This document shows, one piece after another, positions 1 through 64,000 of a stretch of DNA of 64,000 bases. The DNA comes from an uncultured Lachnospiraceae bacterium (GTDB lineage Bacteria > Bacillota > Clostridia > Lachnospirales > Lachnospiraceae). The notes under the pieces were generated by a model. That model was not told the origin of the DNA and made no database searches. It saw only the letters and a program-made list of their open reading frames with translations. The DNA is taken from contig CAJOFQ010000001.1 in the NCBI GenBank assembly GCA_905233955.1, positions 1 to 64,000 on the forward strand. The letters are read 5' to 3'. The translations under genes and the position numbers were made by a program. Each line of letters begins with the position of its first letter. Positions within the stretch are counted from its first letter, which is position 1.

Positions 1-84
1 TCGACATTCCTTGCGGATGGAGGAGCGACTGCAAGCTATTACTACGGACCGCTGCAGCCTGAAAATGAGGTAGGAAATCTTTGA
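1..84 (+). CDS. 3' end of an unidentified CDS (partial, runs off left edge)
   Basis: Frame 1 open from base 1 (STFLADGGATASYYYGPLQPENEVGNL*) ending TGA at 82-84. Confidence 0.4.
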   Translation, partial: STFLADGGATASYYYGPLQPENEVGNL

Positions 85-128
85 TTTCCGTGACCGAACT
101 TATACAGAGTAGAGTTAAGGAGGCAGAG

Positions 129-317
129 ATGAGAAGAAAACATATTTTTGCGCTGTTCCTATGCTTTTTGATGATCTTTGCACTTGCGGCCTGTGGAACT
201 TCTGCAGGAAATACCGCCGAAACGGACAGTACAGCACAGAAAGCAGAATCCACATCAGATATAGCAGAGACGAAACAGCGCAGCAAGCCGAAAATCAGCA
301 GGCAGGTATCGATGTAA
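129..317 (+). pseudogene. Truncated/frameshifted lipoprotein gene
   Basis: Signal peptide with lipobox (MRRKHIFALFLCFLMIFALAACG); the reading continues in another frame (TAQQAENQQAGIDVTADMEAS), indicating a frameshift near 270-285. Confidence 0.55.
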
Positions 318-342
318 CAGCCGACATGGAAGCAAGCTTGTT

Positions 343-756
343 ATGCCGGACAGAGCAAGGGAAATGCTCGAGTACCAGAAGCACTATCAGCATTTGAACG
401 GGTTAGAGTCGGATGATGTAATTGACGGATATAAAGATTTCTGTTTTACAAATAAGAATAGGAATCCTATGATGCCTTCATCTGTCAATAATGTGTTGTA
501 TAACATTGTTCGTAAGTATAACAAGGTAGAATCAGCCCGAGCAGAGGCTAATAATGCCAGACCATGCCTGATTCCAAAGATATCGTCCCATATTTTAAGA
601 CATACAGCATGTACAAGAATGTCGGAGGATGGTGTCGATGCAAAGGTCATTATGAAGTTTTTAGGACATGCATCCATGGACATGACCGATCATTATGACC
701 ATGTATCAGAGGAGAGGATGCTCAGAGAATTCAGGCGTTTGGGTAAAACCAAGTGA
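343..756 (+). pseudogene. Tyrosine recombinase/integrase C-terminal remnant (ICE-type)
   Basis: HILRHTACTRM...LGHASMDMTDHYDHV matches the catalytic H-x-x-R, H and Y motifs; the N-terminal half is missing. Confidence 0.75.
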
Positions 757-782
757 TTTGAAAAGTATTAGCACCAAAAATA

Positions 783-825
783 CTCAGTACACGCTTTACT
801 ACACATTTTAGTACACATTTTTGGC
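783..825. repeat. Short direct repeats (TACTACACATTTTA / TAGTACACATTTTT) just downstream of the integrase remnant
   Basis: Seen in sequence; position fits residual arm-type/attachment-site repeats. Confidence 0.3.
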
Positions 826-937
826 ATAAAAATTTGAAAAAATATGTAAAAATATGATGTTAAATGTAAACATGACAAGTTGGGAAGTGCTTACAAATAC
901 AAGGAAAATCGCCAAAAATCAAGAAATAAAATTTTTA

Positions 938-964
938 TTAGCACTCACTTGACAAGAGTGCTAA
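938..964 (+). promoter_or_regulatory. CIRCE operator (HrcA site)
   Basis: TTAGCACTC-N9-GAGTGCTAA, perfect consensus. Confidence 0.95.
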
Positions 965-977
965 TAAGTGGTATAAC
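949..977 (+). promoter_or_regulatory. Sigma-A type promoter for hsp20
   Basis: TTGACA (949-954)-N17-TATAAC (972-977), embedded in CIRCE. Confidence 0.85.
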
Positions 978-1111
978 ATAATCAGGTCGAGGGAAAAGGA
1001 TATAAGATAATAACCAAGACCGGGAAACCTTTGTAATACACAGGAGATGGAAATGCTTATTTAGTGAGCTTCCTGACATGTGCAAATATTAAATGAATGG
1101 AGGAATGAATT

Positions 1112-1555
1112 ATGTTGATGCCTAGTATTTTTGGAGAGAACTTGTTGGATGACTTTTTTGATTTTGATTATCCCCGCAGGAGAATGCGTACACCGAGTGC
1201 TCCGGCTAACGGCTTGATGAAAACTGATGTCAAGGATAAGGATAATTCTTTTGAGCTTTCAGTTAATCTTCCAGGTGTGAAGAAGGAGGATATCCAGGCA
1301 GAGCTTAAGGATGGTTATCTTACGATTTCTGCTACGCATGGTTCCAGCAAGGATGAGAAGGATGATGATGGTCATTATATCCGTCGTGAACGCTATTTTG
1401 GAAGCGCTTCAAGAAGCTTTTATGTAGGTGAGGATGTAACTCAGGATGATATCAAGGCCAAGTACGAGGATGGCGTTCTGGTAGTTGATATTCCTAAGGT
1501 TGAACCTAAGAAGCCTGAGGTAGAAGAGAAGAAATATATCTCAATCGAAGGATAA
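1112..1555 (+). CDS. Hsp20/alpha-crystallin family small heat shock protein
   Basis: Alpha-crystallin domain (DVKDKDNSFELSVNLPGVKKEDIQAELKDGYLTISA...); CIRCE upstream. Confidence 0.95.
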   Translation: MLMPSIFGENLLDDFFDFDYPRRRMRTPSAPANGLMKTDVKDKDNSFELSVNLPGVKKEDIQAELKDGYLTISATHGSSKDEKDDDGHYIRRERYFGSASRSFYVGEDVTQDDIKAKYEDGVLVVDIPKVEPKKPEVEEKKYISIEG

Positions 1556-1795
1556 TGAATTAAGCCAATCAGATATTTCGCATAATCCATTTTGTGAGAA
1601 CTCAGTCAGGAAGGTTCGTTTGTCATCGTCAGATGTATGGTCGAAGGCAAACGGGCCTTTCCATGCGTATGCAATAAGTTTTTTCTCATCATCGGCATTG
1701 GTTTTTTCTATTTTGAAGCATTTTTCTCCATCGCTGCCAGTAAAGGGGGACAGCTCATAAAATCCCAGAGTCAGCAGTTGTTGATAACTTATCAT
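1541..1795 (-). CDS. Hypothetical small protein (start at MISYQQLL)
   Basis: 84-aa ORF with ordinary composition, convergent with hsp20; weak support. Confidence 0.35.
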   Translation of the reverse strand: MISYQQLLTLGFYELSPFTGSDGEKCFKIEKTNADDEKKLIAYAWKGPFAFDHTSDDDKRTFLTEFSQNGLCEISDWLNSLSFD

Positions 1796-1922
1796 AATAA
1801 CAATTGTTTTTTTATTTGAATGAATTATACTATTGATACAAGGGGTAAGATGCCTTAGGGCTTCATTACTGATACCGTAGTTTATTATAATTTGTGATAT
1901 TTGTCCAGTGGATGGAGAGTTC

Positions 1923-2408
1923 ATGAAGGAACAAGACCAGTTAAACAAAGCTATAATTTTAGCTAAGAATGCGCATAGAGGACAGGTTGATAAGGGTGGT
2001 CATCCTTACGAGGAGCATTTATGTGCTGTGGCCGATGGTTGTCAGTCTACAATAGGAAAAACGGTAGCATGGCTGCATGATATACTCGAAGATACAGAGA
2101 TAACAGAAGATGATCTGCGAAAGGAAGGATTCTCTGATACTGTTATTGAAGCTGTGTTACTGCTTACTAAAAGATACACCAGGAATTTTGATTATTATGA
2201 ATATCTGTGTGGAATATGTGACAATTCAATTGCCAGGGAGGTAAAAAAAGCTGATTTAATAAATAATATGGATCTGTCAAGACTAAAGTCGGTTACAGAT
2301 AAAGATATGGAGTATCACAATAAATATGAGGTTAGCTACAGGTTTTTAAATGGTGATCTGGACAAGGAGTATGAGTTTCCTGACAAATGGTCCAGGTCTG
2401 GCATGTAA
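1923..2408 (+). CDS. HD-domain phosphohydrolase, RelA/SpoT HD-like
   Basis: AHRGQVDKGGHPYEEHL...VAWLHDILEDTEIT motif typical of MESH1/SpoT-type HD hydrolases. Confidence 0.8.
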   Translation: MKEQDQLNKAIILAKNAHRGQVDKGGHPYEEHLCAVADGCQSTIGKTVAWLHDILEDTEITEDDLRKEGFSDTVIEAVLLLTKRYTRNFDYYEYLCGICDNSIAREVKKADLINNMDLSRLKSVTDKDMEYHNKYEVSYRFLNGDLDKEYEFPDKWSRSGM

Positions 2409-2590
2409 TTATTGTGCAATGTGCATAAAATTTTACGCATAGAATTAAATATATTTGCCAAATTATTGCGTTGACAGTTTGTTCCTCGTGTGGTTTAATA
2501 GCGAAATCTTGAATAACACAAGATTATGGGAAGCAAAGTTGTTTGAGACCCAAGAAGTTGTGTTTTACATCTTAGGAAAGGGGGTATTTT

Positions 2591-2818
2591 ATGAAAAATA
2601 TCCAGATTATGCTGACAAACCCTAATGAGGCACAGGAGTTTGTTAATATCGCCTCAAAGTATGATTGTGACATCAGTCTTAACGGTTCGAATTGCTATCT
2701 TGATGCAAAATCGTTCTTAGGAGTTATAACTCAGGGACTTATGTGCAGACTTACTGTCAACTACGATGGAAATGATGAAACCTTCATCCGATCCATAAGG
2801 AAGTTTGCAGTGGCTTAA
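2591..2818 (+). CDS. HPr-like protein lacking the canonical phosphorylatable His
   Basis: Fold-level similarity to HPr (ASKYDCDISL...DAKSFLGV), but no GIHARPA motif; RBS aaaggggg upstream. Confidence 0.7.
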   Translation: MKNIQIMLTNPNEAQEFVNIASKYDCDISLNGSNCYLDAKSFLGVITQGLMCRLTVNYDGNDETFIRSIRKFAVA

Positions 2819-2858
2819 GCGGGTGACAAAATGATTAAAAAAACATATTCAAATGACT

Positions 2859-2897
2859 AAAAAAGGACAATTGGTTGTGATGCCGATTGTCCTTTTC
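2859..2897 (+). terminator. Rho-independent terminator-like hairpin
   Basis: AAAAGGACAATTGG...CCGATTGTCCTTTT stem followed by T-rich sequence. Confidence 0.65.
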
Positions 2898-2980
2898 ATA
2901 GTTGACGAGGTGAATTGATTCCTATAAAATGATATGAAAGTCATTTTGCGCATTACTGGTTACAAATAGGAGGGGAATAA

Positions 2981-4480
2981 GTGAGACATATTGCAAGTCC
3001 AAGCTACAGGCTTTTTTTATCATTATTCATAGCAGCTTTTCTTTGTTTTCCTTGTATTGCTTTGGCGGCTGGTTCAACCAGTATAGCCCTTTCAGGGACT
3101 TCTGTAACTGTTGGGAATAAGGTTACGGTCACTATTGCAGGATCAGATTCTTCCAAGCTTTCTTTGAGATACAATAATAAGGTCTTGAAATTCACAGGGT
3201 GTTCTGCGGCAGGATACTCCACAGAAGCTAATGTTGTATCTTTTAGCGGCAAGTCTGCTCAGGTCACATTTGAAGCTATTGATGCTGGTTCCGGGGATCT
3301 TGTTGTATCATCTGATGTCCTGTCTGGCAGCTCTGCATCGGTGCAGGTAGCTGCGGCCCAGAGCTCTCAGCCGGAACCTGAGGATTCATCTTCAGACGAG
3401 GCTTCTTCCGATGACGCATCAGCAGAGGATGACAATAAGAAAACGGATTCTTCTAAAAGTAGCAGTACAGACGGTGATTTTGTTATTGATGGTATTGCTT
3501 ATGTTCTTTCAGAGCGGTACAGCGATAATGAAATACCTGATGGATTTACTAAAACACAATTGAAGATTCATGGTGGAACCTACAGGGAGCTCACTAATGA
3601 CAAGCTTACATTGGTGTACTTAAAGCCGGCTGATCATATAGAGGGCAGCGGAGTTTTTTATATATATGATAAAGATTCCGACAGTGTTTCTGATTTTGTG
3701 ATCCTTGGAGATTCAAATTATTATGTGATTCCTTCAGATACTAAAAAGGACATACCTGAGACACTTATTGAAACTTCAATTAATATTAATGATTCAGACT
3801 GTACCGCCTTTCAGTATGGAGAAGACGAAAGCGATTTCTATTATGTTTTCGGAACTGACTCAGATGGGGACAAGGGCTGGTTCAGTTATGATTCCAAGGA
3901 TAAGACTGTACAGAGAGCGAACACTGTATTTTTTGAACAGGCTGTTCCTTCCGGGGATGAGACGCAGGAGGCGAATTCTACCAAGAAGAAGGGCAGTAAA
4001 AGCGGCTTTTCTCTTGATTCTATAGATTTTGATGAGCTCCTTGAGGGTGTTTCCTCATCCAGGACAATATTGGCTATCATTATATTTGTAGCTGTTGTTC
4101 TGCTTATTATTCTTCTCGATGTTCTGTTGTTCAGAAGAAAGAACGACTATGATGAGGATGATTTTGACTATGATGATGAAGAGGAATCAAGGTCTTCCGG
4201 CAGTAATGAGCCGGAAGTACTACAGGCAGGAAAGCTGCTGGAGGCTGATGATTTTGAAGAGGCTAATAAACCGCATAGAAGCAAAAAGTTTTTTAACAGG
4301 GAGAAATCCTCTGATATCTGGGATACGGCAGACAGGAGGTTATCTGATACGGGTGATATGCCTCTTGCTAATGATGAATCAGGCAAATTAAAGAAGCAGG
4401 TGTTTAAGGGCAGATCATCGGATTCATCCATGGATGGAGATGATAACAAGATTGATCTGATTGACCTTAATGATTTATAG
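2981..4480 (+). CDS. Secreted/membrane-anchored protein with cohesin-like domain, acidic linker, TM helix and acidic tail
   Basis: GTG start, signal peptide; SIALSGTSVTVGNKVTVTIAGSD... resembles a cohesin beta-sandwich; TM ILAIIIFVAVVLLIILLDVLLF. Confidence 0.65.
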   Translation: MRHIASPSYRLFLSLFIAAFLCFPCIALAAGSTSIALSGTSVTVGNKVTVTIAGSDSSKLSLRYNNKVLKFTGCSAAGYSTEANVVSFSGKSAQVTFEAIDAGSGDLVVSSDVLSGSSASVQVAAAQSSQPEPEDSSSDEASSDDASAEDDNKKTDSSKSSSTDGDFVIDGIAYVLSERYSDNEIPDGFTKTQLKIHGGTYRELTNDKLTLVYLKPADHIEGSGVFYIYDKDSDSVSDFVILGDSNYYVIPSDTKKDIPETLIETSININDSDCTAFQYGEDESDFYYVFGTDSDGDKGWFSYDSKDKTVQRANTVFFEQAVPSGDETQEANSTKKKGSKSGFSLDSIDFDELLEGVSSSRTILAIIIFVAVVLLIILLDVLLFRRKNDYDEDDFDYDDEEESRSSGSNEPEVLQAGKLLEADDFEEANKPHRSKKFFNREKSSDIWDTADRRLSDTGDMPLANDESGKLKKQVFKGRSSDSSMDGDDNKIDLIDLNDL

Positions 4481-4491
4481 AAAGAATACTT

Positions 4492-6951
4492 ATGAACTAC
4501 ACCAAACAATTAAAAAAAGCTTTAGATCATGCAAAAAAAGCGTCAGCGCAGATGGATCACAACTATGTTGGAACTGAACATCTGCTTATTGGGCTCATTC
4601 GCACCAGAAATTCCCTTGCTGCCAGGATTTTGCTTTCTGAGAATGTTGACGAAAAGCATGTTATAACTCTCATTACTGATCTGATTGCGCCCCAGGGGAA
4701 TGTCGCAATCATGGAGCGCGATGGATATACTCCGAAGCTAAAAGCAGTTTTAAACCTGGCGGAGCAGGAGGCTGAGACTGCAGGCACTGATGAAGTTGGT
4801 ACAGAGCACGCATTAATGGCTATTTTAAGAACCTCGGATTGTGCTGGAGCCAGGCTTCTTTCTTCTATGGAGGTTAACCTGCAGAAAACATTTAATGATG
4901 TTTTAATAGCTATGGGAGCTGATGGTGAAAGCTACAGACAGGAGATAAGTCATCGGGGACGCAGTGGTTTCGGGTCAAGCTCCATGCTTTCCCTCTATAC
5001 CAATGACCTTACTGCCAAGGCGGCAGAGGGTGCTTTGGATCCTGTAATAGGCAGAGAGACTGAGATTTCCAGAGTGATTCAGGTTCTGTCCAGACGAACC
5101 AAGAATAATCCATGTCTCATTGGCGAACCCGGAGTAGGTAAGACTGCAATTGTAGAAGGGCTGGCTGAGCGTATATATGCAGGAGGAGTACCTGAGACTG
5201 TAGCTAACAAGAGAGTGTTGTCATTGGACCTTTCAGGGATGGTTGCAGGCAGTAAGTACCGCGGTGAGTTTGAGGAACGCATCAAGAATGTAATAAATGA
5301 GATCATATCCGCCGGAGATATCCTTCTGTTTATTGATGAAATACATACCCTGATAGGAGCAGGCGGCGCGGAAGGATCTCTTGATGCTGCAAATATATTA
5401 AAGCCGGCAATGGCCAGAGGGGAATTGCAGATCATCGGGGCAACTACTATTACAGAATATAGAAAATATGTCGAAAAGGATGCTGCTCTGGAGCGGAGAT
5501 TCCAGCCTGTTAGCATAGAAGAACCGACCGTTGATGAAACGAAAGAGATTCTTTTAGGGATAAGAGAGCTATATGAGGCACATCATAATATTAATATCTC
5601 AAAGGAAGCAATAAATGGTGCTGCAGAGCTCTCCGAGAGATACATTACGGATCGTTTTCTGCCTGATAAGGCGATTGACCTTATGGATGAAGCAGCAGCC
5701 AGAGCCCGTATGGGAGCAACCAAGTCGGCAGAGCGCATATACGCCATGGAAGAGGAGATTCGTTCACTTGCCATGGCAATGGAAAGCGCCATAACAGACG
5801 GAGATATGGATGAGGCTCACGAACTTCGTCAGGAGAGAGAGCATCTTAAGAACAGAGTTGAGAAATTAAGGTTAAGACAGGAAAGGCAAAGACTCAAGAA
5901 AAAAATAACTCTCCAGTACGAAGATATTGCAGATGTAGTATATATGTGGACCAAAATACCGGTATCAAAGCTGGTTGAGTCTGAGACGAAGCGTCTTCAG
6001 AACCTGGAAAAGACCATACACAAGCGTGTTATAGGCCAGGAAGATGCTGTATCGGCTGTTGCCAGAGCTGTAAGGCGGGGCAGGGTTGGATTAAAAGAAC
6101 CCCAGAGGCCTATTGGCTCGTTTTTGTTCCTGGGTCCTACAGGAGTCGGCAAGACTGAGATATCAAAGGCTCTGGCGGAAGCTATGTTTGGAAGTGAGGA
6201 TAACCTTATAAGGGTCGATATGACTGAATACATGGAGAAGCATTCTGTTTCCAAGATGATAGGCTCTCCTCCGGGATATGTTGGTTACGAAGAGGGAGGC
6301 CAGCTTTCTGAGAAGGTTCGGCGAAATCCTTATTCTGTTATTCTTTTTGATGAGATAGAAAAGGCTCATCAGGATGTTTTTAATGTTCTGCTTCAGGTTC
6401 TAGATGATGGGCATATTACTGATGCCCAGGGGAGAAAGGTAGATTTTAAAAATACAATAATAATTATGACCTCCAATGCGGGAGCCAGAGAGATTATTGA
6501 ACCTAAAAAGCTTGGATTTGATCATGAGACTAACGAAGAACACGATTATGAATACATGAAAAACCGTGTTATGGAGGAGTTAAAGCAGTCTTTCAAGCCG
6601 GAGTTTTTGAATCGTATTGATGAAACAATTGTGTTTAGAGCCTTAAATAAGGAGGATATGAAGCTTATAGTCGGTATCCTGACTAAGTCTCTGATAAAGC
6701 GGTGCAGTGATCAGATGGACATTAAGCTTACCATACCCGGAAGTGTGAAAAAATTTATTGTTGACAAAGCTTATGATCCTAAATATGGAGCAAGACCTCT
6801 GCGCAGGGCTATTCAAACTGATATTGAGGATGTTCTAACGGAGCAGATTCTGATGGGTGAGATCGGGCCACAGGATAAGATTACGGCCAAGGTTACAGAG
6901 GATAAGATATCCTTTCAAAAGAATAAAAAGAAAGTGACACAGGAGGACTAA
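4492..6951 (+). CDS. clpC: ATP-dependent Clp protease ATP-binding subunit ClpC
   Basis: N-terminal Clp repeats, two AAA modules (GEPGVGKTA, GPTGVGKTE), UVR-like middle region. Confidence 0.95.
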   Translation: MNYTKQLKKALDHAKKASAQMDHNYVGTEHLLIGLIRTRNSLAARILLSENVDEKHVITLITDLIAPQGNVAIMERDGYTPKLKAVLNLAEQEAETAGTDEVGTEHALMAILRTSDCAGARLLSSMEVNLQKTFNDVLIAMGADGESYRQEISHRGRSGFGSSSMLSLYTNDLTAKAAEGALDPVIGRETEISRVIQVLSRRTKNNPCLIGEPGVGKTAIVEGLAERIYAGGVPETVANKRVLSLDLSGMVAGSKYRGEFEERIKNVINEIISAGDILLFIDEIHTLIGAGGAEGSLDAANILKPAMARGELQIIGATTITEYRKYVEKDAALERRFQPVSIEEPTVDETKEILLGIRELYEAHHNINISKEAINGAAELSERYITDRFLPDKAIDLMDEAAARARMGATKSAERIYAMEEEIRSLAMAMESAITDGDMDEAHELRQEREHLKNRVEKLRLRQERQRLKKKITLQYEDIADVVYMWTKIPVSKLVESETKRLQNLEKTIHKRVIGQEDAVSAVARAVRRGRVGLKEPQRPIGSFLFLGPTGVGKTEISKALAEAMFGSEDNLIRVDMTEYMEKHSVSKMIGSPPGYVGYEEGGQLSEKVRRNPYSVILFDEIEKAHQDVFNVLLQVLDDGHITDAQGRKVDFKNTIIIMTSNAGAREIIEPKKLGFDHETNEEHDYEYMKNRVMEELKQSFKPEFLNRIDETIVFRALNKEDMKLIVGILTKSLIKRCSDQMDIKLTIPGSVKKFIVDKAYDPKYGARPLRRAIQTDIEDVLTEQILMGEIGPQDKITAKVTEDKISFQKNKKKVTQED

Positions 6952-6952
6952 G

Positions 6953-7366
6953 ATGGCAGTTATCAGTGAGTTAATTCGTAGCGAAGCGGATCAAACGCTG
7001 TCCTTTGGCGATTACACATTATCGTCAAAAACCAAAAAAGACGATTTTTCCTTCAACGGATCCAACTACAAGGTTAAGACCTTTAAGGAGATAACCAAGC
7101 TGGAACGGGATGATATGTTTGTATATGAGTCTGTACCGGGAACTGCGGTTAATCATTTAAAGATCACAGATGATGTAGTTACTTTCATAGTTGAGGGCGC
7201 TAATGACGCAGAATTTACTTTGGAGTTAGACCCTGAAACAGAATATGAGATATCAATAGACGGTGCTTATTCCGGAACTATGAAGACTAATCTTGGCGGC
7301 AAACTGTCAGTTGGCGTTGAGCTTGAGGAAGGTATGCCTGTTTCTGTCCGTGTTGAAAGGGCTTAG
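6953..7366 (+). CDS. Conserved 137-aa protein of unknown function between clpC and radA
   Basis: Tightly packed ORF with 1-3 nt gaps on each side. Confidence 0.8.
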   Translation: MAVISELIRSEADQTLSFGDYTLSSKTKKDDFSFNGSNYKVKTFKEITKLERDDMFVYESVPGTAVNHLKITDDVVTFIVEGANDAEFTLELDPETEYEISIDGAYSGTMKTNLGGKLSVGVELEEGMPVSVRVERA

Positions 7367-7369
7367 TTA

Positions 7370-8740
7370 ATGCCTAAATCCAAGTTGCGATCAAGTGTAT
7401 TTTTCTGCCAGAATTGCGGTTATGAATCCTCTAAATGGGCGGGACAGTGTCCCGCTTGTAAGGAGTGGAATACATTTGTAGAAGAGGTTGTAGATAAAAG
7501 CACTTCTAAATCATTACAATCAGTCCGGGCAGCGCGCAGTATTGAACCTAAGAGCGTATCACAGATATCTGTTATGGACGAGATTAGGATATCGACTCAT
7601 ATGGAGGAGTTTGACCGTGTACTCGGCGGAGGTATTGTAAGAGGTTCGCTGGTGTTGGTTGGAGGCGATCCCGGGATAGGAAAGTCAACGCTGCTTCTTC
7701 AGCTTTGCAGAGAGCTGTGCAGTGATAATTTAAAGCTTTTATACATTTCAGGGGAAGAGTCACTTCAGCAGATTAAGCTGAGAGCGGATCGCATGGGAAG
7801 CTTTTCTGATGCGTTGTCATTGCTGTGTGAGACTAATCTGGATCTGATCAGACAGGTTATAGAAAGAACTAAGCCGGATATAGTGATCATAGATTCTATT
7901 CAGACGATGTATAACGAAGCTGTAGGTTCTGCTCCCGGAAGCGTGTCTCAGGTCAGAGAATCTACATCTGTGTTGATGCAGATGGCCAAGGGAACCGGTG
8001 TAACTGTATTTGTTGTAGGTCATGTAACAAAAGAGGGAACGGTTGCCGGTCCGCGTGTTTTGGAGCATATGGTGGATACTGTCTTGTATTTCGAAGGAGA
8101 CAGGTATGCTTCATACCGAATATTGCGGGGAGTAAAGAATCGATTTGGTTCTACCAATGAGATCGGTGTGTTTGAAATGCGCCGTGAAGGACTCATAGAG
8201 GTTAAAAATCCTTCCGAATACATGCTTTCAGGCAGACCCGAAGGAGCAAGCGGATCAGTGGTCGCCTGCAGTGTAGAAGGAACCAGACCCATTCTGGTGG
8301 AATTACAGGCACTTGTGACCAGGACGAATTTTGGAATGCCCAGAAGAACTGCTGCAGGGTGCGATCATAACCGGGTAAATCTTCTTATGGCGGTTCTGGA
8401 AAAAAGATTAGGAATGCATCTGTCCGATTATGATGCATATGTGAATATTGCAGGCGGACTTAAGATGAACGAACCCGCCATAGATCTGGGAATTGTGCTG
8501 GCGATAGTATCTTCATACAGGGATCGTGCTATCTCGGATTCGGTGCTGGTATTTGGGGAAGTAGGCCTTTCAGGTGAGGTTCGTGCAGTAAGTATGGCTG
8601 AGTCCAGAGTAGCAGAGGCGTGCAAGCTTGGATTTTCGGAGTGTATCCTGCCAAAGGTTTCGGTTACCCCGGAGCTGTCGTCATATCCTATAAAGCTGAT
8701 AGGAGTATCATCTGTCTCGGAAGCGGTGGATTTGGTGTGA
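7370..8740 (+). CDS. radA: DNA repair protein RadA/Sms
   Basis: N-terminal zinc finger CQNCGYESSKWAGQCPACKEWNT, Walker A GGDPGIGKST, KNRFG motif, Lon-like C-terminus. Confidence 0.97.
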   Translation: MPKSKLRSSVFFCQNCGYESSKWAGQCPACKEWNTFVEEVVDKSTSKSLQSVRAARSIEPKSVSQISVMDEIRISTHMEEFDRVLGGGIVRGSLVLVGGDPGIGKSTLLLQLCRELCSDNLKLLYISGEESLQQIKLRADRMGSFSDALSLLCETNLDLIRQVIERTKPDIVIIDSIQTMYNEAVGSAPGSVSQVRESTSVLMQMAKGTGVTVFVVGHVTKEGTVAGPRVLEHMVDTVLYFEGDRYASYRILRGVKNRFGSTNEIGVFEMRREGLIEVKNPSEYMLSGRPEGASGSVVACSVEGTRPILVELQALVTRTNFGMPRRTAAGCDHNRVNLLMAVLEKRLGMHLSDYDAYVNIAGGLKMNEPAIDLGIVLAIVSSYRDRAISDSVLVFGEVGLSGEVRAVSMAESRVAEACKLGFSECILPKVSVTPELSSYPIKLIGVSSVSEAVDLV

Positions 8741-8892
8741 TTTAAGGAAATACTGGATCAATAAGTATTTCCTTAAAAAATTTTTCACTGACCCCCATAT
8801 TTTGTGGTAGGGTATCGTATTTATTAGTGTAATCATACAACAAGTAACATGGAACAGTCGAATTACAAAAAAGGTTTTACGCGACATGGAAG

Positions 8893-8924
8893 AGGCAGGG
8901 CAACGGTTTATGTCCTGCCTTTTT
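8893..8924 (+). terminator. Hairpin with U-tract upstream of the NlpC/P60 gene (terminator or attenuator)
   Basis: AGGCAGG-N14-CCTGCCT then TTTT; lies about 32 nt before the start codon. Confidence 0.55.
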
Positions 8925-8955
8925 CTTAATCAAACAACACACATTTGATGAGGGA

Positions 8956-10269
8956 ATGAACATGAAAAAAAGCAGAAGGACCTGGGGTGTAGTTTTATCA
9001 ATTATGATGTTTGCTCTGTTGATTTTTCAGCCTTTGTGCATAGGGCAGAGCGTTGCATGGGCAGCGGAAACTGAATTCCATAATGGTGGTAACATTACAT
9101 TAACACCATCTGGTGCTTCTGAACATGTATACATTTATCTTGGATCCACCGGTCGTTTTAAACTATCAGATGGCTCTAAGGCTGTCTATGAGTCAGAGGA
9201 CAGTGATATTTTGTTCGTGGGTTCGGCAGGCAAGTATCGGGCCAAGGATGAGGGTATAGTAACATTGACTGTTACCTCTTTGGATGGTGATGAAGAGTCT
9301 GATATAGAATTTAAGATAAATGTTGTAAAATATCCCACGAATCTGAAATTATCTCCCCGTAAGAAGACTGAGACAAAGCCTACTCAGGATGCGGACTCGG
9401 TTCTTACAACCAAATTTAAAATATCCGGAGCAACAGCAAATGAAAGCTCCAAGATTGACATTACAGTAACGGATGGAGATATGACTCCCTACATAACCCG
9501 AAGCGGTAATGTTGTTACTCTTTCAGCTACACATGGAGGAAATTGTACAGTTACAGTTGATTTTAACGGTGTTAAAACAACTTTTAAGTGGATACTTAAC
9601 GGTATCGCTGCCGAGCCATGTCTTTTATCAACAGGTAAGAGCAGTATGGTAAGTGTATTACACGCTAAAGCGAGCGAATTTCGTTGGACATCTGATGACA
9701 AAAAAATAGCCACAGTAACATCAGGTGGCAGGATTTCTGCAAAAAAGACCGGAAATGTGGTTATAACCGGTGTACATAAGAATGATGATTATCAGGTTGG
9801 ATGCGTGGTATCGGTTACTTCCGAGAACAAAGTCAAGGCCATTCAACGCGCCATAGAAATTGGTAAGGGTACTTATTCACAGGCCAGACGCATGCAGACG
9901 GGATATTATGACTGCAGCTCTCTGGTTTGGAGAGCCTACGCTCCATATGGTTACAATTTTGGCGTACCAAGCGGTTATGCACCGGTGGCGGCAACTGAGG
10001 CTTACTATCTGGACAAGGCAGGTAAATCCTATGGAGCATGGAACAGCAAGTATATGTCTAAGATGCGGTATCAGGCAGGAGACCTTATGTTCCGTACAAA
10101 CACAGGAAATGGCAGATACAAAGGCATCAATCATGTGGAGATGATAACCGGGTATACTGTTGTGAAGTTTACTGCAAGCGGTAAGGCAACAGTGATCTGT
10201 ACATGGGCTTCACGCAATCCTGAATATTCATATTCCATATACAGCCATGATATAGTTAGCAGGGTATAA
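8956..10269 (+). CDS. Secreted protein with Ig-like (BIG2) domains and NlpC/P60-type domain
   Basis: Signal peptide; SDDKKIATVTSGGRISAKKTGNVVITG (BIG2); YYDCSSLVWRAY catalytic Cys motif, later NHVEMITGY His. Confidence 0.8.
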   Translation: MNMKKSRRTWGVVLSIMMFALLIFQPLCIGQSVAWAAETEFHNGGNITLTPSGASEHVYIYLGSTGRFKLSDGSKAVYESEDSDILFVGSAGKYRAKDEGIVTLTVTSLDGDEESDIEFKINVVKYPTNLKLSPRKKTETKPTQDADSVLTTKFKISGATANESSKIDITVTDGDMTPYITRSGNVVTLSATHGGNCTVTVDFNGVKTTFKWILNGIAAEPCLLSTGKSSMVSVLHAKASEFRWTSDDKKIATVTSGGRISAKKTGNVVITGVHKNDDYQVGCVVSVTSENKVKAIQRAIEIGKGTYSQARRMQTGYYDCSSLVWRAYAPYGYNFGVPSGYAPVAATEAYYLDKAGKSYGAWNSKYMSKMRYQAGDLMFRTNTGNGRYKGINHVEMITGYTVVKFTASGKATVICTWASRNPEYSYSIYSHDIVSRV

Positions 10270-10279
10270 GAGGTGTTTC

Positions 10280-10663
10280 GTGATTAGGGTAGTTTTGTTA
10301 TCATTATTAGGCGGCTTGCTGGCAGCTCTGTTTTTTGTGCTTTATGCGGCTACCATGATAGAAAAACAAAAAGCTGAAGAGCGAAAAAAAGAAGAAAAAA
10401 GGCTGGCTCAGGAAGAGCGGAAGGCTCAGTTAGAAGAGGCAAGGGCGCTTAAAGCAGAAATGGAGGCAAAGAAGGCCGAAGCAAAGCAGGAAGCAGTTGC
10501 TTCTGTCAGGGACCGCATGGCGGGAAGGTCAGGAGATGTTTCTCTGCAGTTTTCTGATATACCACAGACCAATGAAACGGTTGATATTGGTAGTGATGAC
10601 GCTAATATGGCTGCCGGCATCCAGACGATGATCGGGTCGGATGAGGCAGCCGCAGAAGCATAA
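10280..10663 (+). CDS. Hypothetical membrane protein with coiled-coil Glu/Lys/Ala region
   Basis: N-terminal TM helix then charged helix; follows NlpC gene. Confidence 0.6.
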   Translation: MIRVVLLSLLGGLLAALFFVLYAATMIEKQKAEERKKEEKRLAQEERKAQLEEARALKAEMEAKKAEAKQEAVASVRDRMAGRSGDVSLQFSDIPQTNETVDIGSDDANMAAGIQTMIGSDEAAAEA

Positions 10664-10671
10664 TCTTAATT

Positions 10672-12702
10672 CTATTTTTGCATTCGTTCAAGGATGTCAG
10701 CGCGTTCATTCATGATCATAAGCATTATTTCGACATCCCGGGCGGTTCCGCCTGCATCAGGATGATAGCGCTTTACAAGACGCCTGTATTCCTGCTTGAG
10801 CAGCTTGAGATTACTATGAGCTTGAGGTGAGAAGAAACTTCCTTCGTGAAGTACTCCATCGCTGGCCGCCTCGGCATGAGCCTTGAACCGGCGGCGTCTT
10901 TTGCGTCTTTCCTCTTCTGCATTACGGTTGTTCTGATGGCTTTCTTCTTTTTTGAAGCGGTCAGGATTGATGAATGTATCCCCGTCGAAATACTCTTCCT
11001 TTTTGTCTGATGAGCTGCTGTTTTGAACCAAATCAGACTCTATTATGTATCTGGCACTGATTTTGCCATTTTTCCATTCGTAATAAGATAAGTCAAGCTT
11101 ATGCTCCAGAGATGTAACAAAGAATACATCCTGGCAGCGATAAACCCTCCAGGAGCTGATCGTATCTGCAATGGACCTGTATAAGGCGTCTGGTGTAAGA
11201 TACAAATGTAAGATGTACTGTGTAAGAGGATGAGGATTGGATATATATTGCTCAGCCTGCTTACGGGAATCAGAAACGGCTTCTGATGTTATTCTGCCAA
11301 CTTCTTCTTCAACTTCCAACTTCATTTGTCGGCATTCTTCTATTTCTTCCTGCAGTATGCGAATCTCTTCGATATCATCACGCTGCATTGCTTTTTGAAG
11401 CAGCTTGCTGTGAACTTCAATGGATGTGCTTAGCTGTCTTATGGTGCGGGCAAGAGGTCTTGCTTCAGGTCTGGTTGCCAGTAAAATATCAGTTATTAAT
11501 GATACATCGTCAAACAGGCATGACGCTGTAAAAACAAAATCATATACCTTTCGTATATTATTATCCATAAATACCGGAGGATGATATTTGCTCCAGTCGT
11601 TCTGATCAAGCAGCTGCCTGACAAGGACCTTGTCCCTCATTATGAGGGCGTAGTGAAGCGGAGTAAGCCCCAATGCATCCCTTAGCAAGATGTCCTGGGA
11701 TTTTAACGCTGCCTTAGATAACATGTGATCATAGACATCGGACATTTTATTGTTATGTATGCACGCTGAAAAACCTGACAGCCTCCAGAAATCATCGGTG
11801 TCCAAATGACCGCGTATCATCTCAAATACAGAGTTATAATAGTCGTCATCATCAAGACGAATACATAAAAAACACAGTATGACACACTGATGAAGGGTAA
11901 GACGCTCCTCACGCTTCAGATTGAGATAGGGTTCAATCAGCGACCTGGTCATATAGAAGGTTGATGAGTTGGCTATATGCTTGATATATCGCTCGAAGAA
12001 CAGCTCATCGGGATTATTAAGCGACCTTAAAACATCCTTGTCGACTTCATCTCCCAGAGATTTGATAAAGCGGTAATAGCCTTCTCTATCACAAAGCCTG
12101 TAATGATGCTCTGCGCGGATAAAGGCAACCTCCGTGGAAAAAAGGGGGTATTCTGATATCTGGTCTAAAAGAACACGGTATCTGCCGTCTAACAGACCGT
12201 TATCACGAAAGCTCTCCCGTATCAGTGCCAATACATAACCGAGAGTGTGTTCGAATTCTTTTTTTTCTTTGGATCCGGTGATCAAAGCCTGCTGAAGTGC
12301 CTTGAGTAATTCCACAAGTTCAGAACCCGTAGTATCGTTAGGCGCTACAGTACGACCAAAAATACGGCGCTCATCAACGCCGGAAATCAGGCAGACATTA
12401 TCCCGTTCATTTTCCTGAAATATGACATATGAACAAATCTCAGATAAGGGCAGACGATTATCTCTCGCCCAGTCCTTGTGTGAAGGATGAAAGTAGATAG
12501 CTTCGTCAGTAATAAGAGTGCCGCTCCCTTCCAGACGGAAAGAAAAGAATTGTCCGCTGTAAGCATATACTACTGGCTTCTCCTCTGCAGGAATGCAGTA
12601 TTCACGGAAATAATCAGCTACATTAGATAATTGTGAAAAATCGAATACAAGGCTAGGGTAGTGCTTCTTACCCATTGCCAATATGCCTGCATACTTCGAC
12701 AT
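10672..12702 (-). CDS. Large protein with ankyrin-like repeats and C-terminal J domain
   Basis: GLTPLHYALIMRDKVLVRQLLDQ (ankyrin); LKLLKQEYRRLVKRYHPDAGG (J domain HPD); start at MSKYAG after GAGGGA. Confidence 0.75.
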   Translation of the reverse strand: MSKYAGILAMGKKHYPSLVFDFSQLSNVADYFREYCIPAEEKPVVYAYSGQFFSFRLEGSGTLITDEAIYFHPSHKDWARDNRLPLSEICSYVIFQENERDNVCLISGVDERRIFGRTVAPNDTTGSELVELLKALQQALITGSKEKKEFEHTLGYVLALIRESFRDNGLLDGRYRVLLDQISEYPLFSTEVAFIRAEHHYRLCDREGYYRFIKSLGDEVDKDVLRSLNNPDELFFERYIKHIANSSTFYMTRSLIEPYLNLKREERLTLHQCVILCFLCIRLDDDDYYNSVFEMIRGHLDTDDFWRLSGFSACIHNNKMSDVYDHMLSKAALKSQDILLRDALGLTPLHYALIMRDKVLVRQLLDQNDWSKYHPPVFMDNNIRKVYDFVFTASCLFDDVSLITDILLATRPEARPLARTIRQLSTSIEVHSKLLQKAMQRDDIEEIRILQEEIEECRQMKLEVEEEVGRITSEAVSDSRKQAEQYISNPHPLTQYILHLYLTPDALYRSIADTISSWRVYRCQDVFFVTSLEHKLDLSYYEWKNGKISARYIIESDLVQNSSSSDKKEEYFDGDTFINPDRFKKEESHQNNRNAEEERRKRRRRFKAHAEAASDGVLHEGSFFSPQAHSNLKLLKQEYRRLVKRYHPDAGGTARDVEIMLMIMNERADILERMQK

Positions 12703-12825
12703 GGATCGGGTTCCCTCGTTATTTATTACTGACATAATACACAAAATCTTGTGGCATAATCCACATCATACCACAAAAGATAGTAAGATACAAGGGTTTT
12801 TCAAGGTTTTTCAGGCATTTTGGGG

Positions 12826-13428
12826 TCAGGATTGGGGCAGCAGTTCATCCAGTGTACTTCCGTATGGAGGCAGGAATTCGTACACAAAATCTTTGACCTC
12901 GGGCAGCTCTTCCATTAAATTGTCAACTGACTTTCTAATTGTCTTGTCCGCAGTGGAGAATTCTGTATTGCCGGATTTTTCCTCTTCTATGCATTTGATC
13001 AGGGCAGAGAGCCTATCAGCGGCCTTGACAAGCCTTCTCATGTATTTATCATCTTCGGAATCATCGCTTTTGTAAATTGATTCAAAGGAAGCTCTAAGAT
13101 CAGCCGGAAGTTCATTTAATAATTTGTACTCCGCTATTTTCTCCACATCCTTGTATGCGTCCATAAGCTCGGTATTGTAATATTTTACCGGAGTAGGCAT
13201 GTCGCCTGTAATTATCTCTGAAGAATCATGATACAGCCCTATGACAGCGGCACGATCAGGATTGAGATTGCGATTGTAGCGTACATTGCCGATCACACAT
13301 AGTACATGTGAGAGCATAGCAACCTCTAACGAATGCTCGCTTAAGGTTTCGCTACGGGAATTGCGCATAAGAGCCCAGCGTTCAATGTATTTCATCCTGG
13401 CTATAGTTGCAAAAAAATTATAAGTCAT
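12826..13428 (-). CDS. HD-domain hydrolase, YfbR-like 5'-deoxynucleotidase
   Basis: RNSRSETLSEHSLEVAMLSH...GLYHDSSEIITGDMPTPVKYY is characteristic of YfbR. Confidence 0.85.
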   Translation of the reverse strand: MTYNFFATIARMKYIERWALMRNSRSETLSEHSLEVAMLSHVLCVIGNVRYNRNLNPDRAAVIGLYHDSSEIITGDMPTPVKYYNTELMDAYKDVEKIAEYKLLNELPADLRASFESIYKSDDSEDDKYMRRLVKAADRLSALIKCIEEEKSGNTEFSTADKTIRKSVDNLMEELPEVKDFVYEFLPPYGSTLDELLPQS

Positions 13429-13645
13429 GTATACGAGCCTTTCTTATGAGTATAGTTATCTTCTTAGGCATTATACAGGTTTTAAGGTTTTTGGACAATG
13501 AAAAAGATTTTTTTCGTTTTCCCCCTTTTTTCTGATTTGTCCTCCGAAAACAATAAGCGTAACAAGCTGTTAGAAAAATATTAAGGCAGCAATCATGCAT
13601 GATAAACATAACAAGATAAACAAATAACAAACAAGGAGGATTCTA

Positions 13646-14233
13646 ATGAAAAACAAAAATCTCAAAATGATGGCTTTGGCAACAGCAGTTACTCTGTCTC
13701 TCACACTTGGAATGGTTGCGGCAGCAGCTCCGGGCGGAATGGGTCAGGGACCGGCAGGAGGTGGTCCGGCAGGTGGCCCTGCAATGTCACAAAATGGAGG
13801 CCCACAGGATAATAATACGCCGCCTGAGAAGCCCGACGGATCAAGCGATACGAACACACCGCCTGAAAAGCCCGACGGATCAAGTGATACCAATACACCT
13901 CCGGAAAAGCCTGATGGATCAGCTCCTGACTTTAATGGACAGCAGCCTCCCCAGATGCCTGGCGGTATGGATGGTCAGATAGGCCGTGGACAGGGACATA
14001 GCCCTGAGCAGATGATGTCTGAAATGAAAAGCAAGATTTCAGCCCTTGAGGATGGTGATACAAAGACCAATCTTGAGGATCTGGCAAATAAGCTTGAAGA
14101 AGCTATGAAGGCAGAGCAGGAAGCAAGAGAGGCATTCATGAAGGCCGCTGAGGAAGCCGGTATCATTACAGCTCCCCAGGACAAAAACAATAACAATAAC
14201 ACTACAAGCACAACTGATAACACAGGTGCCTGA
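13646..14233 (+). CDS. Secreted Gly/Pro-rich repeat protein of unknown function
   Basis: Signal peptide, NTPPEKPDGSSDT x3 repeats, RBS aaggagg. Confidence 0.75.
   Translation: MKNKNLKMMALATAVTLSLTLGMVAAAAPGGMGQGPAGGGPAGGPAMSQNGGPQDNNTPPEKPDGSSDTNTPPEKPDGSSDTNTPPEKPDGSAPDFNGQQPPQMPGGMDGQIGRGQGHSPEQMMSEMKSKISALEDGDTKTNLEDLANKLEEAMKAEQEAREAFMKAAEEAGIITAPQDKNNNNNTTSTTDNTGA
13814..13930 (+). repeat. Three tandem 39-bp coding repeats
   Basis: 13814-13852, 13853-13891, 13892-13930 encode NTPPEKPDGSSDT, NTPPEKPDGSSDT, NTPPEKPDGSAPD. Confidence 0.9.
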
Positions 14234-14240
14234 AATGCAA

Positions 14241-14276
14241 AAAAATACTCCGCTGAATTGCCAGCGGAGTATTTTT
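14241..14276. terminator. Bidirectional terminator
   Basis: 15-bp perfect stem AAAAATACTCCGCTG...CAGCGGAGTATTTTT between convergent genes. Confidence 0.9.
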
Positions 14277-14938
14277 TATGCCTCTACAAGATTGGAAGAT
14301 AATTGAACGATATGAGAGGAGTACTTATCTGAATGGATTCCCTGCCTGGCCGCCTTTTCTCCTCTATGATAGCATACCAGTGCGGTCTGGGCATCTCCAT
14401 ATTTGTTAATCAGCCCTGCCATCAGATACACCCCGGCTTCAATATTCTGCTTGGGATCTTTGATATTTGTAAGGCCTAAAGCACTGCTAAGGTGAGAAAA
14501 ATGCACTGAACCAACCTGCATCAGACCATAGCATCTGGCACTGCTTACCGCATTTGGATTATATCCTGACTCACAGTACATCTGAGTAAGAATTACATTA
14601 TAATAATCCTCAATACCATATTTTACACACATCTCATATGTATAATCCTGATATTCGGGGCTGAGAGTTTTACTGCCGCCTGCGGTACTTACAGTATAGT
14701 AGGGATGGGAATTGACGCTTTCGTTTAAGTCGGATTCATCAATTTCTTCAGTTGTAACAATTGACTTTTCCGCCTTGGAACGATAGGATTTGTTAATATC
14801 TTTAGAAGCTGTAGAGTTGACTGTAGATGAAGATGCCTCTGCAATACTGCAGGGTGCTGCCACCAGGCTAAACAAGCATAACACAATAAGTGACAGCAGC
14901 ATGTGTTTTCGTTTTAGTATGGATGTTATAGTATTCAT
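14276..14938 (-). CDS. Lytic transglycosylase (SLT domain)
   Basis: ILTQMYCESGYNPNAVSSARCYGLMQV (catalytic E with ES and GLMQ motifs); signal peptide. Confidence 0.88.
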   Translation of the reverse strand: MNTITSILKRKHMLLSLIVLCLFSLVAAPCSIAEASSSTVNSTASKDINKSYRSKAEKSIVTTEEIDESDLNESVNSHPYYTVSTAGGSKTLSPEYQDYTYEMCVKYGIEDYYNVILTQMYCESGYNPNAVSSARCYGLMQVGSVHFSHLSSALGLTNIKDPKQNIEAGVYLMAGLINKYGDAQTALVCYHRGEKAARQGIHSDKYSSHIVQLSSNLVEA

Positions 14939-15175
14939 TGTTTAAATGCCTCCTTATGGTTTGAGCCCTTAATCTGCAGCGGACTCGAAATGTCTTTGTT
15001 TCTTGATACAACTTTTGTTTTAAGTATATTAACAAAAAGTTTTAAAAAATGCAAATATTTGTAACAATTTTGTAATAAATCGTCACAATTACCTTAATAA
15101 ATTGCCGGAAGGAGATATTTTTGTGTAAAAATGACGATGAAAAATGAGATCTTTTATCAATGAAAGGCAGGGAAT

Positions 15176-15832
15176 ATGAATAAAACAGGCTTAATATTCG
15201 ATGTTGATGGTACATTATGGGATTCATCATACAGGGTTGCTGAATCATGGAATAATGTGTTTTTGCGTCATGATGATATTAAAACTGACTGCAACAGGGA
15301 TAAGATAATGAGTGTTATGGGCAAGACAATGACAGATATTGCAGACATTTTTTTCCCTGATCTGGATGATGATAAAAAACTTACATATCTAAAGGAGTGT
15401 GAGGATTATGAACTGGAATACCTTAAGGATAATCCACCAAAGCCTTTTGATGGTGTTTATGATGTTGTAAAAAAGCTCTCGGAAAAATATCCGCTTTTTA
15501 TTCTAAGCAACTGTCAGTCCGGATATATTGAGCTTTTTATGAATATATGCGGGATAAGTAATTATATAACGGATATAGAATGCTTTGGTAATAATCACAA
15601 GAGCAAATCAGAAAATATCCGCCTTTTATCGGAAAGAAATTGTATAGATAACTATTACTATATAGGTGATATACAAAGTGATTATAATGCAACAATTGAG
15701 GCCGGGGGCAGATTTATACATGCGGCCTATGGATTTGGCACTATAGATGCAGTTGTTCCGAAGATTGACAATATATATGATATTTTATCTCTGATTGAAG
15801 AACTGGAAAGTGCAAGAAAGAATAATGAATGA
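15176..15832 (+). CDS. HAD-superfamily hydrolase (phosphoglycolate phosphatase-like)
   Basis: GLIFDVDGTLWDSS, YYIGDIQSDYNA. Confidence 0.9.
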   Translation: MNKTGLIFDVDGTLWDSSYRVAESWNNVFLRHDDIKTDCNRDKIMSVMGKTMTDIADIFFPDLDDDKKLTYLKECEDYELEYLKDNPPKPFDGVYDVVKKLSEKYPLFILSNCQSGYIELFMNICGISNYITDIECFGNNHKSKSENIRLLSERNCIDNYYYIGDIQSDYNATIEAGGRFIHAAYGFGTIDAVVPKIDNIYDILSLIEELESARKNNE

Positions 15833-17153
15833 GAGAACCAGGCTGCTTATTGACAGGATTTACAGTTCGTATTTGAAAGGTCCCGGAAGCAGCAGCACCA
15901 TATTAAGAGATAAGTATGTCCGTAGTCCGGATATTTTGCTTCCATTATTTAACGAATACTATAATGAGAATACTGTGATCGTGACAGGGAGCAAGGGCAA
16001 GGGCAGTCTGGCAAGGATGCTGGCGGCCCTTCTTTCGTGTCATTATAGTACAGGCTTGTTTATAAGTCCCCATGTATCTGATTTCAGAGAGAGGATATCT
16101 GTAGACGGAGAACTTATATCCGAAGAAATGCTGTGTGATGGTCTGGAATATATTTTTTCAAAAACATCACAAATCGAAAAAACTCTGTCCGGCACGCAGT
16201 ACATAAGTCCTATTGGAATCACTGCGGCCTGCGCTCTTTTTTATTTTAAAAACAAAGGTACCAGGTGGAATGTAATGGAATGCGGAAGGGGCGCAAGGTA
16301 CGATGATGTTAATCGCATTAGACACAGCTATTGCGCGATAGGTACGATTTTTACCGAGCACCAAAGACAACTGGGAGATTCAATAGAGGATATTGCCTGG
16401 GATAAAGCTCACGCGATTACCGAGGATGTAAAAATTGCTTATATTATGGAACAGGATCCAAGGGCGCTGGATGTCATCAGGGAATATGCAGCAGGTTTTA
16501 CAGCCCAACTGAGGTGCTATGGCAGTGATTTTGAAGCTTTTAATATAAGGCAGAATTATCATGGACTTTTTACAGATATAAGGGTGTATGATCAGATATA
16601 CGAAAATATTAATCTGTCGCTGTATGGTGCCTATCAGGCGAAGCACGCAGCGCTTGCTATGACATTTTACCATGATGTTCTAAACAAAAAAACTGTCTCA
16701 CATGATGAAAAAAAAATAAGAGAGAAGCTTGAAAATATAACCATTCCAGGAAGGATGGAGATTGTAGATAAGAAACCTCTTGTATTAATTGACTCCTGTA
16801 TTAATAAAAAAAGCGCTTGTGAGGTTCTTGACACCTTAAAACAGCTTGGAGAAAAAAAGGTTGTAATCATTATGGCTCTTCCCGACGACAAGGATTTTCG
16901 GGGAGTGGCACAGGAGGTTAACGCTGCAGCCGAAAGGATCATTCTTACAAGGATAGAGCATCCCCATTACCCTATGGAGGTGGATCAAAGGGCAGCATTG
17001 GAGGAGATTGGGATAGACTGTCACTTTGAAAATGATTTCAATGAGAGTTTCAAATATGCAAAAAAATTCCGGCTTCCAGTTATCATTTTGACAGCTAATA
17101 CATTTGTGCATTATGTTAGAGAGCGGTTAAAAGATAATGACAAGTTTGAATAA
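15825..17153 (+). CDS. Mur ligase/FolC-like folylpolyglutamate synthase family
   Basis: VTGSKGKGSLARMLAALL P-loop, SPHVSDFRERISVDGE. Confidence 0.82.
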   Translation: MNERTRLLIDRIYSSYLKGPGSSSTILRDKYVRSPDILLPLFNEYYNENTVIVTGSKGKGSLARMLAALLSCHYSTGLFISPHVSDFRERISVDGELISEEMLCDGLEYIFSKTSQIEKTLSGTQYISPIGITAACALFYFKNKGTRWNVMECGRGARYDDVNRIRHSYCAIGTIFTEHQRQLGDSIEDIAWDKAHAITEDVKIAYIMEQDPRALDVIREYAAGFTAQLRCYGSDFEAFNIRQNYHGLFTDIRVYDQIYENINLSLYGAYQAKHAALAMTFYHDVLNKKTVSHDEKKIREKLENITIPGRMEIVDKKPLVLIDSCINKKSACEVLDTLKQLGEKKVVIIMALPDDKDFRGVAQEVNAAAERIILTRIEHPHYPMEVDQRAALEEIGIDCHFENDFNESFKYAKKFRLPVIILTANTFVHYVRERLKDNDKFE

Positions 17154-17265
17154 ATTTGATAAAAAATGATTGAAATAGAAAGGGCAAAATGATAGAATTG
17201 CACATGTAGTTTAAATTTTGCAATGTGAAAAGGATTACAATTGCACAATTCAAAGGAGGGGTTTT

Positions 17266-18609
17266 ATGAGAAAACCATTAGCATTGGCCATGGCCTTGAC
17301 GATGGCAGCAACAGTTGCGCTGTCAGGATGTAGCAGCAGCAGTACTTCAACTTCTGACAGCAGCAGTGACAGCAGCAGTAGTGAAGATACTACCGCATCA
17401 AGCGACAGCAGCTCCGGCGGCGGTTCTCTTCAGTTGTTGAATGGTAAGCCTGAGATTGATACTCAGCTTCAGGAGCTTGCAGCTAAGTATAGTGAAGAAA
17501 CAGGCAACACCATTGAGATTATGACAATTGGTGGTACTGAGACAGCTTCATCCAAGCTCAAGGAATTGAAGCAGGCTGACGAGATGCCTGATATTTTCTT
17601 TGCAGAGGCTAAGGATTTTGCTACCTGGGAAGGCGAGCTTGAGGATATGTCAGATTGGGACTGGACAAGTGATACCAGTGCTGAGTATGTAGACGCAGAT
17701 ATGGGTACTATTGGTTTCCCTTACAACACTGAGGCTTGCGGTCTTGCATATAACAAGGACATCCTTGACAAGGCAGGAGTTGATCCGGCTTCTCTGACCA
17801 GCCCTGATGCATACAAGGAAGCTTTCGAGACCATTGACAGCAAGAAGGATGAGCTTGGTCTTACAGCTGTAGTTGCTTATGCAGCTAATGCTAACAATAT
17901 TGGTTGGTCTACAGGTACACATATCTTTGGTCAGTATCTTGATGCTGGTCTTGAGCCTACAGACAGAACATACATTGATCTTTTGAACGATGGCGGACAG
18001 CTTGATACAGACCGCTTTACCAAGTTCGGTGAGTTCATTGGAATGCTTAATCAGTATTCAGATGATCAGCTCCGTGTAGACGGCACATATGATGATCAGG
18101 TTCTTGGTTTTGCCGGCGGCAAGTACGCATTCATGACCAACGGTTCCTGGACAGGTGCAACACTTGTAGGTGATGACAAGGATGCTTATGAGGCAGCAGG
18201 AAGCTTTGAGTGCGGATTTGCTCCTTATGCTTTTGAAGATGGCATCAATACTATCCTTAATGGTGGTACAAATTACTGGACAGTATATTCCAGCGGCAAT
18301 GTTGATGGCGCTAAGGACTTCCTGAACTGGTTCATTGGCGATACAGCTCAGCAGATCATGGTTGAGGAAGCTGGATTTATCAGCCCGTTTGATGATTGCC
18401 AGTTTGAGTCTACCGATCCTTTTGCAGCAGCAGTTACAGAGTGGCTGGTTGACGGCAAGTTCTCAGCATATCACACCATGGAGAAGAAGGATGGTCTTAA
18501 CGATGTTACATCCGTAGTATTCCAGGAGTATGCTAAGGGAGATATTGCTACTGCTGAAGAGTTTACTGAGGAAATTCAGAAGGTTTGCACTGACTACTAC
18601 GCAAATTAA
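17266..18609 (+). CDS. Sugar ABC transporter substrate-binding lipoprotein
   Basis: Lipobox ALSGC; Ser-rich linker; family 1 solute-binding fold; RBS aaaggagg. Confidence 0.92.
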   Translation: MRKPLALAMALTMAATVALSGCSSSSTSTSDSSSDSSSSEDTTASSDSSSGGGSLQLLNGKPEIDTQLQELAAKYSEETGNTIEIMTIGGTETASSKLKELKQADEMPDIFFAEAKDFATWEGELEDMSDWDWTSDTSAEYVDADMGTIGFPYNTEACGLAYNKDILDKAGVDPASLTSPDAYKEAFETIDSKKDELGLTAVVAYAANANNIGWSTGTHIFGQYLDAGLEPTDRTYIDLLNDGGQLDTDRFTKFGEFIGMLNQYSDDQLRVDGTYDDQVLGFAGGKYAFMTNGSWTGATLVGDDKDAYEAAGSFECGFAPYAFEDGINTILNGGTNYWTVYSSGNVDGAKDFLNWFIGDTAQQIMVEEAGFISPFDDCQFESTDPFAAAVTEWLVDGKFSAYHTMEKKDGLNDVTSVVFQEYAKGDIATAEEFTEEIQKVCTDYYAN

Positions 18610-18639
18610 TTTTTCTGAGATCAAATTTGTCAGAATAGT

Positions 18640-18672
18640 AGGGCGGCGGCTGAAGCTGCCGCCCTTTTCTTA
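18640..18672 (+). terminator. Hairpin/terminator after the binding protein gene
   Basis: GGGCGGCGGCTGAAGCTGCCGCCCTTTTCTT. Confidence 0.85.
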
Positions 18673-18724
18673 TTTTGGCAGATCAGACAGGTATACTACC
18701 GTATTTTAGAGAGGAGGTATAATA

Positions 18725-19825
18725 ATGAATAAAAATACTTCCGGTCAACGCACAGTATCGCTGGCTTGCCTGATTGTAGGGGTTATTTCTTTGATAATGG
18801 CTCTGTATCTGGACTTTATGGCGTCCAAAGAGCTGGATATATTCTTTATGGGAATCCGCTTGTCAGGTATTCGCGGATGGGCGTTGATAATTGGTGCGCT
18901 TCTGATACTTATAGGTATGTATAAATATCCTACGGATACGCATCATAGGAATATTATCAATTTTATTTTCCTGTTTCCGTTACTGTTCACATTCGTTGTA
19001 ACAGTTATTATCCCGCTGATCCTGGGTATTGGATATTCCTTTACTGATTGGGATGGTATCAGGATCAATGAGTTTGTTGGATTGAATAACTATGCCAGGG
19101 CTATTCATCAGCCGGCATTCATTTATTCGATTCTGCTTACTGCCGGTTTCGTTATCGTCAACATGATCGTAGTTAATGTAGTAGCTTTTCTTCTGGCTCT
19201 GCTTTGCTCATCAAAGCTTAAGGGAGTAGGCTTCTTCAGAGCAGCGTATTTCCTTCCTAACCTTATCGGCGGTATCGTTCTTGGTTATATCTGGCAGTTC
19301 GCTTTTTCAAAGGTTTTGGTTAATTTCACAGCAGCTCTGTTTAACTACGGTTATTCAGTACTGTCTGATACCAAGCTTGCGTTTTTTGCCATTATCGTAG
19401 TGTATGTATGGCAGTATGCCGGATACATTATGCTGATCTACATAACCGGACTTAATACGGTTCCCCGTGAGGTTATAGAAGCAGCCGCTATTGACGGAGC
19501 TAACGCCGTTGACACACTCTTCAGGATCAAGATTCCGATGATTGCTTCTACCATTACAATCTGTTCATTTTTGACGCTGACAAATGCATTCAAGATGTTC
19601 GATGTTAACCTGGCTTTGACCGGTGGAAACGGCACAGTTACAGATTTTATGGGTTCAAGGCTTACAAACGGTACAGAAATGCTTGCCTTGAATATCTATA
19701 CAACAGCTATCAATCAGAATGATTATTCTTTGGGACAGGCTAAGGCTGTTATGTTCTTCATTATCCTTACGGCTGTTTCTATCCTTCAGGTTCGCCTGAC
19801 AAGCAGTAAGGAGGTGGAGATGTAA
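18725..19825 (+). CDS. Sugar ABC transporter permease
   Basis: EAA motif EVIEAAAIDGANAVDTLFRIKIP. Confidence 0.93.
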   Translation: MNKNTSGQRTVSLACLIVGVISLIMALYLDFMASKELDIFFMGIRLSGIRGWALIIGALLILIGMYKYPTDTHHRNIINFIFLFPLLFTFVVTVIIPLILGIGYSFTDWDGIRINEFVGLNNYARAIHQPAFIYSILLTAGFVIVNMIVVNVVAFLLALLCSSKLKGVGFFRAAYFLPNLIGGIVLGYIWQFAFSKVLVNFTAALFNYGYSVLSDTKLAFFAIIVVYVWQYAGYIMLIYITGLNTVPREVIEAAAIDGANAVDTLFRIKIPMIASTITICSFLTLTNAFKMFDVNLALTGGNGTVTDFMGSRLTNGTEMLALNIYTTAINQNDYSLGQAKAVMFFIILTAVSILQVRLTSSKEVEM

Positions 19826-20691
19826 TGAATACGGAACCTAAGACTTCTACAAAAGTTATTTCATTTATTATCGCCACCTGTATAGCTTTGTATATTTTGT
19901 TCCCGTTTTATCTGGTGGTTGTAAATGCTTGTAAGGCTCCTATGATGATCACCGAGAGTCCTGTAAGCATGAATGGGGTTTCATTTTCGCAGTTAGCGTC
20001 AAACCTTAATGATGTTATCCATAATGTTCATTTCCAGTTCTGGTATGCCTTTGGATCATCAGTTATCATTACAGTGGTTTCACTGGTACTGTTAGCCCTG
20101 TTCGGAGGAATGGCAGCGTGGGTTATCTGCCGTAACAAGACAGTTTGGTCTACCCTTATATACTTTACCTTTATTGCATCAATGATCATTCCTTTCCAGG
20201 CAGTAATGCTTGCTTTGATCTCAACTTTCCGTGATGCTGGTAATTTCATAGGTATTCCGATGCTTCGTTCCATACCCGGTACTATTTTTGCATACTGTGG
20301 TTTTGGCGGTGCTATGACTGTATTCATCCTTAACGGATTTATCAAGGGCATACCTTACGAGCTTGAAGAGGCTGCTTCTATAGACGGTTGTCCTCCCGAG
20401 GAGATATTCTTCAGGGTTATTCTTCCTCTGTTAAAGCCTGTAATAGTAACGGTGTCTATCCTTAATGGTATGTGGATTTGGAACGATTACCTGTTACCTT
20501 CACTGCTGCTTGGATCAAACAGTGCAGTAAAGACACTGCCGGTGGCTATTCAGTCATTTGTAGGATCATTCGTTACCCAGTGGAATTTGATCCTGGCTGC
20601 GGCTTTACTTACCATAACGCCTATGGTAATCATCTTCCTGTTTGCCCAGAAGCAGATTATCGCAGGTATGGTCGATGGAGCGATAAAATAG
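19825..20691 (+). CDS. Carbohydrate ABC transporter permease
   Basis: EAA motif ELEEAASIDGCPPEEIFFRVILP; 1-nt overlap with the preceding permease. Confidence 0.93.
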   Translation: MNTEPKTSTKVISFIIATCIALYILFPFYLVVVNACKAPMMITESPVSMNGVSFSQLASNLNDVIHNVHFQFWYAFGSSVIITVVSLVLLALFGGMAAWVICRNKTVWSTLIYFTFIASMIIPFQAVMLALISTFRDAGNFIGIPMLRSIPGTIFAYCGFGGAMTVFILNGFIKGIPYELEEAASIDGCPPEEIFFRVILPLLKPVIVTVSILNGMWIWNDYLLPSLLLGSNSAVKTLPVAIQSFVGSFVTQWNLILAAALLTITPMVIIFLFAQKQIIAGMVDGAIK

Positions 20692-20731
20692 TCATTGTTC
20701 CTTGTATAATACAGTTATCATAAACTTATTT

Positions 20732-20763
20732 AGACCGAAGGGATTTAGTTCCCTTCGGTCTTC
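20732..20763 (+). terminator. Rho-independent terminator
   Basis: GACCGAAGGGATTTAGTTCCCTTCGGTCTTCTT. Confidence 0.85.
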
Positions 20764-20850
20764 TTAATTTTCTAAGAGTTGCAAGCAAAGTAAAATACTG
20801 GTAGAATATCCTTTGTTATTTATGACCCACATATCAAAAGCTATTTTGCT

Positions 20851-21546
20851 ATGAAGATATTTGATTTAAACGGTCCTTTGATGGACGCTTTACGAAAGTT
20901 TTCTGATATAGTAGTGTACAATCTGCTGTTTTGTTTGTTTTCATTGCCGGTAATTACAGCCGGCGCTTCCCTCTGTGCTTTATGTGAGGGAATGCAGCTT
21001 ATAGCTTCAGACAGGGATTCTGATCTTCCTGTATTTAAAACATTTTTGAAAACCTTTAAGAAAAGCTTTGTAAGCGCCACTTTATTGTGGTTTGTCTGTA
21101 TATTTTGTTATTTTATACTGGTATCTGTCAACTATGCCGCTGAAATCTTTAAGGGTAAGGGATTGGGTACAAGTTACACAATAACCTATTACGCCCTGGC
21201 TATTCTGTTGATTTTTGGATATCAAAATCTTTTTCCATCACTTGCCAGATGGACGGATTTGAAGGTTTTTAGGTGTGTTAAAAGATCGTACCAGGTGGCT
21301 GTGGTCGGTCTGCCATGGACAGTTGCCGGAATTATAATAACGGTGTTGTTTGCCTATCTGACATTGGTTTTTAATCGGAATTTTATGAGATTTGGCATGT
21401 TTTTATGGGCTGTCTGCGGGTTTGGAATAGTAACTTATCTTAGCAGTTTTCTGTTTCTGAAGGCTGCAGATAGCTTTGAAAAAAGAGAGCAGCTTCGAAT
21501 TAAGGAGTTTTATAAGAACGATGAGGATTCGGATAATGGACAATAA
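20851..21546 (+). CDS. DUF624 (YesL-like) membrane protein
   Basis: Multi-TM, VYNLLFCLFSLPVITAGASLCALCEGMQLIA is typical of the family; next to a sugar ABC operon. Confidence 0.8.
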   Translation: MKIFDLNGPLMDALRKFSDIVVYNLLFCLFSLPVITAGASLCALCEGMQLIASDRDSDLPVFKTFLKTFKKSFVSATLLWFVCIFCYFILVSVNYAAEIFKGKGLGTSYTITYYALAILLIFGYQNLFPSLARWTDLKVFRCVKRSYQVAVVGLPWTVAGIIITVLFAYLTLVFNRNFMRFGMFLWAVCGFGIVTYLSSFLFLKAADSFEKREQLRIKEFYKNDEDSDNGQ

Positions 21547-22093
21547 TATTTGGACTGATTCTATCAAGGAATTAAGGGATGTCTATGTTCTAAGCTGCTG
21601 CGGTATACTGGCAGCTCTTGCTGTTGCACTTAAGTTTGTTGCCTCCATAGATATAGGAGAATACATAAGAATAGGATTTTCAGATCTGCCCGGTATGGCA
21701 GTCTCAGCATTATTCGGACCGGCAGTTGGCGGAGTATTCTGGGGTATGCTTGATATCATAAAATATCTGGTAGCTCCAACCGGGCCGTTTTTCCCTGGAT
21801 TTACACTGTCGGCAGTTATTAATGGTATGATTTTCGGGTTTGTCCTGTACCATAAGAATCTTACGATTAAGCGTGTATTGGCAGCCCAGTTTATATCGAA
21901 GCTTATTATTAGTGTGGGATTAAATACTTTCTGGCTGTCAGTTTTATATGATAATTTATTCATAGTTATGCTTCCGGTCAGAATAGTCACTGCGCTTGTG
22001 ATGCTTCCTATAGATTCTATGATCACATTTATGATTCTAAGATTTGTATCCAGATTATGGCAGTATGGCATAAGAATGAGGGATACAGCATAA
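21536..22093 (+). CDS. folT: ECF transporter S component, folate family (FolT-like)
   Basis: ALAVALKFVASIDIGEYIRIGFSDLPGMAVSALFGPAVGGVFWGMLDIIKYLV. Confidence 0.8.
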   Translation: MDNNIWTDSIKELRDVYVLSCCGILAALAVALKFVASIDIGEYIRIGFSDLPGMAVSALFGPAVGGVFWGMLDIIKYLVAPTGPFFPGFTLSAVINGMIFGFVLYHKNLTIKRVLAAQFISKLIISVGLNTFWLSVLYDNLFIVMLPVRIVTALVMLPIDSMITFMILRFVSRLWQYGIRMRDTA

Positions 22094-22111
22094 AGGAAAA
22101 GGAGTGTTGAA

Positions 22112-22855
22112 ATGGCAAAAGAGATTTTGCATGTAAAGGATTTAAAGGTAGAGGTTGAGGAAAAAGAGATTCTGCATGGCTTGAGCCTTTCTGCAAATGA
22201 AGGAGAAGTTCATGTAATAATGGGACCTAATGGAGCAGGAAAGTCTACATTAGGCTATTCATTAATGGGGCATCCATCATACATTAAGACTGGTGGAAAC
22301 ATTTCCTTTTTAGGTGAGGATATCACGGACGAACCCACTGATAAGATCGCAAAAAGAGGAATGTTCCTGTCATTCCAGAATCCGGTAGAGGTTCCTGGAA
22401 TTACACTTTCGAATTTCATTAGAAATGCCCTGGAACAGCGTACCGGCAAGCATGTAAGAGTTTGGGATTTCAATAAAAAGCTGGAAGCGACCATGTCCAT
22501 TCTGCAGATGGATAAGGATTATGCGATGCGTGATCTGAATGTTGGTTTTTCCGGAGGAGAAAAGAAAAAAGCGGAAATATTACAGCTTTTACTTCTGGCT
22601 CCTTCGCTTGCAATACTAGATGAAACAGATTCAGGTCTGGATGTGGATGCTGTTCGGACGGTTTCCCAGGGAATCGAAGAATATAAAAAACAGGTAAATG
22701 GCGCTCTTTTAATAATTACTCACAGCACTAAAATACTTGAAGCGTTGTCTGTGGATAAGGTACATGTGCTGGTGGATGGACGCATTGTTGCAGAGGGCGG
22801 CAGTGAGCTTGTTGATGAGATTAATAAGAGCGGATTTGAGAGATACATATCATGA
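22112..22855 (+). CDS. sufC: Fe-S cluster assembly ATPase SufC
   Basis: GPNGAGKSTLGYSLMGHP, FSGGEKKKAEILQL. Confidence 0.97.
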   Translation: MAKEILHVKDLKVEVEEKEILHGLSLSANEGEVHVIMGPNGAGKSTLGYSLMGHPSYIKTGGNISFLGEDITDEPTDKIAKRGMFLSFQNPVEVPGITLSNFIRNALEQRTGKHVRVWDFNKKLEATMSILQMDKDYAMRDLNVGFSGGEKKKAEILQLLLLAPSLAILDETDSGLDVDAVRTVSQGIEEYKKQVNGALLIITHSTKILEALSVDKVHVLVDGRIVAEGGSELVDEINKSGFERYIS

Positions 22856-24279
22856 TGAAGGAAAAAGAGACAGAAGAAAAGACTTATGTTGAGGACATTG
22901 ACCGCAGCATATATGATTTCAGATATGATGAGAAGGATTCCTATCGGGTAGATGAGGGCTTGACCGAAGAAATTGTAAGACAGATTTCCGAGGAGAAAAA
23001 TGATCCGCAGTGGATGCGTGACTTCAGATTAGAGTCTCTTAAAATATTCAACAAAACGGAAATGGTTGACTGGGGACCTGATATATCCGGACTTGATATG
23101 GATAATATTGTTACTTATGTCCGTCCCAATACTGATCGTATGCATGCAAATTGGGATGAGGTACCTACGGACATCAAGGATACATTTGAGAGATTGGGAA
23201 TACCACAGGCAGAGCGCGAGTCCCTGGCGGGAGTAGGGGCTCAATATGATTCCGAGCTTGTGTATCATAATGTTAAGGACGAGGTGGCTTCACAAGGTGT
23301 TATTTACACTGATCTGGAAAGCGCGCTGCATACTGAGCACGCCGATCGTATCCGCGAGCATTTTATGAAGCTGGTGCCGCCAACTGACCATAAATTTGCG
23401 GCTTTGCATGGCGCTGTGTGGTCGGGAGGTTCGTTTGTATATGTACCTTCTGGAGTATCTGTAGAGATACCTTTGCAGTCATATTTTAGATTGAATGCTC
23501 CCGGAGCCGGACAGTTCGAGCATACGCTTATTATAGTTGATGAGGGGGCATATCTTCATTTTATCGAGGGCTGTTCAGCTCCCAAATATAATGTTGCAAA
23601 TCTTCACGCAGGTTGTGTGGAATTATTTGTAGGAGAGGGCGCTACACTTAGATATTCTACAATTGAGAACTGGTCTAAGAACATGTACAACCTTAACACT
23701 AAAAGGGCCAGGGTTGAAAAGAATGGAAAAGTAGAGTGGATATCCGGATCATTTGGCTCCCATATCTCGTATTTGTACCCTATGAGTGTGCTGGCAGGGG
23801 AGAATGCCAGGGCTGAATTTACAAGTGTGACCTTTGCAGGTGAGGGTCAGAACCTGGACACAGGTACCAAGGTTTTACACAATGCACCTAATACCTCATC
23901 CTATGTTAATACCAGATCTATTTCAAAGAGCGGAGGGATTTCCACCTTCAGAAGCTCTGTAGTTGTATCCAATAAAGCAAAGGGCTCAAAGTCATCGGTA
24001 TCCTGTCAATCCCTGATGCTGGACGATATATCAAGATCCGATACTATTCCGGCCATGGATATCAGAACTTCAGATGCTGATATCGGACATGAGGCGAGGA
24101 TAGGACGCATAAGTGATGATGTTGTATTTTATCTTATGAGCAGAGGGATGAGCGAAGAAGATGCCAGGGCTCTAATAGTAACCGGTTTTGCGGATACAGT
24201 TGGCAAAGAGCTGCCTTTGGAATACGCTGTAGAGATGAACAATCTGATAAGACTGGAAATGAAAGGGAGTATCGGATAA
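22852..24279 (+). CDS. sufB: Fe-S cluster assembly protein SufB
   Basis: SufB family; HALYMMS-like C-terminal motif; operon context. Confidence 0.97.
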   Translation: MMKEKETEEKTYVEDIDRSIYDFRYDEKDSYRVDEGLTEEIVRQISEEKNDPQWMRDFRLESLKIFNKTEMVDWGPDISGLDMDNIVTYVRPNTDRMHANWDEVPTDIKDTFERLGIPQAERESLAGVGAQYDSELVYHNVKDEVASQGVIYTDLESALHTEHADRIREHFMKLVPPTDHKFAALHGAVWSGGSFVYVPSGVSVEIPLQSYFRLNAPGAGQFEHTLIIVDEGAYLHFIEGCSAPKYNVANLHAGCVELFVGEGATLRYSTIENWSKNMYNLNTKRARVEKNGKVEWISGSFGSHISYLYPMSVLAGENARAEFTSVTFAGEGQNLDTGTKVLHNAPNTSSYVNTRSISKSGGISTFRSSVVVSNKAKGSKSSVSCQSLMLDDISRSDTIPAMDIRTSDADIGHEARIGRISDDVVFYLMSRGMSEEDARALIVTGFADTVGKELPLEYAVEMNNLIRLEMKGSIG

Positions 24280-25322
24280 TGAAGGATAATAACATTACGA
24301 TAAACCAAATTCCTGCCAGGACTTATCGCTGGCTGTCAATGAATATGGCAAGCGTAAAGAGCTTTGATGGTGTTTTGGCAGATGCTTCATTTGATGTTCC
24401 AATCCAGTGGAGCCTGAAGGATCGCAGCTATAGTGCAGGATTGATGGCTACAGCCTTGGGAAGTGAATTTGATGACATTTTTACATCTTCAAATCTAAAT
24501 GAAAAGTATTTATCCATCTCAAAGCAGACTTCATCATCACAACCGATAAAGCTGACCTGTTATGCAGCAGATTCAAAATACGCCATGATTCCTGTGTATG
24601 TGGATGTGGAAAAAAATGCTTCCGGAACCATGATTATTTTTTTAGGCGGCAATGATTCATCAGCAGGTATGGCAGTTCAAGTCAGGATCAATCTCGAAGA
24701 AGCATCGGATTTCAGGCTTGTATGCGTGGCAGGAGCTTCTGTTGATAATGTTTTTTTGGATGTAGGAACCAGGCAGCAAGCCAACAGCTCATTTAAGCTG
24801 GAGCAGCTTTTCCTAAAAGGAAGCCATATTTACACCGGATGCCGAAGTGATCTTATAGGTGATGGTTCATCCTTTGATACAAAAATTGCATATGAGGTTT
24901 CAGGTGATGACAGACTGGATATGAATTATATAGTCAATCATTTTGGCAAGCGTACATTATCTGATATGATCGTATCCGGGGTTCTTAGGGATAATGCATA
25001 TAAGCTTTTCAGAGGCACTATAGACTTTAAAAGAGGTGCAAAGGATGCCATAGGTAATGAACAGGAAGATGTTCTGCTGTTGGATGATGGAGTGGAAAAT
25101 AAGACAATTCCGCTTATATTGTGTCAGGAAGAGGATGTAGAAGGCAATCATGGTGCAACCATAGGCAGATTAAGTGAAGAGCTTATGTTCTATATGATGT
25201 CGCGTGGAATGAATACAGAGGAAATATACGAGATGATGGCGGATGCCAGAATTGACTCGGTTTGTCGGAATATTCCCGATGCAGGCATTATTGAAGAGAT
25301 AGCCGGTCTTCGTAAAAGCTAA
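24279..25322 (+). CDS. sufD: Fe-S cluster assembly protein SufD
   Basis: SufBD core, EDVEGNHGATIGRLSEELMFYMMSRGM. Confidence 0.93.
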   Translation: MKDNNITINQIPARTYRWLSMNMASVKSFDGVLADASFDVPIQWSLKDRSYSAGLMATALGSEFDDIFTSSNLNEKYLSISKQTSSSQPIKLTCYAADSKYAMIPVYVDVEKNASGTMIIFLGGNDSSAGMAVQVRINLEEASDFRLVCVAGASVDNVFLDVGTRQQANSSFKLEQLFLKGSHIYTGCRSDLIGDGSSFDTKIAYEVSGDDRLDMNYIVNHFGKRTLSDMIVSGVLRDNAYKLFRGTIDFKRGAKDAIGNEQEDVLLLDDGVENKTIPLILCQEEDVEGNHGATIGRLSEELMFYMMSRGMNTEEIYEMMADARIDSVCRNIPDAGIIEEIAGLRKS

Positions 25323-25335
25323 GAGGTGCAGATTA

Positions 25336-26547
25336 TTGAATACTATAAGAAAAAAGGGTTTTCCGGTATTAGAAGGTCAAAAGATTCATTATCTGGATAA
25401 TGCGGCTACAACGCAGAAGCCAGGGTGTGTTATAACTGCGGCAGAGAACTATTACCGTATGCATAACGCCAATCCTATGCGTGGTCTTTATGCTCTTTCC
25501 ATTGCTGCCACTGATGCTTATGAAAAGGCCAGAAGCAGTGTAAGAGAGTTTATTAACGCCGAAAAGGACGAAGAGATAATCTTTACCAGAAATGCTACCG
25601 AAAGCCTGAATCTGGTTGCTTATAGTTATGGCTCGATGGCTCTTAAGGAAGGTGATGAGATTATTGTTACCATAGTGGAGCATCACAGTAATTTTCTCCC
25701 TTGGAAGCAGGCTGCGCTTCGGGCCGGAGCGAAGATTGTCTTTTTTGAATGTGAACAGGACGGCAGCCTGTCTCTGGACAAATTCAAATCACTTTTAAAT
25801 GATCGCACTAAGATAGTAGCAATGACACAGCTTTCCAATGTGTTTGGAAGGATGTATGATGTTAAGGAATTCGCAGCCTGCGCCCATGAGGTGGGAGCTG
25901 TGTTTGTGTGTGACGGTGCACAGAGTGTACCTCATATGCCGGTGGATGTAAGAGTTCTGGATGTGGATTTTCTGGCTTTTTCCGGACATAAGATGTATGC
26001 GCCTATGGGTATAGGGGTGCTGTACGGTAAGTCCAGGCTGCTCAAGGAAATGCCTCCTTTTTTGTATGGCGGCGAAATGATCGAGTATGTTACCCGGGAA
26101 AAGACAACTTATGCCAATATTCCTCACAAGTTCGAAGCAGGAACAGTTAATGTAGGAGGCGCAGTCGGGCTGGATGAAGCAATAGCATTCATGAAAAGGA
26201 TAGGTTGGGATACCATTATAGACAGTGAGAACAAGCTTACTGCTTATATGTTTGATGAGATGAGTAAGATTGACCATGTACATATAATCGGCAGTGATGA
26301 TCCCGGTGAGCACCATGGAATAATAACCTTTGTTATAGACGATGTACATCCGCATGATGTGGCTGCCATATTTGATGAAAATGATGTGGCGATCAGGGCA
26401 GGACATCACTGTGCTCAGCCCCTGCACCAGCATTTAGGATTGTTTTCGACCACGAGGGCTTCACTTGCTTTTTACAATACAAAAGAAGATATTGATGCAT
26501 TTATAGCATGCCTTAAGACTATACGGGGGAAGATGGGATATGAGTAA
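25336..26547 (+). CDS. sufS: Cysteine desulfurase SufS
   Basis: TTG start; NATESLNLVA, FSGHKMYAPMGIGVLYG PLP-Lys motif, RAGHHCAQPLH. Confidence 0.96.
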   Translation: MNTIRKKGFPVLEGQKIHYLDNAATTQKPGCVITAAENYYRMHNANPMRGLYALSIAATDAYEKARSSVREFINAEKDEEIIFTRNATESLNLVAYSYGSMALKEGDEIIVTIVEHHSNFLPWKQAALRAGAKIVFFECEQDGSLSLDKFKSLLNDRTKIVAMTQLSNVFGRMYDVKEFAACAHEVGAVFVCDGAQSVPHMPVDVRVLDVDFLAFSGHKMYAPMGIGVLYGKSRLLKEMPPFLYGGEMIEYVTREKTTYANIPHKFEAGTVNVGGAVGLDEAIAFMKRIGWDTIIDSENKLTAYMFDEMSKIDHVHIIGSDDPGEHHGIITFVIDDVHPHDVAAIFDENDVAIRAGHHCAQPLHQHLGLFSTTRASLAFYNTKEDIDAFIACLKTIRGKMGYE

Positions 26548-26962
26548 TACTTTTTATAACGAGATCATTACAGATCATAATGTGCATCCTGTACATAAGC
26601 ATGATATAGAAGGCGCGAACTTCACGCTGGAAGGTGTAAATCCATCATGTGGAGATGATATTATACTATCGCTTAAGGTTGAAGACGGTATTATTACGGA
26701 TGGCGGATATACAGGCGATGGATGCGCCATATCCCAGGCATCTGCAGATATGATGCTGGATCTTGTAATTGGAAGAACCAAGGATGAAGCTCTCGCTCTG
26801 TCGGAAATTTTTATCAGAATGATCACTGGTGAGATTACGGATGATGAAAGAGAAAAGCTGGAAGAGGCAGGGGTGCTGCAGGATGTCTCGCATATGCCTG
26901 CCCGTGTAAAGTGCGCGGTTTTAGGATGGCATACAATGGATGAGATGCTAAACGAAGAATAA
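26540..26962 (+). CDS. sufU: Fe-S assembly/sulfur relay protein SufU
   Basis: Conserved Cys in NPSCGD, GDGCAIS, RVKCAVLGW. Confidence 0.94.
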   Translation: MSNTFYNEIITDHNVHPVHKHDIEGANFTLEGVNPSCGDDIILSLKVEDGIITDGGYTGDGCAISQASADMMLDLVIGRTKDEALALSEIFIRMITGEITDDEREKLEEAGVLQDVSHMPARVKCAVLGWHTMDEMLNEE

Positions 26963-26973
26963 GAAGGTTATAG

Positions 26974-29900
26974 ATGGCATTACAGCTTATTACAGGTCCC
27001 AGTGGAAGCGGTAAATCATATAATCTGTTCTCTAAGGTAGCAAGTCATGCTGCTGATAATCCCAGGCAGCGTCATCTGGTGTTAGTACCTGAGCAATTTA
27101 CTTTACAGACACAGCGCGAGTTAGTTTTGCGTTCAGAAAACCACGGCATCCTTAACATAGAGGTGCTTTCATTTGAGCGTCTGGCATATAGAGTGTTTGA
27201 TGAGCTTGGGACCACTGTATACGATGTACTGGAAGATACGGGCAAATCTCTTTTATTACGCAAGATTTGTACTGATCTTAAGGATAAACTTAATATTTTA
27301 ACCTCAGGAATTGATAACAGAGGTTTCATTGATGAGCTTAAATCCCTGTTGAGTGAATTTGCCCTGTATGGTATTACCCCCGAACAATTGGGGGATTTTT
27401 TGCGTGTAGAGGATATGGGTGATATATATTATTCAAAGATCAAGGATTTGATAACCATATACACCCGGTATGAAAAAGAGCTTGAAGGAAGTTATATTAC
27501 ATCTGAACAAATATTATCTAAGCTTTTAACAATTATAGAAAATTCAGAGTTTGTAAAGGATTCATTCTTAGCATTTGATGGGTATACCGGCTTTACCCCG
27601 GTTCAGAACAAACTGTTCGAGCGGATGCTTGTTCTGGCAAAGGAGATATGGGTTACTGTAACGCTGGATGATAATGAAACATCACTTTTTGACATGAGCC
27701 TTGATTACATTAAGTCAATGATGTTTCTTGCCAAAACTGCTAAAACTAAAATTAATAATATCATTAAGTTAAGCAATACCGGGGGAATACGGTATGTTGC
27801 CAATGGAATGATGGAACATCTCGAGAGAAATCTGTTCAGGCTCAGACCGCTTATAATGAATGAAAAAAAGTGGAATGAAGCAGAAGATGTGGTTCGTGCT
27901 TATGAAGTATCTGAAATTAAAGACGAGCTGATATTTGCAGCTTCTCAAATACGCCGCATGATCAAGGATAATAAGGAATTAAGATTTAGGGATTTTGCTG
28001 TTCTTTGCTCTGATATTAATGATTATCAATACATAATTTCAGAACTTTTTGAAGAATATGAGATACCGGTATTTGTAGACTCCAGAGATACAGCCTTGAG
28101 AGATCCTTTCATAGAGCTGGTAGAAGCAGTAGTGCATCTGTTTGTAAAAGATTTTTCCTATGAAGCTGTCCTAAATTATCTGAAATGCGCTATGTCTGGT
28201 ATTGATCAGGATACTATCGATCTGTTGGACAATTATCTGCTTGCTACAGGAATCCGGGGATTTATGACATGGAATAGTATTTTTGACAGGTATGCAAAGG
28301 ATATCTCTTCGGAAGAGCTGGTAGAAATCAACAAAGCAAGAGAAAGCATTATTGCTGCATTTTCTGATGGGAGAAATTTTAGTCCTTCCGCCACAGCAAG
28401 AGATTTTTCAGAAAAGCTGTATTATATATTATTAGAATTAAACTGTGAGAAGTTATTAAAGGAACGGGCCGCAAGGCTTGAAGAGGAGCATGACCTTAAG
28501 CAGGCACAGATGGTACGGCAGCTTTACCCGAAGGTAATGGAACTTCTGGATAAAATAGTAGGGTTAATGGGAGATGTAACGCTTAATATTGAAGTTTTTG
28601 AGGATATATTAAATGAGGGCTTACAGACTCTGACTGTAGGAGTTATACCCCCATCTCTGGACTGTGTAACCTTTGGTGATATTGAAAGGACCAGAATTGG
28701 CGATATTCACACACTTTTTTTAATAGGACTATCAGATGCACATATTCCAAAGAGATTCGATGGCGGGGGCATACTGCTCCAGTCAGAGAGGGAAAAAATA
28801 AAACAATACGATATTGAACTGGCACCGACGGACAGGGAGAACACCCTGCATCAGAAGTTTTATTTATATCTGGCATTAACGAAACCATCCAGACAGCTGA
28901 TACTGACCTCTCCAAGGTTCTCACATGATGGAGAGAGTGTTAACCCTTCGTATCTGTTATCACTGGTAACGGGATATTATGAGGCTATGACGGTTGAAAG
29001 GATTTCCAGTCAAGATTTAAAGTTTGATCCCGACGCCATTGCGTGGCTGCCTGATAACCTGTCAGACTCAATAAGAGAATACGAAAGAGGAAGACTGGAG
29101 GAAAAATATAAGAAATTATTTTATGAATTAATGTCGTTATTGAAGACCGCTGATATAGTTACATTCGATTCTCTCATTCAGGCAGGATGGTATATTCATC
29201 ATAATGCTGCCATTCCAAAGGCTGTAATGAATGCGATAAATAATTCATACACTATCGGTGTTTCCGCCAGCAGGCTGGAAAAATATGCTTCATGTGCATA
29301 TGCTTATTTTTTGAAATATATATTAGATTTAAGAGAAAGAAGTGAACACAAGGCGGGTGCCGCAGATATGGGCAGCGTATACCATGAAGCTTTGGAGCGT
29401 TATTCCAGTAAATTAGAAGAGTCGGAATATGACTGGTTTAATGTCACAAAAGAAGTTAGAGACAACCTGTTAAGCGAGAGTGTCAGCGAAACATTCTTAA
29501 AATTAAAAGAAGTTAATATGTTTGATTCCGCCAGAGAAACATACTTACTTGAAAGAATGAAGCGAACACTTAGAAGGACAGTTGAGACTCTAACATCACA
29601 GGTAAGGCATGGAAGCTTTGTTCCAAAGGCATTTGAGGTATCATTATCAGAGATGTCAGGCAGTGCATTAAGAATACCACTGGATAATAATCTGACCATG
29701 AAATTATCGGGTATTATTGACAGAATGGATTGGTACGAAACTGACTCTGATATATACATCAAGATCATAGATTATAAATCCGGTGTCAAGGATGCAAATA
29801 TTTCTGATACTTATGAGGGCTTGCAGCTGCAGCTTTTACTGTATATGAGGGCTGCTACAGAAAAAAAGGATTCCGGTAAGATAATTCATCCTGCAGCAAT

Positions 29901-30429
29901 GTTTTACTATACACTGTCAGATCCTATGCTCCTGGTTGACAGCAGACCCTCCAGTGAAGAATTGGAGCAGTTAATAGCAAAGGAGTTGAGGGTAAGGGGC
30001 TTTGCCACAAGCCATGATGCTGTAATAGATGCGCTTGATGACGGATTCAAAGAGGCGCGGGAGAGAGGCGACAAATTTGCTTCTGCAAATATTCCTGTGG
30101 AAATAAAAAAGGATGGCTCATATACTGCTTCCAGCAGGCTGTTAACGGAGGATGAATTTGTAACCTTAGAAGAATATACTAGCTTTAAAGCTTCAAATAT
30201 TGCAAGGAGCATAGCTGACGGAAACATAGATATCCGTCCCTACAGAAAAAAAGACAAATCCAGCGGCTGTGATTACTGTCCGTATCACGCGGTTTGTAAA
30301 TTTGATGTCAAGCTGGATGGGTTTGAATACAGAAAAGTAATGGAAGAAAAGGATAATTCTATCATAATTAAACAAATGAAGCAGGAGATGTCAGATGCAG
30401 TGGACCGATCAGCAAAGACAGGTCATTGA
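26974..30429 (+). CDS. addB: ATP-dependent nuclease subunit B AddB
   Basis: GPSGSGKS Walker A; C-terminal Fe-S Cys cluster CDYCPYHAVC. Confidence 0.95.
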   Translation: MALQLITGPSGSGKSYNLFSKVASHAADNPRQRHLVLVPEQFTLQTQRELVLRSENHGILNIEVLSFERLAYRVFDELGTTVYDVLEDTGKSLLLRKICTDLKDKLNILTSGIDNRGFIDELKSLLSEFALYGITPEQLGDFLRVEDMGDIYYSKIKDLITIYTRYEKELEGSYITSEQILSKLLTIIENSEFVKDSFLAFDGYTGFTPVQNKLFERMLVLAKEIWVTVTLDDNETSLFDMSLDYIKSMMFLAKTAKTKINNIIKLSNTGGIRYVANGMMEHLERNLFRLRPLIMNEKKWNEAEDVVRAYEVSEIKDELIFAASQIRRMIKDNKELRFRDFAVLCSDINDYQYIISELFEEYEIPVFVDSRDTALRDPFIELVEAVVHLFVKDFSYEAVLNYLKCAMSGIDQDTIDLLDNYLLATGIRGFMTWNSIFDRYAKDISSEELVEINKARESIIAAFSDGRNFSPSATARDFSEKLYYILLELNCEKLLKERAARLEEEHDLKQAQMVRQLYPKVMELLDKIVGLMGDVTLNIEVFEDILNEGLQTLTVGVIPPSLDCVTFGDIERTRIGDIHTLFLIGLSDAHIPKRFDGGGILLQSEREKIKQYDIELAPTDRENTLHQKFYLYLALTKPSRQLILTSPRFSHDGESVNPSYLLSLVTGYYEAMTVERISSQDLKFDPDAIAWLPDNLSDSIREYERGRLEEKYKKLFYELMSLLKTADIVTFDSLIQAGWYIHHNAAIPKAVMNAINNSYTIGVSASRLEKYASCAYAYFLKYILDLRERSEHKAGAADMGSVYHEALERYSSKLEESEYDWFNVTKEVRDNLLSESVSETFLKLKEVNMFDSARETYLLERMKRTLRRTVETLTSQVRHGSFVPKAFEVSLSEMSGSALRIPLDNNLTMKLSGIIDRMDWYETDSDIYIKIIDYKSGVKDANISDTYEGLQLQLLLYMRAATEKKDSGKIIHPAAMFYYTLSDPMLLVDSRPSSEELEQLIAKELRVRGFATSHDAVIDALDDGFKEARERGDKFASANIPVEIKKDGSYTASSRLLTEDEFVTLEEYTSFKASNIARSIADGNIDIRPYRKKDKSSGCDYCPYHAVCKFDVKLDGFEYRKVMEEKDNSIIIKQMKQEMSDAVDRSAKTGH

Positions 30430-33400
30430 AGAAAGAAACAGTGACATATTAGTTTCTGCTGCTGCAGGCAGTGGTAAAACTGCGGTTTTGGTTGAGCGTA
30501 TTATATCAAGAGTATGTGACCAGGACAATCCAATAGATATAGACAGGATACTTGTGGTTACATTTACCAAGGCAGCGGCAGCGGAAATGAAGGACAGGAT
30601 TTACAGAGCGCTGGAAGCCAGAGCATCACAAGATCCTGATAATACAAGACTTAATATTCAGACTGCGCTCGTACATAACGCGAGGATTTCTACAATTGAC
30701 GGATTCTGTCAATATCTGGTCAGAAATTATTTTAATGAAATAGGGATTGACCCGTCCCTTAGAATTGCCCAGGAGGGTGAGCTGGTTCTTCTTAGAAATG
30801 AAGTAATGGAGGATATGCTGGAGGACTGGTATCAGAAAAACGATCAGGCTTTCCTGGACCTTTCGGATGCGTCTTCCAGCCGGGATAGAGACGACGGAAT
30901 GGTGGAAATGATCTTTTCAATCTACAACCACTCTTTGTCTTATCCCTATCCTGTAAAATGGATGTCGTCTTTGCTAAAACCATATGATACAGCCGATAAG
31001 ACTGAGCTTGAAGGCTCGGAATGGATCATAAGACTTTTAGATTATGCCAGGAATATACTTCTTGGATTATCCGCTGAAGCTTCAGATTTGCTAAGCGAAT
31101 TAAAGGAAGCCAATCACCCGTATGCAGATGCTCTTGCATCGGATCTTGAAATTATAAATGACTTGTTGGAAAAGGATACTTACAGCAAATGGTATGAGTA
31201 TTTTGCGACAGTAAAATTCAAGGCTTTAAGCAGAAAGAAAGATCCAAATGAAGACCCGGATGAAAGAGAAAGATATAAAAAAAGACGGGATGAAATCAAA
31301 AAGGAATTGCAAAGTCTTCAAAAGGAACTGTTTTCCAAGAAGCCGGAGGAAATTCTGGATGAAATGCAGCTATGCAGGCCCTATGTAAAAATGCTTTCAT
31401 CTCTTGCGATTGATTATTATAACAGGTTTCAAAATTCAAAAGAATTACGAAAAATAATGGATTTTTCCGATCTTGAGCACTTTGCTCTTAAGATTCTTGT
31501 GGATGAAAAAACTAATCAGCCAACGGAAACTGCCATAAAGCTGTCTGAGTATTTTGAAGAGGTAATGATAGACGAATATCAGGACTCTAATTATCTTCAG
31601 GAGATGATATTATCATCTATTACCAGAAGATCCGATGGCAGACATAATTATTTTATGGTGGGAGATGTAAAGCAGAGTATTTACAGATTCAGACAGGCAA
31701 GACCGGATATTTTTACTGGAAAATATTTAAAATACCAAGGTGATGATAAAAATGAAATCCTGGTTGGATTAGACAGGAACTTCCGCAGCAGAAGGGATGT
31801 GACAGATTCTGTAAACGCAGTATTTTTAATGTCCATGCATAGTGATATGGGTGGAGTAGAGTACGACAGAAATCAGTCCCTTACCTGTGGAGTCAGCGGA
31901 TTACCGGATTGCGAAGATAAAAGCTGCTTTTGTACTGAGGTGATGCTGGCGGATGAATCAGACAGCCAGATTGATGATTTTGAGGGTAAGGTTGATTATG
32001 AAGCTGCAATGATCGCCATGCGTATCCGAAGGCTCTTGGAGGATGGATGGGTAACTGACACCGATACAGCTTCATTACGGCGGGTAAAGCTTTCAGATAT
32101 TGCCATACTTCATCGAAGTGCCAATTCCATCGGCAGGACATATCAGGAAGTGCTAAAGGATTATGGCATTTCATCCACAGTTATGTCTACAACAGGTTAT
32201 TTTTCTTCTGTAGAAGTGGAGACTATGCTGTCTTTACTTCGAATTTTGAATAATCCAACCGGTGATATAGCTTTAGCTGCGGTTATGAAGTCACCGCTTT
32301 TTAATTTTACAGATGAGGAAATGGCCGTAATCCGGGCAAGCTATCCCAATGAGCGTTTTTATAAGGCAGTCCGCCTTTTTGCGCTGGAACAGGAAGGTGA
32401 AAAGACCAGGGCTATGCTTGAGCAGATTGATAGTTGGCGTAAGGCTGTGCCCTATGTATCTATCTATGACCTTCTAACAGATATACTGAAAACAACAGGC
32501 TACAGGGCTTATATTACTGCTCTTCCTGAGGGAGATATCCGCAGAAAAAATATAGACAAGCTTTTAGAATTGTCTGTAAGCTATGAAAATACAAGCTATA
32601 GAGGACTGTTTTATTTTGTAAGATACATTGAGAGATTAAAGACTTATGAACAGGATATGGGACAGGCAGAGGCCCTGTATTCTTCTGAGTCGGTATCTAT
32701 CTTAACTATTCACAAGAGTAAAGGTCTGGAATTTCCAATTGTTTTTGTGGCGGGATGCGGCCAGAGATTTAGGAATAACACAGACAGCATGGTGATTAAT
32801 CCGGATCTTGGTGTTGGGATTTATGCTGTGGACCTTAAGGCGAGGCTTAGGATCAATACATTGTACCGCAGATTTTTATCACGAATTAATACTCTCGAGG
32901 ACAGAGGCGAGGAGCAGAGGGTTCTGTATGTGGCTATGACAAGGGCGAAGGACAAAATGATACTTTCAGGAGTTCTGCCTGATGCACAGGAAGTATCAGA
33001 AAGCTGTGATTTGGGCCAACAAGGGATAATGTCTTTGTCAAAACGGATTCATTCTAAAAATTACTATGGATGGATAATGCCTGCTGTACATAAAAACAGG
33101 GGTTTGTTTATAATAGATGTAAAATCCGTCCAGGATCTTGTCATTGAAGAAACGGCATGGCAGATAAAAAAGAGCGACAGGCTCGAAGAATTATATGAAA
33201 AAATTGATGAAGTAGGAGAGGAACAAAGAAATAATCTGCTCAAAAAAATCGAATTTATATATCCTCACAAAATAACTGAAGATTCCAAGGTAAAGTACTC
33301 CGTATCTGAGCTTAAGCGTAAGTCAATGGCTCAAATATTTACCGATGATTCTGAGAATTTATTTAAGCTGGAAGAAGAGGAAGCATATGTTCCTATGTTT

Positions 33401-33946
33401 ATTTCTGGGAAAAAGCCCGGTATCACATCAGCCGAGAGAGGTACGGCAGTACACCGCTATCTGGAATGCTTTGATTTTAAAATTGATGCTTATAAGAGCA
33501 GTTACGACAACCAGCTTAAAGTAATGTTAGAGACCGGAAAAATAACAGATGAAGATGCGTCTATATTGCCTAAATACGAATTGCTTGGTTTCTTAAAATC
33601 TGACTTAGCAAACAGGATGCATAGGGCAGCACAGGGCGGTAATCTGAAAAAAGAAGCGGCATTTGTTATGGCGGATGCTCCATCACATTTTATGGAGGAA
33701 TTTGAAGGAATTGATGATCAGGAGCCAATATTGGTTCAGGGAATAATTGATGTGTTTTTTGAAGAAGATAATAGTATAATTCTGGTAGATTACAAAACGG
33801 ACAGAGTAAAAACCGGGGAGGAGCTGATTTTAAGATACGATAAGCAAATGCGTCTGTATGCGGATGCTCTAAACAGAACCAATGAAAAAAAAGTTAAGGA
33901 AATATGGCTGTATTCCTTTGCACTTAATAAGGGAATATTGCTTTAG
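30395..33946 (+). CDS. addA: ATP-dependent helicase/nuclease subunit A AddA
   Basis: UvrD-type motifs SAAAGSGKTAVLVERI, VTFTKAAAAEM, nuclease motif ILVDYKTDR. Confidence 0.97.
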   Translation: MQWTDQQRQVIEERNSDILVSAAAGSGKTAVLVERIISRVCDQDNPIDIDRILVVTFTKAAAAEMKDRIYRALEARASQDPDNTRLNIQTALVHNARISTIDGFCQYLVRNYFNEIGIDPSLRIAQEGELVLLRNEVMEDMLEDWYQKNDQAFLDLSDASSSRDRDDGMVEMIFSIYNHSLSYPYPVKWMSSLLKPYDTADKTELEGSEWIIRLLDYARNILLGLSAEASDLLSELKEANHPYADALASDLEIINDLLEKDTYSKWYEYFATVKFKALSRKKDPNEDPDERERYKKRRDEIKKELQSLQKELFSKKPEEILDEMQLCRPYVKMLSSLAIDYYNRFQNSKELRKIMDFSDLEHFALKILVDEKTNQPTETAIKLSEYFEEVMIDEYQDSNYLQEMILSSITRRSDGRHNYFMVGDVKQSIYRFRQARPDIFTGKYLKYQGDDKNEILVGLDRNFRSRRDVTDSVNAVFLMSMHSDMGGVEYDRNQSLTCGVSGLPDCEDKSCFCTEVMLADESDSQIDDFEGKVDYEAAMIAMRIRRLLEDGWVTDTDTASLRRVKLSDIAILHRSANSIGRTYQEVLKDYGISSTVMSTTGYFSSVEVETMLSLLRILNNPTGDIALAAVMKSPLFNFTDEEMAVIRASYPNERFYKAVRLFALEQEGEKTRAMLEQIDSWRKAVPYVSIYDLLTDILKTTGYRAYITALPEGDIRRKNIDKLLELSVSYENTSYRGLFYFVRYIERLKTYEQDMGQAEALYSSESVSILTIHKSKGLEFPIVFVAGCGQRFRNNTDSMVINPDLGVGIYAVDLKARLRINTLYRRFLSRINTLEDRGEEQRVLYVAMTRAKDKMILSGVLPDAQEVSESCDLGQQGIMSLSKRIHSKNYYGWIMPAVHKNRGLFIIDVKSVQDLVIEETAWQIKKSDRLEELYEKIDEVGEEQRNNLLKKIEFIYPHKITEDSKVKYSVSELKRKSMAQIFTDDSENLFKLEEEEAYVPMFISGKKPGITSAERGTAVHRYLECFDFKIDAYKSSYDNQLKVMLETGKITDEDASILPKYELLGFLKSDLANRMHRAAQGGNLKKEAAFVMADAPSHFMEEFEGIDDQEPILVQGIIDVFFEEDNSIILVDYKTDRVKTGEELILRYDKQMRLYADALNRTNEKKVKEIWLYSFALNKGILL

Positions 33947-33963
33947 GATAGGAGGTCCCTATT

Positions 33964-34218
33964 ATGTATGATGATGCTGTAATACAGGCTTTTTTAAAAG
34001 CTCAAACTTCTCTTTATGATGAAAAAGTAGCAGATACGCCGGAGGAAGCCAAAGAGTTTCTGGAAGAAATCTGCGCCAGTGTTTGCGAAAATGAAGACGA
34101 AGTTATAGAATTGTTGGAAGATGAGATGGATGTTTCAGAGCTTACCAGAGAAGAGATACTCGCTCTTGAGGAAGTCTTTGCGGTAGGAGACGGAAGATTT
34201 TTAGTGTGTGAGGCATAG
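33964..34218 (+). CDS. Small acidic hypothetical protein
   Basis: RBS ggagg; packed between addA and lipoprotein gene. Confidence 0.65.
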   Translation: MYDDAVIQAFLKAQTSLYDEKVADTPEEAKEFLEEICASVCENEDEVIELLEDEMDVSELTREEILALEEVFAVGDGRFLVCEA

Positions 34219-34219
34219 T

Positions 34220-35188
34220 ATGAGATTAAAAATAACCGCTTTGGCATTAGCTGTAATGTGTTTGATATGCGGCTGCACGATAAATGACAGGCAGGTGTTT
34301 TTTTCCCTGTCCGGACCCTTTACTGTAATGTCAATAGGACCTCTTTCCTGTAAAAAAGCAGAAGCCAGGCTATATTATGTTAATTACAAGAATTTGTATG
34401 ACACAGTGGGAGAGACCAATCTGTGGGATGGCGATTTTGATCTGGAGGAAGTAGAAGAGGGCATTTTTAAGGCTGCCATTAATCATTTGTGTAAAGTATA
34501 TGTTCTTAATCTCTATGCAAAGGAAGCTGATATTACCCTGGATTACGCCCAGAAAAACGCTGCGGCCCTGGCAGCCAGGCAATATGAGGAATCATTGAGT
34601 GAAGAGGAAATAAAAAAGCTTGGAATTAACAGCAAAAATTTAAAGCGCATGGTGGAGCGTTATGCTTTGGCTGAAATTGTCTACACAGAGCTTATGAATA
34701 CGGTGGATGAAGAGGTGAGTGAGGACGAAGCCCGTATTATGGACGCGTATGTGCTGTATACAACTAACAAAAAGCTCTTTAAAAAGCTGGGTGTACAGAT
34801 TAAAAATGGTGCTACTTTTGAGCGGCTGGTAGCAACCTACAGCCAGCAGGATAAGGGCATTGTTTCCTTCGGGCGGGGTACATATCCGAAAAAGGTTGAA
34901 AAGGTTGCTTTTTCTCTGGAAAATGATGAGATATCCGATGGTATCAAGGCAAAGGATGGTTATTATTACATTCAGTGTAAGGACAAATATAACGAAAAGC
35001 TTTCCGAGGAAAACAAGGCAAGTATAATTTCCAGCCGTAAAGCTGATGTATTGAAGCAGATTCTGGATGATCAATACGAAAAATATGATTCCATGCTTAA
35101 CGAGCGTATGCTAAAAAGAATTGAAAATGAGGATTATTCCGGTGTTGAAACGGATTCCTTCTTTTCTACGATTGAGTCATATCTTTAA
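34220..35188 (+). CDS. Peptidyl-prolyl isomerase (parvulin/SurA-like) lipoprotein
   Basis: Lipobox LICGC; parvulin-like segment YSQQDKGIVSFGRGTYPKKVEKVAFSLENDEISDGIKAKDGYYYIQ. Confidence 0.75.
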   Translation: MRLKITALALAVMCLICGCTINDRQVFFSLSGPFTVMSIGPLSCKKAEARLYYVNYKNLYDTVGETNLWDGDFDLEEVEEGIFKAAINHLCKVYVLNLYAKEADITLDYAQKNAAALAARQYEESLSEEEIKKLGINSKNLKRMVERYALAEIVYTELMNTVDEEVSEDEARIMDAYVLYTTNKKLFKKLGVQIKNGATFERLVATYSQQDKGIVSFGRGTYPKKVEKVAFSLENDEISDGIKAKDGYYYIQCKDKYNEKLSEENKASIISSRKADVLKQILDDQYEKYDSMLNERMLKRIENEDYSGVETDSFFSTIESYL

Positions 35189-35295
35189 TGAGGGGTAAAT
35201 CTGCACTGGTATCTTAAATAAAGTTTGGAATTTGATCCAAATAAGGGTATAATGGTCTGCGTTATAAAAATACATTAAGAAAGGGAGTAAGTAAT

Positions 35296-35787
35296 ATGGC
35301 TAAGTTAAAGGATCTTACTGCAATAGCAGGTAAGAGCAAGGGTTTTGTCGAGGAGTTTAAGGATTTTATAACAAAAGGTAATGTAATGGATATGGCTGTC
35401 GGTGTTATTATAGGGGCATCCTTCCAGTCTATTATATCCTCGTTGGTGGACGATGTTATAATGCCTGTCATATCTGTAATCACTGGCGGGATAGATTTTT
35501 CCAACTATTTTGTTGCGCTTGATGGTGGTGAATACAAGACACTTGCAGCCGCTAAGGAGGCTGGAGCAGTGACTCTTAATTATGGTAATTTTATTACTGT
35601 GATAATTAATTTCCTTTTGATGGCATTGGTAATCTTTGCCATGCTGAAATTTTTGAATACTTTAAGCAATAAGATGAGAAAGGAAGAGGCCGAGGAGGCT
35701 GTTCCTGATACAAAGGAATGCCCTTACTGCATGCAGCAGATCCCTATTGGAGCAAAAAAATGCAGTTACTGCACCTCTGATCTGTAA
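35296..35787 (+). CDS. mscL: Large-conductance mechanosensitive channel MscL with C-terminal zinc ribbon
   Basis: FKDFITKGNVMDMAVGVIIGASF...; C-terminal CPYCMQQIPIGAKKCSYC. Confidence 0.93.
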   Translation: MAKLKDLTAIAGKSKGFVEEFKDFITKGNVMDMAVGVIIGASFQSIISSLVDDVIMPVISVITGGIDFSNYFVALDGGEYKTLAAAKEAGAVTLNYGNFITVIINFLLMALVIFAMLKFLNTLSNKMRKEEAEEAVPDTKECPYCMQQIPIGAKKCSYCTSDL

Positions 35788-36588
35788 TTATTCTGCGTAT
35801 TCTTCAAGATAATTCAGATATCGTACTGGCAGTGTGATACTTCTGTATATGTCAGCGTATTCGCTGGCAGTATAGTCTACTACATAATTTTGTGGGAATT
35901 TTTTGGTGATTCCTGCTTTCAAGGCGGCGTCAGCCGCCTTATTGTATGCTACGGCTGCGATTGAGTCACAGTCATAGCTGCCTATAAAGTATTCTCCCAC
36001 AATGTGTATTCTGGTCTCATAGCAGGTGTGTCCCGGTGTCTCTTTTAAGCGGACGCCGTGATACCTGTTGATGATTATTATGTTCTGATAGCGGAAATCG
36101 TGATCATCACCATTTGCAAAGCTGTAATCTCTGCCGGCTACAGCGTAGTTTTTTATCCCAAAACGAGCCAGGATTCCATATTGCATACCGAAGTCATTAA
36201 CATACATATGACCGTTGCGTGCATGGATATGATGTGACGAATAGTAGAACAGGTCATCGTTATCGAATTTTAATTCGCCGACTCCTGATAGGAAATATGA
36301 AAAATAGCTTTGCCTCAGATATATGGGTGTCTTAATATATAAGCCATTATCGCGATGATTAATGATTGAAACAGCCTTTTCAAATGTCAGAGGAGCTGTA
36401 TTAGATGACAGATTCAACAGTGTTATGTCTTTATTCTCATATATGGACACTGCAGCGAGATAAGCCATGGCTGCCTCATCTTCGGTAGCGAAGCTGCCAA
36501 GACTGATGTGCTTGCCAAAACGATTGATATTAGAACGGTAGTATACACTGCCGTCTTTTTTTCTGGCCAGAAATACTCCTTTTTTCAT
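35788..36588 (-). CDS. AP2-like DNA-binding domain protein (two AP2-like segments flanking a degenerate HNH-like core)
   Basis: YYRSNINRFGKHISLGSFATEDEAAMAYLAA and YETRIHIVGEYFIGSYDCDSIAAVAYNKAADAAL. Confidence 0.6.
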   Translation of the reverse strand: MKKGVFLARKKDGSVYYRSNINRFGKHISLGSFATEDEAAMAYLAAVSIYENKDITLLNLSSNTAPLTFEKAVSIINHRDNGLYIKTPIYLRQSYFSYFLSGVGELKFDNDDLFYYSSHHIHARNGHMYVNDFGMQYGILARFGIKNYAVAGRDYSFANGDDHDFRYQNIIIINRYHGVRLKETPGHTCYETRIHIVGEYFIGSYDCDSIAAVAYNKAADAALKAGITKKFPQNYVVDYTASEYADIYRSITLPVRYLNYLEEYAE

Positions 36589-36733
36589 GATTGGTATTAT
36601 AATCTACTTTTTTATTAAGGTCAAAGTGATGTAATGAGAGGCAATAATTTTTTTACATTTTTTTAAAAAAAATTAATTATTTGTAACAAGAATTTAATTT
36701 TTTAAAATAACCGTTAAGAAATCGTAAAAACGC

Positions 36734-36761
36734 GTGACAATCGGGAAAAATGATGTATAAT
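36734..36761 (+). promoter_or_regulatory. Promoter upstream of PepSY protein
   Basis: GTGACA (36734-36739)-N16-TATAAT (36756-36761). Confidence 0.65.
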
Positions 36762-36827
36762 GAAAATGCATTTTTTAATGCACTAAATAATTGTTTTATA
36801 TTTTATAATAGAAATGGAGGGAGTGTT

Positions 36828-37583
36828 ATGATTAAATTAAAAGAAAGATGGCGCAAATTGGCAGTTGTCGCTTCAGTATTTTCTGTAGTCTTGGGGATGT
36901 GCAGCGCAATCGCGGCTCCTGCTGCCGAAGGTTATGTAGCATCTGCAGCAAGTATTTCTGAATCCAAGGCCAGGCAGATAGCTCTTAGAAATGCAGGTGT
37001 CAGCAGCAGTAAAGCTTATGCGCTGGATAGCTCTACCGAGACAACAGAGGGCAGAAGTACTTTTGCAGTTTCGTTCTACAAGAAGAACAGCGAGACCAGC
37101 TATACTCATTATTATTACAACATCAATAAGAGCAATGGAAGCATTGTAAAGAAGTCATCCAAGCAATATACTACCATCAGTGCCAGCCGTGCCAAGGATA
37201 TTGCTCTTGACGATGCTGGATTTAGCAGAAGTGAGGTAGACGATCTGTCTGCAGAGTTTGATGAAGATGATGGCAAGCTGGTTTGGTATGTTTCATTTGA
37301 TGCAGATGATGACGATGATGACGACGATGATGATGACTACGATTACTACTACTATAGCAATGGTACTTATTACCCTTATTATTACTATGGCGGTACATAT
37401 TCTTACAGCGGACGCACCTACTATACTGAGAGCAACGGCCGTGTGTACTACTATGACAGTGACGGAAATAAGCAGTATACCACAACAACAGTATATTATC
37501 GCCGCAGCAAGGACAATGACGATGATGAAGAAAGCTATGATTATGTGATCAATGCCGTTAATGAGAATATCATTTCTGACTGA
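36828..37583 (+). CDS. Secreted protein with two PepSY-like repeats and Asp/Tyr-rich tail
   Basis: ISESKARQIALRNAGV and ISASRAKDIALDDAGF repeats; start MIKLKERW after GGAGGGAG. Confidence 0.8.
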   Translation: MIKLKERWRKLAVVASVFSVVLGMCSAIAAPAAEGYVASAASISESKARQIALRNAGVSSSKAYALDSSTETTEGRSTFAVSFYKKNSETSYTHYYYNINKSNGSIVKKSSKQYTTISASRAKDIALDDAGFSRSEVDDLSAEFDEDDGKLVWYVSFDADDDDDDDDDDDYDYYYYSNGTYYPYYYYGGTYSYSGRTYYTESNGRVYYYDSDGNKQYTTTTVYYRRSKDNDDDEESYDYVINAVNENIISD

Positions 37584-37594
37584 TGATTCTGCGT

Positions 37595-37836
37595 TATGAT
37601 TCAAGGGGTAAAATACCTTTTGAACCTAGCATAATATGATATGAGGGTCAAAAGGTATTTTGCCCCTCATTAATGATACGCAGCAGCACATTACATGTGC
37701 AATTTGCTGCTAAAACATTCGCAATTCTCGTGGATTTTTGTGTAAAATCCACTGCATTGCTCATGTTTTGTGGGTCATAAAGTCACAAATTTCCATGCAA
37801 GCATGAAAATTGTGACCTTTTGACCCTTGTATCATA
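37595..37836. repeat. MITE-like/hairpin intergenic element, copy 1
   Basis: Terminal repeats TATGATATGAGGGTCAAAAGGT (37635-37656) and reverse complement TATGATACAAGGGTCAAAAGGT (37815-37836); internal hairpins; an extra inverted arm at 37595-37627. Confidence 0.75.
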
Positions 37837-37867
37837 ATAAGGGAAGCGATTGAATTCGTTTCCCTTG

Positions 37868-38209
37868 GGGCCAGTAAAGGTTTCGACAGGGATCTTAAAG
37901 CCGGAGAAGCGAGCCGCACGGGAGGCGTTACATTCCAAAATTAAATTTAAATGCTGACGATTACGAATTAGCATACGCTGCCTGATTATGGCAGCAGTCC
38001 GCCTGAGGGTACCCATCCCTTCAGATACGGGCTTCGATCAGATGGGAAACGACATATACTAAGCTTTGCGTATATGGGCGTATTATGAAGCTACCGATCA
38101 TGTCAGGGTGTCCGTTTTCGGTCATGTGAGGGAATGTAAATAATGGACTACGCTCGTAGAAGGACGGGGGATGGGTTTTTGGACGCGGGTTCGATTCCCG
38201 CCTGGTCCA
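37868..38209 (+). ncRNA. ssrA: Transfer-messenger RNA (tmRNA)
   Basis: GGGCCAG/CTGGTCC acceptor stem, GGTTCGATTCCCGCC T-arm, tag ORF ending ...GAATTAGCATACGCTGCCTGA in a hairpin. Confidence 0.93.
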
Positions 38210-38254
38210 GTTGATGTAGAAATATTAAAGAGTTTTATAAAAAAATAGAGAATC

Positions 38255-38290
38255 AGACCTCCAGGGAAGAATCCTTAGAGGTCTTTTATT
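38255..38290 (+). terminator. Terminator downstream of ssrA
   Basis: AGACCTC...GAGGTCTTTTATTTT. Confidence 0.75.
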
Positions 38291-38303
38291 TTGTAATAAC
38301 CTC

Positions 38304-38331
38304 TTGTATTTAGCATTATGTGTGCTATAAT
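38304..38331 (+). promoter_or_regulatory. Promoter of AAA ATPase gene
   Basis: TTGTAT (38304-38309)-N16-TATAAT (38326-38331). Confidence 0.6.
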
Positions 38332-38334
38332 CCG

Positions 38335-38391
38335 TTTTACCGAAATGAATTTAGTCGAAATGCACTTCGGTAAAATGGATTTAACCGAAAT
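38335..38391 (+). promoter_or_regulatory. Palindromic/direct-repeat operator-like array
   Basis: TTTTACCGAA (38335-38344) and TTCGGTAAAA (38366-38375), plus further CGAAATG half-sites. Confidence 0.6.
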
Positions 38392-38404
38392 GGAGGAAAA
38401 CAAA

Positions 38405-39793
38405 TTGCAGGGGATTTTTAGAGGGCGTATCACAGAATTAAAGATTTTGGATAAGAAATACAAACAAAAAGGGTTTGTAATGACCGTTTTATATGGAAGA
38501 CGAAGAGTAGGAAAAACCCGGCTCGTAAATAAGTTTATGCAAGAACATGATTGCAAGCGCATTTTCTTCACAGCCGTTGAGCGCGAAGAGACGGAACTGC
38601 TATCCATGATGACAGAAGCCGTTCTTTTAGCGCTTGCACCTGATATGGCTGACAGCATCAGTTTTAACAGTTTTGAAAATTTATTTGACTTTGTTGGTAA
38701 GCAGGCTGAAAAAGAAAGAATCATTTTTTTTATAGATGAATACCCGTATTTGGCAAAACAATGTCCATATATACAGTCTGTTCTTCAAAAGGAAATAGAT
38801 ACCAAATGGCAGACGGGAAATCTGTTTTTGATCCTTTGCGGTTCACTTGTCAGTTTTATGAAAGATGAAGTTCTTGCCGAGTCTGCGCCGTTACACGGCA
38901 GAAGTAGTCTGGAGTTAAAACTCAGACCTTTTAATTATCTTGAAACAGCCGAATTTCTGGAAGGTTTCACTAATGAGGAAAAAGCTGTTTGTTATGGTCT
39001 TTCGAATGGCGTGGCAAAATACATAGAGCAGTATGATCCGGATTTGGATCTCGATGAGAATATTATTACGCAGTTTTTTTCTGTAGGTGGATATTTTACG
39101 GAAGAACAGATTAGAACAATTGTTTCAAGCGAAAGGCATAATCCTGCTTTATACAATTCAATCGTATCTGCGGTGGCAACAGGTCATACCAAAAACGGAG
39201 AAATCGCAACATACATTGGTTCGGATGATGTGACCTACCCGTTAAAGGTGCTTGTAGGCGCAGAGATCCTTGAAAGGAGAATGTCAAAAAAGCCTTATTA
39301 TGTCTTAAATGACAGCATGCTTGAATTTTGGTTCCGATATGTAAATCGGGCAACCAGCCTGATAAATGCCGGCTCGGGAGATGCCTATTATTATTCTAAT
39401 GTGAAAGATCATCTGCATGATTTTATGGGAAAGGTATTTGAAAAGATGGCCAAAGAATACCTTCTAATGAATGCAGGCCAGAAGGGCATTCCAATTCTTA
39501 CGGAAATAACAGATTATCAGGCTTCAGTGCTTGATGAAAATAAAAAACATAAGCAGATAGAGATAGATCTTTTAGGAAAAAATAATAAGGATATCCTGCT
39601 TGTCGGTGAGTGTAAGTTTAAAAATTACCCCTTTGATAAAGCAGAGTTTGAAAAACTGATGGATAAGGTTAAATACATTCCGGCCAATGCTCCGGAAATA
39701 TATATCTTCTCGCTAGCTGGCTTTACCGATTATGTCAGGGAAAATGCTGGTAAATGCAAGTTGATCAGCATTGAAGAAATGTATATGATTTGA
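38405..39793 (+). CDS. AAA ATPase with DUF234/restriction-like C-terminus (archaeal-type ATPase family)
   Basis: TTG start after GGAGG; YGRRRVGKTRLV Walker A; IIFFIDEYPYLAK Walker B; C-terminal EIDLLGKN...VGECKF nuclease-like motif. Confidence 0.82.
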   Translation: MQGIFRGRITELKILDKKYKQKGFVMTVLYGRRRVGKTRLVNKFMQEHDCKRIFFTAVEREETELLSMMTEAVLLALAPDMADSISFNSFENLFDFVGKQAEKERIIFFIDEYPYLAKQCPYIQSVLQKEIDTKWQTGNLFLILCGSLVSFMKDEVLAESAPLHGRSSLELKLRPFNYLETAEFLEGFTNEEKAVCYGLSNGVAKYIEQYDPDLDLDENIITQFFSVGGYFTEEQIRTIVSSERHNPALYNSIVSAVATGHTKNGEIATYIGSDDVTYPLKVLVGAEILERRMSKKPYYVLNDSMLEFWFRYVNRATSLINAGSGDAYYYSNVKDHLHDFMGKVFEKMAKEYLLMNAGQKGIPILTEITDYQASVLDENKKHKQIEIDLLGKNNKDILLVGECKFKNYPFDKAEFEKLMDKVKYIPANAPEIYIFSLAGFTDYVRENAGKCKLISIEEMYMI

Positions 39794-39870
39794 CATTCTG
39801 GAACATCCTCTTGAATGTAGTTACAAAATCGGCAATAATGATTTGTAAACTATAGACGGAGGAGTCAAAA

Positions 39871-40989
39871 ATGGATGAAAAGAAAAGAGTTCAGTTTATT
39901 GATATGGTAAAGGGCATAACGATACTATGCGTTGCCTTGTACCATATCATCGCCCCGGGAATGTTTTGGAGATTCTTTGCGGGTATCATTGGGTCATTAT
40001 TTTTTTGTTTTTTCTTTTTTTCAGGATATTTCTACAGTCCCGGTAAAAAGACTTTGACAGAAAGTATCCTCTCCAGGGCCAAATCACTTCTTGTTCCGTT
40101 TTTTTCATATTCACTTACATTCTGGATCATAGGAAGTATAATTTTAATTATTCAGGGCGCGGAAACAATAGTAGATGCTTTATGTTGTCTTAGAAACTTC
40201 TACGCCGGTTCCATCTGGAACAGAGTGATTCAGGATCAGTTCGGTTGGGAGTACCATTCCTTAGGCAGAAATTATCCGTTTCTTGCGGATTTTTGGTTTC
40301 TTCCTGCATTGTTTCTTGCCAGCATAGTGTTTATAGTCATAGTTGAAAAAATATCCAAAACCATCATCTCTCAGTTCATATCAATGGCTGTTTTACTGTT
40401 TATCTCAGGTGCGCTTAGTTATTTTTCGATAAATCTTCCGTACAATCTGCAGATGATACCATTTTGGGCAGCACTTGTGCTGCTTGGGTATACTTGTAAA
40501 CTGTTAAAGGTCTTCGACAGGCTTAAGGGAATGGCAGCGTGGATTTTAGGAGCCTTAGCTGCTGTGATTTCCATATCCGTTATTGTTTCTCTTGGTTATG
40601 GCACAAATTTGTTCCGGGGTATCTTCGACGAACCTGTGGTTTGGGTCATGATTTTCCTGTTCATAAATGGATTTATCAGTATATGGGGAGTATCCATGGT
40701 TTCCAAGCAAATTGAAGATATTGGTGTAAATGTCAGTAAGATTGCATTTTTGGGTTCTCATTCAATATATCTTTATATGTATCATGTCTTCATAGCGTGG
40801 CTGATCTGCAGCTTTACCGGATTCTCCATGAGATATGATCCGGAAACGATGACGGTTTCAACTCTTGAGAAGAGCATTTTACTGTCTCTTGCAAGTGTTG
40901 CTATATCAATACTGATAAGTGTGTTGGCGGCAGACAAAGGGAAAGATATAAAAGTGAAACGGATATTTATGGCTGATTGGGAAGCTTGA
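39871..40989 (+). CDS. Acyltransferase 3 family membrane protein
   Basis: RVQFIDMVKGITILCVALYHI and about 10 TM segments. Confidence 0.85.
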   Translation: MDEKKRVQFIDMVKGITILCVALYHIIAPGMFWRFFAGIIGSLFFCFFFFSGYFYSPGKKTLTESILSRAKSLLVPFFSYSLTFWIIGSIILIIQGAETIVDALCCLRNFYAGSIWNRVIQDQFGWEYHSLGRNYPFLADFWFLPALFLASIVFIVIVEKISKTIISQFISMAVLLFISGALSYFSINLPYNLQMIPFWAALVLLGYTCKLLKVFDRLKGMAAWILGALAAVISISVIVSLGYGTNLFRGIFDEPVVWVMIFLFINGFISIWGVSMVSKQIEDIGVNVSKIAFLGSHSIYLYMYHVFIAWLICSFTGFSMRYDPETMTVSTLEKSILLSLASVAISILISVLAADKGKDIKVKRIFMADWEA

Positions 40990-41024
40990 ACTATTTTCAA
41001 TAATGGAATACGGTTATTAGAAAA

Positions 41025-41903
41025 ATGAAAGATAAATTTAAAATCACTGGATGTGTTTTGTGTATTATACTGATTTTAATAAGCATAATAGTAGTATCTC
41101 CGTATGCCGGTGATATTAAGAATTATGAAAATATAAATAAGACACTTGATGAAAAGCGTACATCTGTCATTGAAATCTCAGCGGTTATTAACGGGTTGTC
41201 CCTGGTCATAGCTGCGGTACCCGGAGATGCAACAACGCCAATATCTAATGAGATATCCCAGTTTAATACATATCTTGTAATAGCTCTCGCTGCTATAATG
41301 TTTGAAAAATTTATACTTCCGTTGTTAGGATTGGTAGTGTTCAGATTTATTGTACCTGTGATGCTTACAGCTTTATTATTTTATATTATATTCAGGAAAC
41401 GAAAGCTTCTGGAGGTTTGCATACACCTTTTTGCGTTAAGTGTTGTATTAATGACCATAATTCCATTAGGAATAAAGGGTGGAGCTATTATAGATAAAAG
41501 CTTTGGCACAGATAATCTGATTTCCGAGTTAAAGGCTGAAATGGAAAACATAAATGATCTGTACAAGGAAGCTGAACATAACGAAGAAGATTCTGATAAT
41601 AACTATTCCGAAGGGGCCGTTTCATTTTTTGATGGCTTATATGACAAATTGAAAGACTCTGCGGACGATGTCAGCAGCATCATAAAGGAAACAGTTACAA
41701 AAAATTCGGACTTGATAAAGGAAAAATCAAAAGTGATAATAAGCAGGATAATGGATGTGTTGGCAGTAATCATTGTATCAAATGTTGTGTTGCCTATATT
41801 GTCACTCCTTGTTATGTGCTGGGCGATCAAAACTGCTTTAACAAATATATTTCTGTTTGAACCGGAGATAGATGTATCAAAGCTTATCTCGAAAAAGAGT
41901 TAG
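41025..41903 (+). CDS. Hypothetical multi-TM membrane protein
   Basis: Several TM helices; ordinary composition. Confidence 0.7.
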   Translation: MKDKFKITGCVLCIILILISIIVVSPYAGDIKNYENINKTLDEKRTSVIEISAVINGLSLVIAAVPGDATTPISNEISQFNTYLVIALAAIMFEKFILPLLGLVVFRFIVPVMLTALLFYIIFRKRKLLEVCIHLFALSVVLMTIIPLGIKGGAIIDKSFGTDNLISELKAEMENINDLYKEAEHNEEDSDNNYSEGAVSFFDGLYDKLKDSADDVSSIIKETVTKNSDLIKEKSKVIISRIMDVLAVIIVSNVVLPILSLLVMCWAIKTALTNIFLFEPEIDVSKLISKKS

Positions 41904-42691
41904 ACAATTTTTTCAAACAATCCAAGCTTTTCACAGGCCTGATATATTCCGTCCTGGTCTACAGGAGCGGTGATATAGTCAGCCCGTTCCTTGACTTCCG
42001 GGACTGCATTGCCCATAGCCACCTTGTACCATCCGTCATCTGTGAACATGGACAGGTCATTAAGTGCATCTCCAAACACCACTGCATCCTTAAGATCTGC
42101 ATTAAAATGCTGCATAACCCGTTTGATGCCGTATGCTTTGTCTGCCGGTTCTACAAAAATGTATTCCTTGTGGAAACGGCACCAAGGGAGCTTTTTTAGG
42201 GATTCAAGAGCCTGCTCATCGGGCTCATAGCAGGCTATGTATGCTTTGTAGATATTATCATAATTGCGCGGATCAAGTCCCGGGACTATCCTGGTATTCA
42301 TGTATTTATCATCGGAAAATTCTTCAAAGCTTTTGTCAGGAGTAAAGCGGATTTTGGAGTCCTCCACCTGAAGACCCCAGGGGTATCCTTTTTCTATACA
42401 TTCATCAATAAGCTCTATTATATCTTCTTTTGGAAGGGGAGTTATGCCCAGGAATTCCCCGTCAATAGTTGCTCCGTAGCCTCCATCGCTTATCATATTA
42501 TCAAAATCCAGCTGCTGCATATAATCGGTGGCCATTGCATGCATCCGGCCTGTGGCAATACACATAAAATGACCGGCGTCCCTAAGCTTTTTAAGCGCAA
42601 GCTGTGTGGATTCAGGTATAAAACCGGCTCCGTATCCTCCTGCAACCAGTGTTCCGTCTATATCGAAGAATAAGTATCTTTTCTTAGCCAT
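41900..42691 (-). CDS. HAD-superfamily Cof-type phosphatase
   Basis: YLFFDIDGTLVAGG; VVFGDALNDLSMF. Confidence 0.92.
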   Translation of the reverse strand: MAKKRYLFFDIDGTLVAGGYGAGFIPESTQLALKKLRDAGHFMCIATGRMHAMATDYMQQLDFDNMISDGGYGATIDGEFLGITPLPKEDIIELIDECIEKGYPWGLQVEDSKIRFTPDKSFEEFSDDKYMNTRIVPGLDPRNYDNIYKAYIACYEPDEQALESLKKLPWCRFHKEYIFVEPADKAYGIKRVMQHFNADLKDAVVFGDALNDLSMFTDDGWYKVAMGNAVPEVKERADYITAPVDQDGIYQACEKLGLFEKIV

Positions 42692-42729
42692 GGTCTGCTC
42701 CTTTTTTATTCAAACATTTCAAAGAATAC

Positions 42730-42844
42730 TATGATGTTGGGGTCAAAAGTATTTGCCCCCAACTTAATTCGTGTTTGGGCGGGTCACAAAGTCTCAAATC
42801 ATTGCGCAAGCGCATGATTTGGACCTTTTGACCCTGATATCATA
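42730..42844. repeat. MITE-like/hairpin intergenic element, copy 2
   Basis: TATGATGTTGGGGTCAAAAGT at left and ACCTTTTGACCCTGATATCATA at right; two internal hairpins homologous to copy 1. Confidence 0.75.
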
Positions 42845-42992
42845 CTATATCTCATTATAATCACTTTTTCAATTATGGATTAATGCTTGCATTTACGGTA
42901 CAAATGTGATAATATCACAAAAGTTGTCTTTATGTAGATTGATTTAAGAGCTTTGTTTTTGGCAGAGCGTACTTATACAGGAGGATATCATA

Positions 42993-43232
42993 ATGTTAAA
43001 AGTAGTTTTAATGGTTGCTTTTATTCTTATTAGCGTAATACTTACGGTGATTATTTTATCACAGGAGGGCAAGCAGGCAGGACTCGGTTCCCTAAGCGGC
43101 CAGAGTAACACGGACAGTTATTGGAGCAAGAACAAAGGACGCTCCAGAGAGGGTATCCTTGTAAGGGTTACGACGGTTTTGGTTGTTCTATTCTTTGTTT
43201 TGGCTGCGGTTTTGTGTATCGGAAGTCTCTAA
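42993..43232 (+). CDS. secG: Preprotein translocase subunit SecG
   Basis: ILSQEGKQAGLGSLSGQSNTDSYWSKNKGRSREG; upstream of rnr. Confidence 0.93.
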   Translation: MLKVVLMVAFILISVILTVIILSQEGKQAGLGSLSGQSNTDSYWSKNKGRSREGILVRVTTVLVVLFFVLAAVLCIGSL

Positions 43233-43240
43233 GATATTTT

Positions 43241-43270
43241 AACCATCGGGTTTTACCCGGTGGTTTTTGT
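43241..43270 (+). terminator. Terminator after secG
   Basis: ACCATCGGGTTTTACCCGGTGGTTTTTGT. Confidence 0.75.
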
Positions 43271-43379
43271 GTCATATGGGGGATTTTGTATTAGGAGCCT
43301 GGTACTGTCCAATGAACACGAAGTGTGAATTGATGACTCTAAAGGACTAGCTTCGCGTCGCAGTAGAGGAGATATTGTT

Positions 43380-45395
43380 TTGAAAAAAGAATTAACAGGT
43401 TTATATAGACAAAATGTCAAGGGATTTGGATTTGTAACCGTAGAAGGTTATGATGAGGATTTTTTTATTTCCAGAGATAATCGGCTTAATGCTTTTAATA
43501 TGGATATGGTAAGCATAGTTCTTCTGCCCGAGAGAAGCGGCAGCCGTTGTGAAGCAAAGATAGTTGCAGTTAAAGAAAGGGCAGTAGACTCTTGTATAGG
43601 AGTTTTTGAACGAATTGGTTCTTCTGGTCTATTATATCCTGATGATCAGAAGCTTCCTCCTGTGATTCGCATATCACACAAAGGTTTTAATGGAGCTATA
43701 GGAGGCCAGAAGGTTGTCTGCAAAATATTATCCTATGGCGGCAAGGAAAAAAAGAGTCTTCCGGAAGGAGAGGTAACTGAAATACTGGGATTTAAGGATG
43801 ATCCCGGTGTGGATGTAATGTCAGTTGTTTATAAGTACAGGGTGCCTGTGGATTTTGACACTGAGGTTATAAAGGAATCAGAAGGTTTGCCCAAGAGCGT
43901 ATCCAAGCGTGATATGAAACATCGTTTGGATCTTACTGCAGCAAGGACGATAACCATAGACGGAGATGATACAAAGGATTTTGACGATGCCATATCCATA
44001 GAGCGAAAGGGCGATGGATATGTACTTGGCGTGCATATTGCTGATGTTTCTCATTATGTTAAGGAAAATTCCTGCCTGGATAAAGATGCTTTAAACAGGG
44101 GCACCAGTATCTATCTGGCTGACAGGGTTATTCCAATGCTTCCAGAAAGGCTGTCTAACGACATCTGTTCTCTAAAGGAAAAAGAAAATCGACTTACATT
44201 AAGTGTTTTGATGCGCTTTGACGCCAAGGGGCGTATTATGGACTATGATATTGCTGAATCAGTAATATGTGTGGATCATAGGATGACCTATAGTCAGGTT
44301 AACGAGATATTGTCCATGAATAATCGAAGCCTGTGTGTAAAATATGCTGACATTCTGGGAGATCTTTTCCTGATGGAGGATCTGGCAAAAAAGATCAGAA
44401 AAAGGAGAACGCGGCGTGGAGCAATAGATTTTACATTCCCTGAAGCCAAGATTAAGCTGGATGATTCAGGCCGGGCAATCGATGTTGTAGTCCTGGATCG
44501 GGGCGTTTCTGAAATGATGATTGAAGATTTCATGCTGTCAGCAAACGAGACGGTTGCCACTGAATTCTCATTAAGAAAGCTGCCTTTTTTATACCGTAAT
44601 CATGATAAGCCGGATGAAGATAAGATTATATCACTTCGAAAAACAGCAGCCGGTTTTGGCATACAGCTTGGGGGCAAAGGCGGCAAGGTAACTCCCAAGC
44701 ACCTTCAAAGGTTTATAAAAAAGCTTAAGGGTCTTCCACAGGAGGATTTGTTATCCATACTTACACTTCGTTCCATGGCAAGAGCCGAATACTCTGATAG
44801 CAATCTGGGCCATTTTGGCCTTGCTTCGGAGTATTATTGTCATTTTACATCGCCCATTCGCAGATATCCTGATCTGATCGTTCACAGGATCATCAAGGAA
44901 TCGCTGCATAATAAGATAAAAAAGAAAAGAAAAGAGCATTATGCTTCAATTCTTCATGATATTGCCGAAAGAAGCAGCAGCTCGGAACGGCAGGCGGATG
45001 AGCTTGAACGGGATGTAACTAAGATGAAAATGGCGGAATATATGCAGGATCATGTTGGAGAAATTTTTACAGGCCGTATTTCCGGAGTTACACAGTGGGG
45101 ATTCTATGTTCAGCTTCCTAATACTGTTGAGGGAATGGTTCCGCTGCGTATGATCACTGATGACTATTATGAGTTTAATGAGGAAGCTCAAACCCTAACT
45201 GGTGTCAGAACTCACCGTGTATTCACTCTTCAGGATGAAGTGACTATCAGGGTGGATCGAGTGGATGTGGCGGCAAGGATGATCGATTTTTGCCTGTATG
45301 AAGAAATGAGTCAAAAGTCTCACAAGCAAAAAAGGAGAAAGCATGGCGGAAAAAAAGCTAAGATCAATAGCAAGGAACAAAAAAGCAAGTCATGA
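43380..45395 (+). CDS. rnr: Ribonuclease R
   Basis: TTG start; RNB motif DGDDTKDFDDAIS; S1 domain GRISGVTQWGFYVQLPN. Confidence 0.96.
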   Translation: MKKELTGLYRQNVKGFGFVTVEGYDEDFFISRDNRLNAFNMDMVSIVLLPERSGSRCEAKIVAVKERAVDSCIGVFERIGSSGLLYPDDQKLPPVIRISHKGFNGAIGGQKVVCKILSYGGKEKKSLPEGEVTEILGFKDDPGVDVMSVVYKYRVPVDFDTEVIKESEGLPKSVSKRDMKHRLDLTAARTITIDGDDTKDFDDAISIERKGDGYVLGVHIADVSHYVKENSCLDKDALNRGTSIYLADRVIPMLPERLSNDICSLKEKENRLTLSVLMRFDAKGRIMDYDIAESVICVDHRMTYSQVNEILSMNNRSLCVKYADILGDLFLMEDLAKKIRKRRTRRGAIDFTFPEAKIKLDDSGRAIDVVVLDRGVSEMMIEDFMLSANETVATEFSLRKLPFLYRNHDKPDEDKIISLRKTAAGFGIQLGGKGGKVTPKHLQRFIKKLKGLPQEDLLSILTLRSMARAEYSDSNLGHFGLASEYYCHFTSPIRRYPDLIVHRIIKESLHNKIKKKRKEHYASILHDIAERSSSSERQADELERDVTKMKMAEYMQDHVGEIFTGRISGVTQWGFYVQLPNTVEGMVPLRMITDDYYEFNEEAQTLTGVRTHRVFTLQDEVTIRVDRVDVAARMIDFCLYEEMSQKSHKQKRRKHGGKKAKINSKEQKSKS

Positions 45396-45810
45396 TTATT
45401 TTTTCGAAGAAATATATGAGGCGGGAATATGCCTTGTAGGTACAGAGGTTAAGTCGCTTCGTATGGGCAAGTGTTCCATTAAGGAAGCCTTCATACGAAT
45501 TGATAATGGTGAGGCAATTATTTACCAGATGCATATATCTCCTTATGAGATGGGCAATATATTTAACAAGGATCCCATAAGACCAAGAAAGCTGCTGCTT
45601 CATAAACAACAGATCAGAAAGCTGCAGGGTCAGATAACACAGCAGGGTTATACCATTGTCCCGGTAGAAGTGTACTTTTCGAAGGGTCTGGTAAAGTTAA
45701 AAATTGCTTTGGCAAAAGGTAAAAAGCTATATGACAAGCGGCATGACATAGCTAAAAAGGATCAAAGAAGAGAAGCGGAAAGAGAGTTTAAGGTTAGAAA
45801 CCTTCGCTGA
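45343..45810 (+). CDS. smpB: SsrA-binding protein SmpB
   Basis: GICLVGTEVKSLRMGKCSIKEAFI; KKLYDKRHDIAKKDQRREAER. Confidence 0.97.
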   Translation: MAEKKLRSIARNKKASHDYFFEEIYEAGICLVGTEVKSLRMGKCSIKEAFIRIDNGEAIIYQMHISPYEMGNIFNKDPIRPRKLLLHKQQIRKLQGQITQQGYTIVPVEVYFSKGLVKLKIALAKGKKLYDKRHDIAKKDQRREAEREFKVRNLR

Positions 45811-45840
45811 CAACAAAGGTTTGTCAGCATTAAGGGTTTC

Positions 45841-45868
45841 TTGACAAAATGGCCTACTATGCTACAAT
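45841..45868 (+). promoter_or_regulatory. Promoter for leuS
   Basis: TTGACA (45841-45846)-N16-TACAAT (45863-45868). Confidence 0.7.
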
Positions 45869-45912
45869 ATTTCGGTGTTTTTTGATTGTTCACAGGCAGG
45901 AAGGACGAAAAA

Positions 45913-48324
45913 ATGGCAGAACCTTATAATCATAGAGAAATAGAAGAAAAGTGGCGCCGTATCTGGGAGGAGTCACCTGTTAATCCCAAGGATGAAAATA
46001 AGGAAAAATACTATTGTCTGGATATGTTCCCTTATCCATCTGCTAACGGGTTGCATGTGGGACATTGGCGCGGATATGTTATATCTGATGTGTGGAGCCG
46101 TTACAAGCTGATGCAGAATTACTACATTATCCATCCTATGGGATGGGATGCGTTTGGTCTGCCTGCTGAGAATTACGCCATCAAGATGGGAATTCATCCT
46201 GCCAAGTCTACGGCGGATAATGTTAATAACATCCGTAAACAGATCAAGCAGATCGCTGCAATTTATGATTGGGATATGGAGGTTAATACTACCGATCCTG
46301 ACTATTACAAATGGACTCAGTGGATCTTTCTTCAGATGTTCCATAAGGGACTGGCATATCAGAAGGAGATGCCAATCAACTGGTGTCCTTCATGCAAGAC
46401 GGGACTTGCCAATGAAGAAGTGGTTAACGGCAAGTGTGAACGCTGCGGAGCAGATGTTACCAAGAAGAATCTTAAACAGTGGATGCTTAAGATAACAGCC
46501 TATGCAGATCGTTTGTTAAATGATCTTGATACGCTGGATTGGCCTGAAAAGGTCAAAAAAATGCAGACAGACTGGATAGGCAAGAGCTATGGTGCAGAAG
46601 TAGTATTTCCTATCGATGGAAGGGATGAAACCCTGACAGTTTATACTACCAGACCTGACACCTTGTATGGCGCTACCTTTATGGTACTTGCGCCTGAGCA
46701 TGAGCTGGCAGCTTCACTGGCTACAGATGGACAGGAGCAGGCAGTTTCGGATTATATCTACAAGACATCTCTCAAGTCATCTGTAGACAGACTTCAGAAC
46801 AAGGAAAAGACCGGAGTATTTACCGGAAGTTACGCCATTAATCCTTTAAGTGGTGCAAAGATTCCTATCTGGCTTTCGGATTATGTCCTGGCTGATTACG
46901 GTACGGGAGCTATCATGTGTGTTCCTGCCCATGACGACAGAGATTTTGAGTTTGCGACCAAATTTGATATCCCGATTATTCAGGTAATATCCAAGGATGG
47001 TACCGTTGATGCTGACATGAAGGAAGCATACACTGATGCATCCGGTATTATGATCAACTCAGGTGAGTGGAATGGAAGAGAGTCAGCCGAGCTTAAGCTG
47101 GAAGCACCTAAGATCATTGAGGATAAGGGGCTGGGTAAGAAGACCGCCAATTACAAGCTTCGTGACTGGGTATTTTCCCGTCAGCGCTATTGGGGTGAGC
47201 CGATACCTATAGTTCATTGCCCTGATTGCGGCGCAGTGGGTGTACCTGAGGATCAATTGCCTCTGACGCTTCCGGATGTAGAAAATTATGAGCCTACCGG
47301 AACCGGAGAATCTCCTCTTGCAGCTATGGAGGATTGGGTCAATACTACCTGTCCATGCTGCGGCAAGCCTGCTAAGAGGGAAACCAATACTATGCCTCAA
47401 TGGGCAGGATCATCCTGGTATTTCCTAAGATATGTGGATAACCACAATGATAACGAACTGGTTTCCAGGGAGAAGGCTGATAAGTACCTGCCGGTAGACA
47501 TGTACATCGGCGGGGTAGAGCATGCTGTGCTTCATTTGCTGTATGCCAGATTTTGGACGAAATTTTTGTATGATATCGGGGTTGTTTCCTTTGAGGAACC
47601 CTTCAAGAAATTGTTTAATCAGGGCATGATAACCGGCAAAAACGGCATTAAAATGTCCAAATCCAAGGGCAATGTCATATCACCGGATGATCTGGTACGC
47701 GATTACGGCTGTGATTCATTAAGACTGTATGAGCTGTTTGTCGGACCTCCGGAACTGGATTCCGAATGGGACGACAGAGGAATAGACGGTGTATATCGTT
47801 TTATTTCGAGGTTATGGAAGCTTGTAATGGATCATAAGGATGACGGTGCCGGTGATACACCTGAGATTCTTCGTGAACGGAACCGTTTGATCTATGATAT
47901 ATCCACCCGGCTGGAGAATTTCAGCCTCAATACTGTTGTATCCGGTTTTATGGAGCATTTGAATACATTAGTATCTATGGCCAAGGATAAAAAGGTCGAC
48001 CGTGACACCATGACAGTTTTTGTTCAGCTTTTAGCCCCGTTTGCTCCGCACATAAGTGAAGAATTATATCATACTTTAGGAAATGATGCCTCTGTCTTTG
48101 CAGGGGGTTGGCCTTCTTATGATGAATCTTTACTTGAGGATGATACTGTTGAAATAGGTGTTCAAATCAACGGCAAATTAAGAGGAACAGTTACCATCAA
48201 AAAGGATGCAGATAAGGATACAGCCATCAGCGAGGCTAAAAAAGTATTAGGTGACAAGCTTTCCGGCAACATAAAAAAAGAAGTATATGTGCCGGGCAGA
48301 ATTATTAATATTGTTGTAGCTTGA
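45913..48324 (+). CDS. leuS: Leucyl-tRNA synthetase
   Basis: DMFPYPSANGLHVGHWRGY (HIGH), KMSKSKGN (KMSKS). Confidence 0.98.
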   Translation: MAEPYNHREIEEKWRRIWEESPVNPKDENKEKYYCLDMFPYPSANGLHVGHWRGYVISDVWSRYKLMQNYYIIHPMGWDAFGLPAENYAIKMGIHPAKSTADNVNNIRKQIKQIAAIYDWDMEVNTTDPDYYKWTQWIFLQMFHKGLAYQKEMPINWCPSCKTGLANEEVVNGKCERCGADVTKKNLKQWMLKITAYADRLLNDLDTLDWPEKVKKMQTDWIGKSYGAEVVFPIDGRDETLTVYTTRPDTLYGATFMVLAPEHELAASLATDGQEQAVSDYIYKTSLKSSVDRLQNKEKTGVFTGSYAINPLSGAKIPIWLSDYVLADYGTGAIMCVPAHDDRDFEFATKFDIPIIQVISKDGTVDADMKEAYTDASGIMINSGEWNGRESAELKLEAPKIIEDKGLGKKTANYKLRDWVFSRQRYWGEPIPIVHCPDCGAVGVPEDQLPLTLPDVENYEPTGTGESPLAAMEDWVNTTCPCCGKPAKRETNTMPQWAGSSWYFLRYVDNHNDNELVSREKADKYLPVDMYIGGVEHAVLHLLYARFWTKFLYDIGVVSFEEPFKKLFNQGMITGKNGIKMSKSKGNVISPDDLVRDYGCDSLRLYELFVGPPELDSEWDDRGIDGVYRFISRLWKLVMDHKDDGAGDTPEILRERNRLIYDISTRLENFSLNTVVSGFMEHLNTLVSMAKDKKVDRDTMTVFVQLLAPFAPHISEELYHTLGNDASVFAGGWPSYDESLLEDDTVEIGVQINGKLRGTVTIKKDADKDTAISEAKKVLGDKLSGNIKKEVYVPGRIINIVVA

Positions 48325-48344
48325 CAAATCAGTTGTCATGTGCT

Positions 48345-48496
48345 AATGTGTTTTGGTCGTTTTCAAGCAGAGTTATCCACTCTCACCCGGAGGCGGTTCA
48401 TGCAGCCAGCTATCCGGCGTTTATATGACAGATAATACATTAATTGTGTTTTGTTTGTTTGAGTGAAAGTGGATAGCCGGTCTATCCACTTTTTTA
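48345..48496 (+). promoter_or_regulatory. infC leader (L20-leader-like) with attenuator
   Basis: Terminator AAGTGGATAG/CTATCCACTT + T-run (48467-48495); upstream TATCCACT (48374-48381) can pair with AGTGGATA, giving a competing structure. Confidence 0.65.
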
Positions 48497-48538
48497 CTGT
48501 TAATAGGTAATCATATCAGTTTATATGGAGGTGTAGTT

Positions 48539-49048
48539 ATCAGCAAGTTGATGATCAATGAGCAGATCAGGGACAGTAAGGTTCGTCTGATCGGCCCTGA
48601 GGGGGAACAATTGGGAATTATGTCTGCGCGTGAGGCACAGGCGATAGCCTATGAAGCGGATCTGGATCTGGTTAAGGTTGCTCCAAATGCCAAGCCGCCG
48701 GTTTGTAAGATAATCGATTACGGTAAGTATCGTTATGAGCTGGCTCGCAAGGAGAAGGAAGCGAAGAAGAAGCAGAAGACTATCGAAGTCAAGGAAATCC
48801 GTATGTCTCCGAACATTGAAGCTAATGACTTGAATACCAAGATGAACGCGGCCAGAAAGTTTTTGGCCAAGGGCAACAAGGTAAAGGTTACACTGCGTTT
48901 TCGCGGCAGAGAAATGGCGCATATGCAGCAGACACGCCATGTGTTGGATGATTTCGCCAAGCAGCTGGAGGATGTAGCTGTAGTGGAGAAGCCCGGTAAG
49001 CAGGAAGGACGCACCATTAGTATGGTTTTAAGCGAGAAAAAATCATAA
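48539..49048 (+). CDS. infC: Translation initiation factor IF-3 (probable non-AUG start)
   Basis: ISKLMINEQIRDSKVRLIGPEGEQLGI; GGAGG at 48527-48531 fits ATC at 48539 better than ATG at 48551. Confidence 0.9.
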   Translation: MSKLMINEQIRDSKVRLIGPEGEQLGIMSAREAQAIAYEADLDLVKVAPNAKPPVCKIIDYGKYRYELARKEKEAKKKQKTIEVKEIRMSPNIEANDLNTKMNAARKFLAKGNKVKVTLRFRGREMAHMQQTRHVLDDFAKQLEDVAVVEKPGKQEGRTISMVLSEKKS

Positions 49049-49064
49049 AGGAGGATGAATCATT

Positions 49065-49262
49065 ATGCCCAAGATGAAGACAAAAAGAGCTGCTGCAAAG
49101 CGGTTTAAGATGACCGGCACAGGAAAGCTCAAGAGAAACAAGGCTTATAAGAGCCACATCCTGACCAAGAAGAGTACTAAGCGCAAGAGAAATCTCCGCA
49201 AGTCTACTATGACGGATGAAACCAATGTTAAGAACATGAAGAAGATTTTACCTTATCTGTAA
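49065..49262 (+). CDS. rpmI: 50S ribosomal protein L35
   Basis: [32 protein letters not shown]. Confidence 0.98.
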
Positions 49263-49290
49263 AGTGATTTGTTAAGTAGGAGGGATTAAA

Positions 49291-49647
49291 ATGGCAAGAG
49301 TAAAAGGCGGTATGAACGCAAAGAAGAAGCATAAAAGAGTATTAAAGCTTGCCAAAGGTTTTCGCGGAGCGCGTTCCAAGCAGTATCGTATTGCTAAGCA
49401 ATCCGTAATGAGAGCATTAAACAGCGCATATGCAGGCCGTAAACAGCGCAAGCGTCAGTTCCGTCGTCTGTGGATTGCCCGTATCAATGCCGCAGCAAGG
49501 TTGAATGATATATCCTACAGCAAGTTTATGTATGGCTTGAAGCTGGCAGGGATTGACTTGAACCGTAAGGTTTTATCAGAGATGGCTGTAAGTGATGCTG
49601 CAGGGTTTGCTAAGCTTGCTGAGATCGCCAAGGAAAAGATTGCCTGA
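49291..49647 (+). CDS. rplT: 50S ribosomal protein L20
   Basis: [28 protein letters not shown]. Confidence 0.98.
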
Positions 49648-49738
49648 TTTTTTTTGATGTTATTTAATTTTTTCCTTGCATTGTCAGGATAATTAGTGTA
49701 TAGTATCTTTTGTTGTGACTGAAATGTCACAACAGTTT

Positions 49739-49810
49739 GGTTCGTTGGTCAAGTGGTTAAGACGCCGCCCTCTCACGGCGGAATCAGGGGTTCGACTCCC
49801 CTACGAACTG
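49739..49810 (+). tRNA. tRNA-Glu (anticodon CTC)
   Basis: Cloverleaf GGTTCGT/ACGAACT acceptor, CCGCC-CTCTCAC-GGCGG anticodon arm, GGGGTTCGACTCCCC T-arm; no encoded CCA. Confidence 0.93.
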
Positions 49811-49828
49811 GGCAGGTATAGTGTTGTT

Positions 49829-49863
49829 GTGTTTGAGAGTGGTTATCCACTCTCAACTTTCGT
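49829..49863 (+). terminator. Terminator after tRNA-Glu
   Basis: TTGAGAGTGG-TTAT-CCACTCTCAA followed by CTTTCGTTTT. Confidence 0.75.
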
Positions 49864-49900
49864 TTTAGGAACATAATTTTGGAAAGGAATGTGACAACTG

Positions 49901-50365
49901 TTGTCTAAAAAAAGTGAATACGAGAAAAAAACACAGGAATATATAGTCCCATTATTGGATTCACACGGTTTTTTTCTATACGATATTGAGTATGTCAAGG
50001 AACAGGGCGAAAATTACTTAAGGGTTTATATTGACAAGCCTGATGGGATCACAATAGATGATTGTGTAGCAATCAGCCGCGAGATGAACGAGATATTGGA
50101 TCGCGAAGATTATATTTCAGACGCATATACATTTGAGGTCAGCTCTCCAGGTGTAGAAAGGCGTCTTAGGAAGCCGGAGCACTTTACCGGCGCCGTTGGA
50201 GAGAAAATAGTTGTAAAGCTTTTTGCCGCATTGAATGGAAAAAAAGAGCTGGAAGGGTTCTTGGAATCCTTCGATAACGATGCGATTGGCATAAGTTGTG
50301 ATGATGAATTGCACACTATTCTGTTAAAGGATATTGCCATTGCAAGACTGGCTTGGAAGGAATAA
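49901..50365 (+). CDS. rimP: Ribosome maturation factor RimP
   Basis: TTG start; YIDKPDGITIDDCVAISREM, VSSPGVERRL. Confidence 0.95.
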   Translation: MSKKSEYEKKTQEYIVPLLDSHGFFLYDIEYVKEQGENYLRVYIDKPDGITIDDCVAISREMNEILDREDYISDAYTFEVSSPGVERRLRKPEHFTGAVGEKIVVKLFAALNGKKELEGFLESFDNDAIGISCDDELHTILLKDIAIARLAWKE

Positions 50366-50408
50366 TCTGTAATTTAGATAAATGGTGTTTTAACAACAGG
50401 AGGATATC

Positions 50409-51644
50409 ATGGAGAACACGGAACTTCTTGATGCGCTTAATTTATTAGAGGCTGAGCGCAACATAAGCAAAGAGATTCTGCTCGAAGCTATTCAAAACGC
50501 ACTTCTTATCGCTTCAAAGAATCACTTTGGCAAGGCAGATAATATTGAAGTGACGATTGATCCGGACACATGTGTTTATCATGTAATTGCCAGGAAAACC
50601 GTTGTAGAAACAGTTGAGGATGATTTGGAGCAGATTTCACTGGCAGATGCTCAAGCTGTTGACGGTAGTTTTTCAATTGGCGATGTGGTTGGTATCGAAA
50701 TCCAGTCCAAGGAATTTGGTCGTATAGCTACAGCCAGTGCTAAAAATGTTATCTTACAGAAGATTCGTGAGGAAGAGCGCAGGGCGGTTTTCGAGGAATT
50801 TGAAGCTAAGAGACATACAATTGTTACGGGTATTGTACAGAGATTTATTGGCCGTAACATCAGTATAGATTTGGGCAATGCTGATGCCATGCTCAATGAA
50901 AACGAACAGATCAAGGGAGAGCATTATCATCCTACAGATCGTATTAAAGTCTATATTCTGGATGTTCGTGATACCCTTAAGGGTGCCAGGATCAGGGTTT
51001 CGAGAACTCATCCTGACCTGATCAGATGCCTGTTTGAGGAAGAGGTTACCGAGGTTCGGGACGGAACTGTTGAGATAAGAGCCATTGCCAGAGAAGCGGG
51101 TAACCGCACCAAAATATCTGTATGGTCCAACGATGAAAATGTTGATCCGGTTGGTGCATGCGTAGGCGTAAATGGCGCCAGAGTCAACGCTGTAACAAGT
51201 GAGCTTGGCAACGAAAAAATTGATGTTACAGCCTGGAATGAAAATCCGGCCATGTTTATAGAAGAGGCTTTGAAGCCTGCAAAGGTTATTTCCGTTATAG
51301 CTGATTCCGATGAGCATACGGCAAAGGTTATCGTGCCTGATTATCAGCTTTCTCTTGCGATAGGCAAGGAAGGTCAGAATGCCAGACTTGCAGCCAGACT
51401 TACCGGATTTAAAATTGATATTAAAAGTGAAACTCAGGCGAGAGAGTCAGGAGAATTTGATTTCCTGTATTACGATGAAGATGACGAGTATTATGACGAC
51501 GATGAATACGAGTATGATGATGAATATGATGATAGCCAGGAGTATGAAGACAGCGAAGAAAGTACCGACGAAGAGTATTTAGAGGGCGATACGGACAGTA
51601 TTGGACAGTTAGAGGATACAGAAGAATCGTCAGAAGATGAGTAA
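50409..51644 (+). CDS. nusA: Transcription termination/antitermination factor NusA with acidic C-terminal tail
   Basis: S1/KH domains (DPVGACVGVNGARVNAVTSEL, LAIGKEGQNARLAARLTGFKIDI) and Asp/Glu/Tyr tail. Confidence 0.97.
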   Translation: MENTELLDALNLLEAERNISKEILLEAIQNALLIASKNHFGKADNIEVTIDPDTCVYHVIARKTVVETVEDDLEQISLADAQAVDGSFSIGDVVGIEIQSKEFGRIATASAKNVILQKIREEERRAVFEEFEAKRHTIVTGIVQRFIGRNISIDLGNADAMLNENEQIKGEHYHPTDRIKVYILDVRDTLKGARIRVSRTHPDLIRCLFEEEVTEVRDGTVEIRAIAREAGNRTKISVWSNDENVDPVGACVGVNGARVNAVTSELGNEKIDVTAWNENPAMFIEEALKPAKVISVIADSDEHTAKVIVPDYQLSLAIGKEGQNARLAARLTGFKIDIKSETQARESGEFDFLYYDEDDEYYDDDEYEYDDEYDDSQEYEDSEESTDEEYLEGDTDSIGQLEDTEESSEDE

Positions 51645-51960
51645 GGACAATGACAGAGCGCTTTCCATGCTTTCTATGGCATGTAAGGCGGGCAAGGTTA
51701 AAAGCGGAGAATTTGCGGTAGAGAAGGCTGTCAAAGAAAACAAGGCTTTTCTTGTGATAGTGGCCAGTGATGCCTCATCTGCCACAAAGGAAGCGTACCT
51801 TGTTATGTGCAAAAACAGAAACATTCCCATCGTAGAGTACAGTAGTAAAACAGGTTTAGGAAAGTCAATAGGAAAAGAGTTTCGTGCAGCGGTTGCTGTT
51901 TGTGATAAGGGTTTTTCCGAGAACATTGCCGAACGGATGAATTCATATCCGAGGATTTGA
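51637..51960 (+). CDS. L7Ae-family ribosomal protein YlxQ-like
   Basis: [37 protein letters not shown]; between nusA and infB. Confidence 0.9.
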
Positions 51961-51973
51961 CGGAGGTAGATCT

Positions 51974-54682
51974 ATGGCAAAGATGAGAGTTAATGAATTA
52001 TCTAAGGAGCTGGGTGTCAGTAATAAAGAGGTATTGGCTCTGCTCCATGAGAATGGCTTTGAAAATGTTAAGAGCCATTCCAGCAATATTGAGGATGACG
52101 CCATAAATCTGGTAAGAGGTAAGTTCTCGGGAGCATCACAAGCACCGGAAGCTGTTGTTTCCAAGGAGACAAAAGCGGATAATAGTATACCGGCAAAACA
52201 GGCTTCCAAGGCACCTGACGCCGAGAAAAAAGCTGCAAGTGACGATAAAAAGCCTGATGAGGCCAGTGCGGCTAAAGAGCGGCCAAAGCGCCCCAGACCG
52301 GTTAAGAAAAAGAATATAACTACAGTATTCAACATGAAATACTCCAGTCAGCAGCGTCAGGGAGAGGGACAAGGCGAGCGCCGCAAGGAGCGCACATCGG
52401 CTTCCAGAAACAGAGACAGGGATGCCAACCGAAGAAATGCGCCAAAGACTGCTGACAGGCCTAACCGCATTATCCGTCCCAGGCCTGAAAGTGAGAGAAC
52501 CATCCGACCTAAGGCAACTTTGCCGAAGCCTGAGGAGAAGGTAATTATCCCTGAACCGGAGCCTGTTGTTGAGGAAGTTAAAACTCCAATTGATAACACA
52601 CCCAAGATTGATGTGGCGCCTGTTCCTGCAGCAGCAGACACGGTTAAGGTTGAAAAAGAGCACACAGAGGATCGTCCTTCTAAAAAACAGGATACCATTT
52701 TGGAGGATAAGGACAATAGCCCTGTTGTTTCTGAGTCGAAGCAGGCTTCTGAACAGAAGAATTCTTCCAATCCCAAGGATTCCGGTAAGAATCGTAAAAA
52801 GAAAAAGGATCGTGATGCCTTAGGCAAGAAGAAGGATCGTTATGTTAACCTTGAAAAGAAGGAACGAAACAAGCGCAGCCGTAACCAGGCCCGTCAGCCT
52901 CAGGAGAGGACTTCCGATGAGATAATCACACTTGTGCTGCCGGAAAGGCTGACTATAAAGGAGCTGGCTGACAAGATCCAGATTGCGCCTTCTGCTATCG
53001 TTAAAAAGCTGTTTATGAAGGGTACCATGGTTACTGTTAATCAGTCGATAGAGTATGATCAGGCTGAAGAGATTGCCATGGAATATAACTGCATATGTGA
53101 GCCTGAGGAGAAGGTTGATGTTATTGCGGAGCTTTTAAGAGAGGATGAAGAGGATCCTAAGAATCTCAAGGCTCGTCCTCCTGTTGTCTGCGTAATGGGT
53201 CATGTAGATCATGGTAAAACATCGCTTTTGGATGCAATAAGGGATACCAGAGTAACTGCCAGAGAGGCAGGAGGCATAACACAGAAGATTGGTGCCTATG
53301 TTGTTTCTGTAAATGGTCAGAATATCACCTTTTTGGATACCCCCGGTCATGAGGCTTTTACTGCAATGCGTATGCGAGGCGCTAATTCTACAGACATTGC
53401 CATACTGGTTGTTGCAGCGGATGACGGTGTTATGCCGCAGACAATAGAGGCTATAAATCATGCCAAGGCTGCTAATATTGAAATTATAGTTGCAATCAAC
53501 AAGATTGATAAGCCAAATGCCAACATTGAACGCGTAAAGCAGGAGCTTTCCGAGTATGAACTGATTCCGGCTGATTGGGGCGGAAGTACTGAGTTTGTTC
53601 CGGTTTCAGCTCATACACATGAGGGTATTGAAGAGCTTTTGGAGATGATCCTTTTGACCTCTGAGGTTCTGGAGTTAAAGGCTAATCCTAATCGTAACGC
53701 CAGAGGTCTGGTTATAGAAGCAGAGCTTGATAAGGGGCGTGGTGCAGTAGCTACCATCCTAGTTCAAAAGGGAACTCTTAAGGTAGGAGACCCTGTAGCT
53801 GCAGGAAGCTCTTACGGCAGAGTCAGAGCCATGGTTGATGATAACGGGGAGAATGTCAAAGCCGCAGGTCCTTCTGTTCCGGTAGAGATATTTGGACTTT
53901 CTGAAGTTCCTAATGCCGGTGAGATATTCGTTGCGATGGATTCTGAAAAAGAGGCCAGAAGCTTTGCAGAAACCTTCATCACTGAGAGCAAGAACAAGAT
54001 GGTTGAAGATTCCAGAATGAAGATGTCTCTAGACGATCTGTTCTCACAGATCCAGGCCGGTAATCTTAAGGAGCTTGATATTATTGTTAAGGCGGATGTT
54101 CAGGGTTCGGTGGAAGCTGTTCGCCAGTCGCTGGAGAAGCTGTCTAATGACGAGGTAGTAGTAAAGGTAATTCACGGCGGTGTAGGAGCCATAACCGAAA
54201 GTGATGTCAATCTGGCGTCTGCATCCAACGCTATTATTATCGGATTTAATGTAAGAGTGGATAATGTAGCAAAACAGACTGCGGATCATGAGGGCGTGGA
54301 TATTCGCCTGTATAAGGTTATCTACAATGCTATCGAGGATGTAGAGGCTGCCATGAAGGGTATGCTTGAGCCTGTTTATGAAGAGAAGATTATTGGCCAT
54401 GCTGAGGTTCGTCAGATATTCCGTTCTTCAGATGTGGGCAATATTGCAGGCTCCTATGTATTGGATGGAACCATTCAGCGTGATTGCAAGATACGCATCT
54501 TCCGCGAAGAAGAGATGATCTATGAGGGTGTATTGTCGTCACTCAAGAGATTTAAGGATGATGTCAAAGAAGTTAAATCAGGATATGAATGTGGTCTTGT
54601 ATTTGGCGGATTTGACGACATGAGGGAAGAAGATCACATCGAAGCGTATATAATGACAGAGGTTCCGAGGGAGCGTTTATGA
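51974..54682 (+). CDS. infB: Translation initiation factor IF-2
   Basis: [34 protein letters not shown]. Confidence 0.98.
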
Positions 54683-55068
54683 AAAAAAACAGCGCCAGAC
54701 ATGGCCGGATTAATGAAGATGTAATGCGTTCATTGTCGGCTATTATCCGTTCTGAGGTTAAGGATCCGAGAATCAGTCCTATAACCAGCATTACAGGAGT
54801 TGAAGTAACTAATGATCTAAAGATCGCAAAGATATATGTCAGTGTTTTTGGGGAACAGGATCAGTTGGATCAGACAATAGAAGGTCTGAAACACTCAGCA
54901 GGTTTTATTCGCGGACAACTGGCCAGAAGGCTGAATCTTCGCAATACGCCTGAACTTAATTTTTTACCGGATTCCTCTATAGCATATGGATTGATGATGT
55001 CTCAGAAAATAGATGAGGTTATATCCGCTGATCATTCAAATGACAAGGAGGACGACATTGAGTCTTAA
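54679..55068 (+). CDS. rbfA: Ribosome-binding factor A
   Basis: [37 protein letters not shown]. Confidence 0.96.
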
Positions 55069-56026
55069 TTTTGATCAAATCTTATCAGGTAAAAAAACTG
55101 TGGCAATAGCCGGTCATGTTCGCCCGGATGGGGACTGCGTAGGCTCTTGTATGGGGCTTTATAATTATATAAAGTCTGTATATCCAGATATAGAAGCCCA
55201 GGTGTATTTAGAGCCCATACCTGAGGTATATAAATTCATGGCCAATACTGATACAATCAAGCAGGCAGATGGTGTAACCGAAGTCTATGATTTATTTGTT
55301 TGTCTTGATTGCGGTGACAGCAGAAGGCTTGGGGCTTCAGCAGCAGTTTTTGATAACGCAAGACATACCCTCTGCGTAGATCATCATATGAGTGATCATG
55401 ATTTTGCTGAGGATAATTATGTTTTTCCCAAGGCAAGCTCTACATGCGAGCTTTTGTTTGAGCTTATGGATCCGGATAAGGTCACAAAGGATGTCGCAGC
55501 ATGTCTCTATACTGGTATTGTCGATGATACCGGAGTATTCCAGTACGATGGAACCTCATCCAAGACAATGCGTATTGCGGGAATACTTATAGACAAGGGG
55601 ATTCCATTTTCAAAGATCATTCAGAAAACTTTTTATGAAAAAACATATAAGCAGAACCGTATTATGGCAGAGGCTTTGTTGTCTTCAAAGCTGTATGATG
55701 ACGGCAGAATAATAGTAACATGGCTGTCAAAGGATACTTTGGACAGATACGATGTAATTGCCTCAGATACTGAGGGAATTGTTGAGGCATTAAGGTCTAC
55801 CAAGGGCGTAAGCGTAGCTTTATTTCTTCATGAGAATAATGATGGAACCTATAAGGGCAGCCTTCGCGCAAGCGTAGATGTCAATCTGGTTAATGTAGCC
55901 AAGCTTTATGATGGAGGCGGTCACACCAAAGCTGCCGGATTTACAGCAACAGGTGATCCCGAGCATGACATTATACCAAGGCTTTTAGATGCTATACGGA
56001 AGGAATTAGATGAGCAAACTAAATAA
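55058..56026 (+). CDS. DHH-family phosphoesterase (NrnA/oligoribonuclease-like)
   Basis: AGHVRPDGDCVGS, CVDHHMS; C-terminal GGGHTKAAGF; TTG start at 55058. Confidence 0.92.
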   Translation: MSLNFDQILSGKKTVAIAGHVRPDGDCVGSCMGLYNYIKSVYPDIEAQVYLEPIPEVYKFMANTDTIKQADGVTEVYDLFVCLDCGDSRRLGASAAVFDNARHTLCVDHHMSDHDFAEDNYVFPKASSTCELLFELMDPDKVTKDVAACLYTGIVDDTGVFQYDGTSSKTMRIAGILIDKGIPFSKIIQKTFYEKTYKQNRIMAEALLSSKLYDDGRIIVTWLSKDTLDRYDVIASDTEGIVEALRSTKGVSVALFLHENNDGTYKGSLRASVDVNLVNVAKLYDGGGHTKAAGFTATGDPEHDIIPRLLDAIRKELDEQTK

Positions 56027-56930
56027 TAATTTATACACCGGCTTCCTGAATATCAACAAGGAAGCCGGTTTTACTTCATTTGATGTGGTAGCAAAACTAC
56101 GAGGTATTTTAAAACAAAAAAAAATAGGCCATACAGGGACTTTAGACCCAGAGGCAGTAGGAGTATTACCTGTTGCCCTTGGACGCGCCACAAAGGCTAT
56201 TACGCTGTTAGAAGACCATAGTAAGGAGTATGATGCCTGTCTTCTGCTGGGAAGGGAAACAGATACATATGATATATGGGGAAAAACTATCTCTGAAAGC
56301 AGTATTATTCCTGATAATAATACAATAACAAGGACCATAATGTCATTTACAGGGGATCAAATGCAGATTCCTCCCATGTATTCAGCTAAGAAGGTTAATG
56401 GTAAAAAGCTGTATGAGCTGGCCAGAGAGGGCATAATCATCGAAAGAAAGCCATCACCCATACATATTTCGGATATTAAGATTCTAAATATTGATGGAAA
56501 CAGGGTGGATTTTCACATTAATTGTTCAAAAGGTACATATATTCGCAGTCTGTGTCATGACATAGGCGAGATTCTAGGCTGTGGGGGATGTATGTGCTCG
56601 TTAAAAAGGACAAGGGCAGGACAGTTTACTCTGGATACGGCACACAGTCTGGAAGAAATAGAAGAGCTTATATCATCAGATAATGGTGATGGAATAGATT
56701 CCTGGATACTGCCAATTGATTCCGCATTTAAGGATTTACCTGAAATTTTTGTGAAGGAAGATTCAACTAAAAAGGCAAAAAATGGGAATTTTTTATTCGA
56801 ATCTGATGTGGTAAAATTGGAAGCGGAAAAAAATGACAAATTTCGAGTCTACCTCGAAAAAAATAATTTCCTCGGAATATATGAAAAGCGTGGCAATAAA
56901 TTTTACCCAAGAAAGGTATTTATAGAGTGA
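56010..56930 (+). CDS. truB: tRNA pseudouridine(55) synthase TruB
   Basis: GFLNINKEAGFTSFDVVAKLR...KIGHTGTLDPEAVGVLPVALGRATK. Confidence 0.97.
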   Translation: MSKLNNNLYTGFLNINKEAGFTSFDVVAKLRGILKQKKIGHTGTLDPEAVGVLPVALGRATKAITLLEDHSKEYDACLLLGRETDTYDIWGKTISESSIIPDNNTITRTIMSFTGDQMQIPPMYSAKKVNGKKLYELAREGIIIERKPSPIHISDIKILNIDGNRVDFHINCSKGTYIRSLCHDIGEILGCGGCMCSLKRTRAGQFTLDTAHSLEEIEELISSDNGDGIDSWILPIDSAFKDLPEIFVKEDSTKKAKNGNFLFESDVVKLEAEKNDKFRVYLEKNNFLGIYEKRGNKFYPRKVFIE

Positions 56931-57856
56931 AAATTTTACATAGTTTTGATGAATTATATGACAACGAAGGCTCTGCTGTTACCGTGGGAAAATTTGATGG
57001 TTTACACATGGGTCATGAAAAATTGGTTGAAAAGATAGTTAACAAAAAGTCAGAAGGTCTTCGTTCTATAGTAGTGACATTTGAGAGAATGTCAGACAAC
57101 ACAATTTTGAAAAAAAGTGACAAGCTTCTCATGACAAAAGAAGAGAAGGAGACACTTTTTGCTCATAGCGGTGTAGACATATTGCTTGAATTGCCATTTG
57201 ACCGGCATTTGATGCAAATGAGGGCTGATTTGTTTGTAAAAAATCTGTCAGAAAAGCTTCATATGAAATATCTTATCGTGGGAGATGATTTTCACTTTGG
57301 ATATAAGGGGGCTGGAAATACCGGTCTTTTACAGGAATTGTCCGATGTTTTCGGGTATGAAGTGGATGTAATCAAAAAAATTCAATATGAAGACGCTGTT
57401 GTATCGTCTACAAGGGTCAGAAATGAAATAAAAAATGGCAATATTGAGCTTGCAAACGATCTGTTGGGACACCCATACTTTTTAATAGGTAAGATTATTC
57501 ATGGAAATCAGATAGGAAGTACGAAAATAGGCCGTCCAACCATAAATATACAACCATCTGATGATAAGCTTCTGCCTCCTAACGGAGTCTATGTTACAAA
57601 GGTAGAGATGACGGGCCGTATATTTCACGGAGTAACTAATATAGGACTAAGGCCTACTATAATAGAAGAAATAAAACATATTAATGTCGAAACTCATATA
57701 TTGGATTTTAATAATAATGTATATGATAATTACGCAAGAGTGATGTTTTTTTCATTTTTAAGACCTGAAATGAAGTTTGAAAATCTTGGTGAATTGTCAA
57801 AACAAATAGAAAATGACATACACACAACATATATTTATTTTAATCAGAAAAAATGA
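56927..57856 (+). CDS. ribF: Bifunctional riboflavin kinase/FAD synthetase
   Basis: VTVGKFDGLHMGHEKL; GRPTINIQPSDDKLLPPNGVYVT. Confidence 0.95.
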   Translation: MKILHSFDELYDNEGSAVTVGKFDGLHMGHEKLVEKIVNKKSEGLRSIVVTFERMSDNTILKKSDKLLMTKEEKETLFAHSGVDILLELPFDRHLMQMRADLFVKNLSEKLHMKYLIVGDDFHFGYKGAGNTGLLQELSDVFGYEVDVIKKIQYEDAVVSSTRVRNEIKNGNIELANDLLGHPYFLIGKIIHGNQIGSTKIGRPTINIQPSDDKLLPPNGVYVTKVEMTGRIFHGVTNIGLRPTIIEEIKHINVETHILDFNNNVYDNYARVMFFSFLRPEMKFENLGELSKQIENDIHTTYIYFNQKK

Positions 57857-57936
57857 CAAATGCCCACAATATCTAGTGTTGAATCATGAATCACTGTAAA
57901 TATCGCAAAATGTCTTAACATTCAACTAAATTTTCG

Positions 57937-57966
57937 TTGACAAGCCTGTTTTTCATGAACTATACT
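57937..57966 (+). promoter_or_regulatory. Promoter upstream of NlpC/P60 SH3 protein
   Basis: TTGACA (57937-57942)-N18-TATACT (57961-57966). Confidence 0.65.
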
Positions 57967-58054
57967 TTTTTCTTGATTGAGTAAGAAACGCGATGGATTA
58001 GGGCTTTTGGGGATAGCCTTTATCCGAAAAAAGATGATGAAGGAGTCGTCTCTC

Positions 58055-60076
58055 ATGAAGAACGGTATTGTCAAACTATCTGCTTTTTTGTGCTGCACAG
58101 TTCTGGCAGTAAGTCAGTGTCATCCGACTAATACTAATTTAGAGCTTGTAAGTGCAAAAGAGGATTTTCACTCGCACACTACGGCAGGGGTTTTAGCTGC
58201 TGTGGATGTTAACTTTGATGACGCTGTGGAGCGCGCAAAGGCTGTCGAGATAGGAATGGGAGAGGATCCGCTTGCTGCAGAAAGCAAGGAAGAGGTTGCG
58301 GTTGCAGCCGATACATCAGAGGTTAGCCATGAGACAGAATCCAAGGATGACAAGAATGCTGTCTCTGACGAGGTATACGGCTATAAGAATATAGGAATTG
58401 CCAATGTACGCACATCTCTTAATGTCAGGGATGGTGCGTCCAGAAAAGCACGCAGGATAGGAAAAATGGAGCCGGACAGTGCGTGCGAGATATTAGGATA
58501 TGAGGGTGATTGGGCCAAGATTACTTCCGGCGATGTGACGGGTTATGTCATGTCGTCGTATCTTTTTGTTGGAGAAGAGGCTGCCGAGCGCGCCAAAGCA
58601 CTGATGTCTGAGGATATGGTTACCGTTCAGGCTGATGTTTTAAGGGTTCGGGCAGAAGCCAGCACCAACAGCAGAATATTAAAGCGTGTGAGCGAAGGAA
58701 CTCATCTTGCCGTAGTTGATGATGGGCAGGATGAGGTAAGTGATTCAGACGGGAAAGAGGGAAAGGATACGAGTGAAGATGAGTTGATACAAACATCAAC
58801 TAATAATGCAAAGGTATCTGTAAAGACTGATAATAAAGGATCTTTAAAGTCTTCATATGCTGATACCAAGGTATCTGATAATATTTCAGAAGCATCCTCT
58901 AAGGGTGATTCTGACGACGATAATTCATCTGTTGGCGGATGGGTTGAGGTTGATCTTGGGGATGGCTGTGTAGGGTATGTTTCGAAGAATTATGTGATTA
59001 CCTCTAAGGCCCTGAATACAGCTATTTCTACGGTACCTGTCTCCGATAACAGAGGGGATACTGACGCCATGGATGTAATTGTATCATCTGAAGTGTCAAT
59101 GGATCCGGGCAGCTCTGATGGTTCCGGCGTTTCCACTGCCTCTGATGCTGGAGGCGGCGGTGGAGGCGGTGCGCCGCCAGGCGCTGGTGATGACTCTGGT
59201 GGAGGGATATCGTCGCAAGACGATCGCACGATTGCATCTGCCCCCGAGGATAATTCCGAAGGGGGCGACAGCGGGGAGATTGAGGATAATTCTTTTAATG
59301 ATTCATCCCAATCTGATGGTTCAGATTCAGACACTGATAGAGAAAGAGATTCTGAAGATGCGGATGCGGATTCAGATACTACCAGTGACTCTGATAATGA
59401 TGGTTCTGATAAGACTAAGAAAGCCTCTGATGACAAGAATGACAGTAAGGAGGCGGACAGGTCATCCGATGAGACAGATGATCGCAGCCATTCTGTGGAA
59501 GAATTAGATGAATCTGATTCTGATACATCTGATTCTGGTGTATCTGATGTTGGAGAAGACTATCCTGAGGATAAGTCGGATATTGAGGAAGATCAGGAAA
59601 GCGAAGATGATCTTTCAGATATGACCTTAGATGACAATGACGAAGATGGGTTGTCTCATATTGGTCAGATTGATGAGGATGAAGCCGCACAGGATGCCAA
59701 TTTGTCGGATAACAGCGGCGTGGTTTCGGCGCAGCTGGCTGATTATGCTATGCAGTTTTTGGGGAATCCTTATGTATGGGGCGGCAGTAGTCTGACTAAT
59801 GGAGCAGATTGCTCCGGCTTTGTGATGACTATTTTTGCGCAGTATGGTGTATCGCTGCCGCATTCTTCTGCTGCACAGTCAGTGTACGGAACGAGGATAT
59901 CAGCTCAGGATGCAAGACCGGGGGATCTATTCTTTTACGGGTCTCCAAGGATTAGTCATGTTGGAATATATGTTGGTAATGGACAGATAATCCATGCCAG
60001 CAATAAGAAAAACGGTATCAAGCTATCGAGTGCGTATTACCAGTCACCGGTATGCGTCACACGGCTTATTCAGTGA
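58055..60076 (+). CDS. SH3b-domain NlpC/P60 cell-wall hydrolase with long acidic Asp/Ser-rich linker
   Basis: SH3b segments (ANVRTSLNVRDGASRKARRIGKM; VLRVRAEASTNSRILKRV); NlpC motif NGADCSGFVMTIFAQYG. Confidence 0.92.
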   Translation: MKNGIVKLSAFLCCTVLAVSQCHPTNTNLELVSAKEDFHSHTTAGVLAAVDVNFDDAVERAKAVEIGMGEDPLAAESKEEVAVAADTSEVSHETESKDDKNAVSDEVYGYKNIGIANVRTSLNVRDGASRKARRIGKMEPDSACEILGYEGDWAKITSGDVTGYVMSSYLFVGEEAAERAKALMSEDMVTVQADVLRVRAEASTNSRILKRVSEGTHLAVVDDGQDEVSDSDGKEGKDTSEDELIQTSTNNAKVSVKTDNKGSLKSSYADTKVSDNISEASSKGDSDDDNSSVGGWVEVDLGDGCVGYVSKNYVITSKALNTAISTVPVSDNRGDTDAMDVIVSSEVSMDPGSSDGSGVSTASDAGGGGGGGAPPGAGDDSGGGISSQDDRTIASAPEDNSEGGDSGEIEDNSFNDSSQSDGSDSDTDRERDSEDADADSDTTSDSDNDGSDKTKKASDDKNDSKEADRSSDETDDRSHSVEELDESDSDTSDSGVSDVGEDYPEDKSDIEEDQESEDDLSDMTLDDNDEDGLSHIGQIDEDEAAQDANLSDNSGVVSAQLADYAMQFLGNPYVWGGSSLTNGADCSGFVMTIFAQYGVSLPHSSAAQSVYGTRISAQDARPGDLFFYGSPRISHVGIYVGNGQIIHASNKKNGIKLSSAYYQSPVCVTRLIQ

Positions 60077-60131
60077 TGTCGGTGATGAAGAGTAAAATAC
60101 TCTAAGTCTCATCGTTATTATGGAATAGTCC

Positions 60132-60160
60132 TTGAATTAGGGCTTTAGTTGTGGTATAGT
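60132..60160 (+). promoter_or_regulatory. Promoter of rpsO
   Basis: TTGAAT (60132-60137)-N17-TATAGT (60155-60160). Confidence 0.7.
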
Positions 60161-60164
60161 TTTT

Positions 60165-60245
60165 CGAGTTGCGTTAACATACCTTTTGATTCGGTTAGTG
60201 GAGAGCCGACCCTGACCTGATCTAAGGCGAATAGTTTTAGGAGGC
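60165..60245 (+). promoter_or_regulatory. Candidate structured rpsO (S15) leader
   Basis: GATTCG...CGAAT closing helix and CGGTTAGTGGAGAGCCG inner hairpin upstream of the RBS. Confidence 0.45.
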
Positions 60246-60250
60246 AGATT

Positions 60251-60517
60251 ATGATCACAAAAGAAAAAAAACAGGCAATTATCAATGAGTATGCCCGCAC
60301 ACCCGGAGATACCGGTTCTCCAGAGGTTCAGGTAGCTGTGCTTACTGCGCGTATTGCAGAGCTTACAGAGCATCTGAAGGTTAATCCCAAGGATCACCAT
60401 TCCAGAAGGGGGCTTTTAAAGATGGTTGGTAAGCGCAGAAATTTGTTGGGTTATCTCAGAAGCAAGGATATTGAGCGTTACCGTTCTCTGATTGAGCGGC
60501 TTGGACTGCGCAAATAA
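60251..60517 (+). CDS. rpsO: 30S ribosomal protein S15
   Basis: [44 protein letters not shown]. Confidence 0.98.
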
Positions 60518-60531
60518 AGGAGACGGATAAT

Positions 60532-62613
60532 ATGAAAACCTATCAGATGGAATTAGCGGGCAGAACGCTTCGCATTGATGTGGGAAGGGTAGCTGCTCAG
60601 GCTAATGGTGCCGTATTGATTCAATATGGTGATACCATGGTGCTGTCTACTGCTACATCTTCAGATAAACCGCGGGAAGGGATTGATTTCTTCCCTCTGT
60701 CAGTGGAATTTGAGGAAAAGATGTATTCCGTAGGCAAGATGCCCGGCGGATTTAACAAGAGAGAGAGTCGTCCCTCAGAGAACTCAATACTTACAGCCAG
60801 AGTTATCGATCGTCCTATGCGTCCTTTGTTTCCTAAGGACTTTCGGAATGATGTCACGCTTAACAATCTTGTGTTAAGCGTTGATCCCCAGTGTCGTCCG
60901 GAAATTGTTGCGATGATTGGTACAGCCATGGCCGCAAGTATTTCTGATATACCTTTTGACGGACCTTGTGCCATGACTCAGGTTGGCATGAAAAATGGCG
61001 AGCTTGTCATTAATCCCAGTCAGGAAGTATGGGATTCCGGAGATTTGAGGCTTACTGTAGCCTCTACATCGGAAAAAGTTATTATGATTGAGGCCGGAGC
61101 CAATGAAATCAAGGATGATGTCATGCTTGACGCAATTTACAAGGCTCATGATGTTAACCAGACTATTATTGCTCTTATTCGTCAGATGATGTCTGAGGTA
61201 GGCAAGGAGAAGTACTCATATACTAGCTGTTCTGTTCCTGAAGAGATGTTTGATAGAATCAGGGAGATAGTTCCTCCTGCAGAAATGGAGGAGGCGGTAT
61301 TCACTGACGAGAAGCAGACCAGAGACCGCAATATTAAGGATATTACAGAACGCCTTGCACAGGAATTTTCCGGTAACGAGGAATGGCTGTCAGTGCTTGA
61401 CGAGGCAGTGTATCAGTACCAGAAGAAGACTGTTCGCAAGATGATCCTCAAGGATCATAAGCGTCCCGATGGAAGGGCAATAGACCAGATCAGGCCGTTA
61501 TCCGCTGAGATAGACCTTATTCCACGGGTTCATGGCTCTGCTATGTTCACCAGAGGACAGACTCAGATTTGTGATATAGTGACCCTTGCGCCGCTTTCCG
61601 AAGCAAAGCGTATAGACGGGTTGGATCATTTTGTTACAGAAAAGAGATACATCCACCAGTATAATTTCCCCTCATATTCAGTTGGAGAGACTAAGCCATC
61701 CCGTGGTCCCGGAAGAAGAGAGATCGGGCATGGAGCGCTTGCAGAGAGGGCTCTTATTCCGGTGATGCCTTCTGCTGAGGAGTTCCCTTACGCTATAAGG
61801 GCGGTCTCAGAAACTTTTGAGTCCAATGGTTCCACATCCATGGCTTCCACATGTGCTTCATGTATGGCTTTAATGGCTGCCGGTGTGCCGATTAAAAAGA
61901 TGGTTGCAGGTATTTCCTGTGGTCTTGTGACCGGGGAAACAGATGATGATTATATTGTACTTACTGATATCCAGGGTCTGGAGGATTTCTTCGGAGACAT
62001 GGATTTCAAGGTGACAGGTACCAAGGACGGCATTACAGCCATTCAGATGGACATTAAGATCCATGGTCTTACCAGGCCTATCGTTGAGGAGGCTATACGA
62101 AGAACCAGAGAAGCCAGGTTCTTCATCATGGACGAGTGTATGAGCAAGGCCATTTCAGAACCCCGTCCTGAGGTTAATGAGTTTGCTCCTAAGATTGTGA
62201 CCATGAAGATTGATCCTCAGAAGATAGGTGATGTTGTAGGAGCTCGCGGCAAGACCATTAATGAGATTATTGACCGTACAGGTGTTAAAATTGATATTGA
62301 TGATCTGGGGAATGTGTCTGTATGTGGTCTTAACAAGGATTCAATGGACGAAGCACTCCATATGATTGACATGATCGTTACCGACTTTGAAAAGGGCGCG
62401 ATTTATACTGGTAAGGTCGTTTCCATCAAGGAATTTGGTGCTTTTGTTGAATTTGCTCCGGGAAAAGAGGGAATGGTACACATTTCCAAGATAGCCAAGG
62501 AGCGTATTAACAGGGTTGAGGATGTTCTGACACTTGGAGATACTGTTAAGGTAGTATGTCTCGGCAAGGATAAAATGGGGCGTATCAGCTTTAGCATCAA
62601 GGATGTCCACTGA
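60532..62613 (+). CDS. pnp: Polyribonucleotide nucleotidyltransferase
   Basis: Two RNase PH domains, KH, S1 (GKVVSIKEFGAFVEFAPGKEGMVHISKI). Confidence 0.98.
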   Translation: MKTYQMELAGRTLRIDVGRVAAQANGAVLIQYGDTMVLSTATSSDKPREGIDFFPLSVEFEEKMYSVGKMPGGFNKRESRPSENSILTARVIDRPMRPLFPKDFRNDVTLNNLVLSVDPQCRPEIVAMIGTAMAASISDIPFDGPCAMTQVGMKNGELVINPSQEVWDSGDLRLTVASTSEKVIMIEAGANEIKDDVMLDAIYKAHDVNQTIIALIRQMMSEVGKEKYSYTSCSVPEEMFDRIREIVPPAEMEEAVFTDEKQTRDRNIKDITERLAQEFSGNEEWLSVLDEAVYQYQKKTVRKMILKDHKRPDGRAIDQIRPLSAEIDLIPRVHGSAMFTRGQTQICDIVTLAPLSEAKRIDGLDHFVTEKRYIHQYNFPSYSVGETKPSRGPGRREIGHGALAERALIPVMPSAEEFPYAIRAVSETFESNGSTSMASTCASCMALMAAGVPIKKMVAGISCGLVTGETDDDYIVLTDIQGLEDFFGDMDFKVTGTKDGITAIQMDIKIHGLTRPIVEEAIRRTREARFFIMDECMSKAISEPRPEVNEFAPKIVTMKIDPQKIGDVVGARGKTINEIIDRTGVKIDIDDLGNVSVCGLNKDSMDEALHMIDMIVTDFEKGAIYTGKVVSIKEFGAFVEFAPGKEGMVHISKIAKERINRVEDVLTLGDTVKVVCLGKDKMGRISFSIKDVH

Positions 62614-62663
62614 CAATTGCATTTTATGGCGCTCTTCTGTATCAGGAGAGCGCATTTTCTATT

Positions 62664-63896
62664 ATGAAACAGGTTATAGTTATTGGTGGTGGTCCCGCCG
62701 GAATGATGGCTGCGATTTCTGCTGGTTCTGCCGGTCATAAGGTTCTGTTGCTGGAACAGAACGAGAAGCTGGGAAAAAAGCTCTATATAACTGGCAAAGG
62801 CCGCGGAAATTTTACCAACAGCGCTGATATTTCGGATTTCTTTGATAAGATCATCCATAACCCAAGCTTTCTATACAGCGCTCTTTATGGATTCTCCAAT
62901 CGGGCGCTTTTATCATTTTTTGAAGAAAACGGCCTGAAATGGAAGGAAGAGCGCGGAGGCCGCATATTTCCGTTGTCTGATCATGCGTCAGATATTACAA
63001 AGGCACTCACAAGGGCATTACACCACAGTCAGATTGAGATTCGTACTGATTCTAAGGTTAAGGCGCTTATAACTGATGGATCAAGGCGTGTATGTCAGGT
63101 CAAGACTTCTGATGGGGAATACATAGCTTGTGATCATGTTATTGTGGCAACCGGGGGTTTATCTTATCCATCAACGGGATCAACAGGGGATGGCCTTTTA
63201 TTTGCCAGAGATCTGGGGCTTAAGGTTGTAGATCCTCTGCCGGCGCTGGTTCCTCTTGAGACGATTGAACCCGATATTCCCGGGATGCAGGGGCTGTCAC
63301 TTAAGAATGTCTCATTAAGTGTTTCAGATAACAGAAAAATTCTCTACGAAGGCTTTGGGGAATTATTATTTACCCACTTTGGTATATCCGGACCCCTTGC
63401 CCTTTCCGCCTCAAGTCATATTACAAAACGACTGTCAGGCAGCAGCACTCTTGCCGGGACAATTGATCTCAAGCCTGCCATTACAACAGAAGAGCTTGAT
63501 AAAAGGCTGATCAGACAGGCTGACAGCATGGGATCCAGAAATTTTTCCCGTTTTTTCGAAGGGATTCTTCCAAAGAAGCTGCAGCCGGTGATAATTGACC
63601 GCAGCGGCATCGATCCGTCAAGCAAGATAGCAGCTTTGTCAAAAGCCCAGAGAAGCCGGATTTTAACCCTGTTAAAAGGTTTTTCATTTACGATATCGAA
63701 AACAAGGGGTTTTTCAGAGGCTATTATTACCCAGGGCGGAGTGTCGGTTAAGGAGCTGGATCCGCGAAACATGAGGGCAAAAAGCTTTGAAGGATTATCC
63801 TTTGCCGGAGAGGTAATAGATGTGGATGCCCTCACAGGGGGATTTAACCTGCAAATCGCTTTTTCAACTGGTTATCTGGCCGGAATGGGCGTCTGA
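62664..63896 (+). CDS. HI0933/YhiN-family FAD-dependent oxidoreductase
   Basis: IGGGPAGMMAAI; KLYITGKGRGNFTNS; GEVIDVDALTGGFNLQIAFSTG. Confidence 0.94.
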   Translation: MKQVIVIGGGPAGMMAAISAGSAGHKVLLLEQNEKLGKKLYITGKGRGNFTNSADISDFFDKIIHNPSFLYSALYGFSNRALLSFFEENGLKWKEERGGRIFPLSDHASDITKALTRALHHSQIEIRTDSKVKALITDGSRRVCQVKTSDGEYIACDHVIVATGGLSYPSTGSTGDGLLFARDLGLKVVDPLPALVPLETIEPDIPGMQGLSLKNVSLSVSDNRKILYEGFGELLFTHFGISGPLALSASSHITKRLSGSSTLAGTIDLKPAITTEELDKRLIRQADSMGSRNFSRFFEGILPKKLQPVIIDRSGIDPSSKIAALSKAQRSRILTLLKGFSFTISKTRGFSEAIITQGGVSVKELDPRNMRAKSFEGLSFAGEVIDVDALTGGFNLQIAFSTGYLAGMGV

Positions 63897-63911
63897 AGAA
63901 AGGGAGATAAG

Positions 63912-64000
63912 ATGGCACTTAATATTGCAATAGACGGTCCGGCAGGAGCAGGCAAGAGTACAATTGCAAAGCTTCTGTCTAAGAAGTTGGGAATAGTATA
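63912..64000 (+). CDS. cmk: Cytidylate kinase, 5' end (partial, runs off right edge)
   Basis: MALNIAIDGPAGAGKSTIAKLLSKKLGIV from ATG at 63912; not in the supplied ORF track. Confidence 0.9.
   Translation, partial: MALNIAIDGPAGAGKSTIAKLLSKKLGIV

Follow-up and report, generated by a model that had tools for sequence, protein, structure and literature searches.

Members of the Clostridiales-1 RNA family in a Lachnospiraceae genome are probably short, MITE-like mobile elements

The window analyzed here, a 64,000-nucleotide stretch of DNA from an uncultured Lachnospiraceae bacterium, contains at positions 37595–37836 an intergenic segment unusually rich in hairpins, and the question arises as to what kind of element this is. 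The initial annotation, made from the sequence alone, proposed a MITE, a REP-like element or a mobile structured RNA. We find that the segment is a genuine element with inverted ends, 198 bp long between two TAATA duplications, and that both copies in the window belong, with a probability of about 0.9, to a family of short, non-autonomous, MITE-like DNA transposons.

Borders and structure of the two copies

The features that define the two copies and their surroundings are as follows.

37637..37834, minus strand: copy 1, a complete element of 198 bp with terminal inverted repeats TGAT-N4-GGGTCAAAAGG
37632..37636, no strand: left 5-bp target duplication of copy 1, TAATA
37835..37839, no strand: right 5-bp target duplication of copy 1, TAATA
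37674..37834, minus strand: match to Rfam RF01699 (Clostridiales-1) within copy 1; 78.4 bits, curated gathering cut-off 48
37637..37673, minus strand: terminal hairpin of copy 1 (hairpin A), bearing the second inverted repeat; fold and covariation (helix 9)
37772..37826, minus strand: hairpin B, the 5' terminal hairpin of the RNA strand in copy 1; fold and covariation (helices 1–4)
37597..37634, no strand: degenerate 38-bp solo unit, two terminal repeats back to back
42732..42842, minus strand: copy 2, a 111-bp internal-deletion derivative
42727..42731, no strand: left target duplication of copy 2, TACTA
42843..42847, no strand: right target duplication of copy 2, TACTA

The ends of copy 1 (37635–37656 and 37815–37836) are identical at 20 of 22 positions, as had been claimed, and its hairpins are present where they were first placed. 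The borders can be refined, in that the leading TA of each end as originally quoted is part of the target duplication TAATA. Copy 1 was also said to have more structure than a terminator needs, and its folding indeed greatly exceeds chance expectation (0/200 shuffles), with z = -10.8 for the minus and -9.1 for the plus strand. The second copy, expected near 42730–42844, was likewise recovered within its TACTA duplication and with a folding z of -7.2, and it scores 32.7 bits against RF01699 over 42682–42842, under the cut-off of 48.

The inverted arm reported at 37601–37627 is real, although it is part of a separate, degenerate solo palindrome of the same family, beside which copy 1 is inserted. 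Solo 38-bp palindromes of this form, with two terminal repeats back to back, are seen at loci L056, L061, L331 and L311. Some of these (L331 and L311) have 5–6 bp duplications of their own, so that even the minimal 38-bp unit may be capable of moving.

The interior of copy 1 is a member of the Clostridiales-1 family, with which it has three inner hairpins in common. Rfam types RF01699 as an sRNA gene, whereas the family of copy 1 is a mobile unit with inverted ends and target duplications. Furthermore, the Rfam model ends at the inner TGAT/ATCA stem and the mobile unit runs one hairpin longer, so that hairpin A, which bears the second of the inverted repeats, is beyond the model yet part of the mobile unit. 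In the main text of the founding paper, Clostridiales-1 occupies a single table line, where it is graded as probably an RNA, probably not cis-regulatory and probably not a riboswitch (Weinberg et al. 2010, PMC2864571). A search of the open full-text literature, in which that paper is covered by its main text alone, returned no paper describing Clostridiales-1 as mobile; what is new here is the link between RF01699 and a MITE-like element, together with the correction of its borders.

Dispersal and insertion of the family

The absence of host copies beyond that at 42730–42844 had been named in advance as evidence against a mobile family, but many were found. In the host assembly, of 1.56 Mb and 65.7% completeness, there are 22 matches to RF01699, 20 of them with E < 1e-4, and 85 sites resembling the end sequence with no more than two mismatches, compared to 1 for a reversed-pattern control. 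The family is carried by 29 of the 61 genomes searched, the host included, and its copy number across these 61 is very uneven within one bacterial family, with some genomes having no match and the richest having 36 (30 in genome G007). Exact end sequences are present in many named Lachnospiraceae records, such as those of Muricomes intestini, Anaerosporobacter faecicola, [Ruminococcus] faecis and [Clostridium] symbiosum. In phage, plasmid and viral-contig sequences just fragments or single ends were found, and the family is therefore mainly chromosomal. One such plasmid locus (L419), at 24717–24762 of the Agathobacter rectalis plasmid NZ_CP143948.1, is a terminal unit similar to hairpin A that lies between tetracycline-resistance and aminotransferase genes.

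Insertion was characterized in 44 copies from seven genomes in which both ends are present. Perfect target duplications flank 32 of these (29 of exactly 5 bp and 3 of exactly 6 bp), including all ten of the end-to-end copies in the host genome, and the number falls to between 0 and 3 when the border frame is shifted by one to three bases. In an independent set taken from named-genome records, 25 of 36 copies have a perfect 5–6 bp duplication, against 0.17 expected at shifted offsets. About a quarter of complete copies are without a perfect duplication. The target consensus is symmetric, A-TWWTA-T, with the central 5 bp duplicated. Short derivatives of 38, 70–75 and 105–175 bp retain the ends, and many retain the duplications as well.

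Presence and absence differences were seen between sister species. Two copies in genome G032, of 196 bp and 70 bp, are missing from its sister species G061, in which the flanks are ∼72–85% identical; small additional differences lie alongside, hence these empty sites are not base-perfect. The search for empty sites that had been suggested thus revealed absence from a sister species for two related copies and gave no empty site for the two copies in the window. The ssrA regions of genomes G003 and G005, which have no element upstream of ssrA, were considered as an empty site for copy 1 and rejected, since smpB adjoins ssrA there.

Duplications of fixed length at inverted ends are characteristic of non-autonomous elements mobilized in trans by a DDE-type transposase. 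The family has short members with terminal inverted repeats (198 bp and 111 bp in the window; TGAT-N4-GGGTCAAAAG in the family), duplications of a set length (5 bp, sometimes 6) and dispersed copies, and these support the MITE option of the initial annotation. A DDE-type transposase encoded elsewhere would cut at the TGAT/ATCA ends, and the cut ends would then be joined to 5-bp staggered breaks at the AT-rich target. We infer the transposase, because an examination of longer inverted end pairs and unpaired ends, in a set that includes the 65.7% complete host, turned up no autonomous element with these ends. The longer pairs enclose host genes or have unrelated-looking ends without a flanking duplication; three candidates, of 3.7 kb on contig C11, 1.7 kb on contig C18 and 1.3 kb in genome G008, were rejected for enclosing host genes. 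Nothing recognizable as a transposase, as judged by eye, was seen at the other unpaired ends. As the host assembly is incomplete, an active source may be missing from it or have been lost.

Alternative explanations and the conserved interior

An independently transcribed small RNA gene, spread by ordinary duplication and with the inverted ends as its closing stem, would account for the Rfam match, the strong covariation described below and the promoter-like sites that precede some copies. However, the fixed 5-bp duplications are at the outer ends, outside of the Rfam model, there are tens of copies, and short derivatives retain the ends alone. As a full explanation it is contradicted by these observations and we consider it very improbable; the RNA might also be functional. 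The REP-like option corresponds to a REP/BIME/REPIN palindrome moved as single-stranded DNA by a Y1 (HUH) transposase. The family does resemble these elements in being composed of extragenic palindromes, both paired and solo, but it has target duplications, which are not left by IS200/IS605-type Y1 transposases, and no Y1/REP transposase was detected either in the incomplete host assembly or in the copy-rich G007. This option fares slightly worse than an RNA gene.

Tn3-derived miniature elements (TIMEs) share 5-bp AT-rich duplications with the family but differ in their ends, which begin GGGG in Tn3 and TGAT here, and a Tn3 transposase was found in 0 of the 61 genomes, while control genomes gave the expected signal; we give this derivation almost no weight. 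Just as little attaches to the proposal that the hairpins are only transcription terminators or attenuators of neighboring genes. Although they do lie in intergenic stretches, there is no terminator-like site around copy 1 or copy 2, and the homologous copies with duplications throughout the genome refute termination as the origin of the element.

The family of MITE-like transposons favored here is similar to MITEs in general in being short and non-coding, with inverted ends, duplications and many copies, and differs from them in that no parent transposon was found and the fold of the interior is kept by compensatory changes. The latter was observed in an alignment of 26 diverse full-length copies, in which a structure of 54 base pairs, derived from the same alignment, is 91.3% formed. 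Both sides have changed at 32 of the 54 pairs, and the covariation of 0.312 compares with 0.136 in shuffled alignments and at most 0.079 when the structure is slid; the internal hairpins are thus maintained by compensatory changes. Unpaired letters are conserved too, with ATGAG...CGAAT and an inner loop GGGAG/CGGAG recurring. We attempted to identify the functional RNA strand from the counts of G-U and A-C pairs, which are 30 and 12 on 15 representatives, but this was abandoned, as a wider alignment gives 50 and 36, and 36 and 36 once a single pair is removed. The mobile structured RNA option is partly supported, in that the interior belongs to an RNA family in Rfam and covaries strongly, with an RNA function being putative. 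The fold may act either as DNA hairpins or as an RNA, in the latter case as a leader, stabilizer or small RNA, and the pair counts favor neither strand.

The nearest likeness, one of kind and by description, is to bcr1–bcr3 of the Bacillus cereus group, which are short structured intergenic repeats with tens of copies, often in UTRs, that have a 5-bp TTTAT border motif and are described as similar to MITEs in structure and function (PMC6542083, PMC3446304). The family described here differs from these in its host group, in the variable sequence of its TNNNA duplications and in its clear inverted ends. Few MITE-like families in bacteria, bcr1 being one example, have a covariation-conserved fold, and the present family adds to their number.

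If both copies are MITE-like transposons, a catalogued gut-bacterial 'small RNA' family is a transposable repeat whose borders are missed by the RNA model, and what is annotated as RNA across many Lachnospiraceae genomes, with up to 36 matches in one genome, is best read as copies of a mobile element. The mobile element is then the starting point for those seeking a function for Clostridiales-1 RNA, and why a non-autonomous transposon retains an RNA-like interior is a question testable in culturable gut bacteria.

Orientation and gene neighborhood

Among 64 complete copies, 20 gene starts lie within 60 nt of the 3' edge of the RNA strand in the sense orientation and 2 diverge from its 5' edge (p = 1.2e-4). 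The genes were called with a simple automatic start-site finder that is sometimes wrong, and its calls are doubtful in a few of the 20 cases, copy 1 among them. Copy 2, which precedes a HAD hydrolase gene, is a clear sense case. An element landing in the sense orientation before a gene, which is the orientation mostly seen near gene starts, could join a structured 5' leader. It is possible, though we think it unlikely, that the element is a transposon with a structured-RNA cargo that serves as a portable 5' leader, kept in sense in front of genes and maintained across genera, the fold of which, once transcribed, would help the element or the host and would be more than a structured end on which a transposase acts.

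The orientation bias would reflect selection after insertion and not promoter targeting, as the target is symmetric and there is no overall enrichment of -35 boxes. Insertion at promoter -10 boxes is hinted at by the 5' flank consensus TATAATA, the position of copy 2 directly behind TTGAAA-17-TATAGT, and a loose scan (p = 0.03), but was rejected as a general rule given the target symmetry and the lack of enrichment of -35 boxes at fixed spacing (p = 0.90).

Copy 1 lies upstream of ssrA, with 28 bp between its right duplication and the gene, and points away from ssrA. The right end of copy 1 and its duplication (37810–37838) form an outward promoter-like site towards ssrA, TTGTGA-17-CATAAT, which may be due to chance, there being two promoter-like sites compared to 1.0 ± 1.0 in shuffled sequences. 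In this part of the window (36750–38212) ssrA is preceded by a PepSY-domain gene, whereas in G003 and G005 the gene directly upstream is smpB, and the smpB–ssrA neighborhood is therefore rearranged in the host species.

A complete copy in G032 (C29:36683-37232) directly abuts a Y1 transposase gene that contains a stop codon, and this abutment is probably a coincidence. A second dispersed repeat lies at 43290–43365 of the window, just upstream of an RNase R-like gene, and has many matches in the host and in genome G004. Its core, CTAAAGGACTAGCTTCGCGTCGC, is also nested within two Clostridiales-1 copies (L112 and L240). Another nested insert, consisting of a GTCCAGTGGAC palindrome followed by GACCGTAGCGGAGCG, is present in a host copy and in a copy from another Lachnospiraceae genome (L141 and L352), and is perhaps another small mobile element that has landed in Clostridiales-1 copies.

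Follow-up and report, generated by a model that had tools for sequence, protein, structure and literature searches.

The Clostridiales-1 RNA motif as the core of a small transposable element: a shortened copy in a Lachnospiraceae genome

Introduction

RUP, NEMIS/Correia and ERIC/BOX are bacterial MITEs (non-autonomous transposable elements) with structured transcripts. Clostridiales-1 (RF01699) has been described from the side of RNA and catalogued for years as a probable small RNA (sRNA) of unknown function. Its table entry in Weinberg et al. (2010; PMC2864571) is that of a probable RNA, not cis-regulatory, from Clostridiales and the human gut. Our search of the literature on RF01699 turned up no description of the motif as a MITE or other transposable element; the additional files of Weinberg et al., a possible place for such a discussion, lay outside that search.

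The sequence considered here, called the window, is a stretch of 64,000 nucleotides from an uncultured Lachnospiraceae bacterium (contig CAJOFQ010000001.1). A preliminary description of the window reported two copies of a structured repeat and proposed that the second, copy 2, had been kept by selection on its fold. We believe, with a probability of roughly 85%, that copy 2 is a MITE that lost its middle by internal deletion and is one of dozens in its genome. Our most careful claim is that the known RNA motif Clostridiales-1 is the core of this MITE.

Results

Copy 2 and its relation to RF01699

Both copies are present where the preliminary description placed them, and copy 2 ends in ATGATGTTGGGGTCAAAAG and CTTTTGACCCTGATATCAT. 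The exchange of the hairpin A stem was also borne out (GTTGGGG/CCCCAAC in copy 2, ATGAGGG/CCCTCAT in copy 1), as were the different apex and arms of hairpin B and a length that falls short of full-length members by about 90-100 bp. The putative conserved loop, TCAAAAGGTATTTTG, is conserved, but most of it is stem (CAAAA/TTTTG) and it includes the terminal repeat, so its conservation needs no loop function. The predicted fold of copy 2 is much better than that of shuffled sequences on either strand (z -6.5 and -6.8).

A covariance model, R1, was built from 29 full-length members, copy 1 included. Copy 2 scores 80.6 bits with R1, which bounds it exactly at the terminal repeats. With RF01699 it scores 32.7 bits on the minus strand, under the 48-bit gathering cut-off, because its core has been deleted; copy 1 lies above that cut-off. 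Copy 2 is a relative of Clostridiales-1 by its common ends and by model R1, not a member of RF01699 by Rfam's rule. The features of the window are collected in Table 1.

Table 1. Elements, target duplications and neighbouring genes in the window.
Feature	Position	Strand	Basis
Decayed 40-bp unit made of two terminal repeats, abutting copy 1	37596-37635	 	Sequence; R1 23.1 bits over 37583-37635 (weak match)
Target duplication AAT, one flank of copy 1; doubles as last bases of the 40-bp unit	37633-37635	 	Sequence
Copy 1, full-length type-1 member, 200 bp	37636-37835	-	R1 143.5 bits; RF01699 78.4 bits over 37674-37834
Target duplication AAT, opposite flank of copy 1	37836-37838	 	Sequence
tmRNA gene, 32 bp past copy 1	37868-38212	+	tmRNA match
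HAD-family hydrolase gene, with copy 2 upstream	41900-42691	-	Pfam PF08282
Target duplication ACT, one flank of copy 2	42728-42730	 	Sequence
Copy 2, internally deleted type-2 member of the Clostridiales-1 MITE, 113 bp	42731-42843	-	Model R1 and terminal repeats at both ends
Hairpin A of copy 2, GTTGGGG...CCCCAAC	42736-42763	-	Sequence, fold; covariation of outer three pairs
Internal-deletion junction of copy 2, CACGAA/TTAAGTTGGG on minus strand; core stems 2 and 3 gone	42764-42769	 	Comparison with full-length type-2 copies
Hairpin B of copy 2, minus-strand apex GCTTGC	42781-42834	-	Sequence, fold
Target duplication ACT, opposite flank of copy 2	42844-42846	 	Sequence
secG, divergent from the hydrolase gene	42993-43232	+	Pfam PF03840

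The 40-bp unit beside copy 1 is a third unit that was absent from the preliminary description. Copy 1 sits immediately upstream of the tmRNA gene. By eye, the string TTGTGA-17 bp-CATAAT is seen at 37813-37838, across the end of copy 1 and the AAT duplication, with the tmRNA gene about 30 bp further on; the insertion of copy 1 may have created a candidate hybrid promoter here. The tmRNA gene of the window is about 7 kb from a frame (45343-45810) that follows an rnr-like gene and is probably smpB, and in two congeners (L302, L303) tmRNA comes directly after a gene that reads as smpB.

Ends, copy number and target duplications

Members of the family begin and end in terminal inverted repeats of 19 bp, ATGATnnnnGGGTCAAAAG. 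The window holds four 12-mer matches to these ends (0.27 expected), and the source genome (1.56 Mb, about 66% complete) holds 95 ends at two or fewer mismatches, 41 of them exact, compared with none in a reversed control. Exact ends occur in 33 of 120 genomes of Lachnospiraceae. At least 118 stretches of the element were found in genome contigs and, among the matches listed, most come from Lachnospiraceae, Clostridiales or Eubacteriales records. Eubacterium ramulus ATCC 29099 (L196, L237) is one carrier that is in culture. Eighteen units of the source genome are bounded by paired ends and range from 200 down to 38 bp; overall, units measure 38-250 bp, reach dozens of copies and carry no gene.

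Elements elsewhere are flanked by a duplication of exactly 3 bp in 26 of 46 cases and of 4 bp in five. When left and right flanks were paired at random, 3-bp duplications numbered 2.3 on average and nine at most. In the source genome, nine of the 18 units have 3-bp duplications and three have 4-bp duplications.

Presence and absence at one site in relatives, which is a mark of a MITE, is seen at the junction of pheS and pheT, two genes that we identified by reading the sequence, not by profile search. Ten relatives (L306 to L315) have the junction without an insertion. In L242 an element of 198 bp occupies it, whereas L305 has a remnant of 40 bp between TCAA/TCAA, and L318 has another remnant. 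For the two copies of the window, no clean empty site was found among the congeners compared since gene order at these loci differs: the congeners' tmRNA lies beside an smpB-like gene without the element, and the hydrolase gene of G005 is in a different context.

Insertions are oriented at random with respect to genes (18 versus 16). This speaks against the element serving as a leader of host mRNAs and agrees with Weinberg et al. (PMC2864571), who judged the motif not to be cis-regulatory. A 5'-leader or promoter-linked element was considered and dropped on this ground and because TATAAT with one mismatch is about as frequent in sense as in antisense (39 versus 31). In seven of 80 cases an exact TATAAT is found no more than 15 bp from the left end (1.9 in shuffled sequence).

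A full-length element also has matches on a Butyrivibrio fibrisolvens plasmid (NZ_CP146964.1, 132011-132194, one of three places on the plasmid) and, at MT835871.1 13732-13939, among unannotated human faecal records filed as phages.

Subfamilies and shortened forms

Copy 1 resembles type-1 copies, and the left part of copy 2 is identical or nearly so to several other copies of type 2. As the two copies belong to two subfamilies, the compensatory differences between them predate the spread of the copies and were fixed in source elements. Deletion has removed stems 2 and 3 from copy 2, together with the inner partner of its outer stem. The core stems are gone from many sister copies too; the deletion junction of copy 2 was found in none of the other copies that we read.

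The preliminary description held that the element seems modular. We do not uphold this, as the shorter forms look like internal deletions and L305 retains 40 bp of a 198-bp element at the pheS-pheT junction. We propose that short units such as copy 2 would arise in place by deletion. The 40-bp form has the sequence expected if a deletion had joined GGGTCAAAA in the left end to its direct repeat GGGGTCAAAA in hairpin A's inner arm, and it may have arisen in this way.

Other short repeats occur near the family. One, GCGACGCGAAGCTAGTCCTTTAGGGC, is found in hairpins of Clostridiales-1 elements of different genomes (L003/L011, L112, L186, L014), and a near copy of it lies in the window at about 43330-43356 on the minus strand, between secG and the rnr-like gene. 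Another, GAACACTTAGCGAACGC...GTGAGAGTGTATGC, is near or inside elements of several genomes (L193, L226, L228, L253).

Fold and covariation

Covariation was judged by pair counts against shuffled and slid-partner controls. Conserved secondary structure with covariation, a mark of Clostridiales-1, is found in the full-length members: they keep the outer stem, hairpin B, two core stems and often hairpin A, with extensive compensatory change. In a sequence-only alignment of 29 divergent full-length members, 21 of the 23 core pairs have two-sided changes, and the core is paired in 93.9% of cells, compared with 76.2% after shuffling and 31-45% when partners were displaced by one to three columns. 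In 19 of the 44 right ends all of the outer three pairs of hairpin A are complementary, compared with a mean of 4.8 and at most 11 after shuffling; this hairpin is missing from some full-length members. Hairpin B has many different arms, with less than 80% likeness between them (40 groups by greedy clustering). Most of these groups, not all, form the same hairpin, some being truncated or unrelated sequence. Of about 88 hairpins, 63 have the apex GCTTGC. In a model-fitted alignment, the outer stem is closed by an internal stretch of the GGYATCA type, which covaries with the variable positions of the left terminal repeat across about 180 bp. RNAalifold paired both terminal repeats with one another; these pairs hardly vary and thus provide no evidence for the fold.

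G-T pairs outnumber A-C mismatches in the model-fitted alignment (131 versus 30; more G-T in 31 of 40 columns, p = 0.0007), whereas on the sequence-only alignment the same tendency (19 versus 5 cells) is not significant per column (8 versus 3, p = 0.23). Of the 29 members, 24 keep a tandem G-A loop, and a loop of the GGGA/GGA type also persists. Such features are more suggestive of a single strand, be it RNA or DNA, than of a duplex palindrome.

The proposal of a folded nucleic acid is supported in that the fold is conserved in the family and both the core and hairpin A covary. The contrast with a decaying repeat is not supported, for copy 2 is itself decayed, its core stems deleted.

A candidate transposase

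Units that start with the family ends and continue differently led us to longer elements of autonomous type, with matching ends, in other Lachnospiraceae genomes. One (L145) is about 1.85 kb, is flanked by a CAAT duplication and has an intact transposase frame of 559 aa. In the second (L144), which has a GAC duplication, the frame is broken by a frameshift. The transposase contains DDE_Tnp_1_6 (PF13751, 3.4e-11) and DUF772 (PF05598, 2.8e-10). Its best profile is IS1182 of NCBIfam at 120.6 bits, below the cut-off of 270, so we call it IS1182-like, not IS1182. Related transposase genes in G043 and G056 are adjoined by an end of the form ATGATnnnnGCGTC.

Transposases of this type were found in five of the 120 Lachnospiraceae genomes. 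Exact ends occur in four of these five and in 29 of the 115 others (p = 0.02), a modest association. No such transposase was found in the source genome, at about 66% completeness, or in five congeners, and a search of plasmids with the end of the longer elements gave no match. The MITE and the transposase-bearing elements have only their ends in common.

A repeat with GCGTCAAAAG-type ends (GGCTTCGTCAATTTGCACATTCGCC...) adjoins Clostridiales-1 ends or has recombined with them (L081, L088, L125/L145); in G115 it lies directly beside a transposase-bearing element.

Discussion

We propose that an IS1182-like transposase, acting in trans on the same ends and leaving duplications of 3-4 bp, moves the Clostridiales-1 MITE. 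We infer this link from the similarity of the ends and the like length of the duplications.

What the fold does is the least certain part of our account. We tentatively suggest, at somewhat less than even odds, that source copies work as transcribed RNA and that the fold is kept for this reason. The non-canonical loops and the fixed apex of hairpin B favour this reading; the random orientation to genes sits uneasily with a role in read-through transcription.

The best surviving alternative, which we regard as possible and no stronger than that, is that the hairpins act as DNA and that the IS1182-like enzyme depends on the end stem-loops for transposition or for its choice of target. IS1272, of the IS1182 family, is reported to target and replace stem-loops (PMC5678879). 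Both ends of the Clostridiales-1 MITE form hairpins that include the terminal repeat, and units abut each other at 37596-37835 and in L089. However, IS1272 is reported to leave no target duplication, whereas the MITE has duplications, and hairpin A is absent from some full-length members. Further, the core stems covary as well as the ends, and no preference for G-T over A-C would be expected of a DNA cruciform.

It is also conceivable that palindromes are kept by mutation, with template switching copying one arm onto the other and so mimicking compensatory change without selection. Long, deletion-prone hairpins with many different arms would suit such a process. Yet it should erase internal mismatches, and the tandem G-A loop, the GGGA/GGA-type loop and the GCTTGC apex persist; nor does it fit an outer stem that covaries over so great a distance. 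We consider this explanation unlikely.

To return to transcribed RNA, the folded core might act in the mobility or control of the element itself, for instance by binding the IS1182-like transposase in trans. We put this forward as a long shot. If true, this would be a DDE-type MITE that depends on a conserved RNA carried by itself.

The Rfam type of RF01699, 'Gene; sRNA', implies a stand-alone sRNA gene, or else a cis-regulatory leader, with the copies as paralogous RNA genes. The conserved fold and the RNA-like motifs agree with this, as does the listing as a probable RNA in the table of Weinberg et al. (2010; PMC2864571). As a full account it is already contradicted by the target duplications and the empty site. 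It also leaves aside the terminal repeats, the lack of gene-orientation bias, a model that ends before the right end of the element, and the frequent deletion of the RNA core with retention of the ends. We therefore hold it to be very improbable. Least credible of all is a single-strand-DNA element of the IS200/IS605 or REP type, whose tyrosine transposase would recognize the terminal hairpins, because such elements are not known to have terminal inverted repeats or to make target duplications, and the Clostridiales-1 MITE has both, and because elements with the same ends encode a DDE transposase.

Taking Clostridiales-1 as the core of a MITE has several consequences. On present evidence, a motif filed as a probable sRNA becomes part of a transposable element, many copies need re-annotation, Rfam would gain a corrected right boundary, and there is a reason for the absent gene context. 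To keep a folded shape while the letters change is unusual for such DNA. This raises the question of why a multi-stem fold is kept across genera in a MITE, a kind of element that is mostly taken for passive DNA.

RF01699 and the MITE have the same core sequence and fold. They differ in extent: the Rfam model covers only the left 165 nt or so, as an sRNA, whereas the mobile unit extends to the right terminal repeat and lies within target duplications. The model also misses shortened forms such as copy 2.

Among known MITEs, RUP, NEMIS/Correia and ERIC/BOX are likewise short, gene-less, intergenic and present in high copy number, with terminal inverted repeats and the ability to form hairpins. 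The Clostridiales-1 MITE is unlike them in its multi-stem fold with compensatory change across genera, its non-canonical loop motifs, its near-fixed apex and the ends that it has in common with an IS1182-like element. Finally, its presumed driver resembles the IS1182 family, to which IS1272 belongs, in domain content and best profile, and differs from IS1272 in that 3-4-bp duplications accompany the element, whereas IS1272 is reported to replace stem-loops without duplication (PMC5678879).
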